Below are positions 1 through 64,000 of a stretch of DNA of 64,000 bases, one piece after another. Position 1 is the first letter of the stretch, and the number at the start of each line of letters is the position of its first letter. The DNA lies in the NCBI GenBank assembly GCA_002189035.1, contig CM007989.1, positions 8,413,501-8,477,500 of the forward strand, written 5' to 3'. The notes under the pieces were generated by a model that was not told the origin of the DNA, ran no database searches, and saw only the letters and a program-made list of their open reading frames with translations. The translations under genes and the position numbers were made by a program. This DNA comes from Utricularia gibba (taxonomy: Eukaryota; Streptophyta; Magnoliopsida; Lamiales; Lentibulariaceae).

Positions 1-63
1 TTCAGCAAACTGGTATAAACAAAGGTGGTCAGTGAACCGATTGAAAAACACGCGTATGACTAC

Positions 64-1041
64 CTCCGCTGCTTGTGCTTCTTGATCCTGAAGCATCATC
101 AAACCTGGGAATGCACAGAAACAGTGGAGGAAAAAAGGTAATTCAAGTATTCATAGCATTTCTATTTTGAGAACACTGTTAGCAACATAACACCAGTTCA
201 ACACAGGAGACCAGAGTGGCCATCTACAGCAGCAGCTAATCCAAATATTTAACCACAGATTAAGCAAATTCATTGCCAAGTATACAGTGTTGAATTGTTG
301 TTGATTGTGCAGATATTTATAATTCAAATGAGAATTAAACTCGAATGATCACAAGAAACACATTCTGAACCAGATCAAAGAAGAAAATGAAAATTTGTTA
401 CGAAACCTGCAACTGGAACACCAAGAGCCCAACCAGCGTATGCATTTCTAGACTCAGATGCGCCCTGTGGCAACAGAGTTGGCACTCTTCCACGGGATAA
501 AACAGCTGCTGCTGCCGCAACAGATCGACCACCTGAGATTGAATAACGTTTCAGCTTTCACCACTCGATCATACCATTGGCATTTCGGGTTCTGTAAACT
601 GCCGACAACACAGTCTTATCCCTCAACAAACAAAACATCAGTTCGACAACGTAACGGAGATCCCACGCTTTATGAAGAATTGGAATCCAATTCGCTTCAC
701 AAAAAGCATTCACGAATGAAGACGATTTCGTTCCAGTAATCTCAACAAACCGTTAATTCAGAACGCCACCCATAGAACACTCGATGATACAACCGATTTT
801 AGTCCAAAAAATTGCTAGTAGCTCAGTACACAGTACGATTCTCCAAAAAAATATAATAAAAAAGCACACTGTGCTACGACGACTCAAGGACTGATTGCAT
901 TTGAAACAAGAGATCGATCAGGAATAGGGTTCCACATAATTCCCCTGAAAATATGAAGAAATTACCGCCATAGGAGCGGGCAGACTGCTTCGAAACGACA
1001 GAAATGAAGGATCTCGCAGATCTGAAAGCCTGAGTCCTCAT
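64..1041 (-). CDS. NDPK3: Nucleoside diphosphate kinase 3, mitochondrial type (5' part; gene continues off the left edge)
   Basis: Three exons are visible on the minus strand: 966-1041, 407-532 and 64-104, with GT-AG borders and matching phases (1, 1, 0). They encode the first 81 residues. The protein opens with an Arg/Ser-rich presequence (MRTQAFRSARSF) and an Ala-rich stretch, then a segment reading LMMLQDQEAQAAE. I matched this from memory to the plant NDPK3 N-terminus, where the same segment directly precedes the MERTFIAIKPDG start of the catalytic domain. The catalytic exons would lie left of base 64. NDPK3 transfers gamma-phosphate between nucleoside di- and triphosphates and resides in the mitochondrial intermembrane space. 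The start at 1041 is the first ATG giving the presequence. The kinase core itself is not in the window, so the call rests on the leader and on intron phase. Confidence 0.72.
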
Positions 1042-1204
1042 TATGATTCAAATGTTGTAGGCCAGACGAGACAGGAGCTCCGATATTCTTAGCCGACGGC
1101 GAGAGCAGCAGTTTCTGTTCTCTAGCGTTTATACAGATCAACACCCCTTTTATGTGGCGTGTGGTTATTCCCACCTTTTGACCCACCGAAAGAAGCGCTG
1201 AATA

Positions 1205-1490
1205 TACCATTTTTATTGGAAAATTAATTTATTCCCCTTTTTTACATTCATTGTTACGCTATTAGAAAAACATAGCCTATTAATTTATATTTGAAATGTA
1301 TGAATTTAAATATATTAAATAATCACATATCAAAAAAATTAATATGAAATACATTATTTTTTTTTAATAAACACAAAAGATTATTTTAAAAATGCTATCA
1401 AATATTTCTATTAGATAAAATATCCCAACCAAAACAAAGCTATTTTTGTATAATATATAAAAATAAGGTACAACTCCATAGTGCCGGTAT
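1205..1490. other. AT-rich spacer
   Basis: This stretch, upstream of the NDPK3-like gene and downstream of the broken gene, is very AT-rich with short A and T runs. I see no coding signal in it. Part is presumably the NDPK3 promoter. Confidence 0.5.
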
Positions 1491-1792
1491 GAAGGTGTGG
1501 ACTATATATACATACATATGCAGGAGAAGCTGAGTCCACCGGCAGGGCGGCCAACCTCGACTGGATTTGAAAACATACAATCGAGAAAACACGCTGAAGC
1601 AGGGATGCATGATTCCACGAACAGTTCCAAACTGATTTTGGATCCCCACAGCTGCATAGAACAGCCACGGCGACTTCCAGTGACAATTCACCATGCAGTT
1701 CCATGGAGAAGGAAGGTCAAACTTACATAAAACCAGAATTCTTCAATACAAACCACAGTCGAAATAGCACAACAACAACGAACGTCTCTCAC

Positions 1793-2572
1793 CAGTAATA
1801 AGATGGTGAAAGTACTCTACTGTCAACTCAAAAATGCCAGAAGACAGGTCATGATCATTATCAGAAAGAACCGGATGCCTGTGGACATGGCATAGAGATA
1901 TATACACAAGATCCTTCAATGACAACGAAGCGAGGAACCAATCTTTAACTTCAGCATCATCAATGGGAGGAGTTTCCCCAGGAAAAGCTTCCCATGTCTG
2001 AGGATAATTTTGAAGGACACATTACATCAAACCTACAGTAGAAGTGTCAAAGCAGGGCATCAGTGGAGATGAAAGGATGCCCTTCTCCACGAAAGATAGC
2101 CTGAAAGGCGAGAGGAAAAAATGTATTTCATCAACATGCTCCAATCTGATTCACCAGCAGTAGGATGTTTAACACGTAATGATACTGATTGCATCGGAAA
2201 AGGAGCATGAAATGGATAGGGGAAGGAAAGCCATTGCTTACTACAGCACTCAGAATGACCTGTGATTCCTAGTAAATGATCAATATCTAAAAGAAAGCAA
2301 TGAGATTGTTCTACTGTGACGATTCATTGTTGCACTGATCGAGAGAAAACCTCACAAACGAAACTTTTTTACTGTGGGTCGATGTAGAGTTGGCCTAAAG
2401 GATATACCTTTTCTTGGCCAGTCTTCCAAGGGCAACCCTTCAAACTAAACATATCCATTATGGATGAAGCAGCAATTCAAAAACTCCTTTGAAGGAAAGG
2501 GGTCATATCCTCTACAAAACGCAGGGAGATCAAGTATTCAGCTCTTCATCCGAAGTAGTGAAACCCCCATAC
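1793..2572 (-). pseudogene. Broken multi-exon gene of unrecognised family
   Basis: Four exon-like blocks keep consistent frame and phase across GT-AG introns: 2408-2572, 2136-2286, 2037-2100 and 1793-1997. The joined reading includes the pieces FEGLPLEDWPRKDIDHLLG, GHSECCSKQWLSFPYPFHA and EVKDWFLASLSLKDLVYIS, which look like real globular protein. The first block carries two in-frame stops. One TGA sits after MKS and one TAG after HNGYV; both could be C-to-T changes from CGA and CAG. No start or stop partner was found. The minus-strand reading at about 1490-1710 could be a further 3' exon, but its phase does not join cleanly. I do not recognise the family. An active gene with different exon limits around 2470-2540 is possible but would need to skip the TAG. 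Confidence 0.5.
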
Positions 2573-2579
2573 CTAAGAC

Positions 2580-3290
2580 ATTGAGCAACAAGCTATCATC
2601 ATCGCCAAATTATTCACCAAGTTATCAGATCAAGAGATAACGTAACTCGTGATAACTCAAAAATGTAACTATTTCTCGGTTTACCATAGCAAACTCATCA
2701 TCGTACACAACAGATGCCACCTTTAACTTACTAAGATAACGAACCTCGCATCCACATCACATTTCTTTTCACGTTTAGACTAAAAAAGAAGGGGACAACA
2801 GGAATAATTGGACGTAAAAACCCAACTGCCAACTTTAACTAACTAAGATAACGATATAAACCTCCCATCACGGATTCCGCCGCATACGGAGGTGGATAAA
2901 GAGGCAGCAGTTATGGAAGCCGGGAGAAAATGAGGACATATTATGGAAGAAGTTTATTTTTATGAAAATTTAATAAATTTGTGTAGGATCGATGACATCT
3001 TTAAAATTAAATTATGCGTAGTAATAATATTATTCAAATAATAAATTAAAGTATTAAAAATAAAAAATAGTATTTTATTAATATAATTCGTATTCACTAA
3101 ATAATATGTAAATTTAGGCAATGGGTTTCTTGGTCGGTGGGCTTTGCCGCCTTTGGACATAAATCTGGCACTTGTGTTTTTAATGAGGATTTATTCAATA
3201 CGTCGGGGGAAGGGTACTTTTGACAATTCCTATATCCCCAATTTCCTCTGGAATCTATCTGCGTTAGACATCCCAAACAATTAGGGCAAG
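2580..3290. other. Spacer before the RS-rich gene
   Basis: No coding signal was seen. The part around 2940-3110 is extremely AT-rich. From about 3290 the sequence turns pyrimidine-rich (TCTCTTTCTCTCTCT), typical of a plant 5' leader, so transcription of the plus-strand gene probably starts near there. Confidence 0.4.
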
Positions 3291-3776
3291 GGAACAGGTG
3301 CTCCTCCGTTCAATCTCTCTTTCTCTCTCTCATTGTACACGCAAATTCTCTACTTTCTTCTTCGTTTTTTTAGGTTGGGTTCCGACATGTTTCCTTTTCG
3401 CGGCATACTTTCCCAGTTGTGTGTACTTCTCAATTGATGCTCCGGCCTTGCTAATGCATTTTTGTATTTTCGGTGAAAATTTTCGTTGGCCACTACGTTT
3501 TTGTTCTGTCGCAATTGTGCAATTTGAGGGGGTTCGAAGTGTTACGGTTGCATTCGGTTCTTGGACAGAAAGTTGCAGAATTTGGGAGTTCTGCCAAGAG
3601 GAAGTTTTGGGTTAGGGTTTTTATCAATTTTGGAAATCTCGGTTTTGGGTCCTATTTAATTGTATTGTTACCGGTGAGATTTCCGTGGATTAGTTCTCCA
3701 AGTAGTCTACTTCACTGAGGTTTGTGAAGGGGTGGATTTGTTAAAATAATTGGTCAACTGCTTAACGTTGTTCGAT

Positions 3777-6700
3777 ATGCCAAGAACTTCGAGGCACAAA
3801 TCGCACAAGCAAAGCAAGCATACTTCCAAGGATCATTCCGATTCTGAGGATGGTTCTGAAAGGGTCAAGGAGCGAAGTGGTAAATACGAGGGCTCCAATA
3901 CGGCTCATGGCGATTCCACTTCTGGTGAAAAGCGGAAAACTTCTTCGCAGTTGAGAGAAGACAGGGAGAGGAAGGACTCAAGTGTTCATGTGAATGGTGA
4001 AGCGTCGGAGGAGTACGTCTCATCTAAACGCAGGAAAGGTAAAGCAGATGCCTTTGGTGATGGTGATCGATGGAATGGTGGTGGAGATGGGAAAGATAAT
4101 AGTGATAATAGGGCATTTGAAAAGAAAATGGATAAGGGGAATAGCATGAAGGCCGATGTGAAACACAAAGAATCGGGCAGTAAAGGTGAAAGTTTGAAAC
4201 TTGAGCACAAAAGCAAGAGTAAACGTAATGAGCGTGGAGTTCCAGGCGACAGAATGGAAGATAGTTCAGCTCTAGTAGTGGTGGAGAAGGAGGAGAAAAG
4301 TAGATCTGTGTCCAAGCGAAAGTCTGAAAAAGATTCCTCTGTTTCTAAGGATGGGCGGGATTCCAAGGACAAGGATCGCAGATCTGAAAAAGAGAGAAAT
4401 GTTGGTCATGGCAGTAAAAGCAGTGATGGTGATGTGAAAATGGTTGATTGCAATACTGGGAAGAAGCAAGCCTCTACTTCAGGTGAAGAGAGACAGTCTA
4501 AACGTTCCAGAGAGGAAACTGGTAGGTAACTTTGTTCATGTTAAAAATACAAGCGAGAAATATATCTGCTACAACTTGAAAAAAAATATTACAGCTGGTG
4601 ATCTAGATGAAATATCGTAAATTACATCTTTTTGGTAATGTCGTCCTTTTTAATTTATTTGTGTGTATAGGGTAGACTTGAATGAAAATCTCATGCGTTT
4701 TTGACAGATATGGGGTCTAATAATTCAAAATGGGAGGGCAGGATGTGTTTCCCGATAAGTTTCATACCTCCAATGAGTCTATATGTGGCTGTTAGTGTCT
4801 TTTGGAATAAACCTGCTTAGGGTTATATTATTCGCCTCTGCCACTAGTTTATTCCAGTTGTTTCAAGTATGATTCCATGCACCTCCCTATGTTCTTGCTT
4901 TTGTTTCGAGCTTGTTGACAGTTAAAGCCTGAGTTCGGTTCCTCATTTTGTTTCTTTAGTAAAAATAAAAATCTGAAATCATTCATTTAGTTTTTTGAAG
5001 ATTTATATCCTTGAAAAAAAAAGTTTCTTGTATTTTTTTTCTGTCTAATTTATGCAGCTTGCAAATTGCTGCTAACGACACTAGTTAATCATGAAGGAAA
5101 CATTTCAAAAAACGTGCTTCAGTCTCCTGTACTGGAGAAGGAATTTGACAAAAGGGCCCGTAGAAAAAGGGAGGGTTCTAGTGAAAGGGAAAAGCATCCT
5201 GATGATTCTAGAGATGGTGATGAGAGGCGTGTGCCCACAAAGGCTGACCACCAGAAGGATGATAAGTACAAGGACAGAGAGCATGCCGCAAAAGGTCTGG
5301 AAGATAGCCATAGGAATGAGAGAAGAAGGGATGAAAATTACATTGAAGAGTCTGACAAGGATTATAGGTATTACGATGAGAAATATCGAGAAGATGGTGA
5401 GAAATATGCCAAACGCCAAGATTACAGATACCAAGAGGATGGTGAGAAAGATACCAGGCAGAGGGATGAGAGGTATCGGTGGGATGGTGAACGTGAAACT
5501 AAGCGAAAAGATGACAAGTATCGGGAGGGCCTTGAAGATAGAAGAGATGACAAATATCAAGAGGATGTTGATCGAAATAGTAGACGCAAAGATGATAGGT
5601 ATCATGAGGATGGTGAAAAGGATATTAGGCGTGGGCATGACAGATATGTTGAAGATGGGGGACGTGATGATAAGCACAGGAATGATGGTTACAGAGATGG
5701 TGGTGAGAGAGAGTATAGGCACAAAGATGAAAAGTATAGGGATGATTCTGAAAGGGATGTTAAGCATAATACTAATCTGGGGGATGAGATTGATCGAGAG
5801 AAGAGGCAAAGGGAAAGTAAGTATGATCACGATATTAAGGACCGTTCGGGTGATAGATCTGACATCAAACGTTCAGGTCATGATATTCATCCTACTGATG
5901 GTCATGCCAGAAAATCAAGTGCTTATGATGAGAGTTCAAACCATGATTATCGAACATCCAGGTATAAAGATGATCAGAACAGGAAAAGAACGAATGAAAA
6001 AGAAGATTATGGTGAAAGTAAATCTCGAAGCACAAAGGATCAAAGATCTGATTCTGGAAAAAGAAGCGGAAAATTGGATCCTGCTTCTGATAAAATGAGA
6101 ACTTCATCAAGAAATGCGGATTCAGGACACACTGGCCATAGTAAAAGAAGAGGTTCACCCTCATCAAGCTCACATGGGCCTAGAGATAACCATAGGTATG
6201 TGTTTGCACTAAAATTCGGCATTCTAAAATTCTTGCTCTATGCACTATAATCTGATGTTCACTGTATGTTGTTAAATGATGGATGCTTGATCAGCATGAC
6301 ATTAATCTCTTGTTTTTAAGTTTAATAAAACATTAAATTCACAGTTTGATATACTGGATGCTAGTTAGGATGCTTCATGTCTATTTTAACGTGTTTCAGA
6401 TCTCAGAAGCAAGATGAATCCAAGTATAGAGACTATAATGCTGATGAGAGGCCTAGAGAGCATGCTAATAGTTTAGAGAGATCAGAGAAAACTGCTTCCC
6501 GATCATTGGAGAAGCATGCTCCGAATGATTATAGCCAACTGCGGGAGGTGTCAGCTGAAAGGCACCTTAAATCTGATAATCATTCTTCACCATTGCAGGT
6601 AGGTAAAATCCCATGAATGCATACTGACAGAAGCCAGCTCGCTATGTGTTATTCATATTCTGGTGTTAACGTTGAATACTATGTTGCAGAGGACTGGTGG

Positions 6701-8635
6701 TTCTCGAGACTGGAAGGCGGGCAGGGGGAGCAGAGAATTGGGGTTGGATGCTGCACCTGTAGAGGAACGTACACAAGATGATGATAATGCATTGTTAACT
6801 TCTTCACCATCCATGAAAAACAATAACTTATCTAGCAGTTTAAGGTCATTGCCACCACCGCCACCCCCATTTAGGAGTGGAGGCAGTCCTTTACCTATGG
6901 GTTCAGTGGATGATGACAGTAGAAGCAGGTCTCACAACCATCACAGGAGGATCGGAGATCCTAATATGGGAAGGATCCAGGGAAATATATGGCGAGGTGT
7001 TCCAACCTGGACTTCTCCCGTTCCAAATGGGTTTTTGCCTTTCCCTGCTCCACCTCCCGTGGGTTTTCATCCAGTTATGCAGCCATTTCCTGCTCCACCC
7101 ATGTTTGGTGTTCAGTCATCAATGGACTTAAATATGCACCCCTCTTATCAGATGCCAGACTCTGATAGATATTTTGGCACCGTGCGTCCAATGGGATGGC
7201 AGAATCAAGTAGATGATACTTGCCCTCCTATGCAGACCTGGGATGCCAATGGTGCAGTATTTGGAGATGAGTCTTACATATACGGGAGACCAGATTGGAA
7301 TCAATCCCAGAACACGGCCATCAGGAATGCCTGGGGGAGTCCACTGATGATGCTCGGAAAGGGGTGAATAATGATAAAAGCTTGGAAGCCCTGTCTGTTG
7401 GAAAAGAGAACACCTCCTTACGTGGAGCAGATGAAGGTAGTCAGTCGCAGGCAGATAGCACTGAGATTCATCTCTCAGCCAAAATCACTGAAAAGAATAA
7501 TGCTGCAGCCGGTCTTAATGGTGTGGTGTATAAGGATGGTTTTATTGAAAATGAAATGACGAAGCCTGTGTGCTTCTCCATTGCGTACCTCAGCAGGCTT
7601 GATGTTTCTGAAGATCTTGCTGAACCTGAACTATTCTCCAAGTTCGCAGGCTTGATGACCATGGATCAAAACACAATCTCTAACGTAGATGATTCCAAAA
7701 TTCTCTATTCGGAGGTAAATGTTTCAACCATCCTTTCTAATGCTCTTGGTTCGTTCACCTGCACGTGGACAGAGTTCAATCAACCCTTGTACTTACAACT
7801 GGTTGCAGGATTTAGGGACGAAAATCTCAGCCATTAGCTCCCCAAATAGCGCACTTTACCCATCGATTGATGAATCTGTTTTCCAGGTATTATTTGTACT
7901 ACTGATCGTATGATATCGAAAAGGAATGTTTTCCAAGTCAAAGTTTTGATTTTTAGTGAACCCATTTGTGCGGCGGGTATTTGCAGCGTGTGGGTTGGAG
8001 AGTGAAGGCTAAGAAAGACTGTCGTTCTGTATGAGTTGGAATAGCGTTCACTGTTTCTAAATAGATGGGGTATTTCGGGGTCTTCCATGCATCTAATGTC
8101 TTGGTGTTTCCGTTTCCTAGGCTGCATCTTGCTTTGTCCACTGACCTAATCTTTCTACCCGCAGAGATCGATAGCCCTCTACCAAAAACAGAAGCAAACT
8201 CTGCAGCCTAATGACATTGCAGGACTCGAATTGAATGACTCGGACCCAAAATCTGACCTTTACAGCACAGATACCAAATCTGCGAATCTGCGCCTGGCCA
8301 ACAACGCTCATGTATCACAGGACGGTGTTACAAACACCCCCACAGAGTTAGATGCAGTTGACTCACCAAAAACCAAAGATGCAGAAATGGACTCAGAGAT
8401 GCAGCCTTCATCTGATGCAAGCTCTGAAGGCATCATTTGTGCCTCGCATCCTGGTGCAAAAGATGATGAGTGCGGCATGGTTGGCAGTGACAAAGAGGAG
8501 GTGAAGCTGGTAGGTACTGCTGAATTCGGTGCGTTGGTTAATTCCGATGTGGTGGTGGTGGTGTCTGAGGCGAATATGCCCGCTGCGTCGTTGGGTTTGA
8601 GTCGGATACATCGTTCTCCTGAAAGTACACATTGA
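3777..8635 (+). CDS. Very large RS/KED-rich nuclear protein (plant ZC3H13-like family)
   Basis: Six exons: 3777-4521, 5058-6195, 6400-6598, 6690-7714, 7809-7886 and 8165-8635, about 1,215 residues. The N-terminus is a basic low-complexity opening (MPRTSRHKSHKQ). Exon 2 is almost entirely Arg/Lys/Asp/Glu with a tandem repeat. Exon 4 has a PPPPPPF run and a Pro/Phe-rich stretch with an IYGRPDWNQ motif. The tail has an ALYQKQKQ motif. These match, from memory, a plant family annotated as zinc finger CCCH 13-like, although I see no CCCH finger. Such proteins are thought to act in nuclear RNA processing; that is inference. The ATG at 3777 was preferred over 3750 because MPR..SRHKSHK is the family start. 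Exon 4 is 1,025 nt, one base short of a continuous frame; the break lies between about 7311 and 7364. Confidence 0.7.
5380..5775 (+). repeat. Degenerate coding tandem repeat, about 14-16 residues per unit
   Basis: Inside exon 2 of the RS/KED-rich gene a unit like YREDGEKDTRRKDD recurs roughly nine times with variation. At DNA level, GAKGATGGTGA and AAAGATGAYARRTAT recur at about 45-bp spacing. It encodes a charged, probably disordered or single-helix segment. It also opens a long false reading frame on the opposite strand. Confidence 0.7.
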
Positions 8636-8721
8636 AACAATCCATTCTTACCCAGTTCTGAGAGGACTCTTGTGTGCTGCTGCTGCTGCTTATGAATCTC
8701 ATTATCTTCTCTCATGTGTTC

Positions 8722-9664
8722 TCATCTGTGAAGGGCGGGGCGGGGCGGGGCGGGGCGCTTTTGGGAATGACGAAAACAATACTTGAAAAAGACCCCGAAT
8801 TTATGAGTCAATTGCAAATAGCAACTCCAAGTCTCCACGAAGTCAAAGGGCCCCCAATCCAGAAACATGGCGGATATATCATCTTGTTTGAAGTAGTCAT
8901 CAATTGGCCGGAGGGGAGAGGACGAGGATGCGACGTCAGGGTCGGATACGCAAGACGGGATTACGTCCAACGGGAAAACATCATCGAAGAAACCCGCTTG
9001 CTCAAACAAGTCGGGTATGGCAACCGGGTTTCCGAGGTCGGCGAAGATGTCTTCTTTCCAAGGGAACACTGTTGTTGATAAACTCTCGCCGGGTGAGTTG
9101 TCGGGTTTTTGTGGTGAAACGGGGCGGAGGACGGAGCTGGGGGATTCGGCACTGTTCCGTTGTGACTCATCGCCAGAGTTGTGGCCGGGAGATTTTCTGG
9201 ACGCGGCCGCCTCCGGGATGGAGAAATTGGTGAGCGCGTTGGGCCACGGAGTTGAATGGCGGCGTGGTCGTACACCTTAGCGGCTTCCTCTGCCGTATCG
9301 TAGGTACCCAACCAAAGCCTGATACGCCGCCGGGGGACTCGAATCTCCGCCGCCCATTTCCCCCATCGCCTATGTCGCACGCCCCGGAACTTCTTATCCC
9401 CATTCGCCCTCCGGGCGCTGACGCGGGCACCACCACCCTTGTCGGGCTGGATCGTGACTTCATTCACATACCGGCGCACATGGCGACGGTTGAGGGACAC
9501 GTCCTCCTCGTCACTAGACGAATCAGTTGCGTCTTGGTCCGTCACGGAAATACGCAATGTCCTCCCGAGGACGAGGAGTGGGCTCTTGGTTCACCCGGAC
9601 AGCAACCGGCAACAACCGTAGTCCGAGTTACATGCTCACTGAACTTGACTCCACAGGGGAACAT
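8722..9664 (-). CDS. AP2/ERF transcription factor, cytokinin response factor (CRF) type, frame broken twice
   Basis: Intronless. Reading from the ATG at 9664: a CRF N-terminal motif (VKFSEH.TRTT), then the CRF hallmark [19 protein letters not shown], then one AP2 domain running from [19 protein letters not shown] to [11 protein letters not shown]. The C-terminal half (from [12 protein letters not shown] to [18 protein letters not shown]) lies in another frame. Adding one base near 9240/9241 turns GPTRSPISP into the family-typical GPNALTNFS and joins the two. A second single missing base is needed between the N-terminal motif and LRISVTD, at about 9557-9620. CRFs are nuclear DNA-binding factors induced by cytokinin and acting with the two-component pathway. 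It converges on the RS-rich gene: the stop codons are 87 bp apart. Either a recent pseudogene or an intact gene with consensus errors; I favour the latter. Confidence 0.75.
8733..8757. repeat. (GGGGC)n tract, potential G-quadruplex, inside the CRF 3' coding end
   Basis: Four consecutive GGGGC-like units on the plus strand. On the minus strand they encode the last residues of the CRF-like protein (RPAPPRPA). Four closely spaced G-runs satisfy the usual G-quadruplex pattern. Confidence 0.85.
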
Positions 9665-10260
9665 ACTTCTGACTGCTACTGCTACTGCTGCTTCCGATCC
9701 TCAGTCGTGAAAGGAAAAAAAGGGATGAGAGATTCTTCACGAATAAAGAGAAAGGAAGAGGAAAAAGGATTTGGAGACTCCACAAAACCCAGCAGGCTCT
9801 GGAAAGAAGGATATAACGAAAAGGCAAGGTTTTCTCCTCCCCAATCCCGATCCCGTCGTCTGTTCTGTTACCTACTTGGAGAACAAGTAAATGAGAAAGA
9901 GAGATTTGTGGGTTCCGTTGGGAGGATCGGTGAAAATGAAAGAGTCACAGCGCCGTGGATGATGGCTGGCTCCTCCCTCTCTCCTCTCTGTCTCTGGATT
10001 AAAACTGCAACTTGGCTTTCCAGGCCGTTATGCTTCCTCTGCAACGAGTCCAAATAGGAAGCAAGTTTCTTTTGCTATATTATAATGCAAAACATTTAAT
10101 TTCTTTTTAATGCAAAACACGATAAGACAGGAATGCCAAAGGACTTGGCAATAACTCACGCACAAGTTTGTTCGAATGCTATGGCGGGCGGCGTTCACCC
10201 GGATGGTGAACAGAACAGAACAGCAGCAGGTTGTGAATGGGAATTAAGAATGATGATGCA
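9665..10260. other. Spacer between the CRF-type gene and the receptor-kinase 3' end
   Basis: It holds the presumed CRF promoter and leader, with an AG/GAA-rich part at 9710-9800, and the 3' flank of the receptor kinase. No other coding signal was seen. Confidence 0.4.
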
Positions 10261-12357
10261 TCATGACCCCATTTTGGAGGTGCTTGCAGGACTCGCTCTC
10301 ACGTTCTCGATCATCTTCACCACCTCCGCCGTCTTCGGCCGCTGCTCTGGCAGCCTCCTTACACAGGCCAGCGCTATCTGCAGCATCTCCACCAGCTCCT
10401 CCTCGATGCCCGGCACCCGGAGCAGCTCCACGTCGAACACCTCGGCCGTCCACTCCTCCCTCACCACAGAATGCACCCACCTGACCAACACCCAAACGTC
10501 AAGACATGGTGGAATTTGGAATACGGCCTACTACCACCCGGGTGAGGTGACACACCTGACCAAGTGGACTATTTCGTCGCCATGGGTTGTCTGAACCGGT
10601 GATTTACCGGTAAGAAGTTCCAGCACCATCACCCCGAAGCTGTACACATCGCCCGCTTGAGTCGCTTTTCGGGTGTCTGTTACCTCCGGTGCTCGGTAAC
10701 CTGCAGCACGAGCCATCGGAGGGGATAGCGAGCTCATTATCATTGAAAGGCCAAGATCAGATATGCATCCAAATCCTTCAGAATTCCGGAAAACGTTGGT
10801 TGATTTTAAGTTCCCATGTATCAGCTTTCCGTTGTTCTCCTCGTGGATCCTGGCAAGGCCTCTTGCAGTTCCAAGAGCAATGTTTAGCCGGGAGTTCCAG
10901 TCGAGGAACTGCCTGCCGTCTCGCTTTCCTGCATCAATGGAGGAATACTCAGAGTATCAGATGTCCTACATTACAGAACCATGAAATTGCTCTTAAACCA
11001 TGACTCTCTCAAAGCTAAGAAAGATATAGACCAGAACAGAAGGCAACTGCGAAAGAAAAGCGATCCATGATCAAAGGCAGACCGCATTGCTCTTTAACAA
11101 ACGGAAGGGATGGCTAATACCAATACCATGAAGCATTGTTGCGACAGACCCTTGAGCGAAATAGTCATACACCATAAGCTTTTCATCCTTGGAGTAATAG
11201 TAAGCCCTGAGTGCAGTCACATTCTCGTGCTTGATACTTCCAACCAGATTCATATGTAGCTCGAATTCTCGTTTTCCGGCACTTACCTCTTTCACTCTCT
11301 TCACCACCACCATCGTCCCATCCTCGAGTATCGCCTTATATGATGTTCCAAATGTGCCTTTCCCCAAAACTTCTGCCGAAGCTCTCAGCAAATCCTCCAA
11401 ATCAAATGCATAGTCACATCCTTCAAAGAACACCAGTTTGTTGTTTGCTTCTTCATTTCGGGAGATCGATTTTTCCTGATACGCGTTGCCTTTTCCAGAG
11501 CTCCCCGGAAAATCATGATCCACGGCTTCTACTCTCAGTAAGCAAACAACTAAGAGAAGGCCAATGCATAGTAACCCGAAAATTGAGCCAGCAATTATGA
11601 TCCCAATCAACGCCCTTTCGCTTAACTTTGATTTCTGCTCAGGTGGAGCAACCACAAGAGGAGAATCAACAACTGAATACTCTAACAACGAATCATCATT
11701 TCCTATGAACCCAGATTTCGGAAACCTCTGAAGTGATTTAGGCACTCTACCACTGAGCTTATTGTAAGATAAGTTCAAGGACTGTAAATCCGCAAGATGC
11801 AGATCAGGAATCTCTCCAGAGAGTGAATTGTTGGCAAGATTTACCGACACAAGACGGTTTAAATTCCCCAAAGAACTGTGGATACTGCCATTGAAGGCAT
11901 TATTTGATAAATCAACTATAGTCAAATTGCTCCAAGCAAAGAAATTTAGAGGCAATGAACCTGAAAACCGGTTGCGCTGAAGATACAAAAAGGTCAGCCT
12001 TTCCAGATTTGCAAAGTCTTTAGGCAAATTCTCAGTTATTATATTCGATCTTAGGCTCAGAATCTGCAATGCTGATAAACGCCCCAAGGTTTTTTCAGGA
12101 ATGGGTCCACGAAAACCAAAGCCTGGAAGCCGTAGAGATACTACTCTGCTACCATCCGCATTGCAAGAAACTCCTGTCCAATTCTTGCATACCTGGTAAT
12201 TATCGTTCCAATTAAGACGACGCTTGTGAGCATGCCTGCTTGCGAAATCCAGCAATGCCTGCTTGTCGGCTTGAAGATCATCCCCAATGACAAAACCTAA
12301 AACTAGTGAAAAAAGAAGCAGGAGCAGGAACTTCAAAGGAAGATGAAGCTTCTCCAT
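10261..12357 (-). CDS. LRR receptor-like kinase, atypical (probable pseudokinase) type, LRR-III clade
   Basis: Exons 11127-12357, 10556-10928 and 10261-10480 give 607 residues. Order: signal peptide ([16 protein letters not shown]), LRR N-terminal domain with CKNWTGVSC, about five LRRs, juxtamembrane region, one membrane helix ([20 protein letters not shown]), kinase domain. The glycine loop ([11 protein letters not shown]) and Lys (VVVKRVKEV) are present. The catalytic HRD is replaced by HGNLKS and DFG by DLG, so phosphotransfer is doubtful. This pattern is normal for the family often labelled probable inactive receptor kinase At4g23740-like, which sits in the plasma membrane and scaffolds signalling. 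MEKLHLPLK at 12357 was chosen over an upstream in-frame ATG at 12408 because the signal peptide begins there. The second intron (10481-10555) is only 75 nt and has an 11-nt repeat at both ends. Confidence 0.88.
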
Positions 12358-13069
12358 AACCAGAATGGTGGTGTCTGTGCTCTCAGTAGAAACTTGAACC
12401 CCACCCAATACAGTAGTTTTTCAAAATAAAGAACTAAAAGCAATGAATCAGAAGAACCGTGCCTGCAAAAGGATAAGAGTAGTATGCTGTAAATAGGCTT
12501 TAATAATGGAGCTGCCGCAGTTCAAAACTAGTCAAAAAGTCGGAATTTTTGTGATTGGAAATACTTGAAATGCAGCAGCATCTTTTCTTGTTCTTCGTTC
12601 CATCAACAACGGATGAGGCTCTCGCACTTTATACAGGATAAAGAAAACCCACGGTTCTATGAAAACAGGAGAGAGGAAGACAGAGCACTAAAAGACACTG
12701 CTGCTCCTAATTCTGAAAAATCACCCCTCGAGAATTGAAGCATTTTGTCCAGGGAACAAGAAGAGTCCATGTCCATAGTGACACTTCTAATTCTATGAAC
12801 CTTGACTTGGTATCGGGGACGAGCCCTAAAAAGGAGCTGATGTTTATCAATTTCAAACTCCATCTAAGCCACGGATAGTCATCAAGCACGGCGTCGTTTG
12901 AAGGCGTAAAGATTCGGCCTTTCGGTTCCTCGACAAGCCCGCTGCCCCAGGACGGCCCACAGTCTGCACCCACCAATCGGAAACTCTTGAAAACAAATGA
13001 AACCCGTTCTTCAGCCCGCTCCATTCCTCTCTCCACCGTCGACCATCGCCAACTTCGCCGGAGATAGAA
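12358..13069. other. Upstream region of the receptor-kinase gene
   Basis: Divergent spacer between the receptor kinase (-) and the 6PGDH pseudogene (+). No coding signal was recognised. A leader or 5' UTR intron of the kinase gene is likely in the 12420-12860 part. Confidence 0.4.
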
Positions 13070-14225
13070 TCACCCGCCGTGTTATCTCAAATTGGTATCG
13101 CCGGACTTGCGGTAATGAGGCAAAACCTAGCTCTCAACATCGCCGAGAAAGGCTTCCCCGTCTCCGTCTACAACCGTAAGACCTCCAAAGTCGATGAAAC
13201 CGTCGACCGCGCCAACCGTGAGGGCCATCTCCGTCTCTTTGGCAAGTAGAGTCCCAAGGATTTCGTTCGGCCCATCTAAAAACATCATCATCTTAGTGAA
13301 AGCCGGAAGCCCAGTTGATCAAACAATTGCCGCGCTATCGGCCGACATCCGTCGTATTCTAGACAAAGTTGCTGCGCAGGTGGATGATGGGCCTTGTGTT
13401 ACACACATCGGGAAGGGCAGATCTGAGGATTTTGTGAAACTGGTGCATAATGGGATTGAGTATGATGACATGCAGTTGATCTCAGAGGCTTATGATGTGC
13501 TGAAGAATGCTGGGGGCCTGGGAAACGAAGAGATGAGCGAGATATTTCATGAGTGGAATTCTGGGGAGTTAGAGAGCTTCTTGATTGAGATAACTTCGGA
13601 TATAGTTAGGGCGAAGGAGAAGGAAATAGGTGGTGGATTTTTTGGTAGATGAAGTTTTGGACAAAACGGGATGAAGGGAACTGGGAAATGGATAGTGTGG
13701 GAAGCCGCTGAGTTATCAACCACTGCCCCTACAATTGCAGCTTCACTGGATACGAGATACATAAGCGGGTTGAAGGAACAAAGGGAGAAAGCAGCTAAGA
13801 CATTTAGAAGTGGAGATATGAAGGAGATAAATGGTTTGGATTCAGTGGATAAAAAGAGATTGGTTGATGATGTTAGGCAAGCTCTGTATGTATCCAAGAT
13901 CTGTAGTTATGCTCAAGGAATGAACTTGCTGAGGGCCAAGAGTTTAGAGAAAGAGTAGGGTTTGAATGTCAGGGAGTCGGCAAGGACCTAGAAAAGCGGG
14001 TGCATCATTAAAGCTGTATGCTCGGACAGGATCAAGACTGATGGATCCTGAGTTCTCGGGGGAGATGATGCAGAGAGTCCGGCTTGGAGCAGAGTCATCA
14101 GCTTGGCTATCCAGAAGCGGATCAGCGTTCCAGGGATGTAGGCAAGACTGCAATATTTTGATGCATTTCGGCATACGAGAGGATCGATATCCCTGGGGCT
14201 TACCACACTGAGTGATCCAAGCTCG
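13070..14225 (+). pseudogene. 6-phosphogluconate dehydrogenase (decarboxylating) pseudogene
   Basis: Intronless remnant collinear with plant 6PGDH. It runs [21 protein letters not shown] (Gly of the GLAVMGQN loop changed to Arg), [18 protein letters not shown], then IIILVKAGSPVDQTIAALSA. It then jumps to KVAAQVDDGPCV, so the block with the GGNEWY and GEEGARxGPS motifs is deleted. It continues with FVKLVHNGIEY.DMQLISEAYDVL, GTGKWIVWEAAELS..APTIAASLD, KKRLVDDVRQALY.SKICSYAQG, DPEFSGEMMQR and YFDAFR. At least four frame changes and several stops interrupt it, for example TAG after RLFGK near 13246 and TGA after GGGFFGR near 13650. The missing segment binds substrate, so no active enzyme can be made. 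Plant 6PGDH coding regions often lack introns, so a retrocopy origin cannot be claimed from that alone. Confidence 0.9.
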
Positions 14226-14351
14226 CTAGAAAGGCAAGAGTTTAGCGCAGCGAATGAGCTTCACTTGTTTGCCCTGTTGGATCTTGCAATCTCTTCCTGG
14301 TCTGTGCATCGTTTGCTTGTGAAGTTAATAAAAGTTTCTTAATTGAATCTT

Positions 14352-14603
14352 CTATGGCTTTCCCTTTTCCATACAATGCTTTTTCACCCAAGGAGTTGCA
14401 GCAACCATTTCATCACGATTAGAGAGGGTGTACTTGAGGATGATTGTCAGCCCTGCAATGCCGAGACAGAGGACGAAGATGTTGACCCAGCAAGGCATAG
14501 AAAGTGAGCGCATATCATCCATCCTTGAGTTGCCCTGGTACAACGGAGAGACGACCAAATCAAGTTCAACGCCGAATTTGGGAGTTGGTGGTGAATAAAA
14601 CAA
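14352..14603 (-). CDS. Small predicted membrane protein, unrecognised
   Basis: An 83-codon minus-strand reading (or 56 codons from the internal ATG at 14522) contains one clear membrane segment, VNIFVLCLGIAGLTIILKYT. It ends in a basic tail (KKHCMEKGKP). I do not recognise it and see no partner exon. It may be a real short gene, a fragment or chance. It sits between the 6PGDH pseudogene and the dirigent gene. Confidence 0.25.
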   Translation of the reverse strand: MFYSPPTPKFGVELDLVVSPLYQGNSRMDDMRSLSMPCWVNIFVLCLGIAGLTIILKYTLSNRDEMVAATPWVKKHCMEKGKP

Positions 14604-14931
14604 AGTTCGCCGGAGCAGGCAGCGTGAACAGTTGACAATGTAAATAACGAATGAATCGTCATCTACTTGACTTGGTGACAGATGCGAGACACCCCAACTG
14701 CCCCACGACTCTCGCCCCTTCCTTACGAAGGTCAGCGGCTCCCCCCAGAAAAATGGATGTTGTTTTCATTATTTTATTGCAGCGGTAGGACTTCTAAAAG
14801 TGTGCTTCTCTGGAAACGAGGGCGATGTCAGGGGCAACAACTTCTTCTAGTTGCTGTGAATAAAATGACTCCCCAACAACTGGCGGTTAATATGCTCCAG
14901 CAACAAAGGAGTCATTATACCGACCTCCACC

Positions 14932-14938
14932 TATAAAT
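14932..14938 (+). promoter_or_regulatory. TATA box of the dirigent gene
   Basis: TATAAAT lies 34 bp upstream of the ATG at 14972, so the leader must be very short. It is the only good TATA element in the 100 bp upstream. Confidence 0.55.
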
Positions 14939-14971
14939 TAATGAATTGCCTCGACCTCCATCACAAAGCAA

Positions 14972-15550
14972 ATGGCACTGAGATCGCTATTCACGCCTGC
15001 CCCCATGCCTTTACTCTTCCTCCTCCTGATCATCCTGCTCTCCGGCGGCGCTTCCGGATTCCGGAAGGGACTCGACCGGACTCCGTGCAAGAGCATGGTC
15101 TTCTACCTTCATGACATCCTGTACAACGGCGAAAACGCTGGCAACGCGACGTCGGCCATTGTGGGTGCCCCCGACTGGAGCAGAAGCCTCACCGTGCTCG
15201 CCAACCAGAACCATTTCGGCAATGTGGTGGTCTTCGACGACCCCATCACGCTGGACAACAACCTGCACTCGCCGCGGGTGGCGCGAGCCCAGGGCTTCTA
15301 CTTTTACGACAGGAAGGATTGGTTCACTGCATGGCTGGGGTTCACCATCTCTTTCAACTCCACCGATCACCAGGGCACCATCAGCTTCGTCGGAGCGGAC
15401 CCTCAGGCGAAGACGAGAGACATTTCGGTGGTCGGAGGGACCGGCGATTTCCTCATGGCCAGGGGAGTGGCCACCATCAGCACTGACGCCGTCGAGGGAG
15501 AAGTTTACTTCAGGCTTCGCCTCCACGTCAAGTTGTATGAGTGCTGGTGA
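14972..15550 (+). CDS. Dirigent protein
   Basis: Single exon, 192 residues. A hydrophobic signal peptide ([17 protein letters not shown]) is followed by the dirigent domain: [20 protein letters not shown], then [23 protein letters not shown], then [37 protein letters not shown] and [17 protein letters not shown]. The conserved Cys near the start (TPCKS) and at the end (YECW) are placed for the usual disulfide. Dirigent proteins are secreted beta-barrels that steer stereoselective coupling of phenoxy radicals in lignan or related phenolic synthesis. The length is normal for the family. There is a GC-rich third-position bias compared with its neighbours, as often in intronless secreted-protein genes. 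The exact subfamily and product cannot be read from the sequence. Confidence 0.92.
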
Positions 15551-15816
15551 ATGAAAAGTAGTACGGCTTTAAAGTGGGCCCGAGGCCCATAAGAATCATG
15601 TAACGTCACTGTATCACAAACTCAAATTCAGAATTAAAAAATAATAAAAATTATTTTAGAATTCAGCATCTTTTGCGGCTTGCTCGGAAGAACCTCCTGC
15701 TCTTGCCTCATCGAGAGAGAGAGTGGATGTGGAACCCCAATTTCTATGAAATTAGGGTTTATCTTTTTAGGCCATCCATCCTTCGTTAGTTAGTTCTGGT
15801 TTGTATCAGCAATCTG

Positions 15817-17366
15817 ATGCTTGGCTCAAATTGTGTTCAATTTCAACATTTGCGTCCTGTAATATCAACTTCGAACCGTAAATTAAGGCCTCCCGAGTTC
15901 TCCTCCAGATGCTTGGTTTCTCCTGCATGGACAGCTGGTAGTAATTCTGAAATTCAGATCAAGTTCTCGAAAAGGGTAAATTGTTTGTGTTTATGGTTGT
16001 AGCGTTCTCATCCAGCTTTTTCGGAAAATCGCTGCTCTTTGACTGAGAAATTTGAGTTTGTTTTCCTCCAGTATTGCTGTAGTTTTGGAACTTCTACGCT
16101 ATGATGCTCTTTAATAGAGCTGATTGAGCGGCTGGGATTTGCTTTTGTTGCGTAGTTGAATTTCATTGTTGCAGTCCGAGGAACATCGATTGAGAAATAG
16201 GCTTCTGTGTTCATCCTTGATCCGCCTGTACGCTATTACCAATATTTTTTCTCCTTCAGAGGTGGAAAGTCTCCTGCTTTCAGCATGACGAAGTTCCATC
16301 TGCAGCCGACGAACTGCATATCGATTCAGAAAACGGGGAGATCAAGCAACCTAGTTTTAAGAAAATAAATCTTCTCACAAGTTTCAAGGGGGTAAAATAT
16401 TGTACCTTGTCGCATTTGTAGTTGATGGCCTGGATTGCGTGCTCCCAATTCCAGAAAGTATATATTTCTGTCCATTGACTTGTGAAATCCTTTTGCAGAC
16501 TGTAGATGCAGTTTCTAGAGTAGTTGGAAAACCATGGAGTGTCCCATGGACTGCTGAGACCATTTCTCAGGTAAAATAAGAATAACATTGCTTTGTGCTC
16601 TCAGTCATTGAATTATTGAACCCTTTTTTGGTTGAAATAAAGATATGAATGATGTGGCGAATGGCTACTATTTAAGAATAAAATCCTGCTGACACAGGTA
16701 GTGCTTCTGTGGATTGCATCATTCTGGTTTGTTGGCTCTTGGATGATTCCTCTGGGAGCCCATTTAGTTGGTTTCAGCAAGCAGTCACTTAATTTTCGAG
16801 GGCAGGCTCTATTCAGCCTTTTGACTGACGTGGCAGAGGGTGTAGCCGGAATTCTAATTCTTCATCGCTGTTTATCTCGGTTTCGACCTCTTCCACCGGA
16901 CTGGTTCAAGTTCACTGTGAGAGGGAACTGGTTTGTTGACGTTGTGGTAGGATGCTTGACGTTTCCACTAGTCAACCGCCTCTCCCAGTTCAACATGGAC
17001 TTACTGCCTGTTCTGCCATCCACTCCGGTTACTCTCAGCAGCGTGGAGCAGTCCATCATGGCACGCGATCCAGTGGCGATGTCTCTGTATGCTTTGGTGT
17101 TAGTTGTGTGCGCTCCCCTGTGGGAGGAAGTCGTGTTCCGAGGGTTCCTTCTCCCTTCCCTGACCAGGTACATGCCCGTGGGATTCTCCGTCTTAGTAAG
17201 CTCCATTGCTTTCGCGCTGGCGCATTTCAACGTCCAAAGAATGCTGCCACTGATTTTCCTTGGAACCGTGATGGGGGTGACGTACGCACGGTCGAGGAAC
17301 CTGCTGCCGTGCATGCTGTTGCACAGCTTGTGGAATGGGTTCGTGTTCCTGGATCTGATGAAATGA
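15817..17366 (+). CDS. CAAX amino-terminal protease (CPBP/Abi) family membrane protease, probably plastid
   Basis: Four phase-0 exons: 15817-15975, 16260-16391, 16499-16570 and 16698-17366, 343 residues. The N-terminus is Ser/Arg-rich without acidic residues, like a transit peptide. Membrane helices follow from VVLLWIASFWFVGSW onward. The CPBP signature is complete: PLWEEVVFRGFLLP (EExxxR), then AFALAHFNVQ (His of motif 2) and MLLHSLWNGFVFLD (HxxxN). In this family the two Glu and the two His form the intramembrane metalloprotease active site. Plant members reside in chloroplast membranes; substrates are mostly unknown. The gene ends with a short hydrophobic tail. There is no neighbour that suggests its target. 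Confidence 0.9.
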
Positions 17367-18616
17367 ACACACATACATACATGCATGTAGGCGTTTGATT
17401 TGGGTGCAGTCCTGAGCGGAAACGGCTCTCCATGGGAGCCCACGGAGTTCTTGGGATTGGAGTAAACATCACTTGTTACATCTAAAACACTGTCTTCTCA
17501 CCCAATTGAATGCTCTTGTAAAAAGCGTAATGTTAATCAGGGATATGAAAGGCATGGAAGTGGGTGGCGATGTTGCCAGTTTCCTGCTGTGCTGCCCTAC
17601 AGGAACGAAATCTATTAAACCTTCTTTTTTTTTTTTGCAGTCTGGTGTGTTTTAGTCTTGGGTATGCATGTTATTGCTTGATGGATAGGTTAGTTGCCGC
17701 TGCAGACTCCTGTTTCCTCTCTAGAAAGAGGGTGGCTGGCTGGGTGTCAAGGTGCGGTTCCAGGAAGGCAGAATGTAGGAGGATCAGTCGAACAAACACC
17801 AGACGCATCAATCATACTTGAAGAACTTCCTGCATTAATTACTCGTGGAAAATCCCAAGCCTTGCACTTGAAAATCTAGACCTTTTTCATGTCGATGACT
17901 ACGTGGTCGATCACCCTCCCTGCGTCACAGCCATCTTTCTAATTCTCCGAATCTCTCCTCGAGGCCTACTACCAGGGCGAGGCTCTCGTAGATTTCGAAA
18001 AAGAAAACACACAAGATCCGGAGCTGGCATTAATTGGGCTCTCAAAGAATGAGGAAAAAGGGGGTGCCAACAGCCAATCCTCGAGGCTGCAAGTGCCGGA
18101 AGTCAAGAATGAATATGCTGCCACGGCTACGCCCCTTCTTTTCCGAGGAAATCAAACCATGAAACTCTTTCACGGGCACGAGTTCATGAGGAGCGAGGCT
18201 GGTTCCATTTCGATGCTAGATCTTGATCCGGCGTGCTCTGAGCAACAAAAATGGTGTCCTTCACGTCACGTAATGAGTGCATCATGGCTTGAGGCCACGA
18301 AGACGAAACCCGCCATACCCACGAACTTGAAGCATGATCCTACTCAACCGAATGGGTTTATTATCACGTAGGTAGTGCCCATCTCTTCGTACAAACACTT
18401 TCAAACCCTCGTGCTTTTTTTTTTTGTTTCCTAATCCTATCAACAACTAAACGGAGCTCGAATCCAATCCATGGGTTCCGGAGTACGTATCTTGACCAAT
18501 CTCATGAAATATTCTGTATTCATTTCTGTTGATACTTCCACTTTCTCTGCATTTTGACAGGCTTGCGTACCTATATATATGATGAGGATTGTGGGTTGTT
18601 CATTAGGCATTACCTC
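17367..18616. other. Spacer with one unexplained open frame
   Basis: No recognised gene. The plus-strand frame 17943-18371 stays open for 143 codons (first ATG 18093) and reads like protein in places (AYYQGEALVDFEKENTQDPE, TPLLFRGNQTMKLFHGHEF). I recognise no family and see no splice partner. A T-run and the promoter of the endoglucanase gene fill the rest. Confidence 0.35.
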
Positions 18617-21028
18617 ATGGCAAAGAAGAGTATGGGTGCCTATGGGGTGATTTCCTTGCTTCTCCTGTTCTCCTGCGTTGCCAATTCGGAGAGCAATGAC
18701 TCCGCGCCATCCCCGGCGGCAACTTATATACAAGCTTTAAGCAAAGGGATTCTCTTCTTCGAAGGGCAACGTTCGGGAAGGTTGCCCAGCTCACAGAGAG
18801 TTACCTGGAGGGGAAACTCAGCTCTCACCGACGGCATGTCAGCCGGGGTTCGATCTTTAGCTACTTTTTAAGCAAGCAACCGTTCCACGCAAAATACTTG
18901 ATGCATTTCTGACGTCAGTCGCCATGCCTGGTGTTTTTGAAACTTGTCCATTAACATCTTGGATGATCAGGTAGATTTAACTGGAGGGTACTACGATGCT
19001 GGCGACAACGTGAAGTTTGTGTGGCCGATGTCCTTCTCTGTCGCTCTGTTGAGTTGGGCCGCCATCGAATACGGAAATGACGTAAACAACGCTGGTGAGC
19101 TCGGCAACCTCAGGACGGCCATCATGTGGGGAACCGATTTCTTGATCAAAGCTCACACTTCCGCCACCACACTCTACACTCAGGCAGGTTCCATGCAAGC
19201 CCTTCTCCCACCAATCAGCATTAAATTATATGTTTTTTATTTATAAAATGGGAATATCTTTGCTTGTGTGAAAAATACAGGTCGGGGATGGGTATAGTGA
19301 TCACAGTTGCTGGGAGCGGCCGGAGGATATGGACACACTTCGGACACCGTACAAGATTGATACCAACTCGCCAGGAAGTGAGGCCGCAGGTGATGCCGCC
19401 GCTGCCCTGGCGGCTGCATCAATTGTCTTCTCCAGCATTAACCGCAGCTACTCCTCCATCCTCTTGCAGCACGCTATATCGGTGTGAACTTTATTGCGTT
19501 AACAATCATCAATGTCCCATCTAGTAATATAATAACTCCCTGTGTAACCCTTTCTCACATGCACATGTTTTTTTTATAGTTGTTCAACTTTGCGAATGGA
19601 TACAGAGGATCTTACCAGAAATCTTGTCCTTTCTATTGCTCCTACTCTGGTTACCAGGTGCATAATTAGCACACACCCCCCCCCCCCCCCCCCGCTTTAA
19701 TGACATTAGAATTTATCAACTGAATACAGCATTGAGGGCTTATGGGCTTTCTTTACAAAGTCACGTGTGTCTTGTCTAGGACGAGTTACTTTGGGCAGCG
19801 GCCTGGCTGTACAAGGCAACCGGAAGCAGTCAGTATCTAGCTTATGTGACCTCCAACGTTGGGTGGTGCCGCACTGTTTCGGAGTTCAGTTGGGATGACA
19901 AGACTGCCGGAGCTCAGGCTCTGTTGGCAAGGGTAGATATAATTGAGAACTAACTAAAAACTGCATTTGCAATAAATGTGATTGCCTCTTACAGGAGTTT
20001 CTCAGAGGGATTAGCAGTTTATCAAGGTACAAAAGCGGCGCAGATTCGTTTGTGTGTGCGCTGATTCCAGGAAGCAGCTCTCTTCAAATCAGGACAACTC
20101 CTGGTGAGAACCCACGTTCTGAAATTCGTCAGCATGACCACATTCTCACTCTTTATTATTGATATCGTTACAATGTCACAGTGGGGGAATGATAGCGTTT
20201 TGAATTTGCAGGCGGCCTCCTGTTTACCAGAGATAGCAGCAATCTGCAGTATGCAGCGAGTGCTTCAATGGTTCTTTTGGTGTACTCGAAGTACCTGGCT
20301 GCAGCCGGTGCCAGTGGTGTCCGATGTGGTTCGACTACCTTCACGATCGCAACGATCAGAGCATTCGCAAAATCGCAGGTAAATTTCCTTCCCAAAAGCA
20401 CCCATCCAACTCGGTACATATCAATAATGGAGTGGCCCTCTCCGTATAACTTTTTTTTTCTAGGTATGAGTTGGTCTATTTATAGCTTAGTCCATATTCC
20501 ACGAATCTGTATCTGTTTTCCTGGTAGTTTCGGCAGCCTACCCTTTTGTGCGAAGACTTATCAATGTGAACATGTGCTTTAGATTAGGGTTTGTTCTGCT
20601 TCCTAGACCTTAACACTTCATGATGGTGGCCTCATTTTTCCCATGTTTTAACATCATCAAATAATATAAAACCTCGTATTGATGGAACGATTTGGTTCCT
20701 GAAGGTGGATTACGTACTGGGAAACAATCCGATGAGGACATCGTACATGGCCGGCTTCGGCAGCAAATTTCCGACGCGGGTGCACCACAGGGGCGCGTCC
20801 ATTCCATCCATCCGCGTCATGCCGCAGAAAGTGGGCTGCAATGCCGGATATGCGACATGGTATGGGTCTCAAAACCCTAACCCCAATACCCATGTGGGCG
20901 CGGTCGTGGGAGGACCCAATTCGAATGACGGGTTCACCGACTCTAGGTCTGATTTCAGCCACTTGGAACCGACTACTTACATGAACGCGGCCTTTGTTGG
21001 GGCGGTGGCCGGATTGCTCGGCGGCTAG
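18617..21028 (+). CDS. Secreted endo-1,4-beta-glucanase, glycoside hydrolase family 9
   Basis: Eight exons: 18617-18847, 18971-19183, 19281-19481, 19580-19657, 19780-19932, 19995-20103, 20212-20378 and 20705-21028, 491 residues. A signal peptide ([17 protein letters not shown]) precedes the GH9 domain. Landmarks are [39 protein letters not shown] with the catalytic base Asp, [49 protein letters not shown], then TRVHHRGAS (active-site His) and [20 protein letters not shown] with the conserved Asp and catalytic Glu. It has no membrane anchor and no C-terminal CBM49, so it fits class B apoplastic cellulases that loosen walls. Exon 2 must end at CAG before GCAGGT, making intron 2 a GC-AG intron; the nearby GT would put a stop in frame. 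Confidence 0.93.
19676..19693. repeat. Poly-C run (18 C) in intron 4 of the endoglucanase gene
   Basis: Uninterrupted C18 directly after ACACA, 18 bp past the donor site. Long C runs are uncommon in plant introns. Confidence 0.9.
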
Positions 21029-21436
21029 AAACGTACCTATTTGCATGCTGATCCCGGATGCACCGGAGGAAGCTTTCAATGGAATAACTACGTTTTCTAA
21101 TGTATTCATCTTACTTCAATACACAGACACATCCTGTTGCCTTCCCAGTACTGTCCAAAACCTTCAACCCTGACCAAGGCTTTTCTCAGATGGTCATAAG
21201 AAAACACTAATGCACTGCTCCTGAGCAAACCCGAAGCGCAATGGTTGATGGATTCAATCAACTTATGTTATCACTTTGGAGGGTTAAAACAATCAAAATC
21301 ATCTTTTTCTAGCTATAATCATAACTATATGACAAAGACAACTTATTGGGGTTCTTGCGAAATCGTAAGTCATTTTTGGAATGGTCAAATGCTTTTTGTT
21401 TGTTGAATCAGACGAGTGATGTAAGAAACACGAATA

Positions 21437-22428
21437 TTAGAAAAAGCCTTCGAACTCTTCTAACCCGGAGAAGTCTTGGTTGAAAATGAGATCAGACATA
21501 GCGAGATCGTCAACCTCCTCTTGTTCTACCATTTTAGCCAATACTTGCTTTTCAGACGCTTGATTGTTGCTGTTGATATCGATACCTCTTCTTGTCGGGG
21601 GCCACACCGCTGCCGCCGATTCATGACGATGATGGCGAGTTTTCGTCGAATCGCCGACGACATTTTTCATCTTGATCGTGTTGAACTTTTGCCTCACGGT
21701 TCCGGCCAGGGAGTTCCGCCGGGTCGGCTGGCTGTGGCTGTGCTCCGCCGTGTACGTGATGATGAATTTTCCAGGATTGGTGCAGCTTTGCTCCACCTGC
21801 TTCCTGGCTAAACATCCCTTTGTGCTACTGCACCTGTAGTAGCTCCTGGATTTCGTCACATCGTATCAGCACCCGAGACACAAACCGAAATAATTCATAT
21901 GTCAGCACCTTGGAAATGGGGAGCCTTTGATAGGCTTTTGCCCGTACTTCCGCCAAGCCCACAGATCAGACGTGAGATCTTCAGCAGAAACCTGAATCAC
22001 CACTCTCTTCCCATGGCTCTTCCTATATTAGAATAAAGATTCAATAACGTATTATCGATTTTGAGGAAGAATTCGATCGCTTACCGACTCTTGTACCGGG
22101 GTGTGTGCCCCGGAGCCGCGAGCGTAGTTGAGGAACCGTCGCTGCCGGAGGAAGATTTGGTCTCATCATCCGGATTTTGTTCTTGAAAATCGATCACCGT
22201 GCTCGATGGTAGGGGATGAGGAGAAAGCTGGTAAAAGGGCTTGTAGAGATCCTCCAGGTCGTCGTCTTTGGAAAGCTCCGGGAACAGAGTGAATAAGTCA
22301 TGATCGTTGACCCCGCCGCTAGAGAAATCAAAAAACGGCTTATCCGAAAAGAGACCCCTGGTTTCTAGATCATAAATCCCGCTGGATTCATGAACTATGG
22401 CATGCAAGCTCCAATCTTCAGCGCCCAT
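21437..22428 (-). CDS. WRKY transcription factor, group IIe (WRKY22/27/29-like)
   Basis: Exons 22085-22428, 21909-22022 and 21437-21845, 288 residues. The acidic Ser-rich N-terminus leads to [16 protein letters not shown] and the WRKY domain with [18 protein letters not shown]. The second WRKY intron falls at the conserved group-II Arg site ([10 protein letters not shown]). The zinc site is C-x5-C (CSSTKGC) followed 23 residues later by HSH. The extension [11 protein letters not shown] is typical of IIe proteins. These nuclear factors bind W-boxes (TTGACY) and often act downstream of immune MAP-kinase cascades. The promoter shows W-boxes, compatible with self- or cross-regulation. The acidic C-terminus ([10 protein letters not shown]) may activate transcription. 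Confidence 0.93.
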
Positions 22429-22535
22429 AATGGTTTTCCTTCATGAAAGCATCCAGAGAACACGGGACTGCTGCAAACTAGATACATATAAATAGGCAGG
22501 ATAAGAAGAGTTGTCTTCCAGCTCCTTTCCAGGTT

Positions 22536-22556
22536 TTGACTTTTGGTCAGAGTCAA
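22536..22556. promoter_or_regulatory. W-box pair upstream of the WRKY gene
   Basis: TTGACT at 22536-22541 and the inverted AGTCAA at 22551-22556 lie about 110-130 bp upstream of the WRKY start codon. A related GGTCAG sits between them. Clustered W-boxes in WRKY promoters commonly bind WRKY proteins themselves. Confidence 0.5.
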
Positions 22557-22655
22557 GGGACCGCCCACACCAGCACGCTTTCGTCGTCACTGTGGAGCCT
22601 TGTGGTTTATCAAAATCAGGAGTTTATTTTAATGAACTCGTGCTCAGCCCAGGCC

Positions 22656-22702
22656 AGAGCAGAGCAGAGCAGAGCAGACCAGACCAGACCAGACCAGACC
22701 AG
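22656..22702. repeat. Pentanucleotide microsatellite (AGAGC)n(AGACC)n
   Basis: About four AGAGC units run directly into five AGACC units: one array with a single-base variant switching half-way. It lies in the WRKY upstream region. Confidence 0.85.
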
Positions 22703-24124
22703 AATTGGATGGAATGCAATGCCCTCGAGGAAAAGCAACACCAAAAGAGACCAGTATGTATATTTTAATGGCCAGTTGCGTTACGTGCCCAAGGAGTCAA
22801 GGGTGAGTACTGTGAACCCCGGCAATGAAGCAACCGATTAACAGAAATAAAATAGTGATGGTGTGCCCCTTGGCCTTGGGGATTTAGAAACAGATGAGAT
22901 AAGAGAGTGACCCACCCTACAGAATATGTACGTCGGTTGGTGAGCACATATATGGGCTAAGCTCTCGACTAAGTCTCCCTTTTCTTGGTATGGGCCACAG
23001 CCCATAACTTGCTGAGTTCTTCTTCCCCATTTGCTCAGATCAGATCTTCACTTCCATGGTGTTATTAGGGCTGTGGATATTAATGAAGGTGTGATGCCTC
23101 ATTTCAAACTGAGTGGGCGACTGCGTAAATGATGCACCTTGGCGTAGCAGGTAGGTATGCACTTGGACATTTAGCTAGCTAGCACATGACCGCATATTTA
23201 TGTCGCAATTAAATGCAGCCCTAGGAAGATCAAGTGCCAGATCCACGTTGATGCATGAACAAGCAATTACGCAGGCAGCCATCTGGTTCAGATTCCAACA
23301 CTTGAGGGAGATGGGGTGCGCTGTTGCGTTCTCATGTGAAAAGAGGGAGGGAGAAGAAGAGTGAAGGTCAAGTGTTGCAAGTTGGCGCATCCCTGGACCC
23401 AACAGAGCTCCATCATGATCAGAAAAAGGAGATTCAGCTTCGACACGTGAGTGACATTCTGGTCACATGTGGAAGACCCACCGACCGACCGACCCACCGA
23501 CGTGGCTTGGCCATTTTGTTTAGGGATGGACATGGAGAAAACGTCAAAACAAGATGATGAGCCGCTGGAACGACACCATTCCTTCCGGAGCTCCCCACCC
23601 GACCCGACACTCCTGCTGTTCAATAATTTTGTTCATCAAAAGGGTGAGGTGTGGGCCACCGGAGCGATTTGAAGCGGAACGTCGGCAGGGCAGGCGGATC
23701 GGAGGTTGCGATCGATCCTTGTCTCCAGGCTCCAACGCTCCGACCGTGATGCCAACACCAGATCCCCATCTCCCTCGAGCAGGGTAGGGGAAGGGAGGGG
23801 ATTGGGATGGCAGCGAGGGCAGGGCGATGCTGATTGGGCGATTGCCGTTCGTGTACCGCACACGTGTGCACACGCGAGCAGATGCCCAAGCCTTCGGTGA
23901 GCGAGCAAGAAAAACAACATCCCTTTCTTTTACCTCCAGTCCATTATTGGATTGGATAACAACATTCATCACTATTTCCTATTATTAAGAAAAAAAAAAA
24001 AAAGCAATAGCTCTGATGCGCATCAAATTGCCCGGATCTCTATTTAACTTGCATACGACCATTTCCCCTCACAGGAGCTCCCCTGCTCGGCCTGAAGCTG
24101 GGTTTCCGTTCCAAGTCGGAGAAA
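22703..24124. other. Spacer between the WRKY and RING-H2 genes
   Basis: No convincing gene. The 23490-23900 part is GC-richer and therefore opens several frames on both strands, but none shows a motif. A (CCGA)n-like patch lies near 23480-23505 and a short A-run at 23988-24003. Confidence 0.45.
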
Positions 24125-24676
24125 ATGGGATTTCCGGTTGGTTACTCGGACTTCTTTATACCGAGATTGTTCTTCTACTTTCTCTCTGGGCTTGGGTGCA
24201 CCCGGAGACTCGTCTGCGCGATGCTCTCACTTGTGGGTCTTCATGATTTTCTGGTGGCGGAGCCAGTCTCCTATCAAGAGCCCCCCTTGCCGGAGCCGTC
24301 GTCGGTGGCCGCGGTTCTGATCCGGGAGCTGCTTCTCCCCGTTGTGAAATTCTCGGAGCTGGAAGTAGACCTGGTGTCCGACCCACCGGAGAGATGCGCG
24401 GTGTGCCTGTACGAGTTCGGGGATGAGGACGAGATCCGGCGGCTGACGAATTGCCGGCATATATTTCACCGGAGCTGTCTGGACCGTTGGATGGACCACG
24501 ATCAGAGAACGTGTCCGCTGTGCCGGACCCCCTTCATTCCTGTAGATAGACAAGACGCCTTCAACGAGCGCCTCTGGATGGCCGTGGGAATTCCCGATCT
24601 CAGTTCCGATTACCCCCGATCACCCCATCCGGATTCCTGTAGCTCCGCGAATTTCTTTTTCGACCGACTCGTGTAA
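24125..24676 (+). CDS. RING-H2 ubiquitin ligase, BRH1/RHA-like
   Basis: Single exon, 183 residues. The N-terminus (MGFPVGYSDFFIPRLFFYFL) is the hallmark opening of the small BRH1-type RING proteins: a hydrophobic anchor-like segment with the PRLF core. The RING-H2 finger is complete: CAVCLYEF, then C and H in NCRHIFHRSC, then CPLC, giving C3H2C3 spacing. Family members are E3 ubiquitin ligases, several brassinosteroid- or stress-responsive, with monolignol or hormone pathway substrates reported for some. The Tr/Asp-rich tail (ERLWMAVGIPDLSSDY) is also family-like. I cannot say which paralogue it is. Confidence 0.9.
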   Translation: MGFPVGYSDFFIPRLFFYFLSGLGCTRRLVCAMLSLVGLHDFLVAEPVSYQEPPLPEPSSVAAVLIRELLLPVVKFSELEVDLVSDPPERCAVCLYEFGDEDEIRRLTNCRHIFHRSCLDRWMDHDQRTCPLCRTPFIPVDRQDAFNERLWMAVGIPDLSSDYPRSPHPDSCSSANFFFDRLV

Positions 24677-25245
24677 CAAGGGCATTTAGGAGAACTCGGG
24701 TTCATATTCACTAACTAATCTGCAGGCAGCAGGCTCCATTCCATATCACAGGCACTACTGTCATCAACACAGAAAGAGCAATTCCAATCTGCAACTATCC
24801 ACCACAACACACCCCAAGTTCTACTTTTCAATACCCAGATGCGCAGCTCTTCGCTCGTGTGGTCTGGTCTCGCAACTACAAATAAAAAAAAAAAAAAGGG
24901 GGGGAAAGAACAGAAAAGACCTTTTTTTCTCCATTTTTATTGCAGCAGCATGTGGCGAGCGAGGGAGTTATCAGGAAGGTGAGACTGGTAGTGATAATGC
25001 GTGAACAAGTTTCAGAGTTTGTTAGATGAGGCGAGGACCAATTTTCGAGGGAGTAGTTGAGCATGGGACCGAAGCAATTATCTGCCTGCAGTAATATCGA
25101 CAAACAGACACTGCAAGGACACCAAGAAAACCAGACTTTTATGCGCTCAGGTGAGACGGAGGAATCATCATTAGGTTCCCTCCATCTTCTCACACGCTAA
25201 GTAGCTCGCCTCCATGGCACCCCAAACGCAAACTTCACCAGACGG
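24677..25245. other. Spacer downstream of the RING-H2 gene
   Basis: No coding signal was recognised. An A13 plus G-run lies at 24883-24905 and T-rich sequence follows. It is 3' flank for the RING-H2 gene and for the PLAC8 scrap. Confidence 0.4.
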
Positions 25246-25335
25246 AGGATCCTGCTGTATGGTACTCATAGTGCGCCACAAATTGCGGTAATTCTGCCGC
25301 AACTGCATCTTTTCCGGCGACGCCTGAGTTGCCAT
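25246..25335 (-). pseudogene. Scrap of a PLAC8 (cysteine-rich DUF614-type) gene, first exon only
   Basis: Thirty codons read MATQASPEKMQLRQNYRN.W, then MSTIQQDP. From memory this matches the very start of the plant PLAC8-family protein related to At4g23470 (MATQ..EKMQLRQNYRNLWHTD.M.TIQAD). The Cys-rich body (YCCFALWCGPC) does not follow; the frame runs on for 24 unrelated codons to a stop. It is most likely a captured or truncated first exon. The match is from memory and short. Confidence 0.5.
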
Positions 25336-25724
25336 TTCGGATACCGACTCCAATCCCCTGCCTGGCTTGACTGAATCAGATATCGGCGGGGAATGTATTT
25401 GGAAGAGGGAAGAAAGGAAGGGCGATTTTTGGAATCCAATACAGCCCTTGCACGTGGCAGAAATGGGTCAAGCTTCCTGTGTACTGGAGGTCAGTTGAAA
25501 CTTCAAAGGTGAGTAGTGTTTCAAGGTGGATAATCATGACTGGAATTTCACTCAGATTGCAACAAACTCCTGAACTTCCACAAAAGTAAAAGAGGAAACG
25601 ATGCAACCCATGCGCCATAGACGGTATTCCCTATTCATACAAAGAATTCTTACACTTGCATTATCTTTGTTTCTTTCACTCTCTCGTGTCTCTTTAGGTC
25701 TCTAAGATCTAAGACAATGAACAA

Positions 25725-26722
25725 CTATCTTGCAGAACCCAGGGTGTAAACCATTTCCTGCATTTCATTGCAATGACCAAAAAAAGGGGGGATTATGCTA
25801 AGCAGACTTTGGATTCCGAGAGATATTTGGCACCTGAATGTACCTGATCACAAACTGGGCATGTATTGCTTCGTTCCATCCATTCAAGAATGCAAGAAAG
25901 GTGGAAGTGGTGGTCACATTTTGTTGGAATCTTCGGGTTTTCGGCATTGTATTCTGCATTCAGAACCAAGGATAAAGGAATTCAGGATCGAACTGAGAAA
26001 CATGTGGAGAAAAATACAGGGGGGAACAGTGTGTTCCGTAGCACCTTCAAGACAAGTGGGACAGACATCTTCCTCGTCTTGGAAAAGCAACGAGACATCT
26101 GACTTTTTCAAGTTATCATCTTTTTGAAGATTGACTTCCTTGGTTGAGTCCAAAACATCATAAGTTCCAGCTGTTTCATTGGAATCCAGTTTCTTTATCT
26201 TGGCCATGATGGTGCTATTGGGATTCAACTCTTCAGCAGGCTGAGTATCGCTGCTCTGGGAGATTACTTTCGCCTTCCGTCCACAGATTAGATTTTCCGA
26301 GGCTGCATATTGTAGGACATCCATTTCATACGGTACAGGGGCAGGAGGAGGACGATAAGTGTCTGGGGTTGAAGTGTCGAGATTGGTATCCACCAAAAGC
26401 CCACCAGGAAGAGTAGGTATAGTTGCATTACGCGATGAGGGCTCAACTTCTTCTGATACTGCATACTGCATTCAAATTTGTAACTATATTAGAAAAGGAA
26501 ATTCCACATGTCTCCATCAATGGTTGGCTATCTTATTACCAGGAACAACACAGAGAAATACTTTGCAAGATAAAATATTCTGCTCGTTCAGAAAAAAATA
26601 ACAGGGACGAAACTACACATTTTCCTCCTGAGAAGAGACGAAGCTAGTGATCTCACATGAACTAATGTTGATGAGCTGGTAGCTTCAGAGCTCCTGGATG
26701 CACAGCAACAACAGCCACCCAT
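25725..26722 (-). CDS. RING-H2 E3 ubiquitin ligase, RHB1A / At3g02290-like
   Basis: Exons 26657-26722, 26045-26465, 25844-25953 and 25725-25757, 209 residues. It starts MGGCCCCASR, a Gly-2/poly-Cys opening suited to N-myristoylation and palmitoylation. A family core follows: GGLLVDTNLDTSTPDTYRPP and PPAPVPYE. The RING finger is DEEDVCPTCLEEYNAENP, then TKCDHHFHLSCILEWMERS and CPVCDQE. The second Cys pair reads CPTC where the family usually has CPIC; the zinc ligands are intact. The last exon encodes only ten residues. A non-coding 5' exon ending near 27960 (GAG before GTAAAAC) is likely, which would put the promoter near 28100. It is probably a membrane-associated E3. Confidence 0.88.
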
Positions 26723-29036
26723 TTTTTGCACGCACCATCCAGTGGAAGGCACCACAGGCTCGGCTGTCCAATTCTCCTTCAGATAGAGATGTGAAAAACT
26801 CAATATGCAGTGACATATCCCGTTCACTTTCATCATCTGGTGTTCACAGCTATTCAATCATGAATATGTTTACAGACAATTTCAAAACTTAAAGAATGAT
26901 TGTTCACTAGTAAAGAAAATTATTACTTTAATAGAACAAGGTGTAGGATTTCTGTACTAGTGTAAGTTTCAGGGTACGTGTGAGAGCAGCGAACAGATTT
27001 TTGTAGACACACTAAAGATACAGAAAATAAAGGTAAAATAGCCAGTTACTGATGCATACGTTACCCAACTTCTCCGCCTCATACTTGGAAGTACAATCCG
27101 TTAACTGGACAGAGAAAATGCTCTACTAGGTACATAGAAAACCAGCCATAAGGAAGCAAAGTAATTGAACAGCGTGCCAGGTTTGACTGGATATTTGGAC
27201 ACTTTTAGAACTCAAGATTTAATCATCCCAACTGCTGTGAATTGTTCATGAACACAAACCAAAAAAAAAAAAAAAAAAAAAAAACATAAAAACAGGATAT
27301 GTGAATTTTCACTAATTGCCTTTTCTCCAACTCTCCAAGTAATGATATCAGCCCAAAGAGTCAATACCCTCGCACTCAGTATCCAAGGGAAAAAGTAATG
27401 ATAAGCGCCTGGTGTATGCACGAGGAAAAGCTAAAACAATGGATAGGCATCAAGATACATAAAAACACCGAAAGTCTGACATAAATACTTCAGCGGTAGA
27501 AACTGGGGGTGAATTTAAGAGAATATGCGGCGAAATCCTGAAAAAAGAATCATATACATAAAGATATAACAGATTCTTCTTTTTTGTCTTAACTCACTGG
27601 CATGAGAGTGATTCAATACGAAACTATTGAACATCCGCCACGACTCTTCATCAGTCTGTTGGAATTAATAAAGTAGCACTTCTTCCCCTCCACAATCATC
27701 CAATCAATACACTCCCACAAAAAAAGAAAAAGCATGCACCCAATTACCATAACACCAGGAATCTGGACATGAATTCCCAGGTAAATCACCACAAGAAGTC
27801 AATGAACTTAAAAAAATCAGTGCCAGTTTAGCATCCGCGGGTGCTTGCAACACCACATCATGTCCATGAACACACACGCGCGCGTGCCCGAAAAGGTAAC
27901 AATCCAGGTACACAAACACACACACAGACACACAAGCAGGCATATGCATGTTTTACCTCAGAGTTTGGAGTGAACCCAAACAGTCGCCTTGTGCGGTAGC
28001 GTGAGGGAGGAAGACGACCAGACCAGAGAGACAGCTGCAGGGAGCTCAAGGAAATTCTTCACATGATTAGGAAAGCGGATTCGATGGTATTGGTCATTGG
28101 AGTGGAGCTCATCATTCAAAAAGCCACAAAACGAAGAATTTTGGAGATTATTTTTATACGGAATAATGCCAAAAAAGAAGAGGAGGGAATCAATAAATAA
28201 ACAGCTATGGGCTGGGCTGATCCATCAAGCCCGTATTTAGTATAAATATACACAGAAAATACCCAATTTATTTATCTTTTTAAAAAATCAATCGATCAAT
28301 GGGCTTCTGGGCCGCACTATGCATACAACCGTGCCCTGCCCTGCCCTCTAGAAGCCCATTTACAGCCTCGTTCCCGAAGCACGATCCTTCTGGAACCAAC
28401 TCCAAATAAGCCAAGGAAGAAGACGACATCGTTGCAGTGGTTGTGTTGTGAAAGGTAGATACAAAAGAACAGAATGGGGGGCTTAAACCAGCCGCGTTGG
28501 GGGAAGGGCAGCACACGCGAGTATGTTTCCAAAGACTGAGTCTGATGCTCTGGATTCAGTAGGGAGTATCATAGACGGCTACGCAGAGACAGGAATTCTG
28601 ATCCTGTGGGTAGAAGAAATGAATGTAGGATGTAGAAGAAAGCGGTGGCCTTTTTTATGGGCGGAGACGATCACATGGAGGAGGCATTTCAACGTGGGGT
28701 TGGATTTATTCATTATGGCACTGAACTGATATCAGTGGTCATCCTGGATGCGCTATCCTAAACACAAAAACTAGAAAAAAAAAACTCCATTTTGGTAGAA
28801 AATGTGTCGGAGATTTTAAGGAAACGATGATTCGGGCGCCCCGCTCCATTGGAGTACTCGCTTCTTTTGTTTTCTGATCAGTTGCTCTGGTTATTCAGCA
28901 GTGGGACTCCACTCCCGCGCAGTCCACTAGCAGAGTACACTCTGTTCCCAGGTTTTGTCGTCTCCAATGACAAATGAAGGCAAAAAAGGTGTTGTTCGTT
29001 CTAGCCTGGAGTCTATGTAGGATTAAATACTTAAAA
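26723..29036. other. Leader/intron region of the RHB1A-like gene and spacer
   Basis: The 26.7-28.1 kb part probably holds a long 5' UTR intron of the minus-strand RING gene. It contains a 25-A run near 27260 and CA/TG-rich repeats around 27870-27940. The rest, 28.1-29.0 kb, shows no coding signal. Confidence 0.4.
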
Positions 29037-29690
29037 TAACACCAAAAATAGATAAACAGCAATAACATGACTGATCTTGATTAATTGTTTTCGCTTGTTT
29101 TGCTAAAGCATTAAAGAACACAAGTCAATTTTAACGTGGAAACCCTTACGGGAAAAACCATGGGTGAATCCTCACCAGGTCTAGGAAAATTCATTAAAGC
29201 AACGTTTGAGTACAAGAGCAATACAGCTCTGTCAATCAGCTTGAATAATCAAGCAAAATTGATACAACCAGATTCCTGAAGTAACGAAAAACCTTAAAGA
29301 GAATTGATTGTCGTACTCTCTTCGATTCAATCAAGATCGAAACGTCATCGAGATAATCTGAGTAAGAAGAAAATTGCTCCTGACTTTCTTTTCTTCATAA
29401 CTTTATGCTCTGTGCACCTATGCACCTACCGCAAGAGGCAGAGCCAACTGTCTTTTTATTCCTCTTTTTTTCAGTTATTTTCATAACCGTCGAAGCCCAA
29501 TCTATTGTTCGTTCTGATATTGGACAGAGTCATTTCAACTGGATTATTGGGATGTATTATTAGTGTTTCCAGCCCAACTGGATTATTGGGATGTCTTATT
29601 AGTGTTTCCAACCCAGTCTGGCATAACAACCCAATCCAGAATTCTCAACCCATAGATGACTTCTTCTGCGTCATCATACTCAAACATTAG
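29037..29690. mobile_element. LTR-like stretch (possible solo LTR or fragment of a Ty1-copia element)
   Basis: The block contains AACGTGGAAACCCTTACGGG followed by AAAAACCATGGGTGAATC. I know this phrase as recurrent inside Ty1-copia LTRs of many plants. No internal domain (gag, integrase, RT) is near it. I could not define TG...CA ends or a target-site duplication, so this is a tentative fragment. Confidence 0.4.
29537..29614. repeat. 39-bp direct tandem duplication
   Basis: Two adjacent copies (29537-29575 and 29576-29614) of a unit starting AACTGGATTATTGGGATGT. They differ at only two positions (A/C and G/A), so the duplication is recent. Confidence 0.9.
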
Positions 29691-29777
29691 AAAAGAAAAA
29701 AGTTCTGTGGGATTAAGGAAGGAGATTTCCATCCTTAATTAATCCACTGTTCAGAAAGTAACAGACTATTTCAAAGA

Positions 29778-30117
29778 TTGCAGCTTCTCCATCTTGTCAA
29801 AGAAGTGATCCTACAAGTTGCCGTAAGGAGGTTCATTACCTTTTCCAGATGCAATGCCGCCAGGGAGCTGCGGCGCCGTGCAACCGAAGCACTGGAAGCC
29901 ACAGATCAAGAGCTGGTCACCCCTGTCCAGAAATGGTTGGACAAGTCATGGTGCTGGGTTACATTTCTAGATGCTCAACTAAATCCCAGCGTCTGGCAGG
30001 AGCTGGTTTTGACAAGAGCCAGAGTTCTGGAAATCAGGGCGAAGCTTATGCTCAGAAGCGGGATGCTCGACGTCGAAGAGGACCTCATAAGGAAAGATCC
30101 GAAGACCACTGAAATTG
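29778..30117 (+). CDS. Orphan coding-like block, unrecognised
   Basis: About 110 codons read as a helical, charged protein: RELRRRATEALEATDQELVT, then WLDKSWCWVTFLDAQLNP, WQELVLTRARVLEIRAKLML and VEEDLIRKDPKTTEI. The codon pattern and regular heptads look like real coding sequence rather than chance. After GAAATTGTTGTTAG it runs into a T-run. I recognise no family and find no neighbouring exons, so it may be one exon of a larger or dead gene. Confidence 0.4.
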
Positions 30118-30182
30118 TTGTTAGTCATTTTTTTTTTTTATTATGTTTCGGGTCCAAGTTCCTCTTCTCCCTCCCAGATTGA

Positions 30183-31771
30183 ACAAGTTAACATACGCTT
30201 TGCCTCCCCTGTTAGTGATGACAACTTCGTGCATTGGCATGCACAAGATGAACAGACAGCAGTCCTTCCATAATGCAATATTTCCCCTCGTTTTCATATG
30301 ATTATCAAACACTGGAACTGCATAAATAAGCAAATGGGACCCTGCCCTTAGCCTAGAGGCAGCTAGCATTCCTATGGAAGAACGCAATTGTGTTTTCTCG
30401 GGTCCAATCCACTGCCAGCTCATGCGACCACAGCCACACACATTTTCTTTTTGTAATGTAGCCTCTGCAGATGAGATTGGGCAGGCTGGCGGGGATTCCA
30501 TCAGCTCCGGGGAACACACAGATGAGATGCCATGTGGTTGATTATGCAAACGAGCGATATTCCACAAAAACAATATTCATCATACAGGGAAAGGAGAGAA
30601 GTGATAAGGAGAAGGGACGGGTGCGGGACAGCGAAGATGGGCGTCCACCGGTGAACCCACTCCGGCCAAATGATTTGTTACTGGGGGTGAGTGGAGGCCA
30701 CAGCAAGGGTCAATACTTAATGCGGGTGGGGTGATGGGGTCCCGTCCCCCGGTCCCCCTTCAACCAGCGACGATCCAGACTCTGCCTAATACTCTCTTCT
30801 TATAAAAACAATTCGCCTACGTCTATTACACGGATCTTGAGGAGATCTTCTGACGTTGTATTCTGCGTACGGGGTGTACACGTGCCAATGCCATTCGCCG
30901 GAGCCGTAACTTGCAATACAGTTACTGGTTCCTCCCGGAGTCCTGATTATGGAGTAAATGTGAATTGTGCACCGCACAGGGGACCGCTTCGTACTAATCA
31001 TGAATGAGTGAGTAGTTGATCATTCCGCAATAATTCCGTTACCTTTCCCTTTTCTTTCATTTTCATGTTACTGTATGCGAAAAAAAGAACCCGTTAATGA
31101 CGGCCATGTGATGATCATTACTGCTCTGAAAAAGCTTACCACTTTGATTCTGCCTTTCTAGGTGGTGTAGCACAACTGTAACAGAGAACAAAAAAAAGGC
31201 TTAACCGGGATGGAGAGGGAGGAGGGAGATGAGTCCCCTGAACTGTAAGAAACCCAGCCCACGGGTTGAAGGGTACCAACCAGCTGACACTTTGAGCAGT
31301 AGTAATAATGCTATGGAGCGGTGTCAATGTCAGGGCATTCATAAATTATGTTCTTTAGCGCAAACATACAAGTGCATACGATCAAACTTCCACATGATGA
31401 ATGCTTTCACACTGCCCAGGATGTTTTGCCTCTTTCTGAAGAATTTCCCTGTTGCACCACGAGGAGCTTTGCTGATGTAGATTAGTTTGGAATCTTATGA
31501 TTTGTTTTTCGGGCATCGTGAAAGAATGTTTTTTTTTTCACGAACGAGATTTCTGGCTTTGCGGGTCACATGATGGTGTGAAGTGAGAGACTTTGAGGGT
31601 AAAAGCTGCTCTGTTCTGAAGCTTTAGCTGCTGCATGTGAGTGGATTTTGCGTACCAACTATTTGATGAATTGCGCTGACTTGTGTCGTTTTTCATGTGT
31701 TTTTCTTGTTGTTTCTTGTTGCAGTTTTGGATGCTCTCTCATGAGGTGTTTTTCAGTGCCATCCATTTCTC
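30183..31771. other. Spacer before the DUF4378 gene
   Basis: No gene was recognised. The last 400 bp, with T-rich leader-like sequence and several donor/acceptor-like sites, probably contain the 5' UTR of the DUF4378 gene. Confidence 0.4.
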
Positions 31772-34700
31772 ATGGAAATCATGTCAGCACAAATCGTAGG
31801 GACGAACAAGGACACAGAGTTGAAGTTCATGTGGGGATTGTATGGTGTTCCTGACCCTTGCCAAGGGCGGCCTCTCGGCTGCGATTCCCCATCCGATGGA
31901 TTTCATGTTCACAGGCATTCTACTGGTACAACTTCTCAATCCCCAATCTTGTTTTTGTAATTGAGGAAACAAGTTCCGGCTCTCATTACAAACTCGATGA
32001 CTTCAGCCCCTTCACTCTTGAGAGGTAGTATCTTGTGCTCCTAGTCACTGTGGCTATGAATTTGCTAGTTTTAACCGTACCAGTTTTAAAAAGTGGTGGT
32101 GGTATGGTGTTTAATGCACTTTATGTAAGCCTTCAAGAGTGCTTAAGTGCTGGTACTTTATGTACCACAATTGAGTTTAATAGTTACAGCATGTTGCATA
32201 AATGCTCATGGGTAACCTTTCGTTTCATTCATGAGTACAGTCCCGAAGCTTAAAGACGTGTGCTTTGTTTTTTTTTTTTTTTTTTTTTTTGGTATGGTGT
32301 TTTTTGCTTCTGCTTTTAGAAAAAAAGGCAGTGATTTAAGGCCTTCAATCGTAAAAAACTGTCTATGAATGATGCATGTTTCAAGGCCATAAATGGTGGT
32401 ATCTTGAGTGGGCCTCAATAAATATCACTAGCTCACAACCATCTTTAAGTAGCATTCACTGCAAGGTCTGATGAATGACTGGCAAATTAGAATATTACTG
32501 GTTATGGTTGTAACTAAATTTGTTGTTCTGAGCAGATCACTGTGGAAAGCTCACCCATTCTGCTAACTTCGATGAGGAATGCCGGAAGATTCAAGTACTT
32601 GTTCTTCTAAAATGTCATGCTTTGCAGCAGAGAAACATCTTGAACTAACATCTGTGTATCTTTTTTTTGTTAATTCAGAGCAGGCTGAAGAACTCGGCTA
32701 GTGCTGATTTGAATGATATCGGTGATCGTCATGGAGCTCGAGAGTTAGCTAAAATACAGCCGCGAAGAGCTGGAATGGGCAGTGGAATTGCTGATTGTCG
32801 TCTGGTGAAAGATTCCCGAGGAGCAAGAAGGAACAACAAAAGAGATGATGTCGAGTCATCTTTCTGTCATTTGGCTTCAACTTCAGCCGAAATGCGAATG
32901 AATAAGCTTGCAGTTGCAGCACAGAGTTTTCAGGAAGAGAGTATTCTTTCCAAGTTCCCCCTAAGGGATATTCATCATGGAAACTGCGATGTGATTGATG
33001 GGATCAGCATGCAGATGAAGGCGAAATTTGTTGTAGATCAAGTTTTTCTTGCTAGAAAGTACATCCATGAAGCAGGGATGAGGTCTCAGTCATATTCATT
33101 CAGGAGTTCACAAATGGGTCATTTTGTCTCTGAAGAGCCAGGCGTTTGTATTGTAAGAAAGATCAAGAGCTCGTCACAGCGACCTCTACAAAATTTAGCT
33201 TCAAAACTTGATGCTGATGAAGGCCTGGCCCCTGGTGGTTCTATGACCAAGGCTACTGGAAAAGTCATTATACAGAAACCAGTAGACGAAGTTTTCGAGG
33301 GAATATCCTGCAATTGTTCATCGTTGACGTCCAAAACCTTGCGAGGAACAACGCACGCAAAAGCTAGTCATTTCTCCTTCAAGCAAATGCAGAGAATGCT
33401 GAAACATGCTTTTGATGGGACTGCAAGAGATATCAGGCTCTTCTCAGGGAGTTGTTCTTCTGATGGAGTCTCTGAAGGCGGAAGCTCTTCTTTGGTGAAA
33501 ATCATGGATTCTCATGCTTGTTCCACCAAAAGGGAGGATCCATCGATGAAAAATATGAAGAAAAATCACAAATGTGTTTCTACTGTGACGCACTCGGTTG
33601 GTGAGGAAAGGGCAATATCTAGACGGAAGAAACAGAAACTTGATATACTTTCAGAGGCCAAAAGACAACTTTCACTTCGATGGAATAACAGACAATGTGA
33701 GGAGAGACTCCTGAGTAAACAATCTTCAAAAGCATTACAACAAATCCTTTCTTCACATGAGTGTGACTTAAGGTCCATTGGCCCAAGAAGGGATTGCACT
33801 TTTGGTTCCCCTCAGATGATAGGTAGTGTTCGCAGCATCTCTGGTAGAATCATGGACTCTCGTACTCGACAACGGAACGGAAGGGAAATTGCTAGGTTGT
33901 GTGCATTAGCAGCAGAGACAGAGGTTTCATCTGCTAATGGTTGCTACATATGGGAGTCAGGGACTAGTGCAAAGGCAAGCTCTCAAGCTTGGAGACGTGA
34001 TGAAGTCATGCATAGTATAAATCACCTAATTGGAGAAAACGTCAACCCTCAAGGTAAAAACATGGGAGTCACTGGTGTGACAATTTTTTCTTTTTTTCTT
34101 TTTTGCCTTGAGAGCATGGCTTTTTGGGCAGTGAGACGTAGTGCAACCTGTTTAAACATTTATCAATGGTTCGCTATGTCTCTACAGGTCCCTCAAACAC
34201 TATGAATTCACAAGGCCACTCTCGTATGTTGAAATTTTCAAGGGAAATGAACAATGTCACCAGAGTCACGGAACCAGAGAAAATTGATTCATACAAAGAA
34301 AGTCCAGTACACTCCGTATTGGTATTTAGGAGCTTCTTTAATAATCCAATCATGTTTTGAAATCTTCTCTCTCAGTGGTTGATCGTATGCTTCTCAGGAT
34401 TCACTCTCGGAGAATGAAGTGTCCACATCTACCACGGATGATTTTTCATCTACTTCTTCAAGCATCCACCAGTTGTCTGATGGCCTTAAACACCACAAAG
34501 AGCATCGGAGCCCGACTTCTGTTCTTGAGCCGTTTCTTGTAGAAAATGGTGTCACCTCAAACGAAGAAGGTCAGCTGAAAGCTTCCTCCACACCCCATAT
34601 CATACAAGCTCAAAGAAAAATGAAACCTTCATTGATCACAGTAACACCTGCAGGTGAACTGCAGCCACTTCATCTTTTGTTTGAGGATGAGTGCTCATCA

Positions 34701-35231
34701 GAGCCATTTCCTGAGAACAAGCCACAGCTTGAAGCTCCATGCACAGAAGAGCAAAACCATCTCTCTCAGTATGTGCATATAGTGCTGCAAGCTTCTGGCT
34801 TAAACTGGAATGAGCTATCAGAAATCGAGTTCCCACGGGAACAGCTTCTTAAAGATTCATTATTTGAAGAAGTGGATTTCACTCCGGATCATTGCTGTTT
34901 CGACACCAGGCTCCTGTTTGATCACATAAATGAAGTTTTGATAAAGATACACGAGTCCCGTTTGATGTCTGTGGGTAAACTCCGATTCTTAAAACCGAAA
35001 TCAATGACCGCACCTCTTGCTATAGCTCTGATAGATCAGATCAGGACAGAAGAAAGCTTCTATTTCCCTCCTCGGACAAATAGGAGAACCTTGGATCAGT
35101 TAGTTTCAGAAGATGTGAGGAAATGTGCATCATGGCTTGACATTAAAGTCGACATGGGAATTGTAGTAGACATCTCTGAAGGTGTGCTCAATGAGTCTAT
35201 TCTCGACATGCTTCTTGAGTTTATTGACTGA
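31772..35231 (+). CDS. DUF4378 protein, TRM/LONGIFOLIA-like
   Basis: Five exons in phase: 31772-31925, 32536-32594, 32679-34053, 34188-34321 and 34398-35231, 851 residues. The start matches, from memory, TRM32-type proteins (ELKFMWGLYGVPDP; compare GCMWGLISMFDF). The middle is Ser/Lys/Arg-rich and disordered, with a Lys-rich block ISRRKKQKLDILSEAKRQL. The last exon holds the DUF4378 domain: YVHIVLQASGLNWNELSE, then RLLFDHINEVL, then EDVRKCASWLDIKVDMGIVV and a family-typical end ESILDMLLEFID. TRM proteins bind TON1 and the PP2A complex at cortical microtubules and influence cell shape and division plane; here that is inference. An extra small exon near 31970-32023 is possible, because exon 1 also could join there in phase. 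Confidence 0.8.
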
Positions 35232-35395
35232 AAACTTAATTTTCTCCTCTATTCGATGGGAGGAATGTGCATATTTAATCTTTTCATTTTGGGGCTTATA
35301 GGTTCGTTCTCCTGGCTGTATCTTTAGATTCTTTGGGGATCATGAACTTGAGAATGAAGAAAAGAAAAGAACATTTGATCAACTCAGCAACACCA

Positions 35396-38170
35396 TTAAC
35401 AATCTTTTAGAACTTTGAGATTCTTCATCTCTTGTGAAATCACTTTGTCAAGAGCCTGCCTGATCACGCTTGCTGATGGAGCTTTCAGTCCCTTGCACTG
35501 TAAACACAAAAGATGTTCACGCGTCAGCTTCAAATTGCATCTAGTTCAGAATTTCACTACTGTCTATCTTCAGACTATACGAATTTCAAACCTTGGCTTT
35601 AATAGTCATGGACAGGATCCCATTGACATGGGAGGATTCGACCGTCTGAATGTCCAACTCCAGCTTACTTACCGCCCCCATGAGCTGGACGATCATATTC
35701 TCTGTCCAGGAGCATTGACTCCCGATCAAAACTTCCTTGTCTAAAACCTGAACTGTTACGTCGTCTGGGGAGGGATCTCTCAACTTTGGTCTCTTGCTTT
35801 TGCCTCCGGTTTCATTGGCGTCATTGGAATTTCTCTTGCTCGTTGAAGGCTTCTTGACATGGCCTATATTGTTTGAGCCATAGTTATCAGACGTCCTCTC
35901 AACAGCATCTAGAGGTCTCTCTAGCTCCATTGCTTCCTTGTAGGACTCTAGCCCTTTCAGTTTCCTTTCCAGCTCTCTCAAGTACTCTATCGTATGATCA
36001 AGGATTGAAACTTTGTCGAACTTTCCACCCGAGGGAATAATAGACCCCAGGATGAGGAAACGTTCGTTTATTTTCTCCCGACGCTTCCGCTCAGACAACA
36101 CATGATTCCTGTCGGTTTCTTCAACCTCTTGTGTGGAGTTAGAGCTCTGTTTCACTCCCTCGGACCTGAAATTAACATGCAATCTTGGCACCTCAATAAG
36201 CACTTTCTTCAGCAACATTTGTGGGGCTACACTGTTGTGTACTTGATCTCCGACAAAGCCATCCCTCCTCCAGCAAACGAAGCTCGATGCGGGGTTGGCA
36301 TTCCTGAAATATGGCCCAAGGATCAACTGGTGGGAACTTTTGAGCAAACTCGAGAGCACACCATGGTAGTGTGCATCCATCTCTTTGGTATCATGAGGGT
36401 GGTTCCGGTAGCATTCTAGAGTTCCATTCCTTGCTCCTTTCGGCAGGGCGATTGGCCGGGGATCTTCATAGGTCTGAGAAGCACAGTCACTGGAACTCAC
36501 TGAGTTGTTCAGACAGTTGCTGATTGCATCATCCAAGAACTGAAGGTTGAGCATCTGAGAAGGCGTCTCCCCTCCAACACCATCAACCAAGTTTGATGTT
36601 TCTCTTAACAGATGGTCCGAAAAATCATCGGAACAGTTGTTCGGTGAATGTTTATCAGTTGGACAATCAACTGGACACCCCGTTTCATGATCATTGTTGA
36701 AAACACCCTCATGGTCAATATTCGGATTCTTGAGAAGCACCATCTTCACATGGCGAATCAGATTCATGTCCTCTCGAACCTTCATATATCAACACAACGA
36801 AAAAATCACTCAAAGCTAGATTTCAGAGACCAAAAGCGAGACGCTTATAGATCATACGGGTTGGGATGTTCCCAGCTCCACCACGCCACCTAAGTGAGGA
36901 AAGCATACGATTGTCTGCGACAAGATTATGGCATCCGGTTAGTCATACAAACTTCGGTTTTGGCAGGTGCTCATGCAACAAAAATGAGTACCTTAATAGC
37001 TGCACTCTGCAAGACTCAAGGCAGGGGTCAGTCAGCCAGATATTGCAGAATTCAAACGCAGGAAGAAGAAAACCTTTAGTTCAGTGTAGGAAAACAAGAC
37101 TTCTAAAAAAGTTGTGTTTTCCTTCTTGCCTTGGCGAGCAGAGAACGAGAGAAGAATCTTGTATCTGCAGAGTGAGCATTGCACAACCAGATTGCCTCAT
37201 TCTTGTCCATGGCCATCCCGGGGAGCCTTCAAAAAGCAATCCCTTGAGCATTAAGACAATGCAGGAAACATATCCTAACGACAAAAGTAATGAAACAAGA
37301 ATTACCCTTGTCCGATATTGAAATTAAATGACATGCAGACCAAGAAAAACCACTCAGCATTTGAGAGATCTTCAGGTATCAAAGCTGCCGTAGGTCGTTT
37401 TGCTTGGTTACTGGTTTCTCCGATTGAAAGGGACTCGTAAAGTTCCCGCAACTGCTCCGTTCTCCGCAGTCCCAGCTGATCTGGATTCCACTCCGCTGAC
37501 TGAACCGTCTTCCTCGTTTTAATCTCCCCATTGTAGTACCCATCATACCATTCCAATCTCCTTCAAAGATCCCATTTTTTTTACAATGTCAGTTGAGGAA
37601 AAAGGCTGTACTTTCTCGTCCACTTGGAAGCATTACTATCTCTTCCGATATGGAGACTCTCAAAAGGAAACAGCATCACTATATGAAAGTATGATCCAGA
37701 AAAATTATAGAAGATCAAGCGAGACGCTGCTATGCTACACCCTCAAAAGCAAAAATTTTAACAGAATTCAACCCAACGATTCCCCAAAAACATCTGTGTG
37801 AAGGCAAGCTGGATCTATGCTTCCTTCACAACTGCACACTCGCTTCATTTGCCCCTCAGAAGAAATATTACACGAAGACAAGAAAAGATGGTACTCGAAG
37901 AAAAACAAGATACGCTGATTTTCCTTCAAAACCCATGTTGGACCGACGCTTCCATCCACCCCTGATCCTCCTATTATCCTGCTTCCCATTACTGTATACA
38001 TCTTTTGTTACAGACACCGGCAAGTGGGAAATAAGAAAACTGAAAATTTACCCGTGATCTAAAGAGGAGATTGACCAAAAAATTGCATAGCTCCACTGAA
38101 TACTTCTCACAGCGAGAGCTAAATGTTTCCTCAGGTTTTGCAGAACCTCTTTCTGGTCTTCAAGTTCCAT
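35396..38170 (-). CDS. bHLH (MYC-type, subgroup IIIf) transcription factor, GL3/EGL3-like
   Basis: Seven exons: 38052-38170, 37306-37557, 37130-37226, 36992-37006, 36858-36914, 35592-36779 and 35396-35497, 609 residues. The N-terminal MYC domain is clear: VRSIQWSYAIFWSIS, WYDGYYNGEIKTRKTVQ, then LGLRRTEQLRELYESL, WFFLVCMSFNFNIGQGLPG, IWLCNAHSADTRFFSRSLLAK, IVCFPHLGGVVELGTS. The bHLH is NHVLSERKRREKINERF with His-Glu-Arg DNA contacts, followed by GGKFDKVSILDHTIEYLREL. A C-terminal ACT-like region ends the protein. IIIf factors join R2R3-MYB and WD40 partners in the complex that controls anthocyanin, proanthocyanidin and trichome genes. The bHLH matches GL3/EGL3 better than TT8. Exon 4 is only 15 nt (SAAIK), and the intron before it begins GC. 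Confidence 0.92.
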
Positions 38171-39844
38171 TTTTTAGCACTCTTTTCCAACAGATGAATA
38201 TATATATACTTCAGATGGATGGTAGAATAAACAATAGACACAAGAAAACGTACGGATGAACAGCCCTTGTAATCTTCATAAATACCGGTGCATGTTACAC
38301 AGAAGAAAACTCTAGAGAGCATGCCAGCTTCTGCCAACCAAAAACAAAAGAAGTATGAATAGAGAATGAAATGGTAAATAGTTGACACCCATAGGACGCC
38401 TTCAACAGATCGCTCGTGCTAATCATATGGATATTCAAGTTTTCTTCTTTGATCTTCTCCTACAAAAAATGAATCAAGTTCCCCACGATTTGCCAAGTCC
38501 AAAAAAAATGCCTCTTCAACCTTAGAAGAGTTCAAAGTGATATGCATATCCTCAATAATGGAGGATTGGGGCCCCATCCACCATAACACCTCTGAATTTT
38601 CAGACAAAAAAATGAATGAAGAGGGAGCAATGTTGACGGACCCCAGGAGCTGTTGTATCGCTTTGTTTTTTTGTAGTGGAAAAATGGAAAACGTATTGAA
38701 GCAGTGAGAAGGGAGCACATGCATATTGGACATGTGTCCTACTTATCACATCCAACTGCACCCCAGTTTTGTGAAACCTCACGTGCCGCCTAATCCTTAC
38801 CAAACCGTGGGGACTGATAAAGACGGAGCCCCCCCCCCCCCCCCCCCCAGCCCTTACAAGTCAAGCCTTTGCTCCATTTTCAACAGGATCAGAGGGCTGA
38901 AATCTATGTAACGGTCATTTGTAATTGTTGTTTCGCTCGTGAAAGCAACTCTGAGCACCTCCCCCCACCAACTCATCTTTTGTCATGTCGTACGAACATG
39001 TTACACTTCCAGGAGACACATGCGGGTTGTTTTTGTGTTATGCTGCAAAAACATTCAATACTCTCCGAAGAGGATGATACATCCGGTGGTTTTTACAGTT
39101 TTATCTTTTCAATCAAATGATAAAATACTGTCTCCAGGGGATTTTTACTTCTGATCGCAGTAGTCTCGTGGTCCAGCTCCAGAAGGATGAACATTAGGAA
39201 CGGCGGCTACCAAAAAGCAGACGAGTGTTCATTAACTAAAAATAAGTCATCCATCTACACGAGTCTTCATATTAAAGCTACCACCAGGCCCACATAACCA
39301 GAAACAAAAAGTATCAATAAAATATGGTTGTTTGGGACGAGGCCAGTCATCTTCTGGGCGCCACTTGTCGAACTTCACTACAGACGTGTCTTCCTTTCTG
39401 TCCATACATTTCGACTACCTTACCTAATAAGCGTGTGGCTGGCGCCTGCAATATATTCTGCTCCCTACAGTGCCCCTTGCACCTGCTAGACGATAGCAGC
39501 AGCAGCACTGCACCCACGATAGATATACCGCTGTCACTCACAAGTTGGCGTGGCCTTGCGAATGAGCGGACTTGGGAATCACATACAGGAAAGTGGCAAG
39601 CGCATCATCCGATCATGTTCCATGGATGGCTTGCCCCCTAGTAGTCTGTCCTCTGTTATGTTGAAGCAGTCGGGGAGAAGAGGATTCGTCCACATTTGGT
39701 GTAACTACTGCGCAGCTGTAGTTGCCACTTGTTGTCATCAAGGTAGATCTAGAACCCCCAGGGCTTGTCTCCTTGGTGCCAGTTACCTCTTCTTATGTCC
39801 TTGTCACTGGATTCCACTATTATGTTTCACAAGGGCCTTCCGGC
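38171..39844. other. Spacer with long poly-C run
   Basis: No gene was recognised between the bHLH start and the DUF3527 gene end. A minus-strand piece at 39150-39210 reads AVPNVHPSGAGPRDYCDQK then stop behind a good acceptor, but it stands alone. An uninterrupted C20 run is at 38829-38848. Confidence 0.4.
38829..38848. repeat. Poly-C run (20 C)
   Basis: Second very long C homopolymer in the window, flanked by GACGGAG and AGCCC. Confidence 0.9.
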
Positions 39845-41612
39845 CTACACTCGAGCGATGGGAGAGAAGGGTGGGTTTAGGACAAGAGATGGCATGGCTT
39901 GTTTGATCGTCAATTTTGGTTTAAGTCGTTCTTCTTCTTCTGCTATTGCATCCATCAAACTTGCAATCTCCTCCGGAAATACCCGAAGAGAATCACGCAA
40001 AGGCTCTCCTCCCTCCTGATGCAAAGACTCCTGGCTTTTGTATTGACTCAGAATGGTGGAGTTGTTTTCTGCTGAATGAAGGAATGCAATGCAGATCGAG
40101 AATGCTTGAAGTGCAGATAATTTGGCATCGAAATTTACGGCGTACTTTCCGTCTTCGACTGCGTGAATGGAGAATGCCGGAGGGCCACCTCGTCTTCCCT
40201 ACAGCCAAAAAAAAAAAAAAATGCAAAGCTGTAGACAACCAAAAAAAAAAAAAGAAAAAGACAAGATTCTATTGACGGATATCAACGTACATGGTTACCT
40301 TATCAAAGAGCATTCCTGGATGCTCATGATCCATCAAAAACTGCCCTTTCAAAATCTGAGAATCGGGATTTCCATAAACATCCAGTGAGCAAGCCATATC
40401 CCATCCTCCACAGTCGCATACACCACCAGACCTCCACCTTTCTAGCAAGGATGAGGGACCGCCGCCATCATCGCTCGTCGGGGAACCATGGATTCCAGCA
40501 GGGATAACGACACTGATCTTTCGAGACTTGCTATCTTCGAATTTCAGGCCCTCTGTTGTCTTGAATGCATCTTGTATGACAACTGCACCTATCTCTAGCT
40601 CCGGGCGCATATCCGCCTCTCTCAGAAGATGAAACTGATCCATGTTCTCATGAAAACCAGGAGGCCCTGATGAACCTCTCCTCGATTGATCAGCATCGTA
40701 TAGCACGCATTCAGTCTCTAAGGACTCGATAGAAGCTCCCGTTTCTTTTGTTTCGGTGCAAAGTGAATATGACACAAGCATCTTGCCGACCACAGTTGCT
40801 TGCTTGCTGTTGTCTTTTAACCACCATCCATTAGCATTGCCTTTTCTCCTGCTATGGAAGGTGTAGACCCAAGGCAAGGTGTTATTAGCCTTCCAAGTCC
40901 TAGCAACGTAAGATCTTGCAGTTGATTTAACGGAAAACCCAAAAAACGGACCGCCTTTACGATTTTCGAACAAGAAGACACCGTGGAGGTGGGACGGGGA
41001 GGCCATCTCATGCTTCTCATTCGCTTCACTCCGATGGCTGTAACCCACACAATCCTTCGCAACTTTTGAAGACCTGGACTTGACAAGGTAATCACACCTC
41101 TCTTTACTCGTAAAGCGATGGCTTTTCGGGGTGGCATCATAAGGTGCAAGAGGACGATGACAATGCAACTCACTTGAAGTACTAGTGCTATGCTCGAATA
41201 TGGGCAATCTGGACGACCTATCCCTTTCCCCCACTGAAATATCCTCGTCCGAACAACACAAAGAGTGGACAATTTCAAGGAATTCTGGTGCGTTTTCCCT
41301 CGAGACCTCTATCTTTTTCCTATCAACAATGCCACCATTTCTCTTGTGTAACCTCACCTCAGTGGAGCATTGATAAACTGATTCTCGTTTCACCTCCTCA
41401 CTACTCTCGCAAGTGAGTCTTTTCAGAGCAGCATCTCGACATGATGCACCACGCAAACGATTAAAGCTGATTTCATAGAAGCCATCCTTGAGGCTTTGTG
41501 TTTCATTCTCCAAACCTTGCTCTCCAGTTGATTTTGATTTACTTCGGGCGACACGGAGCACTGTTCTGGGGCTTCCATCCAAAGCGCAGTACTTGTTGAA
41601 TTCTTCATCCAT
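39845..41612 (-). CDS. DUF3527 domain protein
   Basis: Two exons, 40299-41612 and 39845-40198, 555 residues. The start MDEEFNKYCALDGSPRTVLR has the family's SPRTVL motif. A Ser/Arg-rich, presumably disordered half leads to the DUF3527 domain, which opens HGVFLFENRKGGPFFGFSVK. It continues with VLYDADQSRRGSS, SVVIPAGIHGSPTSDDGGGP, LLERWRSGGVCDCGGWDMAC, and in exon 2 AFSIHAVEDGKYAVNFDAKL followed by SALQAFSICIAFLHSAE. The function of DUF3527 proteins is unknown; no catalytic motif or signal is visible. ATG 41612 was chosen because it begins the conserved N-terminal motif. The tail has an acidic run (AEEEERLKPK) and ends at SPIARV. Confidence 0.88.
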
Positions 41613-42922
41613 TCTGACTTCTAAGAACAATCATTCCGAACCAGAAAGCGCAAAACCGTGTTCATCAAAACAAGATGCACATGCACCAATGCAGCAAGCA
41701 AAACCAGGAGTCTCGGATCCACACATTATCTGCACGTACCGCAAACAAATAAAGCAAGAACAAGAACTGTAAAGGAACAGGTATGGATATACACATTTTC
41801 CTGAGTTGAAGAAGAAAAAGGGAGCCACCAAGAAATCAAAATGAAAGCACAGAATCCAATTTTGGGAGCACGTGAACATCACTACCGAGACCCTACACCA
41901 AAATACCATAACTACCAGGGACCCCACCGTTAAGTTTGAGACTCAACATCAGTGTGAAGATTAAGAAAGAAAGATCCAATCTTTATGCTAAAACAACCAG
42001 GTTTTCAAGATTACCTTCAAAAATCAAAGATCTCAATGATAAATTAAGATATTGTTATGCGATCTTGATTTTTCTGTACACAATAAACGGAAAGCATCCC
42101 AGCCTTTCACTGGATGTGTGCCACTGAGAAACCAAAGTTCCATCCACATCTAAACGAGTAAAACTGTTCTCAGCACTAGCACGTTTCCAGCCCTCTACGT
42201 CTGTTTCTCAGTGCTTCAAAAATCACAAAAAAAAAAAAAAACATATGTAACAGGCGTACTCTCTTCAGATCTCAGGGAAATGGAGCCAGAACGAAGCCCG
42301 TAAAAGCAATCATTTGATAAATCCCTCTCAGGCTTGAAACACTGTACAGAGAACTCGGTAAGCTAAAAAGAAGAGAAAGAAACCGTCAGCGATGGCATAA
42401 AACTTTTCACGGCGATCATGATCACTCTTTCCCGAGGATGAACAACAAGAGAGTTTCTGGTTCCAAGCTCATCAGAATCATAGAGACCGAACTGACAAGG
42501 AGCTGCCACAAGCAGCGCTAAAAATTCAACCTTTCTTTTGACTCTCATCCCTTCTTGGTTTTCGCACCATTTGCTTTTTGAGGACGTTGCTGTTGGGCAA
42601 CTGGCTAATGCCATAAATACCTCCGGAAACATCCCATCATTTGTGTCTTCGTGGTGGCATTTCAGGTTTTTCCTCCCGGGCTTCTTGTCCAACACAAAAT
42701 TATCGTTGTCTGCCACGAGGAAATTCCGGACCTTTTTTTCTTACTTTTGTCGCATGGCGAGCTTTCAGAGTTGTCTAATTTGTCGCCAAGTTTTTTTTTT
42801 TTTTTTTACTTGCGGCATCAAAGAATGACTTCAAGAATGGTGAGGAAAAAGCAACTCACGGAAGTAGAATAAATATTAGTGTCATTCATGAAATCGAAGA
42901 CAGAAAAAAACGCTTCTTTGCC
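41613..42922. other. Spacer between the DUF3527 and BAH genes
   Basis: Contains the DUF3527 leader (41.6-41.95 kb) and the 3' flank of the BAH-TFIIS gene. A T15 run near 42790 and an A-run near 42227 are present. A minus-strand frame at 42363-42716 shows no motif and is probably 3' UTR. Confidence 0.4.
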
Positions 42923-45559
42923 TCAATGCATGGCGTCACTCGGGGAAGCATCAGAAGCTGCAGAGGCAGTCGCAGTGGCTGCTATCATCGACTTGGTTTT
43001 CTTGGAAGAAATTGGGTCTTCAAGGGTAATGGTGGAAACGTCATCATCTCTAGAGGCAAGCCATGTTCCCACAAGCAACTCATTCAAACTAAGAGAAACC
43101 AACAAACGAAGAAGTTTAGACAGTGCAAGAGCCGAGATGAAGTTTGTTATCAGAAAGGGCTTATTTGCAAAGCTTACATAATCACTATCTCCATGTCCAG
43201 CTCGAATGCTATCTTTCAGAGCAACTTGTTTCTCGTTGCATCTTTTGCACCCATCATCTGTAATGTGTGGATAAGAAGCAAGAAAGGTTCATGCGTTATG
43301 ATTGTATTGCCTTCTGTCTCGATTGGGTTAATGTGACATAAGCAGAGATAAGCATGGCTGGAATGAAAAAAGGACTAGTAAAATTGCTACCTGCATTCGA
43401 TCTGACTCCTCGGGCTCCTTGTTCCAATTCCTCTGATGTCAACACGATCTGCATAACCCAGCAAAAGAATAACTATCATGAAAGAAACATATTCTGAACC
43501 TTTAAAAAAAACACCAAAAGAACGGAGTAAAATGTGTAGAAACAGAATAAGCACTGTATAAGGCGATGGGGACGACCCCGTTCAAGGAGAATAACTTGAG
43601 ATATGTGGCCGATTGAAACAAGATCTCTTTGTGAAAATTGTTCAAAGAAGCACACGCTATGGCAATTTATATTGGCACATCATTTCCAACCGCATCTTCA
43701 GTACATTGAGACTGAAGAACACAAGCATATGGTTATGTTGGAACTTAACACCCACAGCATGCCACCATCTTTGTATGCCAAAAACAGAAATGGATCTACG
43801 AAACAAGATGGAAGAGGTAGGACCTTCAACTCTTCCGGTGACATATTAAGCATCTGAGAAGCTTCCAGTTCTCCCTTTAGAAGGCGACTGGCTAAGACAG
43901 AATTCTTCTGTCATAAAAAAGGCAAAATTTATGCCTAGCCAATGCTAAGATAGCCAAAAGAGATCATAAAAATATCTAAAAACTACCTTAAGATGTATAG
44001 TTAGTAAGTGCATCTTTTGGTTATACTTCAGATAATCTAATGAAAATGTCTCATGAGCAGCGCTTTCAAGAGCAGCCACCACATGCACGGCTGCATCTGG
44101 CCAGCTTGAAGATGCATCACCCTAAGAATTATAGAGTAAAACATCAAGATGATGCACATTGCCAAATGTATAATATCTACATATTAGGAAAAATCTACAT
44201 ATCAGGAAAAATCCACGTACTTCTACAACTATATCTTCAGATTCAGTTCCCTGCTCCAAAATAGGGTTCTCCTTATTCCCTGCAGGAAAGCAGGAAGCCT
44301 GCATCGACTGAAGAAGCTTCTCCAGCCATTTGTCACGGTGGGTTTCCCCAGTCAGTTTCTTAAAATTTGAAAGAATAGAATAATGCTCTGATAAACCAAC
44401 ATCGGCACTCCAGGGAATTTCAGCTTTAATTGATTGACATCTAGCAAGGCCTTCATCTTCATTGGTCACTCTCAAAGATGCCAGTTTGATTTCATGCAGT
44501 TTTTTATTCTTCACCGAGTCTTCACGATCCAATGCAGCATCCTCTGTCCCAAGGTCGAGAAGGTCACCCACTCTTGTGACTGTTTTCTGAACGAGAAGAT
44601 CAATCTCTTTTTGTTTGTTATCTTCATAGTCCTTGTCCGTTAGCTTAAAAAGGCGTCTCTGTTCAGTGTCATAAACTCTTTGCACAATGAAACCAGGGTG
44701 TTGTTTGCGAGATGGAATCTGCTTATTTTGAGGAACAAAATGAACGATGCACTTGTGCATGACGGATTCAGCTGGCACTTCATCCCTGTGGAAACTGTAA
44801 AAGAGTTCCCGTACATCAGCTGATTGCCAGTTTCCACCTACTCGTTTTTCAGCCTCCTCTGGACGATATAACCACTGGCCTGTAACTATTACAGCCCCAT
44901 CAACCCTCTGTGAAATGTCCTGTCAAATAGAGAATAGATTCTATACTGAAATACAGTACATAAAAGAGAATGTTAACTAAAAGTCCAGCAGTACGTCTGT
45001 ATTTTGGTGTCACATTCCTTATTTAACAGGAATACGAGATTCGAATAAACCGTACCTTGAGTATGGCCACATATGGCTTCTGCTGCATGGACTCAGGGAC
45101 TAGAAGCACTGAATCCTCCTAAAACACAAATGGCTTGAATCAGGACAATGTTCCAACATATAGAAGAACGACAACTACGGCATCCATAGGAATTAGGGGA
45201 ACATTAAAAATCATATAAAACCTAATATTCCGAAAACAACAAGAGGAATTTAAAGATAAATATGAAAAACATACAAGCTGGAACTGCTGGTTGTCATAAT
45301 CAAATGCTGTGTAATGCTTCCGTTTGCCTCTTCCTTTCCCAGAAGTCTTAATGACATTACCAAATGGTTGTGCTAGGGGCTCACCATTCTCACCTCCCAC
45401 CTCACCCTCATCAGCCATCTTCGCGGTGTTCTGCTTATTCAATTCCTCCTCAGATTCCTCCTCATCATGTAGGTGCAGCCTTTTCCACTTCCTTCGACGT
45501 TTTTCCTCATTTTTATTGGTAAGACTTGACGGGAGCTGTGCTAACCTCCGATTTCCCAT
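42923..45559 (-). CDS. BAH domain plus TFIIS-like central domain protein, zinc ribbon damaged
   Basis: Eight exons: 45275-45559, 45056-45118, 44221-44919, 43987-44121, 43824-43907, 43391-43448, 43178-43257 and 42923-43078, about 519 residues. A Lys/Arg-rich start with GKGRGKRKHYTAFDYDNQQF leads into the BAH domain (EDSVLLVPESMQQKPYVAIL, then VIVTGQWLYRPEEAEK, ELFYSFHRDEVPAESVMHKC). A TFIIS-II-like domain follows (AALESAAHETF, KYNQKMHLL, LASRLLKGELEASQMLNMSP). The first zinc-ribbon pair is there (GCKRCNEKQVALKDSIRAGH). The second pair is not: from the best acceptor (43089) the frame meets TGA at 43080-43082, exactly where family proteins have Cys, and GTTGCTTGTGGGAAC (VACGN) is then off-frame. 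Using an acceptor 10 bp later keeps a 51-codon tail without the cysteines. BAH proteins read chromatin and act in transcription or silencing. Confidence 0.8.
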
Positions 45560-46779
45560 GCCAACACTTCAATCTAGAAGTCAGCAACCCCCAAAAGGAT
45601 ATCGCGCTCAGGGAGAGATTCAGTCTGATGGGCAATGCTGGAGAACAGCATTATAATGAGCCACGTTGCGTGCATTTCTGAAAAAGATAAAATAAACAAA
45701 ATTAGAGACCAACCGTCAGCACTAAGACTACTCCATTACGAACCAATGCAGCGACTTTCCATATCAACAACCATAGTGATAAGGCACCAATAGGAAACAA
45801 GTAATGATCGATACCTGACCTTTCACCTTTCCGAAGAGTTGTTTGTTAAGTAAAACAAATAAATGAGAGTACAGGGAACGTCAATCATCCGAGAAGAACT
45901 TACAGAACATCGTGAAGGAAAAATTATTCGACTTAGTTTCACTGGCGGAAGTCGAAAATAAAAGCCAGATCGAGTTCAAAACACACAATTATGACAGGGC
46001 TACTGACTGTATCAAGTCGCGGGATGGCTTGTATCAAGTGGATGCCCATCATTTCACTCGAAAATGGAGATATCCAGAAAGCCGCAATCTTCAACAAAAC
46101 GCAAAATTTCCATCACATGGACGCTTTCCCCGGAGGAAACTGATGCAGGAGATATATGTTGGCCCAGAAACCAGGAAGGTACAGCATGAATTTGGATTTC
46201 GAAGGCGACGAAGCGAAGATGTCGAGATCTGCGGTTTTCCTGGGATCGGATTTCTTCTTATAACAGAATTCCCGGATGGAGGTTATTTACAGCAAGGATG
46301 TTCTTGAAACGGCAATATACATAAATAAAATCATGGGTCTGGTTGTGGTTGTTCTGGTAGCGTTTAAAATGGATTTGAAAAATTCAAAGCTGAATAAAAA
46401 AGATGGTATAAATTCCACGACAGTCAGTTTGGAGGGAGGGAAGGGCTGCATTCGGTTTTTTCCGCAGTTGGACAGAAGCAATCGAAAAAGGAATGACTCC
46501 TGTGGTTTAGATAATATTTTTTAACCAGCTCAGTGCACGCCAAAAAATAAAATAGGCTGGCTGCAGGTGCGCCTTTACGATTTCCAACTCTGGCTGCGCC
46601 TGTATTTCTAGTGTACATTCATGGCATTGTTCTGCTCGAAGCTTCGTGGATGTAATTTCTGGTCTTGCTTCCTTTGCTAACAAAATGCAACAAAACTGGT
46701 AAGCAACTTCGACTACGCTCTCCTGTTGGTCCGGTGAGGTGCTGGTCTCATGACGCCGTGGTTGGAACCAACATGCTTA

Positions 46780-46810
<31 letters not shown>

Positions 46811-47002
46811 GCCATGAGCCGCTTGTAATGCGTACTCGGAAGCGAGCCAAGCTTCGAAAGCCCCGGTTGGGATGACGGATTGGATGGGCTTGATACCCAT
46901 GTTGGGTCCAGTGTCGCGTTTGTGTTCAAGGGCATGGATGGGTGACCGTAACATTACACAACACAACTACTTTGCATTTTTCCATACGACCATCAGCCAA
47001 AT
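45560..47002. other. Spacer between the BAH gene and the WAT1 pair
   Basis: No gene was recognised. The 45912-46307 plus-strand frame of 131 codons has no motif and lies in the presumed upstream region of the BAH gene. A (CTGT)n microsatellite of about 31 bp is at 46781-46811. Confidence 0.4.
46781..46811. repeat. (CTGT)n microsatellite
   Basis: Nearly eight perfect CTGT units, 190 bp beyond the 3' end of the WAT1-related gene copy A. Confidence 0.9.
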
Positions 47003-48689
47003 TTACACGGAATCGCATCCATCATTCCCGCGCGCTGGTTTCTGCGGTGTCCCGGGGATGAGATCTTCTTCCTCCTTTCTCTCTTTGCCCTTCCCCCACA
47101 CCACCAGGTACAGTCCCGCTACGATCACCACGCCTCCCAGCACCCTGTCCCATGATTCAAAAAATAAATAAAGCCAGATAGGCCTAGTGTGTTGCGGCGA
47201 GTTTGCTTACTTTCCCAGTGTCATTTGCTCTGCGAAAACAAAGGAGCTCAGGACGGCAACTATGACCATGTTCAGAGGGTTGAAGGCCGTCACAAAGACC
47301 GGCCCCTTGTCTTTCATCACCACGCCGGAAAGATAGTATGTGATCCCCGATGAAACTATCCCCTGCACTTCAACCTCCTCAGTGCATATATTTGAATATC
47401 CAGGGGATTTGTTTGTTTGTTTGCTCGCTTTTTTCTTTCTAAGAAGCGTATTTGCTGTCTATTATTTGAGTGAGAAACATACCCCGTAGGCATACCCCAA
47501 TAGCTTCATATCCCATCCCAATCTCCAAATGGCAGTGTTCCCTCTCTCAGCCACCAGGGTGACGACCGCGCCTAGCAGGGCGCCCATGGTGCATATCAGC
47601 GCCGTCAGTGTCAACCCAGCGCAGTAAGATTTCAGCGTGATCGACTACCGTATCCACAACAAAAGCTTCAATTATTTAGAAAAACTTTTTGGGATGCGTA
47701 GAATTACGAGTGTCCCACCTGGAGGATGAAGAACAAGGAGTAGCCTAGGCATGCCGCAGAGATCATGATTGCACCCTTGATTGGATCAGGTCGATCGTAC
47801 GGGTTTTGGTGGGATGGGACTGTGGAGGGGGGTGAGTCCATGGCAGCCCGATGACATAACCTTTCACGAGTGTCATCACCATCGCCCCACCGAGAGCCAC
47901 CAACGTCCCCACTATCATCGCATGGCTCCTCAGTTTCCTCATATCCACCCTCTCAATCCTGTCCGAAATGTGTAGAAAAGAACTCATCAACTATACCCGC
48001 ATCAAAAGATCAGCAAGCACAAGGGTACTCTGTCAATCTTTCATGCTTGTGTTGACAGACTACCAAAATATCGGCATAAAATATGAATAATGTTTTCGGA
48101 CACCAACCTGAGGATCCAAGCCACGAGAAAGGTTATCGCCGGAAGAAGGTTGCATAAGGCGGACGTAACCGTCGGGGTCGTGTATTTCATTCCCTCGTAG
48201 AACAAGTTCTGTGCGAGAACGGGGCTGCGTTTTCCAAGTTGTTTGATTTCAGAATTCGGCGTAACGCAAAAACATGGAGGAAGAAAAGACAGAGAAACTG
48301 GAGGAGCTATTGGAGAGAACCGTACTCTAGAAACCCGAGCAGCATGATCTTCAGGAAGACTCCCAGCGTCATTGGAGGCCTGGATTTCCTGCCACCCGTA
48401 AACACAGGTTCAATAAAGATGAAATAAGTTGCTCCAGATAACATCAATCAAACAGAAAGAGACATTTTGTTCGACTTTGAAATCCTAACCTCTCACAGAT
48501 CAAAGCAAAGGGCGCCAAAACGATAGCGGCGACGGTGCTCCGGTACAGCGCAAATGTGTAATGGTTGGAGCCCTGGTTCAACGCCGCCTTTGCAACAAGA
48601 GCGAAGCCAGCGTACCCGAATTGCAAGAGGATGACATAAAGAAAAGGCCTCAAGTTTTTGAGAAACTTGGAGTTGAGATTGAGGTCCAT
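47003..48689 (-). CDS. WAT1-related (nodulin MtN21/UMAMIT, EamA) transporter, copy A
   Basis: Seven exons: 48490-48689, 48326-48388, 48108-48224, 47719-47958, 47483-47644, 47211-47362 and 47003-47144, about 358 residues. Ten membrane helices are recognisable, from LYVILLQFGYAGFALVAKAA to GGVVIVAGLYLVVWGK. Family landmarks include ALNQGSNHYTFALYR, GMKYTTPTVTSALCNLLPA, IERVDMRKL, and SGITYYLSGVVM. UMAMITs move amino acids or auxin across plasma or vacuolar membranes; this one's substrate is unknown. Exon 4 is 240 nt where 241 would keep frame: GLPWTHPPPQSHP is in one frame and YDRPDPIKGAIMISAACLG in the next. The break lies in the hydrophilic loop around 47800-47832, which holds a six-base homopolymer. 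Confidence 0.87.
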
Positions 48690-49214
48690 ATCTTTTTTTC
48701 TGTGTCACGATTTTGCATGGGGAGGAGGAACCTTAAATAGGCGAGTTTCGGGGACCAATGAAAGAGGAAAATGTATTATTATTGCCAATGACTCATTACG
48801 CTTTAAGGTTTGTGGAGGCCGTGTAATCTAATCATGTCACCATCTTCTCCTATGCTTTTTATCTCTGGCGCGGCAAATAAAGAACTACTCACCGGACAAG
48901 TATCCACAAAGGATGATGTTGAATCGATCAGAATCAAACCCAAAACAAAAAAAGCAAAGCAAACTTTGTTTGGGAATAAAGGCAACATATTTTTTAGTCG
49001 TGTTAATAGCAATTGGGGCTTGGTACGTTGTAGCAAAAGAAGCATTACCACATAAAGAATTAACACATGTTTGTCCCCAACAATGCACTTTGTCAGGGAA
49101 AAAAAATCTATCATTCTCCAAACAAGGTTAATCTCCTCCTCGCACACGTTTATTCGCCCCTTTACTTAAGCAAGTGTTATCCCCCCTCTAATATCGTTTG
49201 TCGTTGCTGTCTGA

Positions 49215-50758
49215 CTAAACAGCATTAGGACCAGAAGCTGCCTCTGATTTATCCTCATTCTGCTCCTGAGTTGAAGAATTTGTAACCGCGTTCTGGTGTT
49301 GTGGTAGTACCTCTTTTGCCTTTTGGTCCTTGCTCTTACCCCATATCACCATGTAAAGCCCGATGACAATCACCAAAGCTCCAGCCACCCTGCAATTTTC
49401 ATTTACTGAGCATTTGATTTACATGAAACTGAGAAGATGCAAATAACTTACTTTCCGACCGTCATTTGCTCTGCGAAGATGAAGGAGCTTAGGACTGCGA
49501 CGATCACCATGCTTAGAGGATTAAACGCCGTAACGAATACAGGTCCTTTCTTGCTCATGATTAAACCGGAAAGATAGTAAGTTATGCCTGAAGAGACAAC
49601 TCCCTGCACCAAAGTTGGTATATATTTAATAATCGTATTGTTTTTTCATTCAATGGGGATTAATGATTTTTACCCCGTAGACGTAGGCCAAAAGCCTGGC
49701 GTCAAGTCTGAGGATCCAAATAGAAGTGTTGCTCCTCTCCATGATGAACGCGACAACAGTTCCGATGAGTGATCCCAATGTGCAGATCATTGCTGTCAGC
49801 GACATCCCCGCCGGGTACGACTTCAATGTGATAGCCTGGAGAATGTAGAAGAGAGCGTAACCGAGGTTTCCTGCGCTGATCATCAAGGCGCCCTTGATGG
49901 GATCGGGATGATCATTGGGATTATTGGAAGCATTGACACCACGGGATGCATGAGTCCATGGGAGTCCAATGATGTTGCCTTGAACCAAGGTCATGATCAT
50001 CGCCCCACCGAGAGTCACCAAAGTCCCGATAATCTTAGCGTAGCTTGGTAGCTTTTTGAAGTTAACCCTCTCGATCCTGTGTTAGAGAGTCGAAAAGATA
50101 AATAACACGATGATCATGAAAGAAAAAGCACACACACAAATGAGCTGCAGCCTGCAGGCTTTGGTTACCCGAGAACCCAAGCCAGGACAAAGGTCAAGGC
50201 AGGGAGAAGATTGCAGAGGGCTGAGGTCACGGTCGCGGTCGTGTACCGCATTCCAGCATAGAACAAGTTTTGGCCTATCACCGGGCTGTTCCATACAAAG
50301 ACAAGGATGACACATTACAAACTACTTAGCCAAAAACTTTTAGGGACTAGGGTCTCATTCTCCTTTGTAAATACATACACTAGGCTGAATGAGGACATCA
50401 TTCTGTATCACTTACTCAAACAGGGCGAGGAGGACTATCTTGAGGAAGACACTGAGTGTCATTTTTGGCCTGGTTTTCCTGCAAATGAAAATCATTTTGA
50501 ATGATAACTCATGCTTGGTGTCGAACATGGAAACCAGATTCGAAAGCATAGACAGATAGATCCAAACCTCTCCAAGACAAGTGCAAAGGGGATAAAGAGA
50601 GCGGCGGCAATGCCATTTCGATAGACGGAAAACACATAATGGCTGCTACCCTGGTTCAAGGCTGCCTTAGCGACGATGGCGAAGCCGGCACTACCAAACT
50701 GGAGGAATATAACGACAATGAACGGCTTCAAATCGCGCAGGATCTTGGAGGAATTCAT
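49215..50758 (-). CDS. WAT1-related (nodulin MtN21/UMAMIT, EamA) transporter, copy B
   Basis: Six exons: 50568-50758, 50416-50478, 50169-50285, 49674-50076, 49452-49603 and 49215-49389, 366 residues, frame intact. The layout mirrors copy A, 530 bp downstream on the same strand: IVVIFLQFGSAGFAIVAKAA, LNQGSSHYVFSVYRNG, GMRYTTATVTSALCNLLPAL, GLPWTH, DHPDPIKGALMISAGNLGYA, LFYILQAITLKSYPAGMSLT, SGITYYLSGLIM. Exon 4 here runs straight through the position (FILQ|SITLK) where copy A has an intron. The C-terminal tail is longer and Gln/Asn-rich. The ATG at 50758 (MNSSKILRDLKPF) aligns with copy A's MDLNLNSKFLKNLRPF; an upstream in-frame ATG exists at 50803. Function as for copy A, substrate unknown. 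Confidence 0.92.
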
Positions 50759-51560
50759 GATATCACAAAAGGGAGCGAGAAGCGTGTTGGAATGAAGCTG
50801 CATGAAGAGGGGATTTTATAGCGTAGAGATGTGAGTCTTGGTAAAACTTGGCGAGTTTGAAACAAATATACCATTCAATTCAACTATCTTGAGTGTTCAA
50901 CTATTATCTCTGATAATATTCCTCTCGCCAACCACACAGTCGAAAAGATATTTGTATCTACAACTGCTGCTGTGACTGCTCCAATTCCATGCAACGTACC
51001 AAGGTATCGTGGCCTGCGTTTTATTCATCATTTTCAGTGTCGGATATCTTCAGATGGTGCTCATAATCCCCATGCACCGCAGTCCGTACGTGCGCAGTGG
51101 TGGCCAACACAACACTGCTTTATTTGGATATTTGAGTCAAACCCCAGGAAACAGAATGTGTTCGTTCCATTAAGTTACAAAATTGTCCTTTTTACCAACA
51201 AAAGGGAACAGGGTCAATACAGGAAACATATATACTTTCCTGTGGAGATGGTCAGATCAGACTTCCAACAACCCCAAGTAATCAAAAAACAACCAAACAA
51301 ACACGTGCTTATGTGATTGCACTTCGGACCAATTTGCTCCAAATAATTTTCCAATTTTAATTTTCGAAAATATATATTACGACAAACTGGTCTCTTTATC
51401 TTCTAAAACCTTTGGGTTTGCGTTGTTGGAATTCCAGCGCCATAAGCAAAGGCGCATGCTTAATCTGACTTCCACTTATTCCAGGAAAAGTGGCTTTTGG
51501 AGACCCCATCGATTTCCTGCACGGTGAACCTGGGCCACAGCGCGCCCACTTTCATTCGAG

Positions 51561-51602
<42 letters not shown>

Positions 51603-54600
51603 ACCGGAATTCATGAGGTTTGTCGAAATTCATGGGACTATCGAATTAAGGCTGGGTGGATGAGGAGCTGGGCTCTGTTCTGCCTACCTGAAGAAGATTT
51701 CACGGCATCGCTGACAGGGTGAAGTTAGTGGAGTAAGAGGGTGGAATATAATATATCTCAGAATCACTGTCCCTGATGACGTCCGCATCTTTGGGGACAC
51801 GCCGTCGTTAGTGCTTTAAAAAAAATGACAATAATAACGCACTAAATCAATCATTTTTCAGTCCCATGTGCCCTCGGCTTTTTTACAGAGGGTCCAGCAG
51901 CATTATTTGAGCACCCATTTCGTCTTATAGGTGCTGTCCAAGTAACAAATTGCCTGCTGTCAAAATGGATGCATAACCTGACCAGACCCCATGGACTAAA
52001 CAGAAAGCAAGGGTGACTCTTCCAACCTCCACGTGCTCCTCCAGCATCATCGGTATCTCTAATAATACCATCGCATGCGCCACGGTCGCTTTGTCTTTCA
52101 CTCCATGATATGATCATCCTCATCACTGGCATATCATTCTTTCTTTTTGGGCAAAGGACTACAGCCTCTATGAATGGGCGTGGGGCATACACTCAATCAT
52201 TCCTCCAATACATGCAATAAAAAAGGTATCTGGGTTCCAAAGGTGATTGCTCTATCACTCCATATTCATACATACATACATACATACGTGCGTTCGATTC
52301 AGATACGGACTTTTGTCACTCCTAACACTAATTATTTCAGCAACTAAACGCCACAAAGATTGGTGTTGCCTCGAGGAGGGATGGACATTTGTAGCCACAT
52401 AATGCGGCGATCCCTCCCTCCCCTTCCCTCAGCTGATAGATATCTTTTTATCTACACGAAGATGGTTGGCTTTCAAAGGCAAAGGCACCCACCCTCCACA
52501 TACAAATTTATTGTCAATCCATTCCATAGTGATTCGGAGTCAGGAGCTCCTCGGCATGTCATGGAATCAAGTAAGCAAAAGCACCAATTCCCGTAGGCTG
52601 CTTTTGTGGGCGGACTGCCACTGCCACCAACCAACATTTGATGGATGGTCGTATGAGTTGCTTTTATTGACTAGAAAATTGGGGATGGATATTTGAATTT
52701 TGAGCTTTCGTCCACCTTTGAATCATCCAGTCAACTGCAATGACTTTCCCTTTGAGGCTGCCAAGTGTTAGCTAAAAAAAACTTGTTGTATTTTATTTTA
52801 TTTTATTTGTATCTGATAGTATGCAAACATATCATAAATCATCTTTTTTTTTTAAGTGTAATAGATTATCATAAGATGTATTGAACGTTTAAAAGAGCAG
52901 ATTACTATATTGTGGTCAATACAAGTACTAAACATCAGATTATAAATAAAGAAGACTTGCTAGTAAAATAAATATCAATCTTTGGTTATCGATTATGAAG
53001 AAATAGACTATCAATGTTTATGAATAAAGATGATATTTGTGTGGAGTCTATGTTAGAAACGTCAGATTATCTTTTTATTTTATTTTATTGTAAATACGTT
53101 AGAAGATAGTGAACAAAATTATACTTTTGACGTGGAAGTGTTTAAGTCAATGGAATCAAATGTGTTAATGACAAGTCTTCCACATAATACCAACATGTTG
53201 TTAGCGGAGCAAATTTGGAGAACTGTGATTTTAATGTACAGGTATATTTGGTATATCAGACACGAAATTTTTTGGGGATGGACATTCTTACCGAGCTTTT
53301 ACGGTTCTAGTTGATAAAGTTCAACTGCAACTATTTTCATTAGATATATAATAAATGAAGAAGAAGATTGCATGTGTATTCAAATAAATGATTATTCGGA
53401 TCATCTTCGACAATTTGATGAAATACTCATCATCGATCATCTTGACAATTTCTATTTTTACCGCATTTTAACACACCGCTTTTATTTGTACGTATTATAT
53501 AGATATTATTGAAAATTTGAATCTTACTATTAAAAACCTGGCATTTTTAAATATTATGTATCATACTTGCCAAAGACACATGAGAGTGAATATGTGTGGA
53601 GAAGGTGCTTCTCATCGTTCCATTCTTTTTATTATCAGGAATGCTTCTATTCTTGCACCGCAAAAGGGGCAGCATATTCTTCGGTTCAAATGAAAAACCA
53701 CAATTTTAATTAATGCGCCCCCATTCCATTCCCAAAGGAAATAAATTCCCTTACAACTCTTCTTCTTCTCCTTTTGTTAACCCCTTTTTTTAATTTTCTA
53801 TATTGGGTCAGGGTGTGATTCTCATTCTACTAGACTAGATTACTACAGTGGGCCTGTCCAAAAATAATAATACCAAAGCCTGAAGCCCATTTAGTCAGCG
53901 GCCTGAATTTGGAGGGTGCCGATTGCCATATCATCGATCCATCCCATGCCTACGCCGCCGCGCCAGCATCTCCTTCGCCTTCCTGATGCAAAACAAAAAA
54001 AACAACGCCGGATTCACGCCTCTCTTCCTTCAATTTTTACAAGCAGGTTTTCTTGGGCGGTATTTCCGGATAACGTGTACCATGAAGAAATTAATAATAT
54101 TGTCGTGTTTGTGAAAAAATCATAGTAATAAAAGGTGTCCAGACACGGATACTTTCTCTGTCACTGATGGTAACATGTTACTCTGGAAGCATGAGTTGAA
54201 ACCAACTGTACTCCAATGGCTGGCTGGCTTTCAAGTCTTCCCGTCAGATCCTTACACACCAGCTCCCTGGCCTGGAACAACAGCTTCCTACAATCTCATT
54301 TCAAACCCCTTCAATTATTCGCTTCCAATTTAAACAACAGAAAGTGGAATCCTTTCCTTTGCTTTTCTTGTAACTTAACAGCTCAACTTTTACCATTCCT
54401 TCTCGCTTTTGTCGTTATCCTTCCCCAACTCTCTCTTTTTCTACCCATTCCAAATCTAGGGTTTCTCTTCTGTCGCAACTTCTGGATGCGTTTGATATCA
54501 GCCGGAGATCTTAATTTTGAGCTGGGTACATATGCACCCCACATTTTTCATTTTGAGCTGCGTTGTCAATCCATTTCCTTCAAACAGTCCTTTTTGAGCA

Positions 54601-55006
54601 ACATTCTCAGATAAGTTTGAGGAATTCGTGCTGTATTCTTCACTCCCTCCATTGTTTGTGGAGAACCCATTATAAACGTCTGTTAAAGATTTCGATTTTC
54701 CCTGTTTTAGTGTTCTGGGTTGTGCCTTTTCTCTTTTATTTGGTCGCCTAAGCATCCTAGTCTTATGAATTCTCAGTTAGTTCAGTTTCAGACGTTTTCA
54801 TCCGTTCATATTGGAGAAAGCGTCATTAAACTTCTGCCAAAGATTTCAACCTTTTCAAGTTCAGTGTCCTGCTCGTGTTCTTTGCGCTCCTGTTGGTATT
54901 GCTCCTCCTGGACTTCTATTTGATTCAGTTTCAGGGTGCGTTAGATCCATTTCAAGTTTGAATTACGTTGATTTATTTCAAAGTTAGAATTTTACCTTGT
55001 AAATGA
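50759..55006. other. Large AT-rich gene desert
   Basis: Over 4 kb with no convincing coding sequence. The part 52.8-53.6 kb is extremely AT-rich. A (GA)n run is at 51565-51598 and a (CATA)n run at 52267-52286. From about 54.2 kb the sequence is pyrimidine-rich, like the leader of the following AHL gene. Confidence 0.5.
51565..51598. repeat. (GA)n microsatellite
   Basis: About 17 GA units without interruption. (GA)n tracts can bind BBR/BPC factors, but no gene start is near enough to make that more than a guess. Confidence 0.9.
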
Positions 55007-56769
55007 ATGGACGGGAGAGAAGGAATGGCATTAGCAGGCTCCGCTGCTTATTATCTTGGTAGAGGTGTTGGTGCCAGCGGCTCAGGCCCAGTACCGGTTC
55101 ACGGAAGTGGTGGTGGTGGGTCGCCCTCTGCTCAGAATAGTAGAGTTCATCATCCAACGCCTAGTTACAAGAACAGCACAAATCCCATCATTCCATTTCA
55201 AACTAATGTTGGCCTTAGTGGAGGTGTTGCAACCAGCTCACCCTTTCATCTAGAGAATCCGCAACCTAGTTTTCCTCATAGCATGAATGCCGCTCCACTT
55301 TCAGTCGGATCACAAAGCAGTCAACCTCTGAAGAAGAAAAGGGGTAGGCCTAGGAAATATGGTCCTGGTGGGGCTAATATGGCTTTAGGTTTGTCTCCAT
55401 TGTCTGCTCCAAAGTTTTGTTCCTCTGAGGTTATCAGCTCTGGGGAGAAAGGACGCCGAGGGCGGCCTCCAGGGACAGGGTGGAAGCAGAAACTTGCTCC
55501 TCTAGGTATGTTCTTGCTGTTTCTGACTGTATGGTGTTCGTTTTTTGCTGTTCAATCTCTAATTAACTGTAAGCATGCGTTTTATCTTTTGAGGTTATAA
55601 TTGAGAAATAAATTAGTAGCTTGCTTGGGTTTGTGAATCTTAAATAGGATGAAATAGAAATAGTTGGTAGTTTTGAAATTTCTAGTCGTTATTCCTTTCA
55701 CCTTGTCATCAGAGTGAACGGGTTCTAAAAGGAGCAATTTTCTCGGCCAAGCTGTTGTGATGGCCATTGTATTCAGTCAACATCTTTGTTGTAGATTTAT
55801 TTTCTGTCCTTTTTTTCAACTTCTTCAAAGGAAATTGTGGCTAGGTTGTAGATTATTACTGCTGTTTTTCATTCCATTGTGACCATTTCGAACATTTAAC
55901 CCCATATGGCCCTGTCTTGCTAGGTGAATGGATGAACCGATCGGCTGGACTAGCCTTTACGCCACATGTCTTGCGTGTTGGAGTTGGAGAGGTATGGTGC
56001 AGATGTGTTGGCCTTGTCTGTGATAAAATGGATGAACTTGAGGAATTTTTGCCACAATTGATTTCAGGATATTTCTGGAAAGATCCTTGCATTTGCACAA
56101 CAGAGGCCAAGGGCTTTATGCATCATGTCTGCAAATGGATCAGTCTCTACTGTGACCTTGCGCCAACCAGCAAATGCTGGTGAAACCATAACATACGAGG
56201 TAAAAATTACTGGCAGGGGGATCTCATCACTTTCTCATTTATGGCTGAGATGGCGTTAACTATTGTAGGGTCGTTTCGAGATACTGTGTTTATCGGGCTC
56301 ATACTTGGTTACTGAAACTGGTGGTCCTGGTGACCGAACTGGTGGTATAAGTATTTCAGTTTGTAGTCCTGATGGTCATGTCATCGGAGGTGCAATCGGT
56401 GGTAAACTCATCGCTGCGGATCCAGTTCAGGTACAGATTCTTAAATCCATTGTAGGCAGCTCGGAGTTCACCATATCGCATCATAAAGACATGCCATGCT
56501 TATCATCTGTAGTTTCACTGCATCTGCCATTGGTTGTGCAGGTGGTTGGTTGCAGTTTTGTATACGGCAATGCAAAAGTTAAGAGTAAAGGTGATTCAGC
56601 AACAGGAAAGGAAAAACTTGTTGAACGCCCCTCCGAGAAATCTCCTGCTCCGGTTAATACCACCCCAACTCTGAGTTTCACTCCTGCATCCGGACCAAGT
56701 GTCTGGCCGCTTGTCTCCCGTTCCGAAGTTGGGAATTCGCAGAAAGACATCGACCTCACGCGTGGATGA
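55007..56769 (+). CDS. AT-hook motif nuclear-localized (AHL) protein with PPC/DUF296 domain
   Basis: Five exons: 55007-55505, 55924-55991, 56068-56199, 56269-56430 and 56542-56769, 362 residues. A Gly/Ser-rich N-terminus precedes two AT-hooks: KKKRGRPRKYGP, and GRRGRPPGTGWKQKLAPLG. The PPC domain follows: AGLAFTPHVLRVGVGE, then DISGKILAFAQQRPRALCIM, SANGSVSTVTLRQPANAG, GRFEILCLSGSYL, GGISISVCSPDGHVIGGAIG, VVGCSFVYG. Two hooks and five exons put it in the intron-containing AHL clade. AHLs bind the AT-rich minor groove at matrix-attachment regions and trimerise through PPC to repress or activate growth genes. ATG 55007 overlaps an out-of-frame ATG at 55003, which could dampen translation. Confidence 0.93.
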
Positions 56770-57555
56770 TGTCAGTCAGGTTCTTTTTTGTATATACATG
56801 TTGCAGATGAAACAGCGCAAGGACGTCAGCTTGCTGTAGGTTCTGGAAGTAGTGGAACTCTTGATATAGTGTTTGTTGTATGATTATTAAGCTGTTAAAA
56901 GCAGTATCCATATGTATTGTAGGGAGATTTGTACTGATTTCGTTATTGGTTTCCTGATTCAAACTCTGAAAACCAACTCGTATAGCAGAACAACAGAGAG
57001 CTTGGGAATCCGTTGAGTTGGAATGCGGATCACCTGCCCACCTAAAACTGGTTCTTCAGAGTTGCTCGTGGTGCGCAATCCAGAGGTTTCTTTGAGGTGA
57101 AGGAAAAGTGTCTACAGTTCTGCTACTCCGTTCAACTTATTGGGTGCTGTGTGATTCTTGAGCAAAAGCGGAGGGTCGAGGCGTACGTGTGTTGGAGTGC
57201 TAGGACTGAAACCGCAGCACAAGAGAAGTTGGCCCAGCACAAGAAAAAATGGACGTGTAAGACACAACATGGCCGTTTCTCCAGGGTGTCCGACCACATA
57301 TCCCGTTTCCGCTGGTTTGGAGCCGGAGGTGGATGTTCCATGACTGGACACTGATGATGATTTTTTGACATAAGGCACACGCTACGTCAACACAACGCAA
57401 GCTTCATCGCAATTGCTCTCATCCCGGCTCAAATTTACTCCACAGGGAGGGCTACCGGATGGATACCACTACCGCGATGCCCCTCCCCTCATTCTTAATA
57501 TTATTTTGTTTCCCCACCAAAAAATAAAGAATTCAACTATTGCCATTTCCGCGAG
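56770..57555. other. Spacer between AHL and ERF genes
   Basis: 3' flank of the AHL gene and promoter of the ERF gene. Overlapping short frames on both strands around 57.1-57.4 kb have no motif. Confidence 0.4.
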
Positions 57556-57563
57556 TATATAAA
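57556..57563 (+). promoter_or_regulatory. TATA box of the ERF gene
   Basis: TATATAAA followed by GGGACGG, 131 bp before the start codon, the spacing expected for a leader of about 100 nt. Confidence 0.65.
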
Positions 57564-57693
57564 GGGACGGGGTGGGGGTGTCTGGCTTCATTTATTTGGG
57601 AAGCCTGAGCCAGGAGAATCGGAACCTTTGACATGTGGAAAAGAGCATCTAAACCACTTTCATAAATCTGTCTCCAGTCTGCATTATTGGAAG

Positions 57694-58365
57694 ATGGAGC
57701 CGCAGCTCCAGCCTTTCGCCGGCGGGGACCAGAGGCCAAGGAAGAGGCCCACCGACTGTGGAACTAAGCATCCGGACTACAGAGGCGTGAGGATGCGGAG
57801 CTGGGGGAAATGGGTGTCAGAAATCCGGCAGCCGCGGAAGAAAACGCGCATTTGGCTCGGAACCTATCCTACTGCGGAGATGGCGGCCCGCGCCCACGAC
57901 GTGGCTGCCATCAGCATCAAGGGATCCTCCGCGGTTCTCAATTTCCCTCATTTAAAGGACTCTCTTCCACGACCCGCCTCCCTGTCGCCTAGAGACGTGC
58001 AAGAGGCCGCAGCCAAGGCGGCGGCCATGCCCGTGGAGGACTTCACCATCACTCCTCCACTGCCACTCGCCGCCCACACCTCTCCTACTTCGGTTTCGAG
58101 TTCACGGGAGGCTAATGATGAGGATGATGATCTTGGGGAGTTAATTGAGCTGCCGAGTTTGAAGGAGATCGACGAGTGCCGGAGCGAATTCACTCAGGAG
58201 ATTGGCTCGGCGGAGGGATGGATGCAGCCGCCGTGGTGGGCGACGGCGGTAGAGAAAGACTTGTGCGAGTACTTTACCGAACAGGTGGGCGGCGGCGGTG
58301 AGAGTCTGATTAGCATCACATGCAGTTGCAGCTTCGAGACGACGGAATCATGGTGGATGAGATGA
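57694..58365 (+). CDS. AP2/ERF transcription factor, DREB A-4/TINY type
   Basis: Single exon, 223 residues from the ATG at 57694 ([11 protein letters not shown]); an in-frame upstream ATG at 57628 would add 22 non-conserved residues. A basic patch (PRKRPT) precedes one AP2 domain: [65 protein letters not shown] with Val at position 14 is the DREB feature, and the following [20 protein letters not shown] block is typical of A-4/TINY proteins. The acidic C-terminus ([25 protein letters not shown]) is a likely activation domain. Such factors bind DRE/CRT and GCC-like elements in abiotic-stress and ethylene responses. It is unrelated in subclass to the CRF gene at 9 kb. Confidence 0.93.
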
Positions 58366-60313
58366 GATGAGATTAGCGACTCCAAACGTGTGTACCTCCT
58401 CCTGTACTTTCTGTACTCTTTCCAATTTTTCCTTTCCATTCAGTATAACTCGGCCCTTGCTGTGCCCTCATAAATAAAACCCGCAGTGTCTGTAAACACA
58501 TGAAATACAACGACAGTAGCGTTTTGCGGTTGTGGGTGGCATTGCCCTTGCTCCCTGTTTTGAAAGGCTTAAACAGAAATCTACTTCGTAAGCTGTGAGG
58601 TTGGTTATTCCGTTTGTTTGCTTTCAGTAGGCTGCTGGTGCGCAGTTATCATCGTAGAGACCAGATTGTTTGATTTATTGCGTGTCTGGGTGCGTGCGCG
58701 CCGGCGCATCTGAATGTCATGAACCAATCACACAGCCTTTGGTCAACGAGTCCGTTTGCTTCAGGGTGCAGTTTCCCATTCGATCCCAGAACTCAGAATG
58801 GTGCGTTCCAATCCATGCATCCTTGACGCCTGGGACTCGTCTCAAAGAAGTAGTCCATTTTGTTGATGATTTTACAATCTGCTTTCAAAAAGGAAAAAAG
58901 AGGCCCAATCTCACGATGTCAGACATTTGGTTGAAAAGGAAGGGAGTGACGCAGATGGAAAGTGTGTGGTGATGGGTTTCCCTTTTCAAAGAATACGGTC
59001 GCCCCCGGTCGGCCATGGGAGCCTTTGTTAACTGAGAAATCCCACCAACTTCAATGAGTATGGGGGTATGAAGATGCCACCTTCATTAATTTCGACAGAG
59101 ACGAGTGCTTCAGCGCTTTCATCCCTTGGCAAGGAAAGGAGAGGAGAGGAGAGGAGAGGAGGATGGCCGCAACTCCTCGACTTTTTAACATGGAGGGGTT
59201 CTTCGCCATTTGTGACTGACTGACTCACTAGCTGCTGCTGCTGCTGCTGATTTACAACCCCAGTGAGAGTGAATGGGTTTCTGGATGTTGACGTCCATGT
59301 CAATGCTGATTGGATAGACATCGAATGAACAGTGATCCATGGAGTCAGATCTGGCTGTCGGCAAACATCATATCGTTGAATTTGATACGTAACGGTTCAT
59401 TACTTTCCGCGACCTTTCTACCGACACATCCACAGCTTGGCATTTTGCCGACTCTTGGTTGGGTTGGTGTTGGTCATGGAGGGCGTGTTCTTCACCAGGC
59501 CGACACTCGGCTGGGCCGGACTGGGCCTTCCATGAAGCCACCACATACATATATGATCCGAAAAATGAGGGCTTACTGGTTCGCCGTCCGCATGAAACCC
59601 CTCCGGACAACATGTGTATAACGATGAATCATATTTCGGATGGTAGAAGATGATGTGATTTTACAACAGACACAACGATACGATATGTCGTGTGTTGGCA
59701 ACAACAACCGAATCCCCGCAACTTTGGTTGGTGGATGCGCGAACCTGATACATGGCATGATCACTACAACTTTTGAACAGTCGCAGGGGGCAGAATGTCC
59801 TGCTGCTATCACCATATAGAGGGGAGGGATTGGAGCCATCAAGTTGCGGGTTCCGATATCGCCACTGCCATCCACGGAGCCTGCATTGTCCAGATCCAAT
59901 CTCACACCAAAGAGCCAAACGCCGTCTCCACGGATGCTTTCCTCGGTGCCCACAGTCAAGGGCTTATCAACGAGGGTTTACAAAATGCACAGATATATAT
60001 GAGTGTGTATGTATATATATACATGTGTGTGGGATATCGATTGAGGTTGCTGAGTGGAAGGACTTTCAAGCTTGCCCGGTTCAATATTTAGGATTATTTA
60101 ATGCACAGATAGATACACTGTGCATGCATATAAATCACAGCAATCTCTGTACACGCGAGGCTGCTCTGAGCTGATGGATTTGTGTGATTTGGGGGACATG
60201 CCGCTACTATCATTCTCAGTTTGGGAGCGGGCAGATGCTACAAAAACCTTTCTAATGTACCAAATAATCAAAGGGTTTCATCTTTTGTGTCAGTGTTCCA
60301 TGAATGAATGAGC
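58366..60313. other. Spacer between ERF and PPR genes
   Basis: Nothing recognisable as a gene. It holds a (GAGGA)n run near 59137-59161, a (CTG)n run near 59231-59250, and a TATA/TGTG-rich patch around 59995-60030. Scattered frames on both strands lack motifs. Confidence 0.45.
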
Positions 60314-62480
60314 TCATCTGAGAGGGCTGACAACCCACCCTGTGATGGGATTCTTCCGCCGGATTTTATGTGATCCTCCCGCGTTCTGTAGCCTCGCTAC
60401 TATGGAGTAGGTGATGGTATCCGGAGACAGACCCTGTCCCCTCAGCTTTGCATACATATCCACAGCTTCTGCTGTTCTTCCACTCCTCTCAAGGCAATCC
60501 ATCAAAATGTTGTATGTAACAATGTTGGGCCAACATCCTTCACTAACCATTTGATTCAACAGCTCGCAGGCCATCTCAACTTTATCACTTTTACCAAAGC
60601 ATTCAATCAACGTGCTGTAGGTCACCACATCCGGACTCATCCCTTTCTCCTGCATTTCTTTGAACCTCATGTGCGCTTCACCAAGCTCTCCGTTTTTCCC
60701 CAGGCAGTTGATCAGGGAGTTGTACGATACCACGTCTGGCTTGCACTCACTGCTCTCCAGCTCTTCGAAAATTCTAACCGCCTCTTCCACTCTTCCAGCA
60801 CGCCCCATACTGGAAATCAGAATGTTGTATGTGAAAATGTCTGGTGGAGGACCCTCTCGTTTCATCCTCTCGTATAGATCCAGAAGGTGCGGTACCTGCT
60901 TCAATCTGCCCAGACATGATAAAACAGTATTGTACATCAACGTATCCGTAAAAACACCCCTTTCATGAACCTTGCTGAGCATCTCCATGGCCTCAATAAA
61001 TTTCCCTGCGCCGCACAGGCTCTCAACCATGGAGAGGTAGGCATCCCTGTCTCCCTGGTCGTGGAAACGCCACATATTACAAAACAGCCTGTGTGATTCA
61101 TTAGAATGGCCTAGTCTGCTTAGCGTTCTCACAAGGAACGCATAGATTGACTTGTTCATGTACTCTCTTGATAACTCCACGACCTCATCGATCCGACCAA
61201 GCTGCCCCTCTGAAGCTAGCACATTGAGAATTAGACTGTATGTGAACTCATTAGGCCTGCAATTGTTCTCCACCATCTTGGAGAAAACAACCATGCTTTT
61301 GTTTGCCAATCGACTCCTAACGAGAGCCTCAATCATTGTATTATATACCATAGTATTGAGCTTGCAACCCTTTGAGAGCATCTCTTCAAACAAAGTCAAT
61401 GCATCATTTGGTTTGCCCAATCTTCCATACATTCTTATCAAAATTGTGTACGTATATTCATCAAGGTTACAATGCTTCCTCTTCATGTGTTCAACAATCA
61501 GGAAAACCTGATCAACCTGACAAGATGCTGCAGCATATCAGGCAATTAGATTCTTCAGGAAATCACAGCTTCAACTAAATTCTTTGAACACTCTCAAGGG
61601 GAAAACATATCAGTTCACGGTTTCCAGCAGAGCAACATATAACATCGATTGTGAGAAACACGCTTCTTAACAATCAAACACACCGAAAAACTAACATTGG
61701 AAACACATAAAGCTTTTATATGCCGGCAAAAAATCTAACCTTTTCATATTTTGCAAGCGCATGAAGAAGCATGTTGTACCCCAGGATATCAAGTTGGTAA
61801 CTTTTCCTCCACATCTCGTTGTAAACTTTCCATGCTTCATCTGGATCCCCCGCCCTCAAATATGCTTGCACGAGACACTTATAGGTGTAGCACGTCAAGG
61901 TCAAATCCCATCTCTTTACCAAATCCATGCACCTCTTCAATCCATCGACACCATCAAAAGCACCGATAAGTATGTTGACAGTAGATATTTTACCTGCAGC
62001 TCCCGATTTCTCCATCAAATTGAGAACTTCATTGATCTTATCAATCTTGTCCTGGAGGCTTGAATTAGACAGAATCACAAAAATGCGGTTGTAAGTGAAT
62101 GCATCGTGCCGGAATCGGGGTAAATGTGACGAGCAGTAATGGAAAAATTGAAGAGCTATTTCTGGGGATTTGAGGGCTTTGAGAATTTCGGATACTTCCG
62201 ATGGAGTTGGGGTCACATTGAGCGTTTGAAGGTACTCGGAGAGATCAAGGAAGGGGTCAGGAGATGAACTCAGCAATATTTTCGCTGCCTTGCAGATGAG
62301 GTCCCGACGAGGTAAAGGGTAGCCGCGAACGTCGGAGATAATCGGCGGAGAGGAGACGCATATTTCCAAGGCGGAGAAGTTTCCCTTCTTGGACGTCGTT
62401 ACGACCTTTCCAGTATACTTGGTGGCATAGCCTCGGCTCAGGTAGACGGTGAGACGGCGGTGGCGGAGGCAGCGGCGCAT
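60314..62480 (-). CDS. Pentatricopeptide repeat (P-class) protein, At1g51965-like
   Basis: Exons 61740-62480 and 60314-61516, 647 residues, one phase-0 intron. The N-terminus (MRRCLRHRRLTVYLSRGYAT) is a likely mitochondrial presequence. About 13 P-type PPR motifs follow, for example TYTILIRMYGRLGKPNDALT, VYNTMIEALVRSRLANKSMV, TYNILISSMGRAGRVEEAVR, SYNSLINCLGKNGELGEAHM, TYSTLIECFGKSDKVEMACE, TYNILMDCLERSGRTAEAVD. There is no E, DYW or SMR domain. P-class PPRs bind organellar RNA base by base and stabilise, process or help translate it. The layout, length and single intron fit At1g51965 from memory. The RNA target cannot be given without a proper repeat-code reading. Confidence 0.9.
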
Positions 62481-63021
62481 TTCAGGGCACGAGTATGTGA
62501 GAGGAGTGGAACTGACTGAAACGTGACATCCCTATGTTAAAGACGCTTTTAGCGCCCAGCGAATATACTTTGTAAGGAATTTATCGGATGAAACTGTAGA
62601 TAAGAAGCTGATGTCTTCCTTCAGTTACATCTTACAATCCTGCACACGCACACAGAGAGAGAGCCGCAGAATGACCGACTGCTCCGAGGAAACAAAAACC
62701 TACACCTTCAGAGCTGATAGGAATATGACACCATTAAGAGTTGAGGCTTTAATTGCCATAACATGGGACACAAGTTATTTCTATGGATTTGATGTGACAC
62801 CATGCAAATCCAACCATACCAAAAGAGGGAGAAAGGGAGATGGTCATAGGAGAAGTCCTAAAGAGAAAGGAAAAAAGGCCATCAGTAAGGCCAAGCTGAC
62901 ATACGTGAAGAGCAGAGCAGCTCCTAACTTGTGCAGGCAACATAAATAATACCAAAGGTGGCTGCGTCAGGCGTACTTGCTTATAAGTGAGTAGTTCCAT
63001 GAGAAAGGTTACGATAAGACC
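62481..63021. other. Spacer between PPR and ILR1-like genes
   Basis: Promoter of the PPR gene and 3' flank of the hydrolase gene. A plus-strand frame at 62611-62949 is Lys/Arg-rich without motif and is taken as chance. Confidence 0.4.
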
Positions 63022-64000
63022 TCAGAGTTCATCGTGAGGAAGATCTCTAGAATGCAACGGAGTTGGCTTCTGATTATCAGCAAGGTACATTACGGCCAGG
63101 GATGCGTGAAGTGCAGCACCTAATGGGAGTCCGTTTTCATCGATTCTGAAATATGGCGAGTGTGCTGAGAAGGGCTTGCTGAGAGTTGGATCCTTCATCC
63201 CGACAAAAAGGAAATAACCTCGCATTTTTTCGAGATAGAACGAGAAATCTTCCGATCCCATGACTGGTTGCATCTCCTTAACTGCAGCAACACCGAACAT
63301 GTCCCCTGCAACATTTCGAAATAACTTGTGCATCCCTTCATCGTTAACCACAGGTGGGAAGAAAGGCTTATCTTCTGAATCAAAGGTCACGGTTGCATTG
63401 CATCTCTGCACCACAGCTTGTCCAATGATAACCTGCTCTATTCGCTGCTTAATTTGTTCAAGTTTCTCCACTGAAAATGCTCGGAAAGTGCCTCCAATGG
63501 TGACAGAGTCTGGAATAACATTGAATGTACCACCGCCTCCATGGAATTGAGAAACTGTAATAACCTGTCCAAAGGAATCGTCAGTTCTGTAATCAAACTA
63601 CAAAGTAGGAGACCTCTTTAATGTGGCAGTGCGGAGTCAGTTGCTTGGATACGACCCAGTGAAAACTCGCTTATTAGATCTGATCTTGAATTTTTCTAAA
63701 GTCAGTTTGCGGTGCCACTTTGGTCAATGGATGAAAAAGATAATGACCAACCCAACTCCAACTGCTAATTTGTACCTGAGAATCAAGAGGATCGGCTTCT
63801 CGAGAGACAATCTGTTGCAAGCTGACAACAACATTCGAGGCAGCTAATATGGGTCTATGGCCTGTTGGGGTATAGCAGCATGGCCTCCTTTTCCATTGAT
63901 CACAGCATGAAACTGGCCACTCCCTGCTAGAATTGGACCAGGCCTAGATGCAACTTCACCCACTGGTAATGTACTGTAGGAATGGATGCCAAAAATGGCC
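63022..64000 (-). CDS. IAA-amino acid hydrolase, ILR1-like (M20 peptidase), 3' part with one frame break; gene continues off the right edge
   Basis: Last exon 63022-63564 and the preceding exon ending at 63776, which runs past 64000. It shows [39 protein letters not shown] (start of the dimerisation domain), then [60 protein letters not shown], then METAL-side residues in [17 protein letters not shown] and [20 protein letters not shown]. The C-terminus is HDEL, an ER retrieval signal seen in this family. These enzymes release free auxin (or jasmonate) from amino-acid conjugates in the ER. In the upstream exon DPY is followed by TAG; adding one C beside the CCC at 63851-63853 restores DPILAASN, so one base seems missing. 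Confidence 0.9.

Follow-up and report, generated by a model that had tools for sequence, protein, structure and literature searches.

The receptor-kinase gene on the minus strand of the window (the whole 64,000-nt stretch of Utricularia gibba DNA analysed here) carries an extra intron in its kinase C-lobe, intron 2, which is quite likely to be an ordinary spliceosomal intron, acquired by one LRR-III lineage at an AG|G-TGG site ahead of the block duplication from which the window gene and its duplicate on contig C496 derive. Once spliced, the ORF extends from 12357 (ATG) to 10261 (stop), with three exons and 608 codons, the stop included. Exon 1 (11127–12357), recognised from the spliced ORF with its ATG and from homology to the C496 copy, encodes the signal peptide, the LRRs, the transmembrane segment and the start of the N-lobe, and is followed by intron 1 (10929–11126; 198 nt, GT-AG, phase 1), upstream of the FLDW motif; exon 2 (10556–10928) encodes the kinase domain up to DEIVHLVR(AG), and exon 3 (10261–10480; dN 0.067 and dS 0.302 against the C496 copy) opens on the (G) and ends in KMGS and the stop codon. 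Between the last two exons, intron 2 (10481–10555; 75 nt, GT-AG, phase 2, GTGTGT...TTGGTCAG) splits the AGG (Arg) codon of HLV-R-WVHSV, just as the sequence-only reading of this DNA had proposed; its removal joins AG|G and leaves an intact ORF, and its retention would introduce two in-frame TAG codons that stop the frame. With a donor AG|GTGTGT, an acceptor TCAG|G and a branch-site-like TTGAC motif 18 nt upstream of the 3' splice site, it would work as a U2 intron; its GC content, 53%, is high for a plant intron. Splicing is predicted on three grounds: the reading frame, the conservation of the encoded protein, and the intron that the C496 duplicate has at the matching place.

By its motifs, we take the product to be an LRR-III-type receptor kinase with a short LRR ectodomain, in which HGN replaces HRD and DLG replaces DFG; HGN/DLG kinases are usually annotated as 'probable inactive receptor kinase'. 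In the tree, the window kinase groups with LRR-III-like paralogues, whose LRR-III identity is likewise presumed from motifs and not from an Arabidopsis reference sequence, and the intron ahead of FLDW fits LRR-III. The LRR-III HGN/DLG kinases, such as the Arabidopsis receptor-like kinase At4g23740, have in common with the window gene a short LRR ectodomain, a transmembrane segment, a kinase domain and one intron ahead of FLDW, whereas the window gene differs from them in the additional 75-nt C-lobe intron; a literature search on the intron structure of At4g23740 yielded nothing usable. A single common intron has been described for LRR-III genes in moss, lycophyte, Arabidopsis and rice, although the exact common one-intron structure is kept by only 64% of them (PMC5296948). 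Since nearly all of the LRR-III paralogue matches begin just past intron 1, and given this one-intron structure of subfamily III (PMC5296948), intron 1 probably occupies the position expected for the common intron, a correspondence of position and not of site-by-site alignment.

The closest relative of the kinase in the same genome (91% protein identity) lies on contig C496 (loci L011 and L028), within an inverted block of some 20 kb that is collinear gene by gene (window 1746–22440 against C496 133223–103292), and the window and C496 genes are therefore segmental or whole-genome duplicates. The block holds many genes, including an ERF-like gene adjoining the kinase; a second ERF-like ORF in the window (57499–58362, plus strand) also matches the ERF gene beside the C496 kinase. 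The C496 gene has an intron of 102 nt (118445–118546; ...CACTTGGTCAG|GTGCGCG...GTGTTGTTAG|GTGGGTGCATTC) at the identical nucleotide and in the identical phase. The exons of the two genes are separated by a dS of 0.557 and a dN of 0.086 (dN/dS 0.16), and the 100-nt flanks of the intron are 86% and 93% identical; the introns themselves are scarcely alignable beyond their ends and a 3' stretch, ATGTnTTGAC..TTGnGTGTTG, in which the TTGAC motif stands 18 nt (window) and 15 nt (C496) from the acceptor. Their global alignment score was matched by 1 of 5000 shuffles in which the first and last three bases were held fixed, and on this similarity the two introns are judged homologous. The C496 intron owes most of its extra length to the internal duplication of a 16-nt unit, its 3' end differs from that of the window intron by one indel and one change, and its junctions repeat AGGTG only (5 nt). 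Because the intron is common to both duplicates, at an identical site and in an identical phase, it was present before the block duplication and is hence fairly old. The sequence-only reading had proposed a possible 'recent' gain, which is contradicted by the same intron in a duplicate at an exon dS of 0.56 and by the strong divergence of the two introns; this divergence also makes a recent gene conversion, copying the intron between the duplicates, unlikely. In L011, at about 915–925 (C496 near 117,500), a 1-nt deletion beside a GGGGG run breaks the frame where exon 1 encodes the juxtamembrane region; it is either a sequencing error or the mark of an early pseudogene, and the dN/dS of the C496 kinase exons is still about 0.12–0.22. 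Elsewhere in the window, a short GGGGC tandem run (8734–8760; GGGCGGGGCGGGGCGGGGCGC), with G-quadruplex potential as judged by eye, lies just past a plus-strand ORF (8150–8632).

Among the LRR-III-like paralogues of this genome, intron 2 is present in the window and C496 copies only; 15 others (L010, L012–L023, L025 and L026) are open-frame through the site and intronless, with AGA, CGG, AAA, AAG, CAG or GGT at the position of the Arg codon, a count that refers to an incomplete genome set (G000; 516 contigs, the largest cut at 8.5 Mb) from which intron-bearing intermediates may be missing. The nearest intronless paralogues, L010 and L012, are grouped with the window/C496 pair with 98/95 support; they have no neighbouring genes in common within some 10 kb, and thus provide no synteny date for the gain. 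Scans of prokaryote genome contigs and viral contigs returned no plant-derived homologues. That close LRR-III kinases are intronless in this stretch, as the sequence-only reading had it, is in agreement both with the 15 paralogues and with the published one-intron structure (PMC5296948). In principle, losses on several occasions could explain the absence from the paralogues; nevertheless, with 15 of them intronless and the nearest two grouped with the pair, we infer, as the simplest reading, a single gain on the stem of the window/C496 pair. The earlier claim of an intron gain is thereby retained as a probable lineage-specific gain, older than the block duplication, and dropped as regards its recency and its derivation from an AGGT exon duplication. 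The same stretch harbours another intron in other kinases: in SERK/LRR-II and RLCK-type kinases (L039–L054), a phase-0 intron follows the Trp codon of xLVxW|V (TGG|GT), 4 nt downstream of the window site. This RLK-wide intron was considered as identical to intron 2 and rejected, being 4 nt off and in another phase; plant receptor kinases have acquired introns in this stretch on more than one occasion. That an old RLK intron was kept in this clade, or slid there by 4 nt, and was lost elsewhere could be argued from the proximity of the two sites, yet this is improbable, as the nucleotide and the phase differ, many losses would be needed across all the other LRR-III-like paralogues, and LRR-III genes of moss, lycophyte, Arabidopsis and rice have a one-intron structure (PMC5296948). 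Still harder to credit are two independent, parallel gains in both duplicates: AGG-TGG is indeed a proto-splice site, but the window and C496 introns are significantly similar (1 of 5000 shuffles).

The 11-mer reported across the donor and the acceptor of intron 2, TTGGTCAGGTG, was recovered at both junctions, each copy being an exact match of the form TTGGTCAG|GTG on the minus strand (donor side, 10553–10563; acceptor side, 10478–10488), with AG|GTG at both; without mismatch, it has no further occurrence in the 64,000-nt window. The exact repeat consists of 8+3 nt, and it extends to 14 nt if one mismatch is allowed. Its background frequency was estimated over about 299 kb of this genome, from pairs separated by 60–200 nt: among the approximately 16,700 random AG|GT...AG pairs, that is, those with AG before the donor, and with this intron excluded, 2 had a repeat of at least 11 nt across both junctions, and among about 270,000 GT...AG pairs there were 3, one of them this intron. 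With a textbook splice-site matrix, the estimate is 6e-5 per intron, which amounts to about 10 in 150,000 introns. The chance of an 11-nt repeat is therefore about 6e-5 to 1.2e-4 per intron, roughly 1 in 10,000, for a repeat that was chosen after the fact; it is unusual for a single intron, yet expected several to tens of times per genome. The donor and acceptor consensus already favour CAG|GT at both intron ends. A published survey reports direct repeats at the borders, or close to them, of all the introns that it covered (PMC11782384).

A recent origin of the intron in this gene from an exon segment with AGGT that was duplicated in tandem, as the sequence-only reading had it, would account for the exact 11-nt repeat across both junctions and for AG|GT at both sites, and in the model of tandem genomic duplication (Rogers 1989; Hellsten 2011; reviewed in PMC3443670) AGGT likewise stands at both junctions. 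In that model, however, the intron is a copy of the flanking exon, and a likeness between the intron body and the exons beside it is to be expected; the potato RdRp gene, a proven intron gain, illustrates what evidence of such a duplication looks like (PMC4974935). The bodies of the introns studied here do not resemble their flanks: when both introns were aligned locally, in both orientations, with the 200 nt on either side, the scores were no better than those of shuffles (264–996 of 1000 as good), and the match between the window intron and its exons is the 8-nt junction repeat alone. Together with the C496 copy, which keeps AGGTG and not the 11-mer, and with the presence of the same intron in that duplicate at the exon dS given above, these results make such a recent duplication very unlikely; the source could have eroded at this age, and exon duplication as the original event is without support. 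An alternative is an insertion before the block duplication, at an AGGT site and with a short direct repeat that the window copy keeps and the C496 copy has lost, either through end-joining at a staggered break or through a small DNA transposon with an 8–11 bp target duplication. The repeat of 8+3 nt (14 nt once a mismatch is allowed) and the 3' end of the C496 intron, one indel and one change away from that of the window, are consistent with it, as are precedents elsewhere: 43% of the gained Daphnia introns are flanked by short direct repeats (reviewed in PMC3443670), and introners with target site duplications, which can use these duplications as splice sites, are known (PMC9860276). On the other hand, introners have not been found in land plants (PMC9860276), neither intron has convincing terminal inverted repeats or another copy in the genome searched, as an introner or MITE origin would suggest, and a neutral intron-side copy of the repeat should have decayed by this age; an insertion of this kind is thus to be entertained only tentatively, and a lineage-specific plant intron gained by insertion, whose 11-nt target duplication has stayed recognisable through at least one block duplication, is doubtful. 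For the repeat itself, with the origin of the intron left unstated, we lean towards coincidence, partly imposed by the splice consensus (CAG|GT at both ends), which accords with the several to tens of such repeats expected per genome, with the sister copy that is devoid of the 11-mer, and with the report that direct repeats near splice sites are general (PMC11782384), even though the probability is still small for one intron taken alone and this intron sits in a lineage with an independently inferred gain. These assessments, as insertion scar or as coincidence, concern the repeat only, and both fit the history of an intron gained before the block duplication.

According to that history, a short intron would have entered at the AG|G-TGG (Arg-Trp) site of one LRR-III receptor-kinase lineage, after this lineage had diverged from the other LRR-III paralogues that the genome retains and before the block duplication; thereafter, both introns would have drifted, that of C496 growing by internal duplication. 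At this age the mode of origin is no longer readable. The 11-nt repeat, which stands at both intron ends in the window copy and not in the duplicate, may have been left by an insertion, or by end-joining that duplicated a small target, or may be coincidental. The lineage-specific gains reported at AGGT proto-splice sites in duplicated plant genes, in rice segmental duplicates (PMC1779517) and in potato RdRp (PMC4974935), resemble the present case in their presence in one clade and absence from relatives, GT-AG ends and intact coding sequence, and the window intron differs from them in being without an identified source and older than the block duplication. The window intron is an unremarkable case of a known kind. 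Few intron gains in plants are both proven and readable in their mechanism, and a recent one with intact duplicate ends would be useful; if an insertion with an 11-nt target duplication were true, this intron would be a dated example of insertion-type gain in an angiosperm. Its value here is that of a bounded case, with a gain that would fall after the split of the LRR-III paralogues and before the block duplication.
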